Assembly: GCA_015232405.1 (NCBI GenBank)
Contig: JADFZS010000024.1
Coordinates: 1 to 49,214, forward strand
Source of the DNA: Magnetococcales bacterium
Lineage (GTDB): Bacteria > Pseudomonadota > Magnetococcia > Magnetococcales > JADFYX01
Reading direction: 5' to 3'
Length of the DNA: 49,214 bases
The notes under the pieces are model-generated. The model was not told the origin of the DNA, searched no databases, and saw only the letters and a program-made list of their open reading frames with translations. A program made the translations under genes and the position numbers. Positions 1 to 49,214 of this stretch are shown here, one piece after another. Numbering within the stretch: the stretch's first letter is position 1; the number at the start of each line of letters is the position of its first letter.

Positions 1-138
1 ATCACCCCTGATCACCACCCCAGGCCAAACAGAACACTGGGGACCGATAGTCACATCGCCGATAATAACCGCATCGGGATGGATAAAAGCCGTAGGGTCG
101 ATTTTTGGTTGAAAACTGGCATAGTTGTAAATTGGCAC
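1..138 (-). CDS. gamma-carbonic anhydrase-like hexapeptide protein (partial, N-terminus only)
   Basis: The minus strand reads 46 codons from a GTG at 138 to the window edge without a stop. The peptide has the signature of the gamma-carbonic anhydrase/YrdA-PaaY family: an N-terminal YNYASFQPKIDPTAFIHP segment, then IGDVTIGPQCSVWPGVVIRGD-like text typical of the left-handed beta-helix hexapeptide repeats. In this family a trimer binds a metal between subunits; the metal-binding histidines lie beyond the window, so enzymatic activity cannot be judged. The start is GTG because an in-frame TAA lies two codons upstream and no ATG follows early. No clear Shine-Dalgarno is seen. Family assignment is fairly safe; substrate is unknown. 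Confidence 0.75.
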   Translation of the reverse strand, partial: MPIYNYASFQPKIDPTAFIHPDAVIIGDVTIGPQCSVWPGVVIRGD

Positions 139-399
139 GATTTAGCTCATTTATGTTATAGTGTTAACTTTATTATCTTATTCTCTAGCCTTCGCCGATT
201 TTTTTAACCAATTAAACCCATCAAAGTTAATTAGGCGAGTTTGGCAAATTTAAAAAGGCCAGCATAGCTGCGGTCAGTATATAGTAGGTAGTTTACCTTT
301 GGTATATTTATATGAGAATATCTTGTTATTGGCTCTTTATATGATGACGAAATATCTTCACTGTTTGGGTTTAACAAATGAGGTGGTTATATTAAACCC
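139..399. other. intergenic region between divergent genes
   Basis: 261 bp of AT-rich sequence separates the minus-strand hexapeptide gene from the plus-strand sulfotransferase gene, so it should hold two divergent promoters. I see no convincing -35/-10 pair, terminator or repeat that can be defended by eye. Confidence 0.4.
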
Positions 400-1467
400 A
401 TGAAATCAAACGCTAAAATGCTGCCACTTTTTTTGGTCGGCTCCCCTCGCTCCGGCACTACACTTCTCTCGGCGATATTAGAGGTCAAGTTTAACCTGGC
501 GGTTCCCATGGAGACACATTTTGTCCCCTATTTCTCCCGTCTGCTCTGGTTGTGGGGTGATCTCTCCATTCGTAAAAACAGAGAGCGGTTGCTTGATGAT
601 ATGTTTGTTTTTCTCGATATATGGACCGCTCGCAACAATCCTGCCCGTTCAATTGATAACTATTGGGGGGTGAGCCTGTTATCCCTCATGGAGCAAAAAG
701 AGGAGATTATATCTGCTGGTGAGACATTTGGAGCCATGGCAAAAAAAATGTTCGATCTTTTTGCCCAAAATAGAGGCTGTGAACATTGGGCCGATAATAG
801 CTCCTTTTATGATGTCGAGCCTCTGGAAAATTGGGATTACCATTTTGCCGATATCCATGTGGTGCACCTAATACGTGATGGTCGGGATGCCACAATATCC
901 TGGTTGAAATCATGGTTCGCCCCGACAAATTTTTCTGACACAACGTCACGTTGGGTTGATCATGTAAAAGAAAAAAAATCTTGGGGAGAGAAAAATCCCC
1001 AGAGATATCTAGAGATCTATTATGAGGATCTAATCGACGATCCCCATGCAATAATTGCAAAAATTGGCTCTTTCATCAAAGCTACCCCAAATCAAGATCC
1101 CATTGATCTGCAAAAAAGTCCCTACGGTAGGGTGCTAGGAGTAGGGGGAACCCACGATCTTTTAAAAGGTCATATAAAGAGTGGCAACAAAGGTAAATGG
1201 CAAAAAGAGATGTCGGTCAGCCAGCAGCAGTTTTTTGAATATATGGCTGGCTCCACCTTGAAGCAGTTTTCATATCCACTGCATCATGGTGATTGTTCCA
1301 TGTTTTTGCAGTGGTTTTTTACATTAAAGAGATTTTTTTCCTGGTTTAAGAGGCTTTTTGTAAAAAACTTCTATCTGCGTAAGGCAAAATCAATTTTGCC
1401 CATTATAATATTTGTTGCAAGACGGTTGGGAATACCAGCAAAACGGCTTATTAAGTGGCTTCGTTAA
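400..1467 (+). CDS. PAPS-dependent sulfotransferase family protein
   Basis: A 355-residue cytosolic or membrane-associated sulfotransferase. The N-terminal GSPRSGTTLL (14-23) is the 5'-phosphosulfate-binding loop of PAPS sulfotransferases, and HLIRDGRDA (156-164) is the 3'-phosphate-binding motif with its Arg and the following region. The family transfers sulfate from PAPS to hydroxyl or amino groups of sugars, lipids or proteins. The last 55 residues are unusually basic and hydrophobic, which could tether the enzyme to the membrane (inference). The start ATG at 400 has an AGGTGG stretch 14 nt upstream, a rather long spacing. The next genes encode a radical SAM enzyme and large membrane proteins, so modification of a surface glycan or lipid is plausible but unproven. 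Confidence 0.85.
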   Translation: MKSNAKMLPLFLVGSPRSGTTLLSAILEVKFNLAVPMETHFVPYFSRLLWLWGDLSIRKNRERLLDDMFVFLDIWTARNNPARSIDNYWGVSLLSLMEQKEEIISAGETFGAMAKKMFDLFAQNRGCEHWADNSSFYDVEPLENWDYHFADIHVVHLIRDGRDATISWLKSWFAPTNFSDTTSRWVDHVKEKKSWGEKNPQRYLEIYYEDLIDDPHAIIAKIGSFIKATPNQDPIDLQKSPYGRVLGVGGTHDLLKGHIKSGNKGKWQKEMSVSQQQFFEYMAGSTLKQFSYPLHHGDCSMFLQWFFTLKRFFSWFKRLFVKNFYLRKAKSILPIIIFVARRLGIPAKRLIKWLR

Positions 1468-1594
1468 ATAAATAATATATATGAGTTGTTTGAGTGCCAA
1501 ACATGCCATGAAGCTTGACTTAAGGTCTCTATTAAGAGCATTATAAGCTACGTTTACAATTAGGTTTAAAACAGAGTTAGGTACTTTATCTACC

Positions 1595-3007
1595 ATGAAA
1601 ATCTGTCTAATTTTCACCCCTGTCGAACATATCACAATTACTTCTGATTGGGCTTTTAGGGATGATGGAGTTGGTGCAATACCTCCTCTTAGCCTGATGT
1701 ATGTCGCTGGAACTCTGGAAAAGATCGGTGTAGAGGTAAAGATCATTGATATGATCGCTTCTCGACTTAGCCTGGATGAAACTCTCGCTGAAATCAGAGA
1801 GTTCGCCCCAGATATGTTGGGATTTACCCTTAGTACCTACAGTTTTCATGCAATTTTAAATTGGATAAAAAGTTTTAAAGAACACACTGGTTTGCCTGTT
1901 GTGGTGGGTGGTGCTCATGTGATGCTCTACCCTATTGAGACCATGAGCCATAAGGCAATTGATTATGCCATTGTGGGAGAGGCGGAAAAACCACTGCCTG
2001 AGTTTATTGATGCCATAAAAAATGGAAAATCCCTCCACGGCATAAAATCCCTCTGCTTTCGGGATAACGGTAAGCTTATATCGGATCTCACTCGTCAGAT
2101 AGTGGAAAATATTGATGATATTCCCTATCCAACTCGCCACCTGATCGATAACACAAAATATTTTAACATTTTATCCAAAACCAAAAACTTTACCGCCATG
2201 TTGTCAACTCGTGGCTGTCCATATCGCTGTACATTTTGTGACCAGAAAACTCCCCCATATCGTCTGCGAACGGCAAAAAGTTTTGTTGAAGAGGTGAAAT
2301 ACAACTACCACAAATTTGGCATAAGGGAGTTTGATATATACGACTCCACCCTCACTGCAAATCGACGGCGGGTGATTGAGATCTGTGATTTATTGGTTAA
2401 AGAGGATCTTGATATCGGCTGGACTATTCGCAGCACCATAATGGCGATTAACTATGAGGTTTTGGATGCTTTAAAAAGGGCGAAGTGCCATACCATCATG
2501 TATGGCGTTGAGACAAGTGACCCTGAAATTTTAAAAAGAATGAAAAAAAATATATCTTCTGAGCGAGTATGGGATAGACTTAGGTATACTAGCAAGATAG
2601 GTATAAGGGTGCTGGGTTATTTTATGTTTGGTTATCCCGGTGAGACCAGAAAGACCATTGAAGATACTATACAGTACTCTTTGGACCTGCCCCTTGACTA
2701 TGCCCAGTTTACAGTTTTGATCCCCTTTCCCGATACCGAGATATATGAATATTATCAAGAGAATAGCGATTGTGGTGATATCTGGGCCAAATATACCTTA
2801 GATCCCAATTACGATGTCAATATTGAGCTGTTGGGTTCAGAGCTAAAACGTGAAGAGGTCTCCAAAATGTTGGCTAAGGCCTATTATCGTTTCTATTTTC
2901 GACCACGTATTATATGGGCGCGTCTAAGGCAGTTAACCTCTAAGGATGAATTTATACAGTTGAGCAAAGGAGCCATTGGCCTTTTGAAAGGTTATTATAA
3001 AAAGTAG
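1595..3007 (+). CDS. B12-binding-domain radical SAM enzyme
   Basis: 470 residues. Residues 1-170 look like the cobalamin-binding Rossmann-type domain of class B/E radical SAM proteins (MKICLIFTP start, PPLSLMYVAGTLEKIG, then VVVGGAHV and DYAIVGEAE). The radical SAM core follows with the [4Fe-4S] ligands C208, C212 and C215 in RGCPYRCTFC. FGYPGET near residue 345 is the conserved GYPGE-type loop of the BchE/hopanoid-type family. Such enzymes perform methylations, cyclisations or oxidative rearrangements on lipids, tetrapyrroles or natural products. No substrate can be inferred here. The gene stands 127 bp after the sulfotransferase and 100 bp before the next gene on the same strand. The ATG start has only weak Shine-Dalgarno support. 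Confidence 0.85.
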   Translation: MKICLIFTPVEHITITSDWAFRDDGVGAIPPLSLMYVAGTLEKIGVEVKIIDMIASRLSLDETLAEIREFAPDMLGFTLSTYSFHAILNWIKSFKEHTGLPVVVGGAHVMLYPIETMSHKAIDYAIVGEAEKPLPEFIDAIKNGKSLHGIKSLCFRDNGKLISDLTRQIVENIDDIPYPTRHLIDNTKYFNILSKTKNFTAMLSTRGCPYRCTFCDQKTPPYRLRTAKSFVEEVKYNYHKFGIREFDIYDSTLTANRRRVIEICDLLVKEDLDIGWTIRSTIMAINYEVLDALKRAKCHTIMYGVETSDPEILKRMKKNISSERVWDRLRYTSKIGIRVLGYFMFGYPGETRKTIEDTIQYSLDLPLDYAQFTVLIPFPDTEIYEYYQENSDCGDIWAKYTLDPNYDVNIELLGSELKREEVSKMLAKAYYRFYFRPRIIWARLRQLTSKDEFIQLSKGAIGLLKGYYKK

Positions 3008-3107
3008 ATTTTTTTTAGAATTTGGCTCTGTTTCCATCTTTGTTTGTAAACTACAAAAATTAGATCCTTATGTGCTTTGATAAGACCATTTGATTGGTAA
3101 ATTGTAA

Positions 3108-5078
3108 ATGAGTCAACACCAAAATATAGCTGATAAAACTGAATCAAGGATTGCTTGGCTGTTGTTATTGGTTGTGTTTTTTGGGTTGCTAATCTTTAAA
3201 GCCAACCTGTTATTCCAAGTACAAAACAGTCGTCATACAGTTGTCGAGCCAGATGACTTCTATGGCTATATGACCCAAGCCGTTATCTGGGATTGTCGCT
3301 TTGGTCAGCCATGCCCGGGGTTTGATGATCTAAAGGAGGTACTAGGCAGAACAACAGACGACTCTTGGGTAGAGTTCTATCGTTTTAGACAGTATCACCG
3401 CATACTGTATGACAAAACCCCTATCTACTCTCTATCTCTTAAGCTTCTGCGTTATGTAAACTCCACATGGGATGAGGCTTTCAACCAGCTAGCCATTGTG
3501 GGGATGGTTCTGTTGCAGTTTGCTGTGGCATGGTTGCTGGTTGTTCTTTTTGGTCCTGTACCTGCCTCTTTTGGTCTGGTGCTATCCACCCCATTTTGGT
3601 TTAACTATTTTGTTACCCCTTTTCCCTGGCTTTTTTCCCTGGCGTTTGGCTTGGGGGCAATTGCAACTATAATTCATAGATACAACAGCTGGTTGCTCTT
3701 TTGGTTTCTCTCCATTTTTGCAATACTTTTCCACCCCATGGGTCAGTTGACATTTTTAGCGGGTATTTTCTTTTATATCATACAGTTTAAATATTATATC
3801 AAAGCAGAGCTGATCCGATTTTTAGCTGCTAGTTTCCTGATATTTATCGGTGTTGTTCTTCTTGGCTGGTTTTTAAACGGTTTTTCCAATCAAGTTACCA
3901 ACCCCCACATTTCCCAAGTTAGTCAATCCATCTATTCTGGTATTTTACAAAATGGGGAGGTTTTGCTTTTAATAGTAAAAAGATGGGCCAATAGTTTTGG
4001 CGGCGGGGTTAACTTTTTATGGTTGTTTGTGGCTGGTCTTTTGGTATTGCCAGCTAAATGGCGTAATCGCAGCCTGTTGGTACTGGTAATTGCTGGGTTG
4101 GCTCTTTTGGCTAGCACTCTTTTGGTGATACCGGGTTATATCGGTGTTCTAACCAATCGGGTTTCGTTGCCAATAATAATGATTATCTGTGGCTTTTTGG
4201 GGCTGGTAACTTGGCATGCAACAAAAAATTATTGGGAAATTGTCGATTATTTTCGCTGTAGGGCATTTGAGTTATCTAAATTTAGAATCTTAGTCGCAAC
4301 ACTTTTTTTTGTCGGAGCAGCACAATCTTTTCCCTTTTTTTTTGCTCCTGTTCCAAAATTAGCCAATCATCTTGTAAGCCACCTTGTTAATCGTCATAAC
4401 TACACAGTTAATGAGCAACAGATAAACAGTATTGCCGAACATATCAAAGATAGTGACCGGGTTTTGTTTATGTCTGAGGAGGCATTTTATTATTACGCAA
4501 TTCAAACTGGCTTTAAAAGACGGGCAACCATTGTTGCAAGCTTAGATGATAAACTTGTGGACTATTATCGCAATTTGGAAGGGTGGCCACCACCATTTAT
4601 CTCTTTTTGGAATCCACTGCGCATTGGTCGGATCGATTTATCCACGGGGGGAGCCTTTATCATAAAAGCTAAAAATGATGAGACATTCAGTAAAAGGTTG
4701 GCAATAAAACCAGCTAAGGGGAGGGGGCTGCCAAGCTTGTTATCCATCACCACCGATACTGGCGATAGCTGTGATGTGGAGCTAACCGCAAAAGGTGGAT
4801 GGCATAACATCCCCTGTGTAGTGGCAGCAACAAAAACTGTCACAATTAAAAGAGAGGGGGAGAGTGTTGGTGATACCCTGGCAATTGTTGGTATAAAAGT
4901 TGGAGATAGCAACTTAAACTGGCCCTGGAATACCGATATCACCCTGATCCCCAATAGTGATAATCCTGATAAGTCAGTAGTTTTTAACGAATCCGACTTT
5001 ACTTCAAACCGTTTTAACTGTCCCGTAAAGGTTATAGATGACCAAGGCTCTTTCGTAGTTTCCAAAAGGCAATGCTAA
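3108..5078 (+). CDS. large multi-spanning membrane protein, GT-C-like topology, unknown function
   Basis: 656 residues. I do not recognise a named family. The first 20 residues are polar, followed by a hydrophobic helix (about 15-36), a periplasmic-looking loop with the acidic string EPDDFYGY and two cysteines (DCRFGQPC), then roughly nine more hydrophobic segments up to about residue 440. The final 210 residues are soluble in character. An acidic motif in the first long loop plus many helices is the general plan of GT-C lipid-linked-sugar transferases, so a role in glycan transfer at the membrane is possible; this is inference from topology and neighbours only. The downstream gene has a similar plan. 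Confidence 0.7.
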   Translation: MSQHQNIADKTESRIAWLLLLVVFFGLLIFKANLLFQVQNSRHTVVEPDDFYGYMTQAVIWDCRFGQPCPGFDDLKEVLGRTTDDSWVEFYRFRQYHRILYDKTPIYSLSLKLLRYVNSTWDEAFNQLAIVGMVLLQFAVAWLLVVLFGPVPASFGLVLSTPFWFNYFVTPFPWLFSLAFGLGAIATIIHRYNSWLLFWFLSIFAILFHPMGQLTFLAGIFFYIIQFKYYIKAELIRFLAASFLIFIGVVLLGWFLNGFSNQVTNPHISQVSQSIYSGILQNGEVLLLIVKRWANSFGGGVNFLWLFVAGLLVLPAKWRNRSLLVLVIAGLALLASTLLVIPGYIGVLTNRVSLPIIMIICGFLGLVTWHATKNYWEIVDYFRCRAFELSKFRILVATLFFVGAAQSFPFFFAPVPKLANHLVSHLVNRHNYTVNEQQINSIAEHIKDSDRVLFMSEEAFYYYAIQTGFKRRATIVASLDDKLVDYYRNLEGWPPPFISFWNPLRIGRIDLSTGGAFIIKAKNDETFSKRLAIKPAKGRGLPSLLSITTDTGDSCDVELTAKGGWHNIPCVVAATKTVTIKREGESVGDTLAIVGIKVGDSNLNWPWNTDITLIPNSDNPDKSVVFNESDFTSNRFNCPVKVIDDQGSFVVSKRQC

Positions 5079-5228
5079 GAAGATTTTAATAAAATGTAAA
5101 AAGATATTAATTTTGTTAGAGACTAACAAAACTTTGTAATGTTAAGATATTGTATACATTTTTTTGTGGATGATGTGATTGTGTATCAGCATTCATAAAG
5201 AGTACATACCGACTGTTTAAGGGGCAAA

Positions 5229-7454
5229 ATGCAAATAGCACCGCTTCATGGATGGGGCCAGATATCTAGTTGGAGTAGTAGGAGATGGCTTGGGTTTTGG
5301 TTTTTCTGGTCTCTACTTGTCTCAGGGGTCTATTGGTTTTTGGGACCGTACTCCTACATAAGAATTCAAGATACAACAGATTTTAACCTAGCCTACCGTA
5401 TTGCCGCCGCCAAAGATTTTTTAGAATATGGCATAACCTACTGGCAGCCAAAATTTGCTGGTGGTATGCCGGCTTGGGTAATGCCCCTATTTGATAGTTT
5501 TTTAATAACCGGTCCACCATTTTATCTCCTCCCCCCATGGGCAGCCTACGGCTTTATAATGTGGCTTCAGCGGTTTATTGCTGGCTATTTTACTTACAAA
5601 CTCTGTCGCTCTTTGGGTCTTAATACAGTTGCCAGCCTTTTTGCTGGCATGGCTTTTTCTCTCAACAACTGGTCTGTCATTGATTGGACCCTGTTTGATG
5701 GACTTGGTCCCCCCGTAACTCCACTCTATCTCTATCTGTTTGATCGTATTTTAAGGGTACAAGCAAAAGTACGTGGTCTGATATTGGTGGGGTTGTTGGG
5801 TGTTTTTCTTGCCCTTGTTGCCTCTTCTGCTCTCTACACCATCTTTTTACTGTGCGGTCTGCCCATTTGGATTCTCTATATTCGTGATTTTTCATTTAGG
5901 GATGTCTGGCAATATTTTTTCGTTTTTATCTTCTGTGCGGTGGTGGCGGAGCTGCCTGGAGTTATAGCGATATTGAGCTTTGTTGAAGATAGCTCCCGCA
6001 GTCTGCCATGGGCATATGTTGTGCCATCATGGCCTGAGATATTCAGCCGCTATTGGCTACAGCTTAAACTGGATGTCACCAAATTTATCACTGTTTATGT
6101 CTGTTTGGCCCTGGTTGGTATGGCTCTGGTGCGTAGGTGGGAGAGTGTTACCAAACGACTTTTGCTTTTACTCGTGGCAACAATCGTCGGCTCGGAACTA
6201 TTGCAACTTGGTCAGGTGTTGTCAGGAGATATCCTGCCTCCTGTTAAGGGTAATCTACGGGATTTTGTCCAGTTTACCATCCTGTTTGGGGTGTTGGTTG
6301 GTGCAAGTGGTCTGAATCTTGTCATAAACTATATCGAGACCCACGAAAGAGTGCAGCCACACATTAAAAAGCAAGTTATAGTCTTCGTTGGGCTGTTGGC
6401 GGTCATCAACCCCATCATGGCTCTACACGATGTAACAACAAAGTTGGTAAAGCGTATCTACTTTGATAACTATCAAGCCAACTTTGCCTCTCCTGCTATT
6501 AAAAAATTTCGTGCCAAAACAGAAGGTGAAGAGCCGTTTCGTGTTGCAACCATGGTCTCCAACATGCCCGGTATAGGCAGTGAATCGGGAATGCAGTTTT
6601 ACCCCGGTTATACCTTTGCATATGGCTTTGATAGTATCGACGGCTATTATCGCATGTACTCCATGCGTAGTTATCAATATTGGTTGCTGGTAGTTGATGA
6701 TATTCTGGCCCATCATCCTATATATAAAGATTTTATAGCCAAAAGGCGGTATCTATTTACCCCCAATAACTATGCCTTTAGAAGCACACACAAACATCTC
6801 TTTTTTACCCCCAAAGAGACCATCCCATTTGCTAAGTGGTATAATCTGGATCTTCTCTCACTCAACAACACCCGCTATATATTTTCCCACTGGCCTTTGC
6901 AGCATCAAAATTTAAAACTGCTCTACAAGCCAGTCTCCGAACAGAGGGAGCGTGATAAATGGCAAAATTATGATAGAGAAGAGAGGATCTCTCAGGTGTT
7001 GCAAAAAAATTCGCCACCCCACGCTCTCTATATTTATGAGAATCTATCGGTAATTCCTAGAGCCTTTTTGGTAGGCGACATTGAGCAGCATGATGACCCT
7101 GAGACCCTGTTGATGAGTTTGAATAAAAAAACCGTAAAACAGCTCCAAAGCAGAGTATTGCTGCAAAAAGGGGTGCTAAAACAGCCAGATATCTATCCAA
7201 CAAAGCTGCAACAAAAGGATGTCTCAATCTCCTATCCCCGTCCTGACCGGGTGGTTATCAACAGTCAAAGTGATGGGGCTGCCATATTGGTGTTGACAGA
7301 TAATTATGACCGCTATTGGCGAGTGTGGGTGGACGGTGTTGAGGTAAAAATATTCCCAGCGTACCATATGTTTAGAGGTGTTGAGCTGGAAAAAGGCAAG
7401 CATGAGATAGTCATGGAATATTGGCCCCCATATCGTCTGAGCAGTGGCGGTTAG
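5229..7454 (+). CDS. YfhO-family membrane protein (GT-C type)
   Basis: 741 residues with multiple N-terminal membrane helices (20-400) and a large C-terminal extracytoplasmic part. The end contains the YfhO hallmark: a DNYDRYWRVWVDGVEV beta segment followed by FRGVELEKGKHEIVMEY. The YfhO family is assigned to GT-C-type membrane glycosyltransferases, implicated in Gram-positives in teichoic or lipoteichoic acid glycosylation; the acceptor here is unknown. The start has a good AAGGGG at 5219-5224, four bases from the ATG. The protein stops right after EYWPPYRLSSGG, where relatives often carry one more membrane helix. The next gene begins in the same reading frame at the codon after the TAG. Confidence 0.8.
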   Translation: MQIAPLHGWGQISSWSSRRWLGFWFFWSLLVSGVYWFLGPYSYIRIQDTTDFNLAYRIAAAKDFLEYGITYWQPKFAGGMPAWVMPLFDSFLITGPPFYLLPPWAAYGFIMWLQRFIAGYFTYKLCRSLGLNTVASLFAGMAFSLNNWSVIDWTLFDGLGPPVTPLYLYLFDRILRVQAKVRGLILVGLLGVFLALVASSALYTIFLLCGLPIWILYIRDFSFRDVWQYFFVFIFCAVVAELPGVIAILSFVEDSSRSLPWAYVVPSWPEIFSRYWLQLKLDVTKFITVYVCLALVGMALVRRWESVTKRLLLLLVATIVGSELLQLGQVLSGDILPPVKGNLRDFVQFTILFGVLVGASGLNLVINYIETHERVQPHIKKQVIVFVGLLAVINPIMALHDVTTKLVKRIYFDNYQANFASPAIKKFRAKTEGEEPFRVATMVSNMPGIGSESGMQFYPGYTFAYGFDSIDGYYRMYSMRSYQYWLLVVDDILAHHPIYKDFIAKRRYLFTPNNYAFRSTHKHLFFTPKETIPFAKWYNLDLLSLNNTRYIFSHWPLQHQNLKLLYKPVSEQRERDKWQNYDREERISQVLQKNSPPHALYIYENLSVIPRAFLVGDIEQHDDPETLLMSLNKKTVKQLQSRVLLQKGVLKQPDIYPTKLQQKDVSISYPRPDRVVINSQSDGAAILVLTDNYDRYWRVWVDGVEVKIFPAYHMFRGVELEKGKHEIVMEYWPPYRLSSGG

Positions 7455-8375
7455 TTGGTGTTTTATTTAAAGCTTTTTATAGCATCACTGTTGGTCTATT
7501 GGCTGGTTGTGACAAACCAGCTCGATTTCTCTGCAATTGGTGAGGGGCTGTTCTCTTTTGCAGAGTTGCAGATGGCAGCAGTGCTCCTCCTGGGCTTTGC
7601 TATGCAGGCTCTACGTTGGTCACAAATATTAACCCTCCACAATATAATAATACCCTTCAAAGATGTGGTGCGGATATTTTTGATTGGGCAGTTTTTTTTC
7701 ATGACTTCACTTGGTATGGCTGGGGGAGAGGTGGCACGGGGCTATTATATCAGATCCTATGCCGGAGATAAGAGTGTTGCTGCCATATCAACAGTTTTGC
7801 TGGACCGGCTTTTGGGGCTATACACCTTTACCTTCCTTGGTTCCATGGCATTTGTCACAATCTGGTTGCAGTCAGAACCACCCACAGGTGTGGTGCATAT
7901 GGGGATGGTCGCCATTGTTCTTTGTATTGTTTTATCAATGTTTTTTTTGTTGTTATATCAACCAAAACTGCGAAAGATAATATCTGCTCGTCTAGGGGAG
8001 TCCTGGCAGAAAAAAATGGCAGGGGTCTTTTCCTATTCAGACCACCACATGGAGCAACTACCAAGGCTTTTCTTGGTTTCTACCCTATCCAACATTGTTA
8101 TGATTACAGCTTTTAAGCTGGCTTGTGAGATATTAAACGCCCAGATAGGCTGGCAAGGGGTCTTTCTCATAACCCCCTTGGTGATTTTGGCAAACAGTCT
8201 GCCCATATCATTTGGAGGAATTGGAGTGGGGGAGGCAACTGCCCAGGCTTTGTTGCTGCAGATTGGTATAGATAACGGGGCGGTAATTATGCTGTTGGTC
8301 AGGGTAACCCAGTGGCTTACGATACTACCCCTTGGGGCATATTTTTACATGGTAGAGTCCAAAAAAAGCCCCTAA
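7455..8375 (+). CDS. lysylphosphatidylglycerol synthase TM-region / UPF0104 family protein
   Basis: About 306 residues, nearly all membrane helices, with the pattern of the LPG_synthase_TM (UPF0104, AglD-type) family: a first helix followed by NQLDFSAI, the ALRW motif, GMAGGEVARGYY, DRLLGLYTF and a late PISFGGIGVGEATAQALLLQ. The family has flippase-like or lipid-translocating roles, often beside glycosyltransferases. The start is either TTG 7455 or GTG 7458; neither has a strong Shine-Dalgarno. It follows the preceding TAG with no gap and in the same frame, so translational coupling or stop readthrough is possible. It closes the surface-glycan-like locus; a 234-bp gap follows. Confidence 0.8.
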   Translation: MVFYLKLFIASLLVYWLVVTNQLDFSAIGEGLFSFAELQMAAVLLLGFAMQALRWSQILTLHNIIIPFKDVVRIFLIGQFFFMTSLGMAGGEVARGYYIRSYAGDKSVAAISTVLLDRLLGLYTFTFLGSMAFVTIWLQSEPPTGVVHMGMVAIVLCIVLSMFFLLLYQPKLRKIISARLGESWQKKMAGVFSYSDHHMEQLPRLFLVSTLSNIVMITAFKLACEILNAQIGWQGVFLITPLVILANSLPISFGGIGVGEATAQALLLQIGIDNGAVIMLLVRVTQWLTILPLGAYFYMVESKKSP

Positions 8376-8488
8376 TTGAATTTTTTTTTTACAAAAAATA
8401 GCAAAATTTTAACGATCTAACTTCTGCTTTTTGAAGGAAATGCATAGCTATATTAGGGTTTTCTAACGCTCTTTTTGCTTACAGAGTG

Positions 8489-8517
8489 TTGACTCTCAAC
8501 AGTTTGCCGTGTAGTTT
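8489..8517 (+). promoter_or_regulatory. candidate sigma70 promoter of the nuo operon
   Basis: TTGACT (8489-8494) and TAGTTT (8512-8517) are separated by 17 bases in the 234-bp gap before nuoA. The -35 is 5/6 to consensus and the -10 only 3/6, so this is a tentative call. A transcript from here would carry a leader of about 85 nt. The rest of the gap is AT-rich with no clear operator or terminator. Confidence 0.35.
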
Positions 8518-8609
8518 TCTTTGGGTCTGAAACTAAGTTAATATTTGATTCGCAACTCAGGCTTTTGCTAGTGGCGTGCGTCCTTGGGGCGTCTTGGAGT
8601 GTTTGAACA

Positions 8610-8966
8610 ATGCTTGAAACTTATTTTCCCGTCCTTGTTGCTTTAGGTATCGCCTTGGGAATGGCTGTCGGCATGATGGGTGTATCATACCTCATCGGCC
8701 CCAAAAATCCCTATGCCGATAAGCAGAGTCAGTATGAGTGTGGTTTCGAGCCATTTAACCGTATCCGTATGAAGTTTGATGTGCGTTTTTATCTAATCGC
8801 CATCCTTTTCATCATCTTCGACATTGAAGCTGCCTTTTTGTTCCCATGGGCAGTAGCTTTTTCTGATATTGGCATCATCGGCTTCATTGAGATGATCCTA
8901 TTTCTCTTTGTTCTTTTGGTTGGTTATATCTATGCATGGAAGAAGGGTGCTTTAGAATGGGAGTAG
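8610..8966 (+). CDS. nuoA: NADH-quinone oxidoreductase subunit A
   Basis: 118 residues, three membrane helices. The conserved NuoA loop between helix 1 and 2 is present: [21 protein letters not shown], with the Cys-Gly-Phe-Glu signature, followed by [29 protein letters not shown], which is diagnostic. NuoA lies at the junction of the membrane arm and the quinone site of complex I. GGAG lies ten bases before the ATG. The gene overlaps nuoB by 10 bp. It is the first gene of a 14-gene operon in canonical order. Confidence 0.97.
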
Positions 8967-9469
8967 TCGAACAGATCAACAAAGAGGTTTCAGACCGGGG
9001 TTTTATTCTCGCCTCTGCTGATAAACTGGTAAACTGGGCAAGAACCTGCTCAATGTGGCCCATGACCTTTGGTCTGGCTTGTTGTGCGGTGGAGATGATG
9101 CACGCAGGTGCTAGTCGTTATGATCTTGACCGTTTTGGTATGGGTGCATTCCGTGGCAGTCCACGTCAATCAGACGTGATGATCGTTGCCGGTACCCTCA
9201 CCAACAAAATGGCCCCAGCTCTACGGTTGCTTTACGATCAGATGTCTGAACCTCGTTGGGTTATATCCATGGGTTCATGTGCCAATGGTGGTGGCTACTA
9301 CCATTATGGTTACTCCACTGTCCGTGGTTGCGACCAAATTGTTCCTGTTGATGTCTATATTCCCGGCTGTCCTCCAACTGCCGAGGCGTTTTTGTACGGT
9401 ATTCTTCAGCTCCATAAAAAGATTCACCGCACCCATACAATCTATAGCGGTTGGGGCGTGCGGTCATGA
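8957..9469 (+). CDS. nuoB: NADH-quinone oxidoreductase subunit B
   Basis: 170 residues from the ATG at 8957. An upstream in-frame ATG at 8936 lies deeper inside nuoA and would add seven residues without family precedent. NuoB carries the terminal cluster N2: C42-C43, C108 (GSCANGGG) and C138 (PGCPPTAE) are all present. It passes electrons to the quinone at the NuoB/NuoD interface on the cytoplasmic side of the membrane. The start overlaps the end of nuoA by 10 bp, and its own stop overlaps the nuoC start in an ATGA, implying translational coupling. Confidence 0.97.
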
Positions 9470-10038
9470 CACCTGAAAAATTAGAAAATCTTGCTGGCTT
9501 GGTTGCCGAAAAATTTCCCAACCTAACCGTTGAACGGGAGATTGAGGCTCTGGTACTCCGGGTGGAGCCTGAGCAGCTAATCGAGACAATGACCCAGCTT
9601 CGTGATGGTGCTGGCTTTGATTTCACCATGATGATCGATCTGGCTGGTGTGCACTATCCCGATAGAGAAAAACCTCTGGAAGTTGTCTATCAGCTTTTAT
9701 CGGTGAAAAAGAACCATCGTATCCGTGTTAAAGTATCTGTTGATGAAGATACTCCGGTTCCATCAATTATCCCGGTCTGGAGTTGTGCCGATTGGTGGGA
9801 GCGTGAGGCATACGATCTTGTTGGTATCCGTTTTAGTGGACATCCAGATCTACGGCGGTTGTTGAATGAATATGATTTTGATGGTCACCCCTTGAGAAAG
9901 GACTTCCCACTTTCTGGTCGTATTGAGATGAAATATGACGAAAAGAGCGGTCGGGTGGTTCGTGTGCCTCTTGATACAAGTAGAACAAAGTTGGATCCGT
10001 TCAAACGTCCCGGGCGTGAACCATATGCACAGAGTTAG
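9466..10038 (+). CDS. nuoC: NADH-quinone oxidoreductase subunit C (30 kDa)
   Basis: 190 residues counted from the ATG at 9466, which forms ATGA with the nuoB stop; a TTG at 9451 in the same frame is less likely. The 30-kDa subunit signature is clear: [15 protein letters not shown], then [24 protein letters not shown] and HPLRKDFP. It is a peripheral-arm subunit that packs against NuoD. It is separate from nuoD (35-nt gap), unlike the fused NuoCD of enterobacteria. The C-terminus is short and basic. Confidence 0.97.
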
Positions 10039-10073
10039 TAGTTAGGCAGTTTATTTTTGCGTAAGAAGTTTTT

Positions 10074-11276
10074 TTGGCGGTGGAAAAGCGATTGATGGAA
10101 GAGCCTAAAGAGTTTCAAAACTATACCATAAACTTCGGACCACAACATCCGGCGGCACATGGCGTGTTACGTCTTTTGTTGGAGTTGGATGGAGAGGTAG
10201 TGGAGCGGGCCGACCCCCATATCGGGCTGTTGCATCGTGGTACAGAAAAGCTGCTAGAGCATAAAACCTATTTGCAAGGTGTGCCCTATTTTGACCGTCT
10301 TGACTATATGTCCATGATGTCAGAGGAGCATACCTGGGTTCTTGCTGTTGAAAAGCTAATGGGAATTGAAGCTCCACCAAGGGCGCAGTATATAAGGGTT
10401 ATATTTGCTGAGTTGACCCGTATGCTCAACCATCTGCTCTTCTTGGGAGCACATGGCCTTGATGTCGGTGCCATGACCATGTTTATCTACACCTTCCGTG
10501 AGCGGGAGGTCATCTTCGATATATATGAGGCGGTATGTGGTGCGAGAATGCACGCCGCATATTTCCGTCCTGGTGGTGTAGCTCGGGATCTACCTGAAGG
10601 GTTGGAGGAAAAAATCCGCTCTTTCACTGAGGATTTCCCATCCAAAATAGATGAATATGAGGTTCTGTTGACCAACAACCGGATCTGGAAACAGCGTCTG
10701 GTTGATGTAGGTATCGTCACTGAAAAGCAGGCGTTGGATTGGGGTTTTGTCGGTCCCATGTTACGTGGCTCAGGAGTTGCCTTTGATCTACGTAAGGCAG
10801 AGCCGTACGATGCTTACGATAAAATAGAATTTGATATTCCGGTCGGCAAAAATGGTGATTGTTATGATCGCTATCTGGTGCGGGTTGAGGAGATACGCGA
10901 GAGTTGCAAAATAATTCTCCAGGCATTGGATCAAATGCAGCCAGGACCGGTAAAACATCAGGATTTTAAAGTTTCACCACCGACCCAGAATGAACAAGAG
11001 AACAAGATGGAGTCTCTAATTCTCCACTTTAAACAGTTCTCAGAAGGTTTTGAAGCACCAGCTGGTGAAGTTTATGTCGCAACTGAGAGTCCCAAAGGTG
11101 AGTTTGGAGTCTACTTGGTCTCAAAGGGTGGTAGCAAACCATACCGGGCTAAAATCAGGGCTGCTGGCTACAACCATCTACAGGCAACCAAGGATATATT
11201 GCCGGGTTTGATGTTGACCGACGTAACAACGGTTATTGGTACCATTGATATTGTGTTTGGTGAGATTGACAGGTAG
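10074..11276 (+). CDS. nuoD: NADH-quinone oxidoreductase subunit D (49 kDa)
   Basis: About 400 residues. NuoD forms the quinone pocket with NuoB. The signature [14 protein letters not shown] and [16 protein letters not shown] are intact, as is [12 protein letters not shown]. The start is uncertain: TTG 10074 (used here), GTG 10080 and ATG 10095 are all in frame. An AAGAAG at 10063-10068 favours the upstream options. The C-terminus ends with the family's [12 protein letters not shown]. The arginine in LHRG lies in the region methylated by NDUFAF7 in mitochondrial complex I, and an NDUFAF7-type gene lies just beyond this operon. Confidence 0.96.
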
Positions 11277-11330
11277 TTGCCTTTTACTAGCGAGAACATG
11301 GGTTTTTAACCCTAACTCGGCATTTAATTG

Positions 11331-11843
11331 ATGAGTATAATGCAAGAAGATACCCAACAAGATAAACCACAATTTTCTGCAAGTGCGATGAAGCAGGTGG
11401 AAGAGATTTTTAGTCGCTACCCCGACGAGCGTCGTGCCTCTGCCTTGATGCCAGTACTGCATCTAGCTCAGAGCGAGTTTGGTGGCTGGTTATCCCGTCC
11501 GGCACTGGATTATGTGGCCGAGGTTGTAGGAGTTGCACCAATTCGTTGTTACGAGGTGGCAACCTTCTACACAATGTACAATTTAAAACCTGTGGGGAAA
11601 TATCATGTGCAGGTCTGCACAAATATTGCCTGCTGGTTGTGTGACTCTGACAATGTAGTCAAAGTTTTAGAGGATAAAGTACAGGCTAAAATGGGTGGAA
11701 CCACCCAAGATAACCGCTTTACCCTCTCTGAAGTTGAGTGTCTGGGAGCTTGCATAAATGCACCAATGATGCAGGTTAATGATGATTATTACGAGAATCT
11801 CACGGCGGATCGTGTTGCCGAGATTATTGATCGGCTACCTTGA
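11331..11843 (+). CDS. nuoE: NADH-quinone oxidoreductase subunit E (24 kDa)
   Basis: 170 residues from ATG 11331; a TTG directly before it and an ATG at 11340 are alternatives. The thioredoxin-like [2Fe-2S] protein has its ligands at C96, C101, C137 and C141 (CTNIAC and CLGAC). It supports electron entry beside NuoF at the NADH site. The N-terminal helical part (EIFSRYPDERRASALMPVLHLAQSE) is typical. No strong Shine-Dalgarno is visible; 54 nt separate it from nuoD and 13 nt from nuoF. Confidence 0.96.
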   Translation: MSIMQEDTQQDKPQFSASAMKQVEEIFSRYPDERRASALMPVLHLAQSEFGGWLSRPALDYVAEVVGVAPIRCYEVATFYTMYNLKPVGKYHVQVCTNIACWLCDSDNVVKVLEDKVQAKMGGTTQDNRFTLSEVECLGACINAPMMQVNDDYYENLTADRVAEIIDRLP

Positions 11844-11856
11844 ACAGGATTAAAAC

Positions 11857-13131
11857 ATGAGCAGTAAAGTACAAATCCTTTTTAAGAACATCCACAAGAA
11901 AGATAGCCATACCTATAAGGTTGCTAGGGATGGCGGTGGATACAAACAGGCTGAAAAGGCCCTCAACATGTCCACAGAGGATGTGATTGATGAGGTCAAG
12001 CGAGCTGGTATTCGTGGGCGGGGTGGTGCTGGTTTTCCTGCTGGTTTGAAGTGGTCTTTTATTCCCAAAGACAACAGCAGAGCGAAATATCTGGTCTGCA
12101 ACGCTGACGAGGGTGAGCCTGGCACCTGTAAGGATCGTGACATCATTCGCTACGCTCCTCACCTTCTCATTGAAGGTATGATCATAGCCGCTTTTGCTGT
12201 GGGTGCTGAACGGGGCTATATCTATATCCGTGGTGAGTTTGTCAAAGAGGCAAAAATACTGGAAAAAGCTATCCAAGAGGCGAAGGAGAATGGCTTCTTG
12301 GGTGATAAGGTTGGCGGTAAGAATTTCCGCTTTGAACTGGCCGTCCATCGCGGTGCAGGGGCTTATGTCTGTGGTGAAGAGACCGGACTTATTGAATCCC
12401 TAGAGGGTAAAAAAGGTCAGCCAAGGGTTAAGCCACCGTTCCCAGCCAATATTGGTCTGTGGGGTGGGCCGACAGTTATCAACAATGTTGAGACACTCTC
12501 ATCAATACCTTCCATCATTGAAAATGGTGGTGATTGGTATGGCAAACTTGGTGTAGAAAAATCCAGTGGAACCAAACTTTTCTCTATCTCCGGTCATGTT
12601 AACAAGCCGGGTAACTATGAGGTAGAGCTAGGCATCCCAATGAAGACTCTCATCGAAGAGTACGCTGGTGGTGTTAGAGGTGGCTGGGACAACCTGAAAG
12701 GTGTTATTCCTGGTGGAGCCTCTTCTGCGGTGTTGCCAAAAGAGGTTTGTGAAACTGTAACCATGGATTATGACGCAATTGCCAAGGCTGGTAGTATGCT
12801 TGGTTCTGGTGCGATGATCGTCATGGATAAATCGGTCTGTATTGTCAGGGCTATTGAACGGCTTTCACGTTTTTATCGCCATGAATCTTGTGGTCAGTGT
12901 ACCCCTTGCCGTGAAGGTACAGGGTGGCTATCACAAATTATGACAAGAATAGAATCAGGAAAAGGTGTTGAAGATGACATCGACCTGTTACTAAGTATTG
13001 GTAACAATATCGCAGGAAAAACAATTTGCGCCCTCGGTGATGCAGCAGTTGGGCCAGTAAGTGGTTCAATCAAAGCTTTCCGGGACGAATATATTTATCA
13101 CGTAGAACACGGCCGCTGCATGGTAGGCTGA
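11857..13131 (+). CDS. nuoF: NADH-quinone oxidoreductase subunit F (51 kDa, FMN/NADH binding)
   Basis: 424 residues. GRGGAGFPAG (54-63) is the NADH/FMN-binding loop, and CNADEGEPGTCKDR follows. The N3 [4Fe-4S] cluster ligands are C345, C348 and C351 in ESCGQCTPCREG, with the fourth Cys in KTICALGD. The subunit oxidises NADH and passes electrons through FMN into the cluster chain. The gene sits 13 nt after nuoE and 17 nt before nuoG. Length is normal for proteobacterial NuoF. Confidence 0.97.
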   Translation: MSSKVQILFKNIHKKDSHTYKVARDGGGYKQAEKALNMSTEDVIDEVKRAGIRGRGGAGFPAGLKWSFIPKDNSRAKYLVCNADEGEPGTCKDRDIIRYAPHLLIEGMIIAAFAVGAERGYIYIRGEFVKEAKILEKAIQEAKENGFLGDKVGGKNFRFELAVHRGAGAYVCGEETGLIESLEGKKGQPRVKPPFPANIGLWGGPTVINNVETLSSIPSIIENGGDWYGKLGVEKSSGTKLFSISGHVNKPGNYEVELGIPMKTLIEEYAGGVRGGWDNLKGVIPGGASSAVLPKEVCETVTMDYDAIAKAGSMLGSGAMIVMDKSVCIVRAIERLSRFYRHESCGQCTPCREGTGWLSQIMTRIESGKGVEDDIDLLLSIGNNIAGKTICALGDAAVGPVSGSIKAFRDEYIYHVEHGRCMVG

Positions 13132-13148
13132 GGAGCAAACCGAAGAAG

Positions 13149-15536
13149 ATGCCAACTCTTATCATCGACGACAAGGAGATTAGCGTCAAGCCGGGTGCCA
13201 CCATTATGGAGGCAGCTAAGCAGCTTGGTGTCTACATCCCCCATTTTTGCTATCATCCCAAACTTTCTGTGTCTGGTAACTGCCGGATGTGTTTGGTTGA
13301 AGTAGAAAAAATGCCACGCCCAGTCATCTCTTGTGCCATGCCGGTTAACGATGGCATGGTGGTGAAAACCGACTCTGAGATGGTCAAAGAGGCAAGAAAG
13401 GGTGTGATGGAGTTTCTCCTCATCAACCACCCGTTGGACTGTCCGGTCTGCGACCAGGGCGGTGAGTGTTCTCTCCAAGATCAAGCGATGATGTATGGCC
13501 CGGACCGTAGCCGTTACCGGGAAGAGAAACGCCAGTTCCCCAACTATGATCTGGGACCACTGATTGAGACGGAGATGAACCGATGTATTCAGTGTACCCG
13601 CTGTATCAGATTCTCCACTGAAGTTGCAGGTGTCGAGGAGATGGGTGCTGTCTACCGTGGGGATCACATGAAGGTCGGTCCTTACGTCGAAAAACTTTCA
13701 CTCTCATCCGAGATGGCTGGTAACATTGCTGAGTCATGCCCGGTTGGTGCATTGAATCTAAAACCTTTCCACTTTCAAGCCCGTGGTTGGGAGCTACATA
13801 AGGCCGATGGTGTTTGTGGTCACTGTTCAGTAGGTTGCCAGATTAGCAACGACCATCTTGATAATGTCATCAAGCGTGTATCGTCCCGTACTTGTGATGA
13901 GATAAACTTAAGCTGGCTGTGTAATAAAGGCCGTTTTGCTTATGATGGCCTCACTGTAGAGCGTCTGGAGAAACCGGCAGTTAAAGATGCCAATGGTGAA
14001 TCGTCCTGGCAATCAGCACTGGATAAGGCTGCTGAATTGATCAAAGCGGTTAAGCCGGAGGAGGTTGCAGGTATTGCTGATCCTTCTGGTCGTGGTGCCG
14101 AAGAGCTTTTTGCCTTCCAGGATTTCTTGCGCAATGCTGTGGGAACCACCCACATAGACCACCGTACAAGACTACAGGATTTCAGTGGCGATGAGGTAAA
14201 ACTCACCCGTGCTGACCTGATGATGAACACAAGCCTTACCGACTTGGCAACAGCTGATGTTGTGCTGTTGATCGGTTGCGATCCCCGTTTTGAGACACCT
14301 TTGCTTAATTTAAGGTTGCGTCAGGCTTCACTAGCTGGTGCCAAGGTGTTTAGCATCAACCCACGTAAACTAGATGCCAACCTTGAGGGTATCACACAAT
14401 CGGTTGTGGCCCCCGGTGATGAGATTGCATTTTTGCAAGAGGTGATGGCAGGGTTTGATAAGGGTGGTTCCAAGGGTGAAGCCGGAACAATTGCCTCGGC
14501 ACTTAAAAAGGGTGAGCGTCCAGTTGTTCTCATTGGTGATTATGGTAACTACCATCCACAATCAGAGACTATCCGCCGTTTGGCGGTTGCCATTACCGAA
14601 AAAGCAGGTGCTTTGGATGGTAAATGGAATGGATTTAATCGTATAATATCCAGAGGTAATTCAGCTGCAGCCCAAGATTTAGGTGTTGTACCGCACCGTG
14701 GACCCGGTCATAAAACTCTTGAGTCCAAGGGTAAAAATGCTCGGGATATCTTTAAAGCAGCAGCGGCAGGGGAGATAAAGGTTCTGTTTTTGCTCGGTGG
14801 CGATCCCATGATAGATGCCATCGACAGCCAGCTCGTTAAATCTGCCCTAGATAAAGCTCAGGTTATCTACATTGGCACCCACAAAACCCCAGTTGCAAAT
14901 CAGGCAGATGTATTACTTGCCGGACTGGCCCTTGGTGAAAAAGAGAACACCGTCACCAACTGTGAAGGTCGGGTTCAAAGAGCTAAAAAAGCGGTAAACG
15001 GACCAATTGAATCAAAAGAGGATTGGCGGATACTTCGTGCATTGAGTGACCGTTTTGCCCAGCCTCTCTCTTATAACAATATAGAAGCTCTGCGCACCTC
15101 AATGGCTAAAGCCGATCATCGTTATGATCTATCCGAGCTTGATACCAATGAGATTGCCCCAGCTTGTGACCATTCACCTGTAACAACAGGTCTGAAAATA
15201 GCTGGCTCATCCAGTAGCCAAAAGGGTATGACCCTGATTGTTGAGGCATCATTCTATAGAGATAACGGTCTTGCAAGAAGTTCGCAAACCCTCTCTCTTT
15301 TGACAGATGGTGACTCTGTGCAGATCAGCCCGCAAGATGCCAGCAAACAGAAAATCACCGATGGTCAGCAGGTAAGGCTGATAAACGGTGAAAGAAGTGT
15401 TGAAATTACTGCTAAAGTTGATGAGAAAATACCGGAAGGGGTTCTTTTTGGTCAGTTTGGCTGTAAGGATAATTTGGTGCAAGACCTCTACGATTGGGAG
15501 GGAGGGTTCCCCCAAATCAGTATTGTAGGGTTGTAA
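13149..15536 (+). CDS. nuoG: NADH-quinone oxidoreductase subunit G (75 kDa)
   Basis: 795 residues. The N-terminal ferredoxin-like domain has the [2Fe-2S] ligands CYHPKLSVSGNCRMC plus SCAMP. Next come the HxxxCxxCxxxxxC ligands (HPLDCPVCDQGGEC), then CIQCTRC with ESCPVGAL, the bridging [4Fe-4S] sites. CGHCSVGC with a later CNKG could hold the extra N7-type cluster found in some lineages. The rest is a molybdopterin-oxidoreductase-like fold without the cofactor. Longer than the roughly 690-residue alphaproteobacterial form. A GGAG lies 14 nt before the ATG. Confidence 0.96.
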   Translation: MPTLIIDDKEISVKPGATIMEAAKQLGVYIPHFCYHPKLSVSGNCRMCLVEVEKMPRPVISCAMPVNDGMVVKTDSEMVKEARKGVMEFLLINHPLDCPVCDQGGECSLQDQAMMYGPDRSRYREEKRQFPNYDLGPLIETEMNRCIQCTRCIRFSTEVAGVEEMGAVYRGDHMKVGPYVEKLSLSSEMAGNIAESCPVGALNLKPFHFQARGWELHKADGVCGHCSVGCQISNDHLDNVIKRVSSRTCDEINLSWLCNKGRFAYDGLTVERLEKPAVKDANGESSWQSALDKAAELIKAVKPEEVAGIADPSGRGAEELFAFQDFLRNAVGTTHIDHRTRLQDFSGDEVKLTRADLMMNTSLTDLATADVVLLIGCDPRFETPLLNLRLRQASLAGAKVFSINPRKLDANLEGITQSVVAPGDEIAFLQEVMAGFDKGGSKGEAGTIASALKKGERPVVLIGDYGNYHPQSETIRRLAVAITEKAGALDGKWNGFNRIISRGNSAAAQDLGVVPHRGPGHKTLESKGKNARDIFKAAAAGEIKVLFLLGGDPMIDAIDSQLVKSALDKAQVIYIGTHKTPVANQADVLLAGLALGEKENTVTNCEGRVQRAKKAVNGPIESKEDWRILRALSDRFAQPLSYNNIEALRTSMAKADHRYDLSELDTNEIAPACDHSPVTTGLKIAGSSSSQKGMTLIVEASFYRDNGLARSSQTLSLLTDGDSVQISPQDASKQKITDGQQVRLINGERSVEITAKVDEKIPEGVLFGQFGCKDNLVQDLYDWEGGFPQISIVGL

Positions 15537-15592
15537 TATAATTTTTTATTATTTTGTTAAACTAGGACCGCAAGGTTGAAATCGGGAATACG

Positions 15593-16636
15593 ATGTCTGA
15601 AATCCTGCATACATACCTGCCGATAGTTCACACATTCGGCGAGGATATATTCGGCACATTGCTATGGCCGCTGGTATGGTCTGTTGTCAAGATCATGATA
15701 CTTCTGGCCCCTGTGTTGTTCATGGTGACTTACATCACCTTGGCTGAGCGGAAGATCATCGGTGCGATGCAGGTTCGCCCTGGGCCGAACCGGGCTGGTA
15801 TCTTTGGCGTATTGTTACCGTTGGCTGACGCTGTTAAGTTGATGACCAAGGAGACAATACTACCTAAACATGCTGATTTACCTGTCTTCTTTTTGGCTCC
15901 TGCCTTGACACTGGTTCCTGCATTGGTGGTATGGACGGTGGTTCCGTTCTCCCCTGATCTTGTCGTTGCTGATGTCAACATTGCCATTATGTTCATTTTG
16001 GCTATCTCATCTTTGGGTGCTTATGGTGTTTTGATGGCTGGTTGGGCTTCCAACTCACGTTACGCCTTTTTAGGTTCCATGCGTGCAGCTTCCCAGATGA
16101 TATCCTACGAAGTATCAATGGGTTTCACCTTGATTCCTGTGATTATGTTGACTGGCAGTCTGAGTCTTATTGATGTTGTGGAAGCACAGAAGGATGTCTG
16201 GAACATAGTTCCCCTTCTGCCCATGTTTGTTATCTTTTTTATATCTGTTGTCGCTGAAACAAACCGCGCTCCTTTCGATCTACCGGAAGCCGAGGCTGAG
16301 TTGGTGGCTGGATTTATCACCGAATACTCCGCTATGAGTTCTGGTGTGTTCTTCATGGGTGAGTATGCCAACATTGTGATGGTATCCTTCCTTGGAGCAT
16401 TGATGTTCTTGGGTGGTTGGCTGCCTCCCATTGGTCTACTCGACTTTATTCCGGGTTTGGTCTGGCTAGCATTAAAAGCTGGGTTCTTGATGTTTGTTTT
16501 CTTGTGGCTGCGTGCTACTTTCCCCCGTTATCGTTACGACCAATTGATGCGGTTGGGGTGGAAGGTGTTCCTACCAGTATCGCTGTTTTGGATTTTCTTG
16601 ACTGGACTGGTGCTCCATCTTACAGGTAATGCGTAA
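15593..16636 (+). CDS. nuoH: NADH-quinone oxidoreductase subunit H
   Basis: 347 residues, about eight membrane helices. ERKIIGAMQVRPGPNRAG is the NuoH signature, and the conserved acidic loop ETNRAPFDLPEAEAELVAGF is intact. NuoH links the quinone chamber to the proton-pumping arm. The C-terminal FLWLRATFPRYRYDQLMRLGWK segment is typical. A 56-bp gap separates it from nuoG; 14 nt lead to nuoI. Confidence 0.97.
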   Translation: MSEILHTYLPIVHTFGEDIFGTLLWPLVWSVVKIMILLAPVLFMVTYITLAERKIIGAMQVRPGPNRAGIFGVLLPLADAVKLMTKETILPKHADLPVFFLAPALTLVPALVVWTVVPFSPDLVVADVNIAIMFILAISSLGAYGVLMAGWASNSRYAFLGSMRAASQMISYEVSMGFTLIPVIMLTGSLSLIDVVEAQKDVWNIVPLLPMFVIFFISVVAETNRAPFDLPEAEAELVAGFITEYSAMSSGVFFMGEYANIVMVSFLGALMFLGGWLPPIGLLDFIPGLVWLALKAGFLMFVFLWLRATFPRYRYDQLMRLGWKVFLPVSLFWIFLTGLVLHLTGNA

Positions 16637-16650
16637 CAGGAGAGTATTAG

Positions 16651-17145
16651 ATGGGTATCGATATCAAACAGTTTCTTGGTAGATTTTTGCTGATAGAGTT
16701 GGCTCAGGGTATGGCTGTAACCCTGAAACACTTTTTTAAACCAAATATTACCGTACAGTACCCGGAGGAGAGAACACCTCTTTCACCAAGATTTCGTGGT
16801 GAGCACGCTTTGAGAAGGTACAGTGATGGTAGTGAGCGTTGTGTAGCATGTAAACTATGTGAAGCTGTCTGTCCGGCGCAGGCCATTTATATTGAGATAG
16901 ATGCAAATAGTACGGCGGAAAAACGTCTTACCTCTGTTTATGACATTGATGAGACAAAATGTATTTTTTGTGGTTTTTGTCAGGAAGCTTGCCCAGTAGA
17001 GGCGGTTGTTCTGACACCAAACTTTGAATTTTATGGTGAGTCGCGGGCTGATCTCTATCACGACAAAAGCAAGCTATTGGATAATGGCGAGCAGTGGAAG
17101 AATGAGATTGATGCCTGTATTGAAGCAGACGGTAAATATCGGTAG
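16651..17145 (+). CDS. nuoI: NADH-quinone oxidoreductase subunit I (two [4Fe-4S])
   Basis: 164 residues. Two ferredoxin motifs carry clusters N6a and N6b: C64-C67-C70-C74 ([12 protein letters not shown]) and C104-C107-C110-C114 ([12 protein letters not shown]). It bridges NuoG and NuoB in the peripheral arm. The N-terminal amphipathic helix and [17 protein letters not shown] are characteristic. AGGAGAG at 16638-16644 precedes the ATG by six bases. Confidence 0.97.
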
Positions 17146-17165
17146 TTAGAGGTTTTGAGGTAATC

Positions 17166-17762
17166 ATGGTAGCGGATATAATTTTCTACCTTTTTGCGAC
17201 AATCACCGTTGTTGCAGCACTAGGTGTAGTCAGTTCAAAAAACCAGGTCCATTCGGTCTTGTTTTTAGTACTGGCTTTTTTCACCACCGCAGCACTGTTT
17301 GTGTTGTTGGGGGCTGAATTCCTGGCGGCCATATTGGTTATGGTCTATATGGGAGCTGTCGCCATTCTGTTTCTCTTTGTGGTTATGATGCTGGATGTAG
17401 AGTTTGCATCATTGAAAAAGGAGGCGATACAGTATCTACCGTTGGGTATAGCTGTTGGTGTGGTCATCCTTGTTGAGATGGTGGTTATAATCACCCAGGT
17501 TCATATCGAACCAAACAGCATGGTTGCGGTTGCAGGTGAGGTGACTAACACAATGGAGATTGGGCGGATACTATATACTAAATATCTGCTCCCCTTTGAG
17601 ATTGCCTCGTTGATACTGCTTGTAGCTCTGGTTGGTGCGGTTGTCTTGACACTACGTGAACGCAAGCGTCCAAAGCAGCAAGATATTACCAAACAGCATG
17701 CACGCACCCGTGAAGAGGCTGTTGAACTTAAAAAAGTAGCATCTGGTGAGGGGGCCTCTTAG
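17166..17762 (+). CDS. nuoJ: NADH-quinone oxidoreductase subunit J
   Basis: 198 residues, five hydrophobic helices followed by a charged C-terminal tail from about residue 165 (RERKRPKQQDITKQHARTREEAVELKK). The conserved third-helix segment MVYMGAVAILFLFVVMMLD, whose pi-bulge is central to complex I coupling, is present. The gene ends three bases before nuoK starts. Confidence 0.96.
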   Translation: MVADIIFYLFATITVVAALGVVSSKNQVHSVLFLVLAFFTTAALFVLLGAEFLAAILVMVYMGAVAILFLFVVMMLDVEFASLKKEAIQYLPLGIAVGVVILVEMVVIITQVHIEPNSMVAVAGEVTNTMEIGRILYTKYLLPFEIASLILLVALVGAVVLTLRERKRPKQQDITKQHARTREEAVELKKVASGEGAS

Positions 17763-17765
17763 GCA

Positions 17766-18068
17766 ATGAGTCTTAATCATTATCTGGTACTTAGTGCCCT
17801 GTTATTTACAATTGGCGTTTTTGGAATTTTTCTTAATCGCCGCAATGTCATTATCATAATGATGAGCATTGAATTGATACTTTTGTCGGTCAATATAAAC
17901 TTTGTTGCTTTTTCCAGTTATATGGGCAATGTCGACGGACAAATCATGACCTTTTTTGTGCTGACTGTCGCAGCAGCTGAAGCGGCTATTGGTCTTGCCA
18001 TCCTGGTGACATTTTTCAGGAACCGGGCAACTATTGACGTTGAAGAAATCGACACCTTGAAGGGATAA
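17766..18068 (+). CDS. nuoK: NADH-quinone oxidoreductase subunit K
   Basis: 100 residues, three helices. [31 protein letters not shown] is the NuoK signature, with the membrane-buried glutamate of the second helix; [13 protein letters not shown] gives the second conserved glutamate. Both take part in proton translocation. Starts three bases after nuoJ; a 29-nt spacer leads to nuoL. Confidence 0.97.
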
Positions 18069-18097
18069 GGACCGGTCTTACCGGCATTGTTTTTAAT

Positions 18098-20014
18098 ATG
18101 AGCAGAGAACTCCTCATAATTGTTGCACCGTTAATTGGCTCCATGATTGCAGGCCTTTTTGGACGGTACATTGGCAAAGTAATGGCTCGCAATGTGACCA
18201 TCTTGGGTATGACGGTCTCAGCGGTGTTGGCTATTGTTGTCTTTTTTGAAATTGCCGTTGGTGATGCCCCAGAGATACGCCAGGAGGTTTTTTCCTGGAT
18301 AGTAGCTGGAGATTTTAAGGTACACTTTGGTATTTTGATAGACAGAATAACAGCCACCATGCTCATTGTGGTCTCTGGTATTTCCACACTCATCCATATC
18401 TACTCAATTGGGTATATGGAAGAGGACCCACACCAGCCTAGATTTTTTAGTTATCTTTCGTTTTTTACCTTTGCCATGTTGATGTTGGTAACAGGTGACA
18501 ACTTCTTGCAGCTGTTTTTCGGTTGGGAAGGTGTAGGCTTGGCCTCTTATCTTTTAATCGGATTCTGGTATCAAAAAGAGTCAGCCTGTAACGCAGCTAT
18601 GAAGGCGTTTTTGGTAAACCGGGTTGGTGACTTTGGTTTTGCACTTGGTATTTTTGCTATCTATATGATCTTTGGTACATTGGATTATGCTGAGGTCTTC
18701 CAGATGGCAGGTACAGCACAATATCCTAAAACCATTGATTTTATAATCTTTGGTGCTTCTGACACCATCACGGTTATCACACTGTTGCTCTTTATTGGTG
18801 CAATGGGTAAATCGGCACAGTTTATTCTTCACACTTGGTTGCCAGATGCTATGGAGGGTCCAACTCCGGTATCTGCTCTAATCCATGCTGCAACCATGGT
18901 TACAGCTGGTGTGTTTATGGTGTGTCGTACATCCCCACTATTTGAACTATCCGAGTTTGCTCTAACAGTGGTGACTGTAGTAGGTGCAACAACGGCACTA
19001 TTTGCAGCAACTGTTGGTTTGGTACAGAACGATATCAAGCGTGTTATCGCCTATTCAACCTGTTCCCAACTTGGCTATATGTTTTTTGCCGCTGGGGTAT
19101 CAGCATACTCCGCTGCAATTTTTCATCTTATGACCCACGCTTTCTTCAAAGCTCTGCTCTTTTTGAGTGCAGGTGCGGTGATTCATGCAATGCACCATGA
19201 GCAGGATATGCGTAAAATGGGTGGTCTTTGGAAGAAAATCCCCATCACCTATGCTGTGATGATGATTGGTACTCTAGCTTTAACTGGGTTCCCATATCTC
19301 GCTGGATTCTTCTCTAAAGATGCAATTCTAGAGGCCGCTTATGCTTCCCATACCACAGTTGGAACCATGGCTTGGGTTATGGGAATGACAGCAGCAGTCT
19401 TGACCTCATTTTATTCATTCCGTCTGATCTTCATGACCTTCCATGGCAAACCTCGTGATCAACATGCATATGATCATGCCAAAGAGGCGCCGTGGTCCAT
19501 GCGTTTTCCACTGTTGGTCTTAACAGTGGGGGCAATATTTGCGGGTATGCTTGGCGCACCCATGGTTCATGATGGTTGGTTTAAAGAGGCAATAATCTTG
19601 GCACCGGGACATGATGCCATGGCCAACGCCCATCATGTAGCACTATGGGTTAAATGGTTGCCGTTTGGTGCATTCCTTATTGGTCTGCTATTGGCTTGGG
19701 TACTATATGTAAAAGTTACAACTCTACCCAAAATTATGGCGGAGACCTATTTGGGAATTTACAAGTTCCTCTTGAATGCTTGGTACTTTGATAAGTTATA
19801 TGACAAGCTGTTTGTAAGACCAGCCAAGGCTATTGGTCATGGTTTCTGGCAGACAGGCGATGTTACCATTATTGATGGATATGGTGTTAATGGTATAGCT
19901 GCAACTTGTGGTCGAATTGCGCAGTGGTTTAAAGGTATTCAGACAGGTTATGTCTACCATTACGCATTCGCTATGATAATTGGTCTTTTGGTTCTCGTAA
20001 CCGTTTACTCTTGA
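18098..20014 (+). CDS. nuoL: NADH-quinone oxidoreductase subunit L (antiporter-like)
   Basis: 638 residues, about 16 helices. The antiporter-like core is recognisable by FFGWEGVGLASYLLIGFWY, with the essential glutamate, and by HTWLPDAMEGPTPVSALIHAATMVTAGVF, with lysine-rich broken helices downstream. The C-terminal part provides the long lateral helix characteristic of NuoL (KVTTLPKIMAETYLGIYKFLLNAWYFDKLYDKLF). It is the distal proton pump of complex I. The gene follows nuoK at 29 nt and precedes nuoM by 18 nt. Confidence 0.97.
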   Translation: MSRELLIIVAPLIGSMIAGLFGRYIGKVMARNVTILGMTVSAVLAIVVFFEIAVGDAPEIRQEVFSWIVAGDFKVHFGILIDRITATMLIVVSGISTLIHIYSIGYMEEDPHQPRFFSYLSFFTFAMLMLVTGDNFLQLFFGWEGVGLASYLLIGFWYQKESACNAAMKAFLVNRVGDFGFALGIFAIYMIFGTLDYAEVFQMAGTAQYPKTIDFIIFGASDTITVITLLLFIGAMGKSAQFILHTWLPDAMEGPTPVSALIHAATMVTAGVFMVCRTSPLFELSEFALTVVTVVGATTALFAATVGLVQNDIKRVIAYSTCSQLGYMFFAAGVSAYSAAIFHLMTHAFFKALLFLSAGAVIHAMHHEQDMRKMGGLWKKIPITYAVMMIGTLALTGFPYLAGFFSKDAILEAAYASHTTVGTMAWVMGMTAAVLTSFYSFRLIFMTFHGKPRDQHAYDHAKEAPWSMRFPLLVLTVGAIFAGMLGAPMVHDGWFKEAIILAPGHDAMANAHHVALWVKWLPFGAFLIGLLLAWVLYVKVTTLPKIMAETYLGIYKFLLNAWYFDKLYDKLFVRPAKAIGHGFWQTGDVTIIDGYGVNGIAATCGRIAQWFKGIQTGYVYHYAFAMIIGLLVLVTVYS

Positions 20015-20032
20015 TGGGCAGGACGTAAGGCA

Positions 20033-21517
20033 ATGCTGAGTCTGGTAACATTTCTTCCTTTGGCCGGTGTATTAGCGATTATTATTGCGGCCAGGAATAA
20101 CGCACACACAGCCCGATATATTGCACTGATTGTCTCACTGGCTACTTTTGTATTAAGCCTGAGATTGTTGATCGATTTTGATACTTCCACAGCTGCTTTT
20201 CAGTTTTTGGAAGAGTCAGCGTGGCTACCTGCTTTTGGCATCACCTATCGCATGGGTGTTGATGGCATAAGTTTGCCGTTTGTGCTTTTGACTACATTCT
20301 TGACTCCCCTTTGTATATTAGCTTCATGGGAATCTATCCAGAAGATGGTCAAGGAGTATATGATCGCATTCTTGGCCTTGGAGTCATTCGTAATTGGCGT
20401 ATTCTGCGCTCTGGATTTCATCCTCTTCTACATACTTTGGGAAGCGATGCTGATTCCGATGTTTTTGTTGATCGGCGTCTGGGGTGGTCCTAACCGGGTT
20501 TATGCAGCTCTGAAATTCTTCCTCTATACTTTGGCTGGCTCGGTATTGATGCTGATCGCCATCATAGTATTGAAAAATGTAGGTGGTACATTCTCGATAC
20601 CTGATCTTATGAATGTTCCACTGGACTTTACGCTACAGGTTTGGCTGTTTTTGGGTTTCTTTGTCTCTTTTGCGGTCAAGGTTCCCATGTGGCCTTTTCA
20701 CACTTGGCTACCGGATGCCCACGTTGAAGCTCCAACAGGTGGTTCGGTAATTCTGGCTGGTGTGTTGCTTAAGATGGGTGCTTACGGATTTCTACGGTTT
20801 TCCATACCCATGCTACCGGATGCGTCACGTTATTTTGTACCGATGATTTTTGGTCTTTCACTGGTTGCGATTGTCTATACTGCACTGGTGGCGTTGATGC
20901 AAAAAGATCTAAAAAAGCTAATTGCCTATTCTTCCGTATCCCATATGGGTTTTGTAACCATAGGTCTTTTCTCCTTCAATCAGCAGGGTCTTGAAGGTGG
21001 AATTTTGCAGATGGTCAACCACGGTATAGTTGCAGGTGGCCTCTTCTTGTTGGTCGGTGTTATTTATGACCGTATGCACACAAGAGAGATTGCTAAATTT
21101 GGTGGTATTGTAAATGTAATGCCGGTTTATGCTGTTATTTTCATGCTCTTTACCATGGCAGCAGTTGGTCTACCTGGAACCAATGGTTTTGTTGGGGAGT
21201 TTCTCATTCTTCTGGGAGGATTCTTAGCTAACAAAGGGGTTGCAGTTGTAGCCACCACAGGATTGGTTTTGGGTGCAGCATATATGTTGTGGCTTTATAA
21301 GAAGGTTTTCTTTGGTATCATTCAGAGTGAAGAGGTGCAGGCTTTGAAAGATATGAACAGAAGAGAGCTGGCTATTTTTGCGCCATTAATAATTTTGATT
21401 TTCTGGATCGGTTTCTACCCTGGACCATTTTTGGAGATCATGCACGCTTCAGTGGAACAGTTGTTGAAACAGTCCGATACGATCAAAGCCGGAACAGCTG
21501 CGATTGCGATGTATTAA
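20033..21517 (+). CDS. nuoM: NADH-quinone oxidoreductase subunit M (antiporter-like)
   Basis: 494 residues, about 14 helices. Signature segments: YRMGVDGISLPFVLLTTFLTPL, ILWEAMLIPMFLLIGVWGG with the conserved Glu, and WPFHTWLPDAHVEAPTGGSVILAGVLLKMGAYG. It forms the middle antiporter-like channel of the membrane arm. The ATG is preceded by TAAGGC two bases upstream. A 64-bp AT-rich gap with a long T run separates it from nuoN. Confidence 0.97.
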   Translation: MLSLVTFLPLAGVLAIIIAARNNAHTARYIALIVSLATFVLSLRLLIDFDTSTAAFQFLEESAWLPAFGITYRMGVDGISLPFVLLTTFLTPLCILASWESIQKMVKEYMIAFLALESFVIGVFCALDFILFYILWEAMLIPMFLLIGVWGGPNRVYAALKFFLYTLAGSVLMLIAIIVLKNVGGTFSIPDLMNVPLDFTLQVWLFLGFFVSFAVKVPMWPFHTWLPDAHVEAPTGGSVILAGVLLKMGAYGFLRFSIPMLPDASRYFVPMIFGLSLVAIVYTALVALMQKDLKKLIAYSSVSHMGFVTIGLFSFNQQGLEGGILQMVNHGIVAGGLFLLVGVIYDRMHTREIAKFGGIVNVMPVYAVIFMLFTMAAVGLPGTNGFVGEFLILLGGFLANKGVAVVATTGLVLGAAYMLWLYKKVFFGIIQSEEVQALKDMNRRELAIFAPLIILIFWIGFYPGPFLEIMHASVEQLLKQSDTIKAGTAAIAMY

Positions 21518-21581
21518 GGCAGACTATTTGTCTACTGTTGTATAGTTAATAATTTTTTTTTTGAGAGAGTGCTGATAAACA

Positions 21582-23030
21582 ATGCCTGTCCAAATGCCTG
21601 ATATAAACCTGGGCCTAATGTTGCCAGAGATATTGGTTACTCTGCTAGCCATGGTATTGCTGTTGTTAAGCGCGTGGTATGGTAAAGAGGGGCGTGGAAC
21701 CATTGGTTGGATGTCAATTTTTGGCATTGGCTTGGCAGCTTTGGCTGTTATGGCTTCTGGCGGATCTGGCGAAACCACCTTTGGCGGAATGTTTGTGGAT
21801 GATCAATTTGCTCGTTATATGAAGCTATTGATCTGTATCGCCACAGCTCTCCCTCTTCTTATCTCATTGACATATGTACGTGATCATAAAATGGATGGTG
21901 GTGAGTATTATGTAATCATCCTATTTTCCATGCTTGGTGGAATGTTGATGATCTCTGCTGGTGATTTTATCATGCTCTATTTGGGACTTGAGTTAATGTC
22001 CCTATCCATATATATACTGGCAGCGTTTAAGCGTGGCGATGTAAAATCCAGTGAGGCTGGACTTAAATATTTTATCTTGGGTTCACTGGCATCTGGTGTT
22101 TTGCTTTACGGTATATCGCTAATTTACGGCTCTATTGGCAGTGTCGCCTTTACTGATGTTGCTCACTTTTTAGCAAACGCCCATGGTCATGTGTCTCCCG
22201 TTATTGGTCTTGGCATGGTGATGATTATTGGTGGCTTGAGCTTTAAAATTGCTGCAGCGCCGTTCCATATGTGGGCTCCAGATGTTTATGAAGGTGCACC
22301 GACATCTATCACTGCTTTGATGGGTGTTATGCCAAAGGTTGCAGCTTTTGCTGTTCTTTATCGTGTGCTTTTAATAGCTTTTCCTGCAATGCACGACCAG
22401 TGGGGACCGTTGTTACAGTTCATGGCGGTTGCCTCTATGGCAGTTGGCTCTTTTGCCGCTATCGCTCAGACCAATATCAAGCGTATGTTGGCATACTCTT
22501 CCATTGGTCATGTTGGTTTCTTGTTAATAGGTTTGGCAGCAGGAACCAGTGATGGTTTACAAAGTGTTCTTATCTATCTAACCATCTATGTTTTTATGAG
22601 TACTGGAGCTTTTGCTTTAGTATTGATATTGAATCAGGATGGAATAGGCGATAACCTGACAGACTATAAAGGGTTGGCTAAGAAGCGTCCTTATTTAGCT
22701 CTACTCATGGCTACATTCATGTTCTCAATGGGTGGCATTCCACCACTAGCGGGTTTTATTGGTAAGCTCTATGTCTTCATGGCTGCGGTAAAAGCTGGCA
22801 TGATAACAATAGCCATTGTAGGTGTGCTGTTCTCTGCTGTTGGTGCTTTTTATTACCTACGGGTTGTTAAATATATGTACTTTGATGAGGCAGAGTCACC
22901 ATTTTCCATGGAGGTTAGCTCTACCAGTCAGGCTGTTGTGGTATTGAGTGGCGTTATCATGTTGATTTGGGGCATCTTCCCCGGCTCTTTGTTGGAATGG
23001 ACCGAAACCTCGGTGCGGATATTTCAATGA
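21582..23030 (+). CDS. nuoN: NADH-quinone oxidoreductase subunit N (antiporter-like)
   Basis: 482 residues, about 14 helices. YLGLELMSLSIYILAAF with its conserved Glu, KSSEAGLKYFILGSLASGVLLYG and FHMWAPDVYEGAPTSITALMGVMPKVAAF identify NuoN. It is the proximal antiporter-like subunit next to NuoK. Last gene of the operon; the strong terminator at 23073-23109 ends the transcript 42 nt beyond the stop codon. Confidence 0.97.
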   Translation: MPVQMPDINLGLMLPEILVTLLAMVLLLLSAWYGKEGRGTIGWMSIFGIGLAALAVMASGGSGETTFGGMFVDDQFARYMKLLICIATALPLLISLTYVRDHKMDGGEYYVIILFSMLGGMLMISAGDFIMLYLGLELMSLSIYILAAFKRGDVKSSEAGLKYFILGSLASGVLLYGISLIYGSIGSVAFTDVAHFLANAHGHVSPVIGLGMVMIIGGLSFKIAAAPFHMWAPDVYEGAPTSITALMGVMPKVAAFAVLYRVLLIAFPAMHDQWGPLLQFMAVASMAVGSFAAIAQTNIKRMLAYSSIGHVGFLLIGLAAGTSDGLQSVLIYLTIYVFMSTGAFALVLILNQDGIGDNLTDYKGLAKKRPYLALLMATFMFSMGGIPPLAGFIGKLYVFMAAVKAGMITIAIVGVLFSAVGAFYYLRVVKYMYFDEAESPFSMEVSSTSQAVVVLSGVIMLIWGIFPGSLLEWTETSVRIFQ

Positions 23031-23072
23031 TAGTTTGAGTTTTGGCTTGTAGCCATAAAATATAATTTTATT

Positions 23073-23109
23073 AAGCACGGAGATATTTTTTTTCCGTGCT
23101 TTTTTTTTC
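23073..23109 (+). terminator. rho-independent terminator of the nuo operon
   Basis: Perfect 9-bp stem AAGCACGGA (23073-23081) / TCCGTGCTT (23093-23101) around an 11-nt loop, followed by a T run to 23108. It stands 42 nt after nuoN. The next gene starts only 23 nt beyond it, so that gene needs either readthrough or a promoter overlapping this site. Confidence 0.9.
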
Positions 23110-23132
23110 TCAAATTTTTTTACTGTTGATCA

Positions 23133-24269
23133 ATGAAATCAGAACTAAAAAAACTAATTGGGGAGTCTGGGGGCACAATTCCATTTATTAGGTTTATGGA
23201 GGAGGCTCTCTATCATCCGCAAAAGGGTTATTATACTAAGGTTGCTAAACGGTTGGGGCCGGGGGGTGATTTTGTAACAGCACCTGAGTTGACCTCACTG
23301 TTCGGGGAGCTGCTCTGTTTGCAGATGATTGAGTTGTGGCAGTTGCTTGGTTCGCCGAAAAAATTTCAGTTGGTTGAGTTGGGTCCGGGTAGTGGACGTT
23401 TGGCCCATGATATTTTACGTACAGCACAAAAGTTTAAAGATTTTTATACTGCAGTGAGTTATGAGCTTGTAGAGATAAGCGATGATTTTAGCCAAAGACA
23501 GAAGCAGCTACTAAAGAAAGGTAAGTTACATAAGAAGGCCCGTTGGCATAAAGATTTTGATGGAGTAGCCAATGGTGGTGTTGTGGGGGTGATATTTGCC
23601 AATGAGTTTTTGGATGCTCTTCCTGTGCATTTGGTTGAACAGTCGCCCCATGGGCTTTCTGAGGTTGGGGTGAAGTTAAATGAAGATGGTGAATTTACAA
23701 CAGAGATATTGCCGTTGGCAGAAAAGATAGGAGGGGACTATTTTACCTCTCGTGGTATTACCTTGGCTACAGGTACACGTACTGAAATTGGACTACCGGG
23801 TCAGGAGTGGGTAAAACAGGCTGGAGCAAAACTGCGGCAGGGGATGGTTTTGTTGATTGATTATGGACATCCGCAAAAAGATTATTATGCAGCGGTAAGA
23901 ACCAATGGAACCTTGGCTGGGCATTTAAAGCATGTGAGGGTGGATGATCCTTTGGCCAATCCTGGTGAGATGGATTTGACTGCCCATGTTGATTTTACGG
24001 CTATATTGGCAGCAGGAAGAGAGGCTGGGCTTGATCTGGTTGGTTATACGACTCAGGCGTGGTTTTTGATGGGGTTGGGTATTTTGGAGAGGTTGGATAT
24101 ACTATCCAAGGCAGGTGGTGCAGATACCGGACCATTAAAAGAGGCGGTTAAAAGGTTGATAATGCCTGAGGGTATGGGGGAGACTTTTAAGGTGATGGTG
24201 TTGGGCAAGGGGATTGAAGGCCAGCAACTGAGTGGCTTTAGGTTGAACCAGCAGAATGACAAGTTATAG
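23133..24269 (+). CDS. MidA/NDUFAF7-family (DUF185) SAM-dependent methyltransferase
   Basis: 378 residues. The family's N-terminal block (IPFIRFMEEALYHPQKGYYTK) and GGDFVTAPELTSLFGELL are followed by the SAM-binding motif LVELGPGSGRLAHDIL and the family-specific FANEFLDALPVHLVE. A LLIDYGHPQKDYY segment closes the core. The eukaryotic orthologue NDUFAF7 dimethylates an arginine of NDUFS2 (the NuoD equivalent) during complex I assembly. Here the gene lies directly behind nuoN, which supports the same role in bacteria (inference). No strong Shine-Dalgarno is visible. A strong terminator ends 24 nt upstream of the ATG. Confidence 0.88.
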   Translation: MKSELKKLIGESGGTIPFIRFMEEALYHPQKGYYTKVAKRLGPGGDFVTAPELTSLFGELLCLQMIELWQLLGSPKKFQLVELGPGSGRLAHDILRTAQKFKDFYTAVSYELVEISDDFSQRQKQLLKKGKLHKKARWHKDFDGVANGGVVGVIFANEFLDALPVHLVEQSPHGLSEVGVKLNEDGEFTTEILPLAEKIGGDYFTSRGITLATGTRTEIGLPGQEWVKQAGAKLRQGMVLLIDYGHPQKDYYAAVRTNGTLAGHLKHVRVDDPLANPGEMDLTAHVDFTAILAAGREAGLDLVGYTTQAWFLMGLGILERLDILSKAGGADTGPLKEAVKRLIMPEGMGETFKVMVLGKGIEGQQLSGFRLNQQNDKL

Positions 24270-24459
24270 ATTACTTAAAATAGATCTTGGGAAAAGTTTG
24301 CAGTTTCAATTAGGTAAAAAACCCTTTGATTGTAAAGTTGATTGATAGTTTTTTTGCTGAAATAGAGAGACAAATTTAGATAGCATTGATTTTTAATTTG
24401 AAAATATTATAAATAACGAAGATTGCAACTGAATCATTGTTTAAAATTTATTCATCGTT

Positions 24460-24468
24460 TGTTATACT
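24460..24468 (+). promoter_or_regulatory. candidate extended -10 promoter for fabI
   Basis: TGTTATACT (24460-24468) matches an extended -10 (TGnTATACT) 55 nt before the fabI ATG. No good -35 is seen at the usual spacing, as is common for extended -10 promoters. The 253-bp gap 24270-24522 is otherwise AT-rich without terminator or repeat. Confidence 0.4.
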
Positions 24469-24522
24469 GCGCGGTGTATTGTGTTTTTTATATAAAAATA
24501 CCAACAAAATAAGGGATGAATC

Positions 24523-25308
24523 ATGGGGTTGTTGGAAGGAAAAAAGGGTTTGATATTTGGTCTTGCTAACGATCGGAGTATTGCATGGGGCATATCCCAG
24601 GCGTGTCATCGTGAGGGGGCTAAATTGGGTTTTACCTATTTGGGTGAACCGTTGAAAAAGCGGGTTTTCCCACTTGCCGAGCAGGTTGATTCATCTTTTG
24701 TGCTACCGTGTGACATTAATGATGATGAGCAGATAGACGCTGTTTTTCGTGAGGTAAAGGAGAAGTGGGGTGGACTTGATTTTGTTGTTCATTCCATTGC
24801 ATTTGCTCAGAAGGAGGAGTTAAAGGGCCATTTTTACAACACCACAAGAGAGGGTTTTCGCATAGCTCTTGAGGCTTCGGCTTATTCTTTGACTGCAATT
24901 TGTGCCAAGGCGGCTCCGTTATTAAATGATGGAGGCAGTATTTTAACATTATCATATCTTGGGGCGGAGAAGGTTATACCTCATTATAATGTCATGGGTG
25001 TTGCCAAGGCAGCATTGGAGGCGAGTGTTCGTTATTTAGCTTCTGATTTTGGGCCAAGGGGTATTAGGGTAAATGCGATATCTGCTGGACCTATCAAGAC
25101 GTTAGCGGCTGCTGGTATTGGGGATTTTAAAGAGATTTTGAATTGGAACCGTGATAATTCACCGTTACGTCGTAATGTGACTCAGGATGAGGTGGGTAAT
25201 TCGGCACTTTTATTGTTATCTGATCTTGGCTCTGGGATAACGGGTGAGATTATGCATGTTGATGCTGGTTTTAATGTGGTTGGTATGAAATCGGTTGATA
25301 TTGATTGA
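24523..25308 (+). CDS. fabI: enoyl-[acyl-carrier-protein] reductase (NADH) FabI
   Basis: 261 residues, a short-chain dehydrogenase that reduces trans-2-enoyl-ACP in the last step of the fatty acid elongation cycle. The FabI-specific N-terminus [16 protein letters not shown] holds the nucleotide-binding loop. The active site is Y145, Y155 and K162 ([20 protein letters not shown]), matching the Y-x9-Y-x6-K pattern. [16 protein letters not shown] is the substrate-binding loop. FabI with this loop is the usual triclosan-sensitive type. AAGGG lies ten bases before the ATG. The gene is separated from aroC by a large palindromic region. Confidence 0.96.
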
Positions 25309-25464
25309 GGGTATATCTGTTTTGTTGTAGTTAAAACTAATGGGGGTCCAGGGGAATCATTTCCCTGGTGGGTTTGGGCGAAGCCCAAGGTTTTGCCTAT
25401 TAGCCGGATTTTATAGAGGATTTTTTTTCGCTTTTGAAAAAAAATCCCCGGCTGGTATATTAAT

Positions 25465-25512
25465 TACCAACTGGATAAAACCCTGGCTTTTTAGGGTTTT
25501 ATCCAGTTGGTA
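25465..25512. repeat. core hairpin 1 of the nested palindrome
   Basis: Perfect 20-bp stem, 25465-25484 with 25493-25512 (TACCAACTGGATAAAACCCT and its complement), around the 8-nt loop GGCTTTTT. Confidence 0.95.
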
Positions 25513-25588
25513 ATGTCCTTTACCTACCAATGGTCGGATCAACTTATAAGGTGTGAGTTGATCCGACCACTGGTAGGTAAAGGACATT
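25512..25588. repeat. core hairpin 2 of the nested palindrome
   Basis: 33-bp stem, 25512-25544 with 25556-25588, one mismatch (A25530 opposite C25570), around an 11-nt loop. It begins at the last base of hairpin 1. A stem this long would make a stable cruciform in DNA or an RNase III-type substrate in RNA. Confidence 0.95.
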
Positions 25589-25631
25589 GTTAGAGAATAA
25601 AAAACCAAAAAACGGTTTTTTATTCTCTAAC
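25589..25631. repeat. core hairpin 3 of the nested palindrome
   Basis: Perfect 18-bp stem, 25589-25606 with 25614-25631 (GTTAGAGAATAAAAAACC and its complement), around the 7-nt loop AAAAAAC. It starts at the base after hairpin 2 ends. Confidence 0.95.
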
Positions 25632-25847
25632 AATTAATATACTAGCCGGGGATTTTTTTTTGCAAAAAAATCCTTTATTAAATCCGGCTTTACAGCAAAA
25701 GCAAAACCTTGGGCCTTGCCCAAACCCACCAGGGAAATGATTCCCCTGGACCCCCAGTAATAAAGACTTTTCAAACACCCGGCATATTTACAAACCCTTT
25801 ATCTGGACCCAGATTAAAGCGCGCACATTTAAAAAAAGGATTGCTCT

Positions 25848-26939
25848 ATGTCCGCAAACAGTTTTGGACGCCTGTTTTGCTACACAACCTTCGGCGAAAG
25901 CCACGGACCAGCCATCGGTGCTATCGTCGATGGCTGCCCAGCTGGAATGCCCCTCACCGAAGCCGATATTCAACACGATCTGGATCGCCGCCGCCCCGGT
26001 ACAAGCCGCTTTACCACCCAACGTAAAGAACCAGATACAGTACAAATACTATCCGGGGTTTTTGAAGGAAAAACAACAGGAACCCCCATCGGACTGATGA
26101 TCGTTAATCAAGATCAACGCTCCAAAGATTACTCAAAAATCAAAGATACCTTCCGCCCAGGACATGCCGATTATACCTATTTTCGTAAATATGGCATACG
26201 TGACTATCGCGGTGGCGGAAGATCCTCAGCTCGAGAAACCGCTATGCGTGTGGCAGCTGGTGCTATCGCTAAAAAACTGCTGCTACACACAGGAGTGAAA
26301 GTCCATGGCGCACTCGTAGCTATGGGTGAAGAGGATATCGAATATAACAATTGGAGCTGGGCCGAAGTCGCAAAAAATCCCTTCTTCTCCCCAGACGCCA
26401 ATGCCGTTCCACGCTTTGAAAAACTAATGGACGAAATAAGAAAAAAAGGTGACTCCGTTGGTGCAACAGTTGAGGTAGTCGCCCAAGGTGTTCCACCAGG
26501 ATGGGGCGAGCCTGTTATAGATCGTCTGGATGCCGACCTGGCCAAAGCCATGATGAGTATCAACGCCGTTAAAGGAGTGGAAATAGGGGCTGGTATGCTC
26601 GCCGCAAGAGGTAGAGGTTCCGAAATGGCAGATGAAATGATACCAGACGAAAAAGCCAAACATGGGGTGAAATTCTTAAGTAACTACTCCGGGGGTATTC
26701 TCGGTGGAATCTCCAGTGGAGCTGATATAGTAGTAAGAATAGCCGTAAAACCAACATCATCCATCCATATTCCCAAACAAACCATAGATAAAAACGGCAA
26801 TGCCCAAGAGATCGTCACCCACGGTCGCCACGATCCATGTGTCGGCATAAGAGCCGTACCCGTAGCCGAAGCCATGGCTGCAATAGTACTAGCCGACCAT
26901 TTCCTACAAAACCGCAGCCGGGCAAATATATTCCCATAA
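25848..26939 (+). CDS. aroC: chorismate synthase
   Basis: 363 residues. Catalyses the FMN-dependent conversion of EPSP to chorismate, the end of the shikimate pathway. The three family signatures are present: [18 protein letters not shown] (17-34), a [22 protein letters not shown] block near residue 125, and the late [22 protein letters not shown] precedes the ATG by seven bases. The coding strand is C- and A-rich at silent positions, unlike the G/T-rich nuo genes and fabI just upstream on the same strand. The gene converges with the following minus-strand gene across 26 bp. Confidence 0.96.
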
Positions 26940-26965
26940 CCAACGCCGATATCCAAACAATATAT

Positions 26966-27286
26966 CTATTTTATACCCCGTACCTCATTGTCTTCAAAAA
27001 AATGGGCGAGATCGTTACGGACTTGGTGGAAAAAGTCCATCTTGCGGATGTAACCCAATTTTAATAGATGCTCTTCTATATGGTGCAAGCGGAGCTGTTT
27101 TAAGTTGTATGTAAGCTCTAAATGGCCCTTATCCATGTCACACACAACGGTGTCCACACCAGGCAGTTCGGTAATTGAGTGACAATCTTCGTGGCTAAGA
27201 TGCCTTCCCTTGGGTGATTCGACATCTAATGTGTGTCTGGTTAGACGATATTTAGTCTTGTGCTTTGGCCTTTTGGTGACATTCAT
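26966..27286 (-). CDS. small HMA-like conserved protein
   Basis: 106 residues from the ATG at 27286, which has GGAG at a proper distance; a longer frame from 27334 lacks such support. The core (SITELPGVDTVVCDMDKGHLELTYNL, then IEEHLLKLGY) follows the beta-alpha-beta-beta-alpha-beta pattern of heavy-metal-associated (HMA) domains, but the metal-binding CxxC is missing and the N-terminus is basic and His-rich. Metal handling is therefore doubtful. It lies 76 bp downstream of the chemoreceptor gene and may share its transcript. Function unknown. Confidence 0.7.
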   Translation of the reverse strand: MNVTKRPKHKTKYRLTRHTLDVESPKGRHLSHEDCHSITELPGVDTVVCDMDKGHLELTYNLKQLRLHHIEEHLLKLGYIRKMDFFHQVRNDLAHFFEDNEVRGIK

Positions 27287-27362
27287 GGCAAATTCTCCAA
27301 AAAAACTAATTAAGAAGAGACCACTATCCACCAATTCGACAAAATTCTATGGCTTAAAGTTC

Positions 27363-30035
27363 CTAAAGTTCCTCTTCCGGGGGAATAAAAAATGCCAATG
27401 TCTCCAATAACGCTTGGGATTTTTGATTTAATATGGCTACCTGTTTCTCGATATCCCGGTCTACAACAGGAGCTTTTTTCACCACCTCTTTTTGCACCGG
27501 AGCCTCTGTTGGCCTGTGTTGATCTAGCTGCTTTAGCTCTATCAAAAGATTGTTTAACTGTTCTTTTTGCTCATTTCTATCTTTGGAGTGTTGTTGAATA
27601 AGATCTATACTGTTACGGATAACAGGGGATATGTTGGTTAAAATCTCCCCAGCCTGTATCGTACCGCGGGTATTGGCTGTTGCCAAACGGTGAATTTCAC
27701 TAGCACCAATACGGCTTTTTTCCGCCATACGCCGCATTTCTTTTGCCGTTTCAACAAATGCCTCCCCGGTTGCTCCAGAACGGGCAGCCTCAATAGCGGC
27801 ATTCATAGCCATTAAACGTAGCTGCCTTGATAACTCCTCTATTACAAAAATTCTCTCCGAAACCTCCCGACTCGCCGAAACAGCTTCGTTAATAGCCTGA
27901 CTACCCTCGGCTATATCCATAGAGTTTACCTCTACAGTCTGTTCAGTTGCCAAATCTGTGCTGTTTTTCTTCTCTAAAGAGGCAGCCAATGTGTTTATGG
28001 TATCTAAAATAGGCTCTAAATCCAAATCGACACTTACAGCCTCACTCTGAACTGGCTCAACTGCTTGGGGTTTGGCATTTTTAACGGTTTTTACCAGCAA
28101 TTGGCCCTGATCTATAAGCTCTGTTGCTGCATTACGAATATTTTTGCTCATCACCCCCAAACGTTCAGTCATCTCCATGACCTGATGGGCTAAATTACCC
28201 ATGTTGCCATGATGTCTGTTTTGTAGAGTGGCTGCAAAATTGCCTTGGGATAGCTGACCAATTAGCTCTGTAAAAGCTGCCAAAGGATTAACAACATTCT
28301 TCGCCCCAAAAATAGCCAAAATAACCACCAGAGGTATTAAGCATAAGCCGACAATATTTAGGGTGTCAATAAGACCGGACATAACCCCACCACCACCCGA
28401 AGGGTCGCTTTCAAGAATTAAAGCCCAGTTAAAAGAGTTAAATGATATAGGAGTATAGGCATAAAGAGCCGACTCATCCTCATTGGCAATAGTGCCACTA
28501 TCCCCTTTGAGAGCAGCAGCAACAGCAGCTATATCTTTACCATTTTTTGTTATGGAGCCATTAAAAGAGGCGGAGACAGAATGGGTCTCAGGGTTACGGC
28601 TGGAGTCAGAACGCATCCGTTTGTCAGGACCAACCAGATAGATATCTCCACCCCCACCCAAAGAGTTGCCAGGGGCTAGAATTTTGTTTAACTCCTCAAT
28701 AGGTAGCTGGAGAGCAACCACCATCTCAATAGTACCGTTGTCGATAATTGGAGCAGCCATAAAAGCCGATGGTTCGCCGTTACTTGGTGCATAAGGGGCG
28801 ATATCTGTCATCCCCGGTTTTTTGGTTTTCAATACTGTTTTCAACAGCTTGGACAAGGCGGAGTCGGAATAGGGCCCGGTTAGAAGGTTGGTCCCATAAT
28901 CCCTCTGATGGGCCGCTGTATGAAAAACCAAGCCGTTGGGTTTTATAAGAAATAGATCATAATAGCCTGTAGCATCCAGATATGATTTATCCAAACCTTT
29001 GATATTAGAGCTGGCTAAAGACTCCTCTGGGTCTGTCTCCGCGATAATAGCCCAATGGGTTTTACCCACCACCAAAGGTCGCCATGCTGCCAATCGGGGT
29101 TTTCCTTTGTTGGCAATTATGCCAGAACCAATGTTACCACTAAGTGCCTTTTTAACAGCATCTTTGTTGATGGTGTAAGGAGCCTTACGGGCAGCTTTTT
29201 TTGAGCCGACAAGTAAAGTTGAACGCAGCTTTTTATCAGGACCAACCAGATATATTGTCCCTTTATTGCTTAAACCATCCCTTTTCAACATAGGCGATAG
29301 CATCTTTTCAGTGGTCATACTTACCGCAATAATTCCGATGATTTTATCTTTACGCTTAACCGGGGCAGCTATATAAGCCAACGGTTTTGCCCCACTGATT
29401 TTACTGGGTAGATAGTCTTGAAAAGTGACCTGTTGCAAACCACTCGGAAGTAAGCGACCCAGAGGGGTTAGGCGGCCTTTTTTATCTTTTACATTGGTTC
29501 CAAGCTCAGCCCCACGGGATGCAGTAAAAAAAACATCACCACGTTGGGATATTAGATAGAGGTCAACAAAACCATTGTTGGCACGATATCTCTCAAGCCA
29601 CGGAGTCTGTTTATTGGCAATTGAGGTCCATTTTTCACCATCGGTTTTTTTATCTGCTTGGCGGTATACCCAATCAAGGGTAGCCATGGTCTGGGCTAAA
29701 TTTTCATTTTTGGCAAGATTGGATATATCATTAAGGCTTTTTTTGAAATAGTCTGCTATATGTTTTTGATTGATATCTCTAATCTTGGTTAAATCAATCT
29801 CCGTCTTACTCTGTTTTTTTCCTATTGATTTGGTAAGAAGGGATAGATCTTTTTTTCTCTGGGCAAAATATTGCTCAACAGCACTCTTTTTATTTGCTAG
29901 TAGCATCTCCATCTGTCCCAGAGTGCCATCCACCAATGAGTCCTGTGCCAGATAGTGGGCCGCCCCAACAATGACTAGAAGAGGGATTATTCCGGCTAAA
30001 AGAATAAGTACCGTGATTTTTTTTTGCATGGTCAT
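27363..30035 (-). CDS. methyl-accepting chemotaxis protein with multiple Cache-like sensor domains
   Basis: 890 residues from the ATG at 30035 (AAGGA just upstream; TTG 30065 would add ten residues). A membrane helix at the N-terminus (LILLAGIIPLLVIVGAAHY) is followed by a very long periplasmic region with three Cache-type repeats, each with a DIYLVGPDKRMRS- or DLYLISQRGDVFFT-like strand. A second membrane helix (near residue 560) and a HAMP-like stretch (VVNPLAAFTELIGQLSQGNF) follow. The cytoplasmic signalling tip is LMAMNAAIEAARSGATGEAF, the family hairpin with variations. It is a transmembrane sensor feeding CheA-type kinases; ligands are unknown. Confidence 0.88.
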   Translation of the reverse strand: MTMQKKITVLILLAGIIPLLVIVGAAHYLAQDSLVDGTLGQMEMLLANKKSAVEQYFAQRKKDLSLLTKSIGKKQSKTEIDLTKIRDINQKHIADYFKKSLNDISNLAKNENLAQTMATLDWVYRQADKKTDGEKWTSIANKQTPWLERYRANNGFVDLYLISQRGDVFFTASRGAELGTNVKDKKGRLTPLGRLLPSGLQQVTFQDYLPSKISGAKPLAYIAAPVKRKDKIIGIIAVSMTTEKMLSPMLKRDGLSNKGTIYLVGPDKKLRSTLLVGSKKAARKAPYTINKDAVKKALSGNIGSGIIANKGKPRLAAWRPLVVGKTHWAIIAETDPEESLASSNIKGLDKSYLDATGYYDLFLIKPNGLVFHTAAHQRDYGTNLLTGPYSDSALSKLLKTVLKTKKPGMTDIAPYAPSNGEPSAFMAAPIIDNGTIEMVVALQLPIEELNKILAPGNSLGGGGDIYLVGPDKRMRSDSSRNPETHSVSASFNGSITKNGKDIAAVAAALKGDSGTIANEDESALYAYTPISFNSFNWALILESDPSGGGGVMSGLIDTLNIVGLCLIPLVVILAIFGAKNVVNPLAAFTELIGQLSQGNFAATLQNRHHGNMGNLAHQVMEMTERLGVMSKNIRNAATELIDQGQLLVKTVKNAKPQAVEPVQSEAVSVDLDLEPILDTINTLAASLEKKNSTDLATEQTVEVNSMDIAEGSQAINEAVSASREVSERIFVIEELSRQLRLMAMNAAIEAARSGATGEAFVETAKEMRRMAEKSRIGASEIHRLATANTRGTIQAGEILTNISPVIRNSIDLIQQHSKDRNEQKEQLNNLLIELKQLDQHRPTEAPVQKEVVKKAPVVDRDIEKQVAILNQKSQALLETLAFFIPPEEEL

Positions 30036-30246
30036 TTTTTTCTTTATCCTTGGTTCTCTTCTCAATTTTGATTAATCACATTAACGTATTCTATATAAGG
30101 AAGGTAAGGAAGCAATAATAAATCAGCTTTTATTCCATGTTTTCATCATTTTTTCTGATATTTTCCTGCATATTGAGGTAACTCCAAGGCCATAAATAGA
30201 TTTTGTTGGTGACATCTGCTAGTCTGCCATTTTAATAAATAGAAAT

Positions 30247-31308
30247 ATGAAGGGGTTCTGGGATATGAGAGCAGCAAAAAAAGTGATAATTGTAACCCCA
30301 GGACTTGAGCGAGGCGGAGGGGCGGATGCTGTCGGCAGGGGGCTATATTCGGGCTTTAGCGAACTGCCAAATATAGAGGCTACCCTGTTTGATTATGGGA
30401 TGTTCAAAAAGAATTTTGAACAGATGCTAACCTGTAACGATGATGGTTTGCTGTTTGAGATGACCTCCCAACATCTAATAACAAAATCTGTAGAAACAAC
30501 CCCGGATTTAATCATAGTTTTAACCCTAACCCCCATAACCCAATATTTTGTATTGTTATTAAGAAAGTTAGGAATAAAGGTGGTGCACTGGTTTGTCGAA
30601 GATTATCGCCGGATAAATTGGCAGGAGATGCTGCAACCATACGACCATATCCTAACCTATCAAAAACAGTTTCTACGTGAAGATCTAGCTGGTGGTGGCA
30701 TAAACTCTTGTAGTTATCTTCCTGTGGGTTGTGAATACCCGGAACCCTCAACAGTTTTTCAAAACAGTGAAAAACCTTTTCAAATAGCTTATATGGGCTT
30801 TCCCTACGACAACAGAAAACGGGTTGTTGAGTATCTTTTAAACAACGGTATAAACCTCAATATTTGGGGTTTTGGCTGGCAGAAGTTCAAAGACAACCCT
30901 CTCATAGCCAATGCCCTGCAACTTGAAGGACGCTGGCTTAATTTGGCTGATACCAGAGATGTGTACAAAAAGAGCCAAATTGTCTTGAATATTCACTCGG
31001 CCATTGTTCACAAAGATGCAGAAATTTACATGGAAGATGAGATGGTTAACTCCAATCTATTTGAGATATGTGCAAGTGGTGCTTTTCAGATAGTGGAGAG
31101 GCGACCTGGTGTTCTGGAATATTTTGAAGAGGACAAAGAGATTGTCTGCTATGCGACAAAAGAGGAGTTGGTGGAAAAAATCAATTATTATCTATCCCGT
31201 CCTGAAGAGTGTAAAAAAATAGCCCGTGCCGGTTATTTAAAAACCATGAACAACCACAGATTCAGCCATCGTGCTCAAACAGTACTACGTGAATTAGGGT
31301 TAACTTGA
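30247..31308 (+). CDS. glycosyltransferase, CgeB-like
   Basis: About 353 residues, or 347 if translation begins at the in-frame ATG 30265, which has AAGGGG nine bases ahead and is my preferred alternative. The fold looks like GT-B: an N-terminal VIIVTPGLERGGGADAVGRGL segment, then a nucleotide-sugar-binding half with YMGFPYDNRKRVVEYL, IWGFGW and NSNLFEICASGAFQIVERRPGVLEYF, the pattern of CgeB/DUF3880-type transferases. Donor and acceptor are unknown. It overlaps or abuts the following methyltransferase, suggesting a small glycan-modifying operon. The 181-bp gap before it holds divergent promoters with the chemoreceptor. Confidence 0.8.
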   Translation: MKGFWDMRAAKKVIIVTPGLERGGGADAVGRGLYSGFSELPNIEATLFDYGMFKKNFEQMLTCNDDGLLFEMTSQHLITKSVETTPDLIIVLTLTPITQYFVLLLRKLGIKVVHWFVEDYRRINWQEMLQPYDHILTYQKQFLREDLAGGGINSCSYLPVGCEYPEPSTVFQNSEKPFQIAYMGFPYDNRKRVVEYLLNNGINLNIWGFGWQKFKDNPLIANALQLEGRWLNLADTRDVYKKSQIVLNIHSAIVHKDAEIYMEDEMVNSNLFEICASGAFQIVERRPGVLEYFEEDKEIVCYATKEELVEKINYYLSRPEECKKIARAGYLKTMNNHRFSHRAQTVLRELGLT

Positions 31309-31325
31309 TCTCCCAAGGAGCAGAT

Positions 31326-32015
31326 ATGGCAGGGCAAAAAGATAAATCAAACCGGGAATATTATAACTCTGCAAGAGTTGAGATGCTGAGCCTTATTCCC
31401 CAAGGTAGTCGCAGAATTCTGGATGTCGGGTGTGGAGCAGGAGAGCTAGGCAAAGGTTGTAAAGAGCTTTGTGGTGCAGAGTATGTAGTCGGTATTGAGT
31501 ACAACAAACAGGCCGCTGAGTTGGCCCAAAACAGTCTTGATAAGGTAATACAAGGGGATGTGGAAACCCTTGAACTCCCCTTTGCCCAAGGTTTTTTTGA
31601 CTGTATCATCTATGCCGATATCTTGGAACATCTCATCAACCCAGACGTGGTTTTGAAAAAACATGTTGCTCATCTAGCACCCAACGGTAAAATAGTTGCC
31701 AGTATCCCAAATGTTAGATATTTCGCTGTGTTATCCCAACTTGTTGATGGTCATTGGACATATGAGGAGCAGGGGATCTTAGATAGGGATCATCTACGGT
31801 TTTTCACCCTAAAAGAGATGTTGGCTCTCTTTGCTGATGCCGGATTAAAACCAGGCTTTATTGGCGATAATGTAAAAGATCTATACAACAAACTAAAACC
31901 GGATGAATTTCCCGCCGATCTACGTTTAGGCCGTTTAACCATATCTGGGCTTTCCGAGCAGGAGTTTCGTGATCTATTTGTTTTCCAATATCTACTTGTT
32001 ATGGAGAGAGGGTAA
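31326..32015 (+). CDS. class I SAM-dependent methyltransferase
   Basis: 229 residues from ATG 31326, chosen because AAGGAG (31315-31320) lies five bases upstream; the frame is open from TTG 31305, overlapping the previous gene. RILDVGCGAGELGKG is the SAM-binding motif I, and DCIIYADILEHLINPDVVLKK is the motif II/III region found in UbiG/Methyltransf_11-type enzymes. Paired with the glycosyltransferase upstream, it could O-methylate a sugar (inference). No substrate can be named. Confidence 0.85.
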   Translation: MAGQKDKSNREYYNSARVEMLSLIPQGSRRILDVGCGAGELGKGCKELCGAEYVVGIEYNKQAAELAQNSLDKVIQGDVETLELPFAQGFFDCIIYADILEHLINPDVVLKKHVAHLAPNGKIVASIPNVRYFAVLSQLVDGHWTYEEQGILDRDHLRFFTLKEMLALFADAGLKPGFIGDNVKDLYNKLKPDEFPADLRLGRLTISGLSEQEFRDLFVFQYLLVMERG

Positions 32016-32045
32016 CTGGCCGGAACAACAACTTTCCCAATCCAC

Positions 32046-32069
32046 TTAAACTGCTGTTTCTAGGTTAAA
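32046..32069 (+). repeat. possible remnant end of the CCTAGAAAC element
   Basis: CTGCTGTTTCTAGG (32051-32064) is the same as one end of the 32754-32916 element and is flanked on both sides by TTAAA (32046-32050 and 32065-32069). The other end is absent. It may be a solo end left after a deletion. The rest of the 131-bp gap between the methyltransferase and the DUF2442-HTH gene holds only a weak 9-bp inverted repeat (32061-32069 / 32115-32123). Confidence 0.45.
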
Positions 32070-32146
32070 AGCAACTGACCAGGACAATGATACCCTGAGG
32101 GAAGACGGAAAGACTTTAACCTATTTGGTATAAACCGACGTTCTGA

Positions 32147-32638
32147 TTAACGAATCGGGATCAGTCCTGCATCAATTGCCATACACGCGATTTGAACAGT
32201 GCGTGGAATTTTGGAATGTCCCTTAGCATATTTGCTGATGGTACGTTGAGTGATCCCAAGATTCACCGCAGCAAGATCCTGGCTCAGATGGTTCCTCGCA
32301 AGCCAGGTACGAAACTGCTCATTGTTCATATTCATAGACATGAGGGCCAGTTGATCTTCTGCAATTATGAACAGTTGGTCCCAGCCAATGCTGATATCCC
32401 CAGGCCAGCCCAATGACCAGCCATCATCAATGATGGCACATTTGTTAAAAAAGTCAGGATTACTCAGTTTGCTGAAGTGACGGTTGGATTTGATCATATC
32501 CTCAAGGGATATCACTCCACGCGCACCACCAACCCAAGCAATAGCCAAGGAATATGATCCTTCGAGCACTTTGGCGTGCATGAGCTTACTGGGGGATTGG
32601 TGTAAAGCGACTGCACGATCGAAATCTTCATTACTCAT
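32147..32638 (-). CDS. DUF2442 protein with C-terminal HTH domain
   Basis: 163 residues from ATG 32638 (GGGAG seven bases upstream). Residues 10-95 match the DUF2442 pattern: LEGSYSLAIAWVGGARGVISLEDM, a FSKLSNPDFFNK stretch and DGWSLGWPGDISIGWDQLF. Residues 110-160 form an XRE-like helix-turn-helix (NHLSQDLAAVNLGITQRTISKYAKG). The ATG overlaps the stop of the DUF4160 gene. DUF4160 and DUF2442 genes are commonly paired and look like toxin-antitoxin modules, although a biochemical function is not established. The HTH suggests it binds the operon's own operator at 33079-33095. Confidence 0.85.
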   Translation of the reverse strand: MSNEDFDRAVALHQSPSKLMHAKVLEGSYSLAIAWVGGARGVISLEDMIKSNRHFSKLSNPDFFNKCAIIDDGWSLGWPGDISIGWDQLFIIAEDQLALMSMNMNNEQFRTWLARNHLSQDLAAVNLGITQRTISKYAKGHSKIPRTVQIACMAIDAGLIPIR

Positions 32639-32748
32639 TGATTTTCTCCCACTCAGCGAGGAGTTCATCCCGGTTGGTTTTTATCCACTTGAGAGCTTCT
32701 TTGGCTTCATCGACACCGATACCAATAATTCTTAGATCTGACAAGACT

Positions 32749-32753
32749 ATCAT
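32749..32753. repeat. target-site duplication, left copy
   Basis: ATCAT; its twin is at 32917-32921, on the other side of the element. Confidence 0.8.
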
Positions 32754-32916
32754 CCTAGAAACAGCAGTTGTCAGCACGCACCTGACGCAACCTATTGATT
32801 CATCTGGCATAACAGATCAAAGTCTCATCACCAATAAGGTGACTTCGATTTGCTCTGTTACACCAGCTAAACCAATATGTTACGCCATGTACGCACCGCC
32901 AACCGCCGTTTCTAGG
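32754..32916 (-). mobile_element. 163-bp full-length palindromic MITE-like element, 5-bp target duplication
   Basis: The element begins CCTAGAAAC and ends GTTTCTAGG, and the whole length folds into one hairpin. ATCAT lies directly on both sides on the plus strand (32749-32753 and 32917-32921), as expected for a 5-bp target-site duplication. It encodes no protein and interrupts a DUF4160 gene. Written as minus-strand RNA, the stem pairs over roughly 60 positions with about four true mismatches and a dozen G.U pairs, then a bulge and a final 9-bp stem with an apical CACC/GGTG loop. The mobilising transposase is not in the window. Confidence 0.85.
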
Positions 32917-32921
32917 ATCAT
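32917..32921. repeat. target-site duplication, right copy
   Basis: ATCAT; pairs with 32749-32753. Deleting one copy with the element restores the DUF4160 frame. Confidence 0.8.
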
Positions 32922-33078
32922 CAGCGAAACTGATCCACCGATAACATGAACATGAGGTGGATTGTGATCCCCAATATGAATTTTGATAACCTGCCGCCCA
33001 ATCTTTTTTATTGAGGTCACGTTGCCACTCCTTACGACCGAAGCATACAACGCATTATTCTATATTGAAAGCATTAAT

Positions 33079-33095
33079 TAGGAACATTATTCCTA
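33079..33095. promoter_or_regulatory. palindromic operator covering the -10 box
   Basis: TAGGAA-CATTA-TTCCTA is a 6-bp perfect inverted repeat with a 5-bp centre. It covers the -10 box of the promoter at 33086-33114, so a bound repressor would block transcription. The DUF2442-HTH protein encoded by the same operon is the obvious candidate binder (inference). Confidence 0.55.
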
Positions 33096-33114
33096 TAAAG
33101 AACAAATTTGACAA
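33086..33114 (-). promoter_or_regulatory. promoter of the DUF4160/DUF2442-HTH operon
   Basis: On the minus strand TTGTCA (33114-33109) and AATAAT (33091-33086) are separated by 17 bases; each is 5/6 to the sigma70 consensus. Transcription would start about 60 nt before the GTG of the DUF4160 gene. The remaining sequence up to thiE (33115-33220) is AT-rich without other clear signals. Confidence 0.6.
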
Positions 33115-33220
33115 ATAAAATCATGCTCAGAGTTTTACCAAACAAATGTGCTATATAAATAATTGGTTGCAATTTCCGTTACCCGAGAAAAAAATGAGCG
33201 AACGGTGAGTAATCAGGATT

Positions 33221-33838
33221 CTAGCCTATTTTTTGTAGTAGCTGCTCTGCCGCCTCTTTGGGTGACGGCTGGCCCAACACACCTCTGATAAGAGCCATAC
33301 CGTATGCTCCTGCCTGAATGGCAGCAGGGGTATTATCGCTGTCTATTCCCCCCAAAGCTAAAACTGGTCCCGGTATTTTTTTAGTTAATTCTGCAAATTT
33401 TTCCAACCCCAAAGGTGATGCCTGGGGGTGGGAAAGAGTGGCAAATAGAGGAGAGAGGGTAATATAGTCTGCCCCCTCTTTTATAGCGGTTAAAGCACCT
33501 TCAAGGTTGTGGCAGGAGCGACCCAAAAGCCGATAGTTGCCAAGTAAATTACGGGCGATATCAGTTGCCATGGCTTTTTCTGGTAGGTGCAAACCAACAT
33601 CGGCAAAGGCCAGGGCAAGATCAATATCTCCTGCTATCAATAGGTGGGCATCTTGCTTTTGGGTTAAGGTATAGAGCTTTTTTGCCCAGTAACCCATGGA
33701 GTGCTTCTCTCTGGTATCTTTTATCCGCAATAGAATATGTTTTACCCCTCCTGCCAAAGCTTGCGCCACCCCATGTTCCAAATCGGGGCAGGTTTGCAGA
33801 TCTGTAATCAGCAGTAGTTTGGGTATGGGGGGGGTCAT
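33221..33838 (-). CDS. thiE: thiamine phosphate synthase family protein
   Basis: 205 residues, a TIM-barrel ThiE/TenI-type protein: KLLLITDLQ start, GVKHILLRIKDTREK (the diphosphate-region Arg and Lys), VGLHLP, GRSCHNLEGALTAIKEGADYITLSPLFAT and the late PVLALGGIDSDN. ThiE couples the thiazole and pyrimidine parts of thiamine; the related TenI-like proteins may only act on the thiazole, and I cannot separate them safely. It is short of nothing obvious. The start overlaps the queE stop by four bases (ATGA), so they are translationally coupled. Confidence 0.8.
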   Translation of the reverse strand: MTPPIPKLLLITDLQTCPDLEHGVAQALAGGVKHILLRIKDTREKHSMGYWAKKLYTLTQKQDAHLLIAGDIDLALAFADVGLHLPEKAMATDIARNLLGNYRLLGRSCHNLEGALTAIKEGADYITLSPLFATLSHPQASPLGLEKFAELTKKIPGPVLALGGIDSDNTPAAIQAGAYGMALIRGVLGQPSPKEAAEQLLQKIG

Positions 33839-34470
33839 GGAATTTTTAGATATTTATGAATCTGGGTTGAAAGTCGCAACCTACCTTGGGAGGCCATCAC
33901 CAACTCAAGTGCCGTTTTGGTGGCTTGTGGGTTTGGTATGTCACCATCACCTACAGGTTGCAACCAGACATTGGGGTGGTTGGCAGCCCAATGGTTGATA
34001 TCGGCTTTTTGTTCATCGCTGGGGTGGGGGCCGACAATAAATTTTAGCTCATCAGCCCGTAACATTTTATCTTTGGCAACCGTTTTTTTAGGGCTGATTG
34101 TCAGCCAATCCAGGCCGTCGGGTATATCGTAACCGATGCCGCTACTCTCCATCGCCAACCATTTCCCCGTCTTTTTTAAACTGCTAATCAACTGGGGTAG
34201 CTCCTTGACGGCCAATGGCTCCCCACCTGTTAACAGTACTGTGGGTATGTGGGGGGTACTTTGTTGGATCTTCTTTAAAATATCCCCAATGCTCATCTCT
34301 ATGCGAGCGTTGGGGTCTTTGTGCAGTGGTTCATCACACCAGGAACAGCTCAAAGGGCAGCCCCAAAAACGCAAAAAAACCATGGGTCTGCCACTCCACG
34401 TGCCTTCTCCTTGAATGGAGGAAAATAGATCGCAGATGGGAAAAATTGGATCAGATGAAAGGTGGCTCAT
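33835..34470 (-). CDS. queE: 7-carboxy-7-deazaguanine synthase (radical SAM)
   Basis: 211 residues. FSSIQGEGTWSGRPMVFLRFWGC and the CxxxCxxC at C38, C42 and C45 (GCPLSCSWCDE) are QueE hallmarks. LLTGGEP is the glycine-rich SAM-binding strand. The enzyme rearranges 6-carboxy-tetrahydropterin to CDG in queuosine/preQ1 synthesis. No other que gene is in the window. The ATG starts immediately after the TAG of the lipoprotein gene upstream, and the stop overlaps thiE. The text after WCD (EPLHKDP) differs from the usual WCDTxYA of canonical QueE, a subfamily feature. Confidence 0.87.
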   Translation of the reverse strand: MSHLSSDPIFPICDLFSSIQGEGTWSGRPMVFLRFWGCPLSCSWCDEPLHKDPNARIEMSIGDILKKIQQSTPHIPTVLLTGGEPLAVKELPQLISSLKKTGKWLAMESSGIGYDIPDGLDWLTISPKKTVAKDKMLRADELKFIVGPHPSDEQKADINHWAANHPNVWLQPVGDGDIPNPQATKTALELVMASQGRLRLSTQIHKYLKIP

Positions 34471-35460
34471 CTAACGACCTTCTCTATACCAACCTTTTTC
34501 AATAAAATATTGTACCGCTCCCACATGATAGGGAATAATAAAAGAGCCTAACATCTTTCTGGGTGATAATCGATAAAAGGCTGGCTCTTTACGACGGATC
34601 TGTTCAATATCAGAGAATATAGCTTTAACAACATCATAGGCCACAGCGTCTGATATATCTTTGTGGGTTACCAACCAGACTTTAGAGCCAATGGTGGGTA
34701 TATCGGCAGCTACTCCGTTGTATATGCCACCAGGAATGTTGACAAAATCCATATATGGAGCTTCATCAACATAGTTCTCTACACACTGTCCGGTAATGGG
34801 TAGAAAGTTAAGATCTTTTTCGTCGGTCAATATCTGGAGAGACTCCGATGGATGGGTTGAAAAATCAAAACCACCATCAACTTCACCTTTTACCAGTAGT
34901 TCTGGCAGCAAGTTTGACTTTTTACGGCTAAATGTTTTGCTGGGAATTTGGCAATGGCGCAGTAGTTTACTTAACAAACGACCATTATTGGCTTTTTTGC
35001 TACCTACATTTATACGGTTACCAGGAATCTGCATAAATGAGAGAATTTTAGAATCACTATCAGTCAACAGTGTGACCATCTCGTAGTGTAGAGATAACAG
35101 TACACGAAGTTTGGTGTTGCGTTCTTTGTAGGGTTTTTTACCGTGCCATGCCAGATATGCAGAGTCGGCCCGAACTAAAGCTAAATCAACCTGACCTGCA
35201 CCAACCGCAAGAATATTTTGTTTGTAACCCTCAGATGCCATGAGTTTACAAGGTAGGCTGCTGCCACTTTTTTTCAAGGCCACACAAATTGCAGTGCCGC
35301 CAGCATAATTGACCCCCTCTACCTCACCCAGAGCAATGTTCAAACGTGATGCACTCTCAAGTTCGGCGTTCAAGGCTTCAATCTCCTCCTCTGAGGCAGA
35401 ACAGCCAAAAAGTAACAACATAACGCCAATAAAAAGCCCGGCTTTTAATCCCGTGTTCAT
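34471..35460 (-). CDS. TAXI-family periplasmic binding lipoprotein
   Basis: 329 residues. A signal peptide with lipobox LLFGC puts the lipidated Cys at position 20, so it is an outer- or inner-membrane-anchored periplasmic protein. The body resembles the TAXI (TRAP-associated extracytoplasmic immunogenic) solute-binding family: LNIALGEVEGVNYAGGTAIC, GAGQVDLALVRADSAYLAWHGKKPY, NVGSKKANNGR and a late PTIGSKVWLVTHKDI. No TRAP permease gene is near, so it could act as a sensor or orphan binding protein. It is the first gene of a run with queE and thiE, the stop and the next start being adjacent. Confidence 0.82.
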   Translation of the reverse strand: MNTGLKAGLFIGVMLLLFGCSASEEEIEALNAELESASRLNIALGEVEGVNYAGGTAICVALKKSGSSLPCKLMASEGYKQNILAVGAGQVDLALVRADSAYLAWHGKKPYKERNTKLRVLLSLHYEMVTLLTDSDSKILSFMQIPGNRINVGSKKANNGRLLSKLLRHCQIPSKTFSRKKSNLLPELLVKGEVDGGFDFSTHPSESLQILTDEKDLNFLPITGQCVENYVDEAPYMDFVNIPGGIYNGVAADIPTIGSKVWLVTHKDISDAVAYDVVKAIFSDIEQIRRKEPAFYRLSPRKMLGSFIIPYHVGAVQYFIEKGWYREGR

Positions 35461-35644
35461 GGGGTATACCTCATTTCAACCTAGAAAAAACAGTTTCAAG
35501 CAGGTTTTTAACAGGTAACTGTTCTATTCCAAGATAATGGTCAATGTTTAATATCTGCTTACAACATTACCATTATGGCATTTTTCAAAGTTATCGACAA
35601 CTTATAACCTAGACCCTCAAGCTTGAATAAGCAGAATTTAAAAG

Positions 35645-37609
35645 TTATGGCAGCCAATGTTTGCCCATCTGTATTTCATCAATATTTGCTGGAATATCGA
35701 GAAGATCAGAAAAATCCAACTCTACAATTCCCACTGTTTCATAGAGATACTGCTGAATAGGGTCCAGGGTTTTGAGTTTGTGGCGTTTTTCCAATGATGC
35801 CAGCTCATCTCCCTCCCGCACAATTGCAAACTCTGCCCTTACCGCACTAACAGGTTTTACCACTATGATATCGTAGAAGATTTTTTTCTCAGGATCAATT
35901 TTGGCTTTTACCATCTGTTTGGGGGTGATGCCAAAACCTTTTTTGTTGACTAAAGATAGAGCAAGACCGTTGCGACTTTTTTCTGCCAAAGTCAAAAGAC
36001 CCTTTCTTTTTAGTTCCGCGTTGGGTATTCCCAATTTATTTAAATCTTCCAGGCTCAACCTCTCCTCAAAGCCCGGTAGTTTAACCTTGAATGCTCGCAA
36101 TGGATCTATGCCCAACCGTTCCATTTTTTTCGCCTTAACTTCAACTCCTCTACCCTCCAGGCGGCTGATGTTGATGCCATCATTTTTTTTGATTAAATCC
36201 AAATCAAACCGTTTCTGTTTTAAAGTAAAGAGCATGCCCAGTTTTTCCAGGCTTTTATACGAAAGGCTTTTGGTAAAGGCATCAAAGGTTATCAGCTGTC
36301 TTTCACGGGGCATCACCTTTTTTACCAAGGTGATATTATGTTTTTTAAATGTCTCTGGTGTTAAAATATCTTTTAAAGCACCTCTTGAAGCATCAAGACG
36401 GCGCAATCTATCCAACACCAAGCCCCCACGACGACGAATACGGTCGACATCCAATCCTCGTTCAAACAGATAAGGTACAACCCCCAGCTTTTCCATCTCC
36501 GAAAAAGTAAGAAGTTCAATTGGTCGTTTGAGCTTGGTACCGGGTCCGGGGGCAAACATTTTTTGCTCTTTTTCCCGGGGCAACGCAACCCTTAGTCCAG
36601 CAGGGAGAAAAGAGTCGTGTTTATGAAGATATGTTGTGTGCCATGCCCGATATTGCTGGGGGTTGAAATGGCCCATTTGAGCATCACTGTTCATGATGAC
36701 CAAAACTTTAAAGGGGGCCAACGCACCCTTGTAGGAACGAATCTCTTCAAGTGCCGATACCATGTCGGCCATGGCACTTATCTGCATTATCTCCAGATCT
36801 TCAGGTGTGGCTTTTTCAAGGTACTTTTTTACATCAATTTTCATACCTTTTTTTAGATAGCTTCTAAACAGACTAAAACCACCATAACCTTTACCCGGTA
36901 CAGAGGCGTACCACTCGTGATGGGTCAAAGCGACCATCACAGGCATATCCAGATTTCCATCGTACAGGAGGCGACCCCCAAACAGAGAGTGGAGTTTCAT
37001 CTCGCCCCACTGTTTTTTATTGAGCCTGCCCGGCCACTCCAGGGTATCTAAACGGACTTTGATCTTGCCAATATCATGCTGCATGGCAGACATCACAGCA
37101 TTTAATATTTTCTCCTCGTCCCAGCCCAGCTCTTTGGCAATGGCCATGACATTAAAGCCAGTTATGATACTGTGATGGGCGGTGTTGGGGTGGTGGTTGT
37201 TAAGCTCTATCATGGCATCGGCAGCTCGGGGATTAAAAAGATGAAGAACATCCTTCATTCTTTTTTTCACCATGCTTTGCAGCTCTTTTACCTGCCCCAT
37301 TTGCTGGTATGATTCCACTGCCGATTGAATACTCTGTCCTTTTGCTGAGATAATATCCTCAACAATGGAGAAAATTTGAGTAACCTCAGTTACCGCTTCG
37401 TTCAAGGTCTCCCCAGCCACCGGCGAGGCCCAGACCTTTTCTATGTCGCGGTTGGTCAGTTGCAGTATAACTTTTTCTGTTATCGGAGTTTTGCGAGTTA
37501 TGAGAACAACACCAGTATCAGGGTGTTTAACACTCTGTGACAGCATCATATTTTTCAATAGATCCGGGTCATTTATGTCATATTCTGCACTTTCGCTGCG
37601 ATCTTTCAC
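35645..37609 (-). CDS. HD-GYP-like phosphohydrolase with a long repeat-containing C-terminus
   Basis: 654 residues starting at GTG 37609 (GGTGAG seven bases upstream). Residues 140-260 are a metal-dependent HD domain: HSIITGFNVMAIA, MQHDIGKI (the HD pair), HSLFGGRLL and THHEWYASVPGKGYGG. The last is a degenerate form of the HHExxxGxGYP motif of cyclic-di-GMP phosphodiesterases, so activity is uncertain. From about residue 350 to 600 there are four spaced copies of an (L/S)-x-x-L/M-x-K/R-LG pattern (EMEKLGVV, SLEKLGML, KMERLGID, DLNKLGIP). That region matches no family I know. It is a cytosolic protein; 127 bp upstream the helicase gene diverges. Confidence 0.75.
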   Translation of the reverse strand: MKDRSESAEYDINDPDLLKNMMLSQSVKHPDTGVVLITRKTPITEKVILQLTNRDIEKVWASPVAGETLNEAVTEVTQIFSIVEDIISAKGQSIQSAVESYQQMGQVKELQSMVKKRMKDVLHLFNPRAADAMIELNNHHPNTAHHSIITGFNVMAIAKELGWDEEKILNAVMSAMQHDIGKIKVRLDTLEWPGRLNKKQWGEMKLHSLFGGRLLYDGNLDMPVMVALTHHEWYASVPGKGYGGFSLFRSYLKKGMKIDVKKYLEKATPEDLEIMQISAMADMVSALEEIRSYKGALAPFKVLVIMNSDAQMGHFNPQQYRAWHTTYLHKHDSFLPAGLRVALPREKEQKMFAPGPGTKLKRPIELLTFSEMEKLGVVPYLFERGLDVDRIRRRGGLVLDRLRRLDASRGALKDILTPETFKKHNITLVKKVMPRERQLITFDAFTKSLSYKSLEKLGMLFTLKQKRFDLDLIKKNDGINISRLEGRGVEVKAKKMERLGIDPLRAFKVKLPGFEERLSLEDLNKLGIPNAELKRKGLLTLAEKSRNGLALSLVNKKGFGITPKQMVKAKIDPEKKIFYDIIVVKPVSAVRAEFAIVREGDELASLEKRHKLKTLDPIQQYLYETVGIVELDFSDLLDIPANIDEIQMGKHWLP

Positions 37610-37742
37610 TTTAGACTCACCAATTATAGTTATATGAGTGGAATAACAGTTTGCCGATCTTTATACCAAGAATCAAACACAATCGTGACAATATTGATAA
37701 TCAGCCCTGCTATCTTAAAAGAATATCGGCTATTGTGTGGTT

Positions 37743-39161
37743 ATGGTTCAGCTATTTTTTGATCAAGGCACACTATTAATTAACGGCTCCAAAGAGGAAC
37801 TTGCCGCTGTAGACCGCTATATGAAGTGGGATGACAGGAGTGATTGCTACCGTTCCGAGGCCCGTAATTATGGGCCAATTGTCTTAACCCTCCACCGTCT
37901 CAAGATTAAATTTGACGATCAGGTTAAACAATTCAGCCAGCAAAATTTTCATGCTGCAAATGAATTTTCCCCTCGCCCCCATCAACAAGCATCGTTAGAT
38001 GGTTGGATAAAAGCCAATCGCAAAGGGGTTGTTGTGCTGCCAACCGGGGCAGGCAAAACCCTGGTGGCAAGGTTGGCAATGGTAAAAACCCAACGGGACA
38101 CCCTTATTCTAGTGCCAACAATCAACTTGATGCAGCAGTGGCATGAGCAGCTCCAAGAGGCGTTTGGAGTTGCGGTTGGGCAGTTGGGAGGAGGGGAGAA
38201 GCAGCTAGAGGCGATAACTGTCAGCACCTATGATTCGGCACTGATATATATGGAGAATATAGGTGATAGGTTTGGTCTGCTGATCTGTGATGAGTGTCAC
38301 CACCTGCCAGCAGCAAGTACCAGATTAGCAGCGGTGATGAGCATTGCTCCATTTCGATTGGGGCTAACCGCCACCCCTGAACGCACCGATGGTCAGGAGT
38401 CCGACCTCTATGATCTCCTGGGTCCACTGTGTCATCGGGTTGAGATAAATGAGTTGGAGGGACAGTTTCTCGCCCCGTACAAGTTACAACATGTTGCAGT
38501 CACCTTGGACCCAGATGAACGTGAGGCCTACGACAATGCATATGAGCACTATAAATCCTTTGCTAGAGGCAGTGGGATAAATTTTTCCCGCAAGGATGGT
38601 TGGTCACAGTTTATTATGCTTTGCGCCCGTTCCAAAGAGGGTAGGGCAGCTTATGCTGCCTACCGAATGCAGAAAAAACTCGCCAGGGCATCACGGGCCA
38701 AACTCAGACAGGTTTGGGGAATACTGCGGCGGCACAAAACGGAGAGGGTTATTCTCTTTACCGATGACAACGCCACCGCTTACGCCATTGGCGAGACCTT
38801 TTTTCTACCAGTCATAACCCATAAAACCAAAGGCTCAGAAAGAAAAGATATTCTACTTGCTTTTCGTGATGGTACTCTCCCTTTTCTGGTAAACTCACGG
38901 GTGCTTAACGAAGGTGTGGATGTGCCCGATGTATCTGTGGGGGTAATAGTATCCGGCAGTGGTTCTGTACGGGAGCATGTTCAGCGTTTAGGGCGGATTT
39001 TACGACCTAAAGAGGGTAAACAGGCGGTGTTATATGAGCTGGTATCAGAAGATACCGCCGAACAATTTACCTCGGAACGTCGCCGTCAACACGGAGCATA
39101 TCAGAGGCAAGGGTCACTTCTGTCCCATGCTGGCAGTGGGGCTTTAGAAAATGCTGACTAA
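37743..39161 (+). CDS. XPB/Rad25-like superfamily 2 helicase
   Basis: 472 residues from ATG 37743 (GTG 37737 is an alternative; no strong Shine-Dalgarno). The N-terminal 75 residues are a small damage-recognition-like domain, followed by RPHQQASLDGW (Q-type motif), Walker A LPTGAGKT (99-106), motif II DECHH (183-187), GLTATPERTDG (motif III) and QRLGRILRPKEG (motif VI). The layout is that of XPB helicases, which unwind DNA in nucleotide excision repair. In archaea XPB works with the nuclease Bax1. Here the next gene is a Bax1-like DUF790 protein overlapping by 11 bp. Confidence 0.88.
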   Translation: MVQLFFDQGTLLINGSKEELAAVDRYMKWDDRSDCYRSEARNYGPIVLTLHRLKIKFDDQVKQFSQQNFHAANEFSPRPHQQASLDGWIKANRKGVVVLPTGAGKTLVARLAMVKTQRDTLILVPTINLMQQWHEQLQEAFGVAVGQLGGGEKQLEAITVSTYDSALIYMENIGDRFGLLICDECHHLPAASTRLAAVMSIAPFRLGLTATPERTDGQESDLYDLLGPLCHRVEINELEGQFLAPYKLQHVAVTLDPDEREAYDNAYEHYKSFARGSGINFSRKDGWSQFIMLCARSKEGRAAYAAYRMQKKLARASRAKLRQVWGILRRHKTERVILFTDDNATAYAIGETFFLPVITHKTKGSERKDILLAFRDGTLPFLVNSRVLNEGVDVPDVSVGVIVSGSGSVREHVQRLGRILRPKEGKQAVLYELVSEDTAEQFTSERRRQHGAYQRQGSLLSHAGSGALENAD

Positions 39162-40368
39162 AGATCTCATACGTTTTAGCCGCAACCGTCAATCGCGGAT
39201 ATTCCCCCGTTTTTTAAATGTTGACGATAAAGTCACCCAAAATTTGGTGGAGGAGTTGATAAATCTCTATCAGACTGGTGTTGGGCAGAGTCGGGAGGAT
39301 CTTGCCGATCTGGCCCTGCCAATAATTAATGCCCATCGTTCGCCTTTAATAGCCAAAGGGATAAATAAACTGCTCTTGGACCGCTCTGTTTTTCGTGAGC
39401 CAGACAAAGATGTCGCCCCTTTTCGGGCCAAAGTGTTTGCTGCTGCTGCCAAATTGCTTAAAAGCGACGATGATCGCATGGATAGTCTCAGCTATTTTCG
39501 CCAGGTTGTGGGACAGGAGCAGCAAAAGGATGCCGATGAACTGGCAGCAGAACTCCATGGGGATCTCCCAATACGCCAACCGCTACAGTCTTTTGAAGAG
39601 ATACCCCCGGTAAAGCTGATCCACCGTTATAATCTGGCCCAGGCCCAGGGGCTGCTTTTCAACTCAACAAAAACGAGTATCTCATTTAAAGAGCCAGATG
39701 TTGGTAAGAGAAGGTTTTTCTTCCGCTATCTGAGGTTTTTCCGCCTTCTGGCCCGGCTCTATAAAGATGGTGGTGATAGATATCGCCTGGAGTTGGACGG
39801 TCCTTTGAGTCTATTTGATCAGACCCGTAAATATGGTCTGCGTATGGCAAACTTTCTGCCTGTTGTTGTGCTGTTGCAGGAGTGGAAACTATCGGCAGCT
39901 GTCAAGCCGGAACAGCGCAGCGGAACCCTGCAACTGGATCAAAACGATGGTTTGATATCACATTACCGTATAACAACCGCATATATACCAGATGAGTTTA
40001 AAATATTTGCCCAACAGTTCAAAAAAGAAGCAGCAGGGTGGAAAATACAGAAAGTATCTCCACTACTGGATCTCGGCAAACAAGAGCTGGCAATACCTGA
40101 CTTCTCTTTTCGCCATGAATCGGGTCTAACAGTCCATATAGAGCTATTTCATCGTTGGCATAAAGGTGCTTTGGGGCGGCGGCTTAAACATATGGATGGT
40201 TTAAAGAAAAAGATCCCCCTGGTTATCGGGGCCGACCTCTATTTAAAGAAAGATCCCCAAACATTGAAGGTGATGGAGGGATCATCATGGTTTGAAAAAC
40301 ATGGCATGAATTTTAATGCTTTTCCCCCGGTAAAACGGGTGGTCAAGGTGTTGGAAAGTTTTCTCTAG
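39151..40368 (+). CDS. DUF790 (Bax1-like) nuclease, partner of the XPB-like helicase
   Basis: 405 residues. The DUF790 pattern is clear: LTKDLIRFSRNRQSRIFPRFL at the N-terminus, ELINLYQTGVGQSREDL, YNLAQAQGLLFN, and a C-terminal PD-(D/E)xK-like nuclease region with IPDFSFRHESGLTVHIELFHRWH. In archaea Bax1 is a structure-specific nuclease that binds XPB. The ATG lies inside the helicase gene's end, an 11-bp overlap that implies coupled translation. Together they form a bacterial XPB-Bax1 type repair module (family knowledge, plus context). A convergent gene follows 10 bp after its stop. Confidence 0.85.
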   Translation: MLTKDLIRFSRNRQSRIFPRFLNVDDKVTQNLVEELINLYQTGVGQSREDLADLALPIINAHRSPLIAKGINKLLLDRSVFREPDKDVAPFRAKVFAAAAKLLKSDDDRMDSLSYFRQVVGQEQQKDADELAAELHGDLPIRQPLQSFEEIPPVKLIHRYNLAQAQGLLFNSTKTSISFKEPDVGKRRFFFRYLRFFRLLARLYKDGGDRYRLELDGPLSLFDQTRKYGLRMANFLPVVVLLQEWKLSAAVKPEQRSGTLQLDQNDGLISHYRITTAYIPDEFKIFAQQFKKEAAGWKIQKVSPLLDLGKQELAIPDFSFRHESGLTVHIELFHRWHKGALGRRLKHMDGLKKKIPLVIGADLYLKKDPQTLKVMEGSSWFEKHGMNFNAFPPVKRVVKVLESFL

Positions 40369-40378
40369 GGTGGTGCTA

Positions 40379-42148
40379 TCAACCAGCTGTAACCTTCTCT
40401 TCCTCCTCCATATCGGTACTATAAAATTGAAAATTGTTGCGACCGTCCTGTTTGACCACATACATGGCAATATCGGCTTTTCTTAAAAGCTCATCTGGTG
40501 AATTTCCATCACTTGGTAAAATGCTTATACCCACACTGGAGCCGATATTACATTCAAAGTTTTTCAAGAAAAATGGTTTGCCAAGTTCAGCTATTATTTT
40601 TTTAGCCACAAGGCCAGCATCATCATGGTTTTTAATAACAGGTAGGGAAATGGTAAATTCATCACCACCCAATCGGGCTATCATGTCGGAATCTCTAAGA
40701 CATGTTTTTATCCGGGCTGCTACCTCAATCAACAGCAAATCACCAATATCGTGACCCATGGTGTCGTTGATCTGTTTAAAACGGTCCAGATCCATAAACA
40801 GTACTGCAAGTTGGGTTTTATCTCGACAGGCACGGGCTACCTGTTTTGTGAGATGTTCGATAAACAGCAATCTGTTGGGTAGCCCGGTTAGGGAGTCATG
40901 GTGGGCAACATGGGCCAGACGTTCCTCCATTCTTTTGCGTTCTATCAGCCCAGCCATGGTGTTGGCCATTGCCTGGAGGAACTCTGTCTCTTCCGGGTTT
41001 CTCTCATGACCATCGGGAATATAGCTGTTAACCACCCCCAATAATTTGCCTTGAAACAGAACCGGAACACAGTAGTGACCGTGGGGCTGTATGCCGTTAA
41101 ATGTCACATCGTGACGATGATCCATGTGGTCTGAGTATATAAGAGTTTTCTCTTTAGCGGCCCGTCCACAAAGACAGTAGCCCATGGGTATTCTGGCACA
41201 GGCTGTTAAAAGATGATCTGCCAAGCCCCGGTGGGCGACCAAAACCAGTTCGTTTTTCTCATCGTCCATTAAAAATATGGACCCCTTTGATTGCAGGGTG
41301 AGCCATGGGACCGATAGAATTATGTTAAGAGCTTTTTCAAGCTGCTCCTCCAAGGTTATAGGCTCCAGGGATATTTTTAATAGGGAGCTAATTGCTATTC
41401 TGGATTGCTGAACACGTTCATTATCTTTCTCTGACTCTTTACGTTTGGTGATATTCCGCATAACTGCTGCATAGTAGCGAATACCAGATTGCAGCCAAGT
41501 GGCAATTGAAATCTCCAAGTGCACCTCATGACCATCTTTATGGACACCGGGCAGCTCCATGACCGAACCGATAACCCTACTACTGCCTGTACTGTTTACC
41601 CGTTCTATCCCGGCAAGATGCTGTTGTTTGTATCTCTCCGGTATCAACTTGGATATGGGCCTGCCGATCATCTCTTCGGCTTGGTAACCAAATATTTTTA
41701 TCGCTCCGCTGTTCCATAGAGAGATTATGCCATTTTCATCAATTGAGATAATGGCATCATGGGCGGTTTGGGAGACCGATTGGGAAAGTTCGCGCTCCTC
41801 TCGCAATTTGCAGTTATGGATCTCCAATCGAGAGTATGATTTAACCAGCTCCTGGGAAAAACGCTCCACCTCTTCAAGACTGGTGACAGCAGGTATCCAG
41901 CGATAGACCCCAAACCCCACCATGAGAAAACCCAGTGCAATGACAGTCTGTATGGTCAAGTCGGGTAGTTGAACTGTTGTGGGTGGATATTGGGAAAAAA
42001 AATTGAGACAGTAGCCGATTAAAAGCAGCACTATACCGCTAATAATCATGGCTCCTCCCTGTTTGGGAAGTATCCGTCGGGTTTTTCTGTTATGCCAAAC
42101 AAGCAGGAGAATAGCTGCAAGAACTACAACTGGAATTACATTTAACAT
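40379..42148 (-). CDS. membrane PAS-GAF diguanylate cyclase
   Basis: 589 residues. Two N-terminal membrane helices plus a coiled segment precede a PAS domain (HDAIISIDENGIISLWNSGAIKIFGYQ, near 130-260), a GAF domain (about 270-430) and a GGDEF domain. The catalytic GGDEF is at 494-498 and the inhibitory I-site RDSD at 485-488 lies five residues before it, so it should be an active, product-inhibited diguanylate cyclase. No EAL domain follows. The GAF and PAS domains probably sense intracellular ligands or redox state. It converges with the DUF790 gene across 10 bp. Confidence 0.92.
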   Translation of the reverse strand: MLNVIPVVVLAAILLLVWHNRKTRRILPKQGGAMIISGIVLLLIGYCLNFFSQYPPTTVQLPDLTIQTVIALGFLMVGFGVYRWIPAVTSLEEVERFSQELVKSYSRLEIHNCKLREERELSQSVSQTAHDAIISIDENGIISLWNSGAIKIFGYQAEEMIGRPISKLIPERYKQQHLAGIERVNSTGSSRVIGSVMELPGVHKDGHEVHLEISIATWLQSGIRYYAAVMRNITKRKESEKDNERVQQSRIAISSLLKISLEPITLEEQLEKALNIILSVPWLTLQSKGSIFLMDDEKNELVLVAHRGLADHLLTACARIPMGYCLCGRAAKEKTLIYSDHMDHRHDVTFNGIQPHGHYCVPVLFQGKLLGVVNSYIPDGHERNPEETEFLQAMANTMAGLIERKRMEERLAHVAHHDSLTGLPNRLLFIEHLTKQVARACRDKTQLAVLFMDLDRFKQINDTMGHDIGDLLLIEVAARIKTCLRDSDMIARLGGDEFTISLPVIKNHDDAGLVAKKIIAELGKPFFLKNFECNIGSSVGISILPSDGNSPDELLRKADIAMYVVKQDGRNNFQFYSTDMEEEEKVTAG

Positions 42149-42201
42149 AGCATTAGTAGTCCTCTCTCCCGACTTAAATAATTTACAATTCAGAGGGATT
42201 A

Positions 42202-42231
42202 AACATTAATTGTTTGGCGTTAATTAATGTT
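42202..42231. promoter_or_regulatory. inverted repeat upstream of the diguanylate cyclase
   Basis: AACATTAAT (42202-42210) and ATTAATGTT (42223-42231) form a perfect 9-bp inverted repeat with a 12-bp centre, 54 bp before the cyclase start codon. It could be a regulator site or simply an AT-rich hairpin. The rest of the 199-bp gap holds no better signal. Confidence 0.35.
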
Positions 42232-42347
42232 AATAAACTACATAAAATCAAAAAACCAACACCCTTCCGCGTTAAGGGTATCTTTTAGGCTACTGTTTTA
42301 TAATGTGCGAACCCCACAGTAAAAAAATAGCACTGTTAAGGCAAATT

Positions 42348-42884
42348 TTATTTTTCCTCTTCACCAAAATGCTCTTTCATTTTAGCTGCTGTCAATATTA
42401 AAAATTGCAAGGCCTGTTGGGTTTCCGGTTTGCTCAACATGGTTACAGTTGATAAAACACCGCCACTTTTAGTACTGTTTTTAGTTTCATCAACAGCATC
42501 TTGCAAGGCGTTGAAGGCAGTGCCAACCATTGAGGCCATCTCTTCATTACCCAGATTGCTAACCATATGTTCGGCAAAACCAAGGAGACGGTTGACCATG
42601 GAGTCTGTCATTGCCATACGTCCACAGTGGATTCCCTCCAAAAGATCAAAAAGGGTCTCAATGGCTCCGATACGGTGGAGCCGGGTTAGTCTTTGCAAAG
42701 TGTAGCTTACAGCTTGTCGGGTATCTTCATCTTTTAGTTGATCCGCAACCTCCAACACATTACCAGCGGTGGTTGCCAACTTCTCCACCATCTCATCAGA
42801 TAGGGTGTTGTCTGTAGCAGCAGCTATCCCTCGCATTAGCTCCTCTTTGGGGTTGGCAGCACTGTTGTTTTTGGAACTATTCAT
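42348..42884 (-). CDS. DUF1641 family protein
   Basis: 178 residues, mostly helical, without a signal peptide. The family pattern is the central VSYTLQRLTRLHRIGAIETLFDLLEGIHCGRMAMTDSMVNRLLGFAEHMV followed by a C-terminal GGVLSTVTMLSKPETQQALQFLI. DUF1641 genes usually sit next to sulfide:quinone oxidoreductase-like flavoproteins, as here, 12 bp downstream of one. Function is not established; an accessory or membrane-tether role is inferred. Confidence 0.85.
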   Translation of the reverse strand: MNSSKNNSAANPKEELMRGIAAATDNTLSDEMVEKLATTAGNVLEVADQLKDEDTRQAVSYTLQRLTRLHRIGAIETLFDLLEGIHCGRMAMTDSMVNRLLGFAEHMVSNLGNEEMASMVGTAFNALQDAVDETKNSTKSGGVLSTVTMLSKPETQQALQFLILTAAKMKEHFGEEEK

Positions 42885-42896
42885 CTGCTTCTCCCT

Positions 42897-44036
42897 TTAT
42901 AGAAGACCTCTGGCTGAGAGCCAATAGAGACGGTTATAAGTCAGTTTCAACCAGTGTATCATCTGGGATGATGGGCCGGGGTTGGGTGGTGTTTCATAAT
43001 CAAACCAAACATAGGTTCCTTCATCCATTCCTGTCTCAAGAAAACAGAACACCTTGCCGTCATAGTATCTTGACCAACACCCCTCTTGAATCAAGGAGGT
43101 GATATTGGCTATTACCACCTCTGTCTCAAAGTGTGCGGTGGAGCCAGCTTTGGATATTGGAATATCTGTGGTGTCACCGATCACAAAAATAGTGTCATGT
43201 TTGCTATGTTGTAGAGATTTTGGGTCGGTTGTCGCCCAGCCACCTCTGCCCAGATTGGATTTATCAACCACATCCATTCCAGCATGGGGGGGAATGGTTA
43301 TCAACATATCATATTCAAGTGTGCTCCCCTCCATTGAGGTGATGGTCTTTTTTTCTGGGTCCACGGTTTCGGCATTAAAAAAGGTCTCATATTTAATACC
43401 TTTTTTATCCATCTCCGGTTTACACCAGTCAGCAACTGGTTCCAGAGCGTGGAGCCTTCCAATGGGGTAGGTATAGGTAATTTCACTTTTATCCAATAGC
43501 CCACGTTTTTCGAGATAATCATAAAGCATGAATGTTATCTCAAGGGGGGCAACAGGACATTTATGGGGTGCGTTGACATTTATTATTATCTTGCCACCTG
43601 TAAACTCCTGGAGGGCAGAACGCATTTTTCTAGCACCATCAAGGTCATAAAACCAGTGCCCACCCTCAGCCATGCCGGGGATAGATTGCGGCATTATGCG
43701 AGAGCCGGTAGCTAGAATCAGGTAGTCATAATACAACACCTTGCCCTGCTTCGTTGTCACCTTTTTATTTTTGGCATCGATATGTTTTGCCGGATCAACA
43801 TGATAGGTGATGTGACGATTTAAAAGCTTGCGCTGGTTTCTAAATAGATCATCTTCACCAGCCAAACCAAATGGAACAAACAGCAGTGCAGGCTGGTAGA
43901 GGTGTCGCTCTGAGGTTCCCAGCATGGTGATCTGTACAGTTTTGCTGCGTAGCTCTTTACCCAGATGACGACAGAGGCCATTTGCCACGATAGTGCCGGC
44001 TAAACCACCACCGACCACTAGAATTTTTTTGCTCAT
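42897..44036 (-). CDS. sulfide:quinone oxidoreductase-like flavoprotein
   Basis: 379 residues. VVGGGLAGTIVANGL is the N-terminal FAD-binding loop and DYLILATGSRIMP the second FAD contact. The redox cysteines of sulfide:quinone reductases have plausible counterparts at C160 (HKCPVAPLEI) and C331 (VFCFLE). The C-terminal part is amphipathic and membrane-binding in the family. The enzyme would oxidise sulfide or a sulfane-sulfur compound with FAD and pass electrons to quinone, and complex I in this window uses the same quinone pool. The neighbours DUF1641, TusA and DsrE support sulfur chemistry. Confidence 0.85.
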   Translation of the reverse strand: MSKKILVVGGGLAGTIVANGLCRHLGKELRSKTVQITMLGTSERHLYQPALLFVPFGLAGEDDLFRNQRKLLNRHITYHVDPAKHIDAKNKKVTTKQGKVLYYDYLILATGSRIMPQSIPGMAEGGHWFYDLDGARKMRSALQEFTGGKIIINVNAPHKCPVAPLEITFMLYDYLEKRGLLDKSEITYTYPIGRLHALEPVADWCKPEMDKKGIKYETFFNAETVDPEKKTITSMEGSTLEYDMLITIPPHAGMDVVDKSNLGRGGWATTDPKSLQHSKHDTIFVIGDTTDIPISKAGSTAHFETEVVIANITSLIQEGCWSRYYDGKVFCFLETGMDEGTYVWFDYETPPNPGPSSQMIHWLKLTYNRLYWLSARGLL

Positions 44037-44055
44037 GTAACAGCTCCTTGGTTAC

Positions 44056-44113
44056 TTAATCCTAGAAACGGCGGTTGGCGGTGCGTGCTGACAACAGCTG
44101 TTTCTAGGTTAAT
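44056..44113 (+). mobile_element. short internally deleted copy of the palindromic element with TTAAT duplication
   Basis: The element itself is 44061-44108 (48 bp), beginning CCTAGAAAC and ending GTTTCTAGG. TTAAT stands directly on each side (44056-44060 and 44109-44113). Its first 26 bases equal those of the long copy at 32754-32916 read on the minus strand, and its last 28 match with one difference. It lies in the 165-bp gap between the SQR-like gene and tusA; nothing else notable is in this gap. Confidence 0.8.
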
Positions 44114-44201
44114 AGCAATAACACCCACATGTAAAAGATTTTAAGGCTTGTTCCAATACGCTTTTATTTGTGTTCAATTATAAAACCATGTTGCGTTGAA
44201 G

Positions 44202-44432
44202 CTATTTTATTTTTTTAACTACAATGCTCCAATAGTCATCAATTTTTTGGGTTTTAATATGTTCGTGTCCCACTTTTGCTATCCAGGCCGGGATATCCTC
44301 AGCGGAACCACGATCCCCTGATAGTATCTCCAACTCTTCACCAACGTCAGCTATTTTGATGGCTGCAATCATCTCCATCAAGGGGCCGGGACAGTAAGAG
44401 CCTCGTGCGTCGATTCTCCTTGGTTCACTCAT
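44202..44432 (-). CDS. tusA: TusA-family sulfurtransferase
   Basis: 76 residues. The short IF3-like fold carries the conserved CPxP motif with the active cysteine at C14 (YCPGP). TusA carries persulfide sulfur to DsrEFH, to Hdr-like systems or to tRNA thiolation. Its place beside an SQR-like flavoprotein and a DsrE-type protein suggests oxidative sulfur trafficking. The N-terminus RRIDARGSYCPGPLMEM is the family signature. A terminator-like hairpin lies just upstream (44451-44484), between tusA and dsrE. Confidence 0.93.
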   Translation of the reverse strand: MSEPRRIDARGSYCPGPLMEMIAAIKIADVGEELEILSGDRGSAEDIPAWIAKVGHEHIKTQKIDDYWSIVVKKIK

Positions 44433-44450
44433 GTTGCAGTCCTTATTATG

Positions 44451-44484
44451 AAAAACCCAATACGAAATATTTTGTATGGGTTTT
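44451..44484 (-). terminator. terminator-like hairpin between dsrE-like gene and tusA
   Basis: On the minus strand an 11-bp stem with one bulged base (AAAACCCATAC against GTATTGGGTTTT) encloses a 10-nt loop and is followed by T residues. It lies 32-65 nt after the DsrE-like stop and 19 nt before the tusA start, so it would separate or attenuate the two genes. Confidence 0.5.
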
Positions 44485-44515
44485 GGTTTTAGTTAAAAAA
44501 GTTGTTTAAAAAAAG

Positions 44516-44917
44516 TTACAGGGTGATGAGCTGCCCCTGCTCGGCACTGCTCAAAAAGGATGTCAAACCTTCCATACCATCAAATAGATCATCAACTAAA
44601 TGGTCTAAATCCCATTGGTTTACATCCATAACCATGGAGCAGGCTTTCATGGTTAGCTCTCCCAACATTTTACCCTGTCGAAATAGCTCTATGGCATCGG
44701 GAACCCCTTTTTGCAGCATGATTTTTGACATATGACCACCTTGATAGGTAGGGCCAACTCCTGCTGGTTGTTTTTCAAAGGCTAAAATAGCGTTCATACT
44801 GACAAAAACATGCACTTTTCTGTCAGAAACTGCACCAACTGATGCCATCATCGCCGCCATCTGAATCTTTTCATGCTCCCCGGAACAGAGCACTATAAAT
44901 AGTGGCAAACCACTCAT
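44516..44917 (-). CDS. DsrE/DsrE2-like sulfur carrier protein
   Basis: 133 residues with the alpha-beta fold of the DsrE family: an N-terminal PLFIVLCSGEHEKIQMAAMMASVGAVS, VHVFVSMNAILAF, then GMLGELT-like and KACSMVMDV near the C-terminus. C11 and C93 are the two cysteines that could carry persulfide sulfur. DsrE2-type proteins are usually found with TusA in sulfur-oxidation clusters, which is the case here. It may be membrane-associated through its hydrophobic stretches. No partner DsrF or DsrH is present. Confidence 0.82.
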   Translation of the reverse strand: MSGLPLFIVLCSGEHEKIQMAAMMASVGAVSDRKVHVFVSMNAILAFEKQPAGVGPTYQGGHMSKIMLQKGVPDAIELFRQGKMLGELTMKACSMVMDVNQWDLDHLVDDLFDGMEGLTSFLSSAEQGQLITL

Positions 44918-45115
44918 AACCTTGTAATCCTCATTTTTAGACCATTTGGTTTTTAGCTGTTGGAGTTGATTTTGAACTTTAAAAATTTATACAAAAACAG
45001 ATCTGTAGCTGTAATATCCATCCAGATTGTTTATTAAAACCTTAAAAAAAGCCTGTTTTTATATATGGCTCAAATCAAAAAAGTCATCTTGTGGATGGTT
45101 GTAGATAGGGTGGTT

Positions 45116-45388
45116 CTATTCCACCGGATAAAGCTCTCCTTCATTTAGAATCTCAGTGGGGTCTTCTCCCATTTTTTCAAGTTCCCTCTTTTTTTCCCAA
45201 TAGTTATAGCCAATTACAGCCAAGGTAACCAACACCACCCCAACACCAAAAACACCAACTCCCATGGTAAAGCCAAACATAGACCCCTTTGTAGCAGCAG
45301 CTGCTTTAATAGCCGTACCACCTTTTGTTGCAATCGCTGTTTTTGTGCCTGTTGCAGTTGCCGGAATATTGCCTATCGGGTTCATCAA
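45116..45388 (-). CDS. small single-span membrane protein, unknown
   Basis: 90 residues (start at the first of two Met codons). The first 37 residues are rich in Ala, Thr, Gly and Lys with a repeated ATKG motif (20-23 and 32-35), a Gly/Val-rich membrane segment spans about 38-61 (MGVGVFGVGVV), and the tail is acidic (EKKRELEKMGEDPTEIL). No family is recognised. It is 21 bp downstream of the FHA-domain gene on the same strand and may share a transcript with it and the kinase. The 198-bp gap after it holds no clear signal. Confidence 0.65.
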   Translation of the reverse strand: MMNPIGNIPATATGTKTAIATKGGTAIKAAAATKGSMFGFTMGVGVFGVGVVLVTLAVIGYNYWEKKRELEKMGEDPTEILNEGELYPVE

Positions 45389-45409
45389 TCTACCTCCAAA
45401 AACATAGCT

Positions 45410-45988
45410 TTATTTTAGTCGCAGCTTTTCATAAAGCTCTTTTGCTTTTATCAATACCAAGCTAAAACGGCCAAAACTGATAACATCGGCATATTTAAGC
45501 TCTCTTTCGTCAAATGGTCCAATTCGTTTGCCATTTATGATCGTAGAGTTACTTGAGCCAAGATCTTTTATGCTAAAAATATCAAAACGTTTTTTCTTGC
45601 TGGCTTGCACATATAGCTCTGCATGTTTTCCTGATATGGATTTATCAAGGAGGATAATGTCATTTTTTACAGATCTACCTATTTTCACGACGTTTTTTTT
45701 CTTTTCTGAAACAACAACTTTGCCAAAAATTGGATAGACATGTTTTTCCAGTAGTTTTAACTTGGCTACATCATTTTTCTCTTCAGGAGTTTGTAAAAAG
45801 AGAACAGTTTCTGCGTGACGACCTTTGGATTTTTTATAGTTTTCGTTGTCAAACCAGCCGCGATAAAGCCCCGAACCAACTAAAACCGCATGGGGAATTT
45901 CAGTAAGAAATGTCTCAAGGCTGTTCTCTTGGGCGAAAGATTTCAGCATATTAAAATCAAATTTGCCATTTTCATCTAACATTTTCAC
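45410..45988 (-). CDS. FHA-domain protein
   Basis: 192 residues. The C-terminal half is a forkhead-associated domain with KIGRSVKNDIILLDKSISGKHAEL and DLGSSNSTIINGKRI, holding the GR, SxxH and NG phosphothreonine-contact residues. The N-terminal 90 residues match nothing known. FHA domains read phosphothreonine marks, and a Ser/Thr kinase gene lies directly upstream (62-bp gap), so the two probably form a phospho-signalling pair. Cytosolic, no signal peptide. Confidence 0.88.
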   Translation of the reverse strand: MKMLDENGKFDFNMLKSFAQENSLETFLTEIPHAVLVGSGLYRGWFDNENYKKSKGRHAETVLFLQTPEEKNDVAKLKLLEKHVYPIFGKVVVSEKKKNVVKIGRSVKNDIILLDKSISGKHAELYVQASKKKRFDIFSIKDLGSSNSTIINGKRIGPFDERELKYADVISFGRFSLVLIKAKELYEKLRLK

Positions 45989-46050
45989 AAAATAATACTC
46001 CCATTTTGGTGATCTAACCTGTTTATTGCTAACTACCTTGGCACAATCTC

Positions 46051-47502
46051 TTATTTTGTTTGCCTTGTTAATTTAATGTTGAGAACCCTATCTCTATTTT
46101 TCATCTTAATCCACAATTTTTTTGTCTCATAGCCAGGGTGGGAGATCTCAAGACGGTAATTATCAGGTTCAAGGGCCATACCCTGTTTGAACTGTGGTGC
46201 TATGTTTAAAATTCTGATGCGGGCGTTTTTGGGGGTGGTTTTAACCGTTAATTTAAACCTTACAACATTGTCAAATTTGTGGATGACTTCTGAAGCAAAT
46301 TGTTTGGTCTTTTCAATAAGGTTGTTGGAGGAGCCTGGAGCAACCTTTTTAGCCTCTATATTCTCTGATGAAAAATTCGCCGTTACAGCTGGCTGAAAAT
46401 GGTTGTATGCCATAATAATAAAGGGCTGTAGCAGTAGAAACAGTGCTGCTGTTATCAACACACATTTTTTGCATCCGTAGTTATCTTTTACACTGTTAAA
46501 GACGGTTGTATCATCAGAAGCAGAAAATTTATCAGTAGAGTTGTTCTGTATCAATACCGTTTCAGCATCGTGATTTACTACATTTTTTGGTTTTTCTCTC
46601 ATCATTTTCAACCAAGCCTCAATGGATCTTGGTCTTTTTGATTGGTCAATGAGGAGAGCTTGATCTACTGCTTGTAAAAACTCTTCAGGATATTTCCCTC
46701 TGCCTACCTCTTTTGTTGGAACAAAGGGGTCGGGTTTTCCAGCCGAGGTAGCAAGTAACCTTGCTCCGGCATCAATGGGTTTTTCACCACTTATCATCTG
46801 GTATAAAACCGCTCCCATGGCAAATATATCTGTCCATGGGCCTTGTTGCCCCTCTTGGAGAAACTGTTCGGGTGGGGCGTAGGCTGGGGTCGCCATCACT
46901 GTTAGTTTGGGATTTTTCTCCAACATGGCCTGACGAGCAGCACCAAAATCCAGAAGAACCGGAACTCCATTATCACGGATGATGATGTTTTCTGGTTTAA
47001 TATCTCTGTGGATTATTCCTGTTTCATGTATAGCTTTAAGACCGCCACTAAGATAACGAATTATCTTAAACAGCTCCTCCTTGCTATAATCATTTCTAGA
47101 CTGAAATAGACTCTTTTTCCTCTGCTTTATATGTTTGCCAAGGCTAATACCCGGCTCATAATCCATTATCAGGTAGGCGGTTCCCATATCACGAAAAATA
47201 CGAACTACACCGACAATGCTGACATGTTTGAATTTTGCTAATGTGCGACCCTCAAGAAAAAACCGCTCCAACCCCCAGTTGAATAGCTCTGGGTCAGAAT
47301 CTTTTTTGGCAACAACGTTATTGTTCTCATCTCGTTGGGCAAAATCACGGGGGAAGAACTCTTTAATTGCAACCTTGCGGTCCAACGGTTTGTCATAGGC
47401 TAAATATGTAATACCAAATGCCCCAATACCAAGGACTTCAAGAATTTCACACTCATTCAACAACACACCGTTGGGCAGTGGTTTTTGTGTTTGACTAGCC
47501 AT
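46051..47502 (-). CDS. Hanks-type Ser/Thr protein kinase with PEGA-like C-terminus
   Basis: 483 residues. Kinase domain at about 15-290: glycine loop GIGAFG (25-30), catalytic Lys K47 (VAIKEFF), HRD at 165-167 and DFG at 185-187, all intact. A single membrane helix (about 355-375, CVLITAALFLLLQPFIIMAY) separates it from an extracytoplasmic tail of about 100 residues that ends in a PEGA-like beta domain (KTTPKNARIRILN, PGYETKKLWIKM). The kinase thus has a cytosolic catalytic part and a periplasmic sensor part, typical of PASTA/PEGA signalling kinases. Neighbouring FHA protein is a likely reader. Confidence 0.9.
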   Translation of the reverse strand: MASQTQKPLPNGVLLNECEILEVLGIGAFGITYLAYDKPLDRKVAIKEFFPRDFAQRDENNNVVAKKDSDPELFNWGLERFFLEGRTLAKFKHVSIVGVVRIFRDMGTAYLIMDYEPGISLGKHIKQRKKSLFQSRNDYSKEELFKIIRYLSGGLKAIHETGIIHRDIKPENIIIRDNGVPVLLDFGAARQAMLEKNPKLTVMATPAYAPPEQFLQEGQQGPWTDIFAMGAVLYQMISGEKPIDAGARLLATSAGKPDPFVPTKEVGRGKYPEEFLQAVDQALLIDQSKRPRSIEAWLKMMREKPKNVVNHDAETVLIQNNSTDKFSASDDTTVFNSVKDNYGCKKCVLITAALFLLLQPFIIMAYNHFQPAVTANFSSENIEAKKVAPGSSNNLIEKTKQFASEVIHKFDNVVRFKLTVKTTPKNARIRILNIAPQFKQGMALEPDNYRLEISHPGYETKKLWIKMKNRDRVLNIKLTRQTK

Positions 47503-47600
47503 GTTCTAAGTATATTCCCGTAATTTTAATCAAAATCTCCAGGTTTCAGTATAGATAAAGCATTCAATTTACTCAATGCGTATCTGCCGGGATACTGTTA

Positions 47601-48458
47601 TCAACCAACCACTATATATGGAGGGGAGTCAACTTGGGTTATTGGGTGTTGGGGGTGGTCCAGCTGCATTGCTGTTAATTTACCACCATAAACAGCACCG
47701 GAATCCAAGCCAAAATGTTGTTTGCCTATGTTCAACCCAGCAACGGCCCAGTGTCCATAAATAATCCTTTCCCCTTTCTGCCAATTACGTTGTTTGTGCC
47801 ATGCCTGATAAGGGGAGTTTTTGTCGGGTTCGCCATCTGCACCCAGAAGGCCACTTTCACGCACCTCTTTAGGTGAAATCAGCCCTCCTTGTTTGGTGCA
47901 ATAACGAATTTTGGTCATCAAGCCAACATTAAAATGAAGCCAGGCTTCTATGTCTTCTCTGGGTGGCTCTTCATAGGGCAGTTTTCGCTTGGTTGGTGCG
48001 AAAAATTTTTTGGTGAGCATTTTGTCAGCCAATATTTTGCCAAATTTTTCAGAGAGGTGAAGAGCATCGGCTACACTACAGTTTGGTGATAGACCAGCAT
48101 GAACCATGGTAAACCCCAACTCCTCATCATGATGGAGAAGGGGTAGAGAGCGCAGCCAACTGTATATTTCTTCTAAGTCTGGGATATTGTTGAAAAAACC
48201 CATGTATTCAAGAAACTCTTTAGTGCCGTTACCGCTCAAACCAGTGATGGCCCGTAGCTCATGGTTGCCCAAAACCACTACAGCCCTATCACCAAGGTTG
48301 CGAACAAACCGCAAACAGCCAAGGGAGTTTGGTCCCCGGCTAATGAGATCACCGACAAACCAGAGCCTGTCATGTTGGGGATCAAAGTTTATTTTTGTCA
48401 GCAGACTTTGTAACTCGTCAAAGCAGCCATGGATATCGCCAATTGCATATGTCGCCAT
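47601..48458 (-). CDS. apaH: bis(5'-nucleosyl)-tetraphosphatase, symmetrical (ApaH)
   Basis: 285 residues. A metallophosphatase with GDIHGC (7-12), FVGDLISRGPNSL and GNHE, the family's metal-binding motifs. ApaH hydrolyses Ap4A to two ADP and acts on NpnN caps on RNA. The C-terminal IIYGHWAVAGLN and LDSGAVYGGKL segments are the usual ApaH ending. It lies ten bases downstream of the CYTH gene on the same strand, implying one operon on nucleotide-phosphate housekeeping. Confidence 0.95.
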   Translation of the reverse strand: MATYAIGDIHGCFDELQSLLTKINFDPQHDRLWFVGDLISRGPNSLGCLRFVRNLGDRAVVVLGNHELRAITGLSGNGTKEFLEYMGFFNNIPDLEEIYSWLRSLPLLHHDEELGFTMVHAGLSPNCSVADALHLSEKFGKILADKMLTKKFFAPTKRKLPYEEPPREDIEAWLHFNVGLMTKIRYCTKQGGLISPKEVRESGLLGADGEPDKNSPYQAWHKQRNWQKGERIIYGHWAVAGLNIGKQHFGLDSGAVYGGKLTAMQLDHPQHPITQVDSPPYIVVG

Positions 48459-48468
48459 GGTTTTTTAA

Positions 48469-48939
48469 CTATTCAGTCCATTGGCTGTAGGGGTGTTTTA
48501 TTAAGTTAGAGTTGAAATAGCGGTCATCGTCAGATACATCTTCTCCAACCCAGTCAGGTTTGTTAAAACTTTGTCCTGCCTCTTTTAGCTCCACCTCTGC
48601 CACCAATAGACCTTTGTTTTCACCTTCAAACTCATCTACTTCCCAAATATTTTCATCATGTTCAATGACATAACGGGTCTTCTCTATAATGGGTTTTTCA
48701 CACAGATTATCCAACAGAGCCTCGGCATCTTTCATGGGTATTTCATACTCATATTCGGCACGGGTTATACCTTTATTGGCCCCTTTGATTGTCAATGTGG
48801 CCTTGTCTCCAGCTATCCTCACCCTGACCACCCGTTCCTTTACCGTAGATAAAAAACCCTGCCTGTATACAGTACCGACTCCCAAACCGCGCCAGCCATC
48901 ATTTTTTAAAAGAAATTTACGTTCAATCTCAATAGCCAA
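48469..48939 (-). CDS. CYTH-domain triphosphate tunnel metalloenzyme
   Basis: 156 residues. The N-terminal ExExK motif (E4, E6, K8 in EIERK) and the alternating charged strands (RVRIAGDKATLTIKG, WEVDEFEGENKGLLVAEVEL) define the TTM/CYTH fold that hydrolyses inorganic triphosphate or other triphosphates. The short length fits YgiF/NeuTTM-like tripolyphosphatases rather than adenylate cyclases. Substrate here is not known. It precedes apaH by ten bases. Confidence 0.9.
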   Translation of the reverse strand: MAIEIERKFLLKNDGWRGLGVGTVYRQGFLSTVKERVVRVRIAGDKATLTIKGANKGITRAEYEYEIPMKDAEALLDNLCEKPIIEKTRYVIEHDENIWEVDEFEGENKGLLVAEVELKEAGQSFNKPDWVGEDVSDDDRYFNSNLIKHPYSQWTE

Positions 48940-49034
48940 ACCTGTTCTCCTTAAGCGATGATATTTCTCAATAATCTGCGATAATAATTCTATTTATAAA
49001 CTACCAATTGTCCATTTTAACCTATGAATCGTAG

Positions 49035-49086
49035 GAGCCAGCTTGCGCGCGAATTTCTGGGCTATTAAAAGTTCGCAAGCTTGCTC
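49035..49086. repeat. REP/BIME-like inverted repeat
   Basis: GAGCCAGCTTGCGCGCGAA (49035-49053) is the inverse of TTCGCAAGCTTGCTC (49072-49086) apart from one substitution and a 4-nt length difference. The text preceded by GTAG resembles REP units of pseudomonads and relatives. It is non-coding and follows the CYTH start region (275-bp terminal gap). Confidence 0.55.
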
Positions 49087-49142
49087 GTTCATATCTTGGG
49101 TGGTTTAAAAGTGTATTGTAATTTCAAATCATTAAAAACAGT

Positions 49143-49214
49143 CAAAAGCAAAACCTTGGGCGGCCTTGCAGGCCCCCAAACCCCCACGTATATGGACCCT
49201 CCCCGAATTGCAAG
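49143..49214. repeat. dispersed repeat related to the arm of the 25.3-25.8 kb palindrome
   Basis: CAAAAGCAAAACCTTGGGC (49143-49161) is identical to 25696-25714, and further matches (CCAAACCC, TGGACCC) follow in the same order. The copy here is more divergent after the first 19 bases and is cut by the window end. It shows that the palindrome arm belongs to a repeated family in this genome. Confidence 0.7.

Follow-up and report, generated by a model that had tools for sequence, protein, structure and literature searches.

Head-to-head copies of a dispersed four-hairpin repeat between fabI and aroC: a candidate 3′-UTR module in Magnetococcales

We found that a 416-bp palindrome between fabI and aroC of a Magnetococcales bacterium is, judging by comparison of its copies, two head-to-head (inverted) copies of a ~195-nt four-hairpin unit. 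In our reading, to which we give a probability of about 0.6, each half is a 3′-UTR RNA element that shapes mRNA 3′-ends, and a pair is a two-way module between transcription units. The grounds for it are the existence of a repeat family, its placement and direction after stop codons, strand-specific G·U pairs, covariation, and conservation across species. Positions given without a label refer to the window, i.e. the whole 49,214-nt stretch of DNA that was analysed; its own assembly is designated G000.

Structure of the fabI–aroC palindrome

The palindrome (25341–25756) is real, as judged by repeat finding on the window and by RNA folding. Folding of the region as RNA, which the preliminary description had proposed as a check, gave −308.9 kcal/mol, compared with −112.5 ± 6.6 for shuffled sequences (z = −29.7, 0/100). 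The complementarity described for its arms was recovered both in the outer parts (25338–25396 and 25701–25759, 59 nt, 95%) and in the inner ones (25437–25465 and 25632–25660, 29 nt, 97%). Three core stems do abut, but they are slightly longer than the 20, 33 and 18 bp first reported, measuring 22 bp (25463–25484/25493–25514, perfect), 33 bp (25512–25544/25556–25588, 97%) and 21 bp (25586–25606/25614–25634, perfect). Both neighbours are housekeeping genes, as had been noted: the element starts 30 nt past the fabI stop codon, and aroC starts 89 nt past the element end. A misjoined assembly is very unlikely, since the same structure occupies the same place in two other genomes of the genus, G001 and G002.

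Table 1. Features of the fabI–aroC region in the window. Both half-units belong to the covariance model's own sequences, and their E values are self-including.
Feature	Position	Strand	Basis
fabI, enoyl-ACP reductase	24523–25308	+	NCBIfam matches to FabI, ORF
Left half-unit, sense to fabI	25338–25531	+	Copy comparison; covariance-model match 25338–25537 (+), E 6.7e-50 (self-including)
hp1 of left half, CCAGGG..CCCTGG, one G·U pair on the sense strand	25348–25368	+	
hp2 of left half, TTGGGC-GAA-GCCCAA, then GGTTTTGC; terminator-like in + direction	25374–25388	+	Terminator scan
hp3 of left half, GCCGG..CCGGC stem around GGATTTTTTTTC/GAAAAAAAATCC hairpin	25403–25452	+	
X hairpin of left half, 22 bp perfect, 8-nt T-rich loop	25463–25514	+	
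Middle hairpin from the two inner tails (GTCCTTTACCTACCAATGG...), 33 bp	25512–25588	no strand	Repeat finding
Right half-unit, inverted, antisense to fabI and aroC	25566–25759	−	Covariance-model match 25563–25759 (−), E 1.2e-51 (self-including)
X hairpin of right half, 21 bp perfect	25586–25634	−	
hp3 of right half	25645–25688	−	
hp2 of right half, terminator-like on − strand	25709–25723	−	Terminator scan
hp1 of right half	25729–25749	−	
aroC, chorismate synthase	25848–26939	+	NCBIfam TIGR00033 and NF003793, above cut-off

The repeating unit and its families

Copy comparison gave the order of a half (family B, ~195 nt) as TARTGGGGG, hp1, hp2, GGTTTTGC, hp3, GTATATTA, X and a tail, GTCCTTTACCTACCAATGG. 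The general form of hp3 is GCCGG, an enclosed T-run/A-run hairpin and a closing CCGGC, while X in B units is a 20–22-bp hairpin. The half is the repeating unit, and it is often found alone; the 33-bp middle hairpin of the window element comes from pairing of the two halves' tails, which occur in solo halves as well. The suggestion of a nested set of palindromic elements is thus borne out in part, in that the locus holds a repeated multi-hairpin unit twice, in opposite orientations. The lowest-energy fold is indeed a cloverleaf on a long stem, but what evolution keeps are the local hairpins inside each half. We rejected a single 416-nt cloverleaf as the functional unit because of the solo halves and because paired halves diverge yet each stays self-complementary, as in copy C280, where hp3 differs between the two halves. 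Co-occurrence of the core hairpins, earlier offered as a sign of one element, holds for order, length and position, which are fixed, but the sequence of X is different in nearly every copy.

The window's own assembly contains 88 matches to the element and ~50 covariance-model matches, solo or in head-to-head pairs, of which the weaker ones are related repeats; these copy sets rest on partial sampling by search tools in draft, metagenome-type assemblies. A second family, A (~230 bp), has hp1 and hp2 in common with B but not hp3 or X, and its ends are MITE-like with TATAGT-type inverted termini, TATAGTAAATTC... and ...ATCACTATA; among 119 candidates, 40 were scored and all 40 were strong matches. 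Intra-element gene conversion was rejected, as similarity between the two halves of one element (0.84–0.94) is close to that between halves from different elements (mean 0.87). A transposon with an internal transposase was likewise rejected: no B copy examined contains one.

Several further observations concern arrangement of the repeats. Inverted B halves lie ~2.1 kb apart, as a wider pair, at both L023:5266–7397 and L025:230–2367, enclosing a gene for a TPR-repeat protein and one for a membrane protein with an Ala/Val/Gly-rich low-complexity stretch, respectively; we judged this gene content to be incidental. G001 has a short element remnant at the place of the L023 pair. In alignment A1, sequence types flanking X (columns 137–146 and 201–210) co-occur with no obvious pairing: TATATTA with GTCCTTTAC, GCTTCTAA with GCTATTTGC, and TATATCA with GCAAGTTAC. 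A second dispersed repeat, CCTAGAAACAGCAGTTGTCAGCACGCACC and variants, is present in direct and inverted orientation at 32049–32074, 32747–32782, 32891–32918 and 44059–44118 of the window, and its motif adjoins a B half at C111 (L028, just before 4094). Another MITE-like repeat was seen in G001 (L156, about 5470–5700), with ends TATAGTGA..TCACTATA and a hairpin, ATTCCCGCGTAGGCGGGAAT, which we take to resemble the Neisseria dRS3 repeat.

Placement and orientation relative to genes

B units mostly begin a few to ~30 nt past stop codons and read in the direction of the gene. At least one half is sense after a gene in 10/10 head-to-head pairs with both sides readable, and in the three species rich in units the sense half of such pairs begins 8–50 nt past the stop codon. 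Solo halves are sense-downstream in 19/23 cases, typically at a distance of 5–30 nt; one further solo half, L025:230+, lies 2 nt past the end of a contig-end open frame. For family A the placement is sense-downstream in 29/30, with 19 copies between convergent genes and none between divergent ones. In other families of the order 23/37 matches are sense-downstream and 3 lie between divergent genes, a weaker sense bias; gene calls were ORF-based in the three-species set and came from a crude codon-usage caller in the other families. In tandem-gene contexts one half per pair is antisense to both genes.

Conservation across species

Three Magnetococcales species of a single genus (G000, G001 and G002) carry the unit in abundance. 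The covariance model gave strong matches only in these and one in G004, plus weaker matches across most families of the order. Inspected remote cases (G039, G013, G032, G012, G017, G023 and G047) show much the same order of hairpins, their X sequences being unrelated, and head-to-head pairs were seen remotely in G039 and G047; this model-based sample favours X, since the covariance model rewards it. X as a universal feature of the order is not supported, as it is present in only 3/21 remote hp1–hp2 loci picked regardless of X, and X-bearing units are therefore, by this sampling, one subtype among order-wide hp1–hp2 repeats. A search of Rfam gave no match at gathering threshold, and a permissive search found only generic hairpin families below their thresholds. 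In G001, contigs L151, L153 and L155 end inside the palindromes; long inverted pairs thus probably break short-read assemblies and are undercounted.

The fabI–aroC halves are 86–94% identical between the three species over their first 120 nt, and the left half is no better conserved than the right one, which runs antisense to both genes. Fourfold sites of fabI and aroC are 49–59% different between the same genomes. In G003 and G015 the fabI–aroC spacers are a few tens of nt or less, with no element, and are too diverged for a target duplication to be read. For at least seven B positions of G000, G001 or G002 carries a B site at the matching gene junction, including fabI–aroC, rfbA–rfbC, the site downstream of rfbD, one on the pyrimidine-gene contig and three others.

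These data bear on an alternative that we consider unlikely: a non-autonomous mobile element of MITE/REP type, inserting close to stop codons and lacking a host function, its structure and orientation being shaped by insertion preference and purging of harmful insertions. Such an element would agree with the many copies, the MITE-like ends of family A, the degenerate IS630-type transposase pieces that we found and the order-wide occurrence of hp1–hp2 repeats. However, the shared gene junctions argue against it, as does the fabI–aroC site, where fourfold positions are strongly diverged, yet paired changes keep the structure; neutral fossils would lose pairing. In addition, no copy was found with a transposase inside, and B showed no clear target duplication.

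Covariation and strand-specific wobble pairs

Covariation in B halves is very strong. In 36 aligned halves, 97.5% of the cells of a five-helix structure are paired, and there are 292 double-change cells versus 70.3 ± 7.5 in shuffled alignments (0/500) and 36–56 in slid controls. The conserved structure is the local helices, not the long arm-to-arm stem, as seen in C280 with its two different, each self-complementary, sets of hp3 arms.

The preliminary description had seen no bias to G·U among stem mismatches. This turned out to be an averaging artefact, because two oppositely directed halves were mixed: when each half is counted in its own orientation, a strong G·U bias emerges in hp1 and hp2. 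On the sense (inward) strand, mismatches in hp1 and hp2 of families A and B are G·U in 48 cases and A·C in 2, the 48 including many copies of one ancestral pair, so that independent events are fewer; G·U is also found at more pair columns of the alignment than A·C. A T-rich X loop on the sense strand was seen in 35/37 copies and in 30/32 remote ones. The sense-strand bias and the T-rich loop imply that a single-stranded sense molecule matters, of which RNA is the simplest reading, and hp1 and hp2 look selected as RNA. The earlier proposal of a structured RNA, too, is right in part. DNA-level structure, previously rated at least as likely as RNA, is not the favoured reading for hp1 and hp2 and may hold for X.

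The hypervariable hairpin X

X arms vary widely between copies, orthologues included, while their length stays 20–22 bp; the arm sequence of the left half in the window is unique to that copy among aligned copies. About 97% of X pairs are Watson–Crick and ~1% G·U (about 8 G·U and 5 A·C in ~756 cells), whereas hp1 and hp3 of the same units carry G·U in about a third of copies, one pair each. Orthologous X stems show 63 changes of both arms versus 9 one-arm changes (last, misaligned row excluded). Being almost without wobble, unlike hp1 and hp3, X is not explained by RNA selection alone. The data fit maintenance by an enzyme that reads duplex length (RNase III, or an exonuclease block) or template switching between the arms, the two not being exclusive. 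Compensatory changes in hairpins have been reported to arise by template switching (PMC8794818), and we infer that such copying during replication may keep the X arms matched.

Two sites suggest instability of the pairs. At L156:5403–5443 of G001 there is a ~40-bp palindrome in which two hp1 ends are joined directly, GGGGGTCCAGGGGAATGATTTCCCTGGACCCCC; it looks like a collapse product of a full head-to-head pair, and the rfbD site of G001 resembles the scar of a deletion rather than an empty site. We rejected a lack of SbcCD as the reason for the survival of long palindromes, having found an sbcD gene.

A DNA-level hairpin or cruciform, serving as a recombination, replication or protein-binding site, with X arms kept by template switching or a DNA-binding protein, could draw on the scarcity of wobble in X, the excess of two-arm changes, the reported template-switch changes and the instability to which the apparent scars point. 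We regard it as distinctly improbable, as the G·U pairs of hp1 and hp2 and the T-rich X loop suggest a single-stranded sense molecule, and DNA use gives no account of siting after stop codons. Loop inversion, a mark of template switching, is essentially absent in X, though loop selection could mask such events. For the DNA structure used in recombination that had been suggested earlier, no evidence of such a function was found. Integron attC sites, considered for CCTAAC-like inner motifs, were dropped as the element was judged to be without attC anatomy.

Proposed function as a 3′-UTR module

In the 3′-UTR reading, four local stem-loops in a row, starting a few to ~30 nt past the stop codon, would be transcribed with the upstream gene. 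A half would slow or end transcription, hp2 with its U-rich tail being terminator-like, and would leave an mRNA 3′-end that long hairpins may shield against 3′–5′ exonucleases. X could serve as a sequence-free 20–22-bp duplex, an exonuclease block and/or a cleavage site for RNase III. Two head-to-head halves would then make a two-way insulator that separates neighbouring transcription units. In the terminator scan, hp2 and X were found only in each half's own inward direction (7 sites versus 0.9 expected). By the criterion for intrinsic terminators (a G+C-rich stem with a direct U-tract), hp2 fits weakly (GTTTTGC tail), and X, which has no U-tract after its full stem, is by sequence not a canonical intrinsic terminator; termination thus remains a putative step.

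A broader version, which we hold only tentatively, is an order-wide class of Magnetococcales 3′-UTR RNAs whose last hairpin, X, is hypervariable, with ~16–22 nearly perfect Watson–Crick pairs and a U-rich loop, since a processing enzyme recognises it purely as a duplex and/or its arms are continually re-copied from each other by template switching. The dozens of copies, several at the same locus across species, are a natural data set on stem pairing during sequence turnover, with wobble-tolerant hairpins in the same molecule as X as an internal control. If the function holds, this would be a general 3′-end or insulation system of magnetotactic bacteria, and a warning that MITE-like repeats between genes may function as 3′ UTRs.

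Comparison with known repeat systems

REP/BIME repeats of Escherichia and Pseudomonas, for which roles in termination and mRNA stability have been proposed (PMC3733652), resemble the B unit in being dispersed, extragenic and palindromic, near stop codons, and single or in inverted pairs. REPs measure 20–40 bp, bear a GTAG or CGTC tag and have a RAYT partner, whereas the B unit is ~195 nt with four different hairpins; neither tetranucleotide was found at B unit ends, the outer ends being TARTGGGGG. Matches to Y1_Tnp number 6 in G000 and 1 fragment in G002, with none detected in unit-bearing G001 (the genomes are incomplete). A RAYT-driven REP was set aside, the tag being missing and the transposase patchy.

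Features of MITEs (terminal inverted repeats with TA ends, 70–300 bp, no coding capacity) were seen in family A and not in B, the element of the window. Family A, with ~230 bp and TATAGT-type inverted ends, resembles Correia/NEMIS and other MITEs. Descriptions of Correia elements place them mostly upstream of genes, with promoters, whereas A and B lie downstream in fixed orientation. SPRITE is a repeat family resembling terminators, as outlined in PMC10969869; it is set apart by description only, as a four-hairpin architecture and a variable perfect hairpin are not part of that outline.

Like X, RNA hairpins maintained by template switching have long stems that stay paired via compensatory changes (PMC8794818); they are described for rRNA and microRNA, whereas X is one hairpin of a dispersed repeat with a conserved loop strand. 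REPs at most 15 nt from a stop codon stall ribosomes, according to work cited in PMC12306157, and transcribed Correia elements are cleaved by RNase III (PMC2649163; PMC10969869). By analogy, both may be taken as precedents, for ribosome stalling and RNase III cleavage, for the four-hairpin unit.
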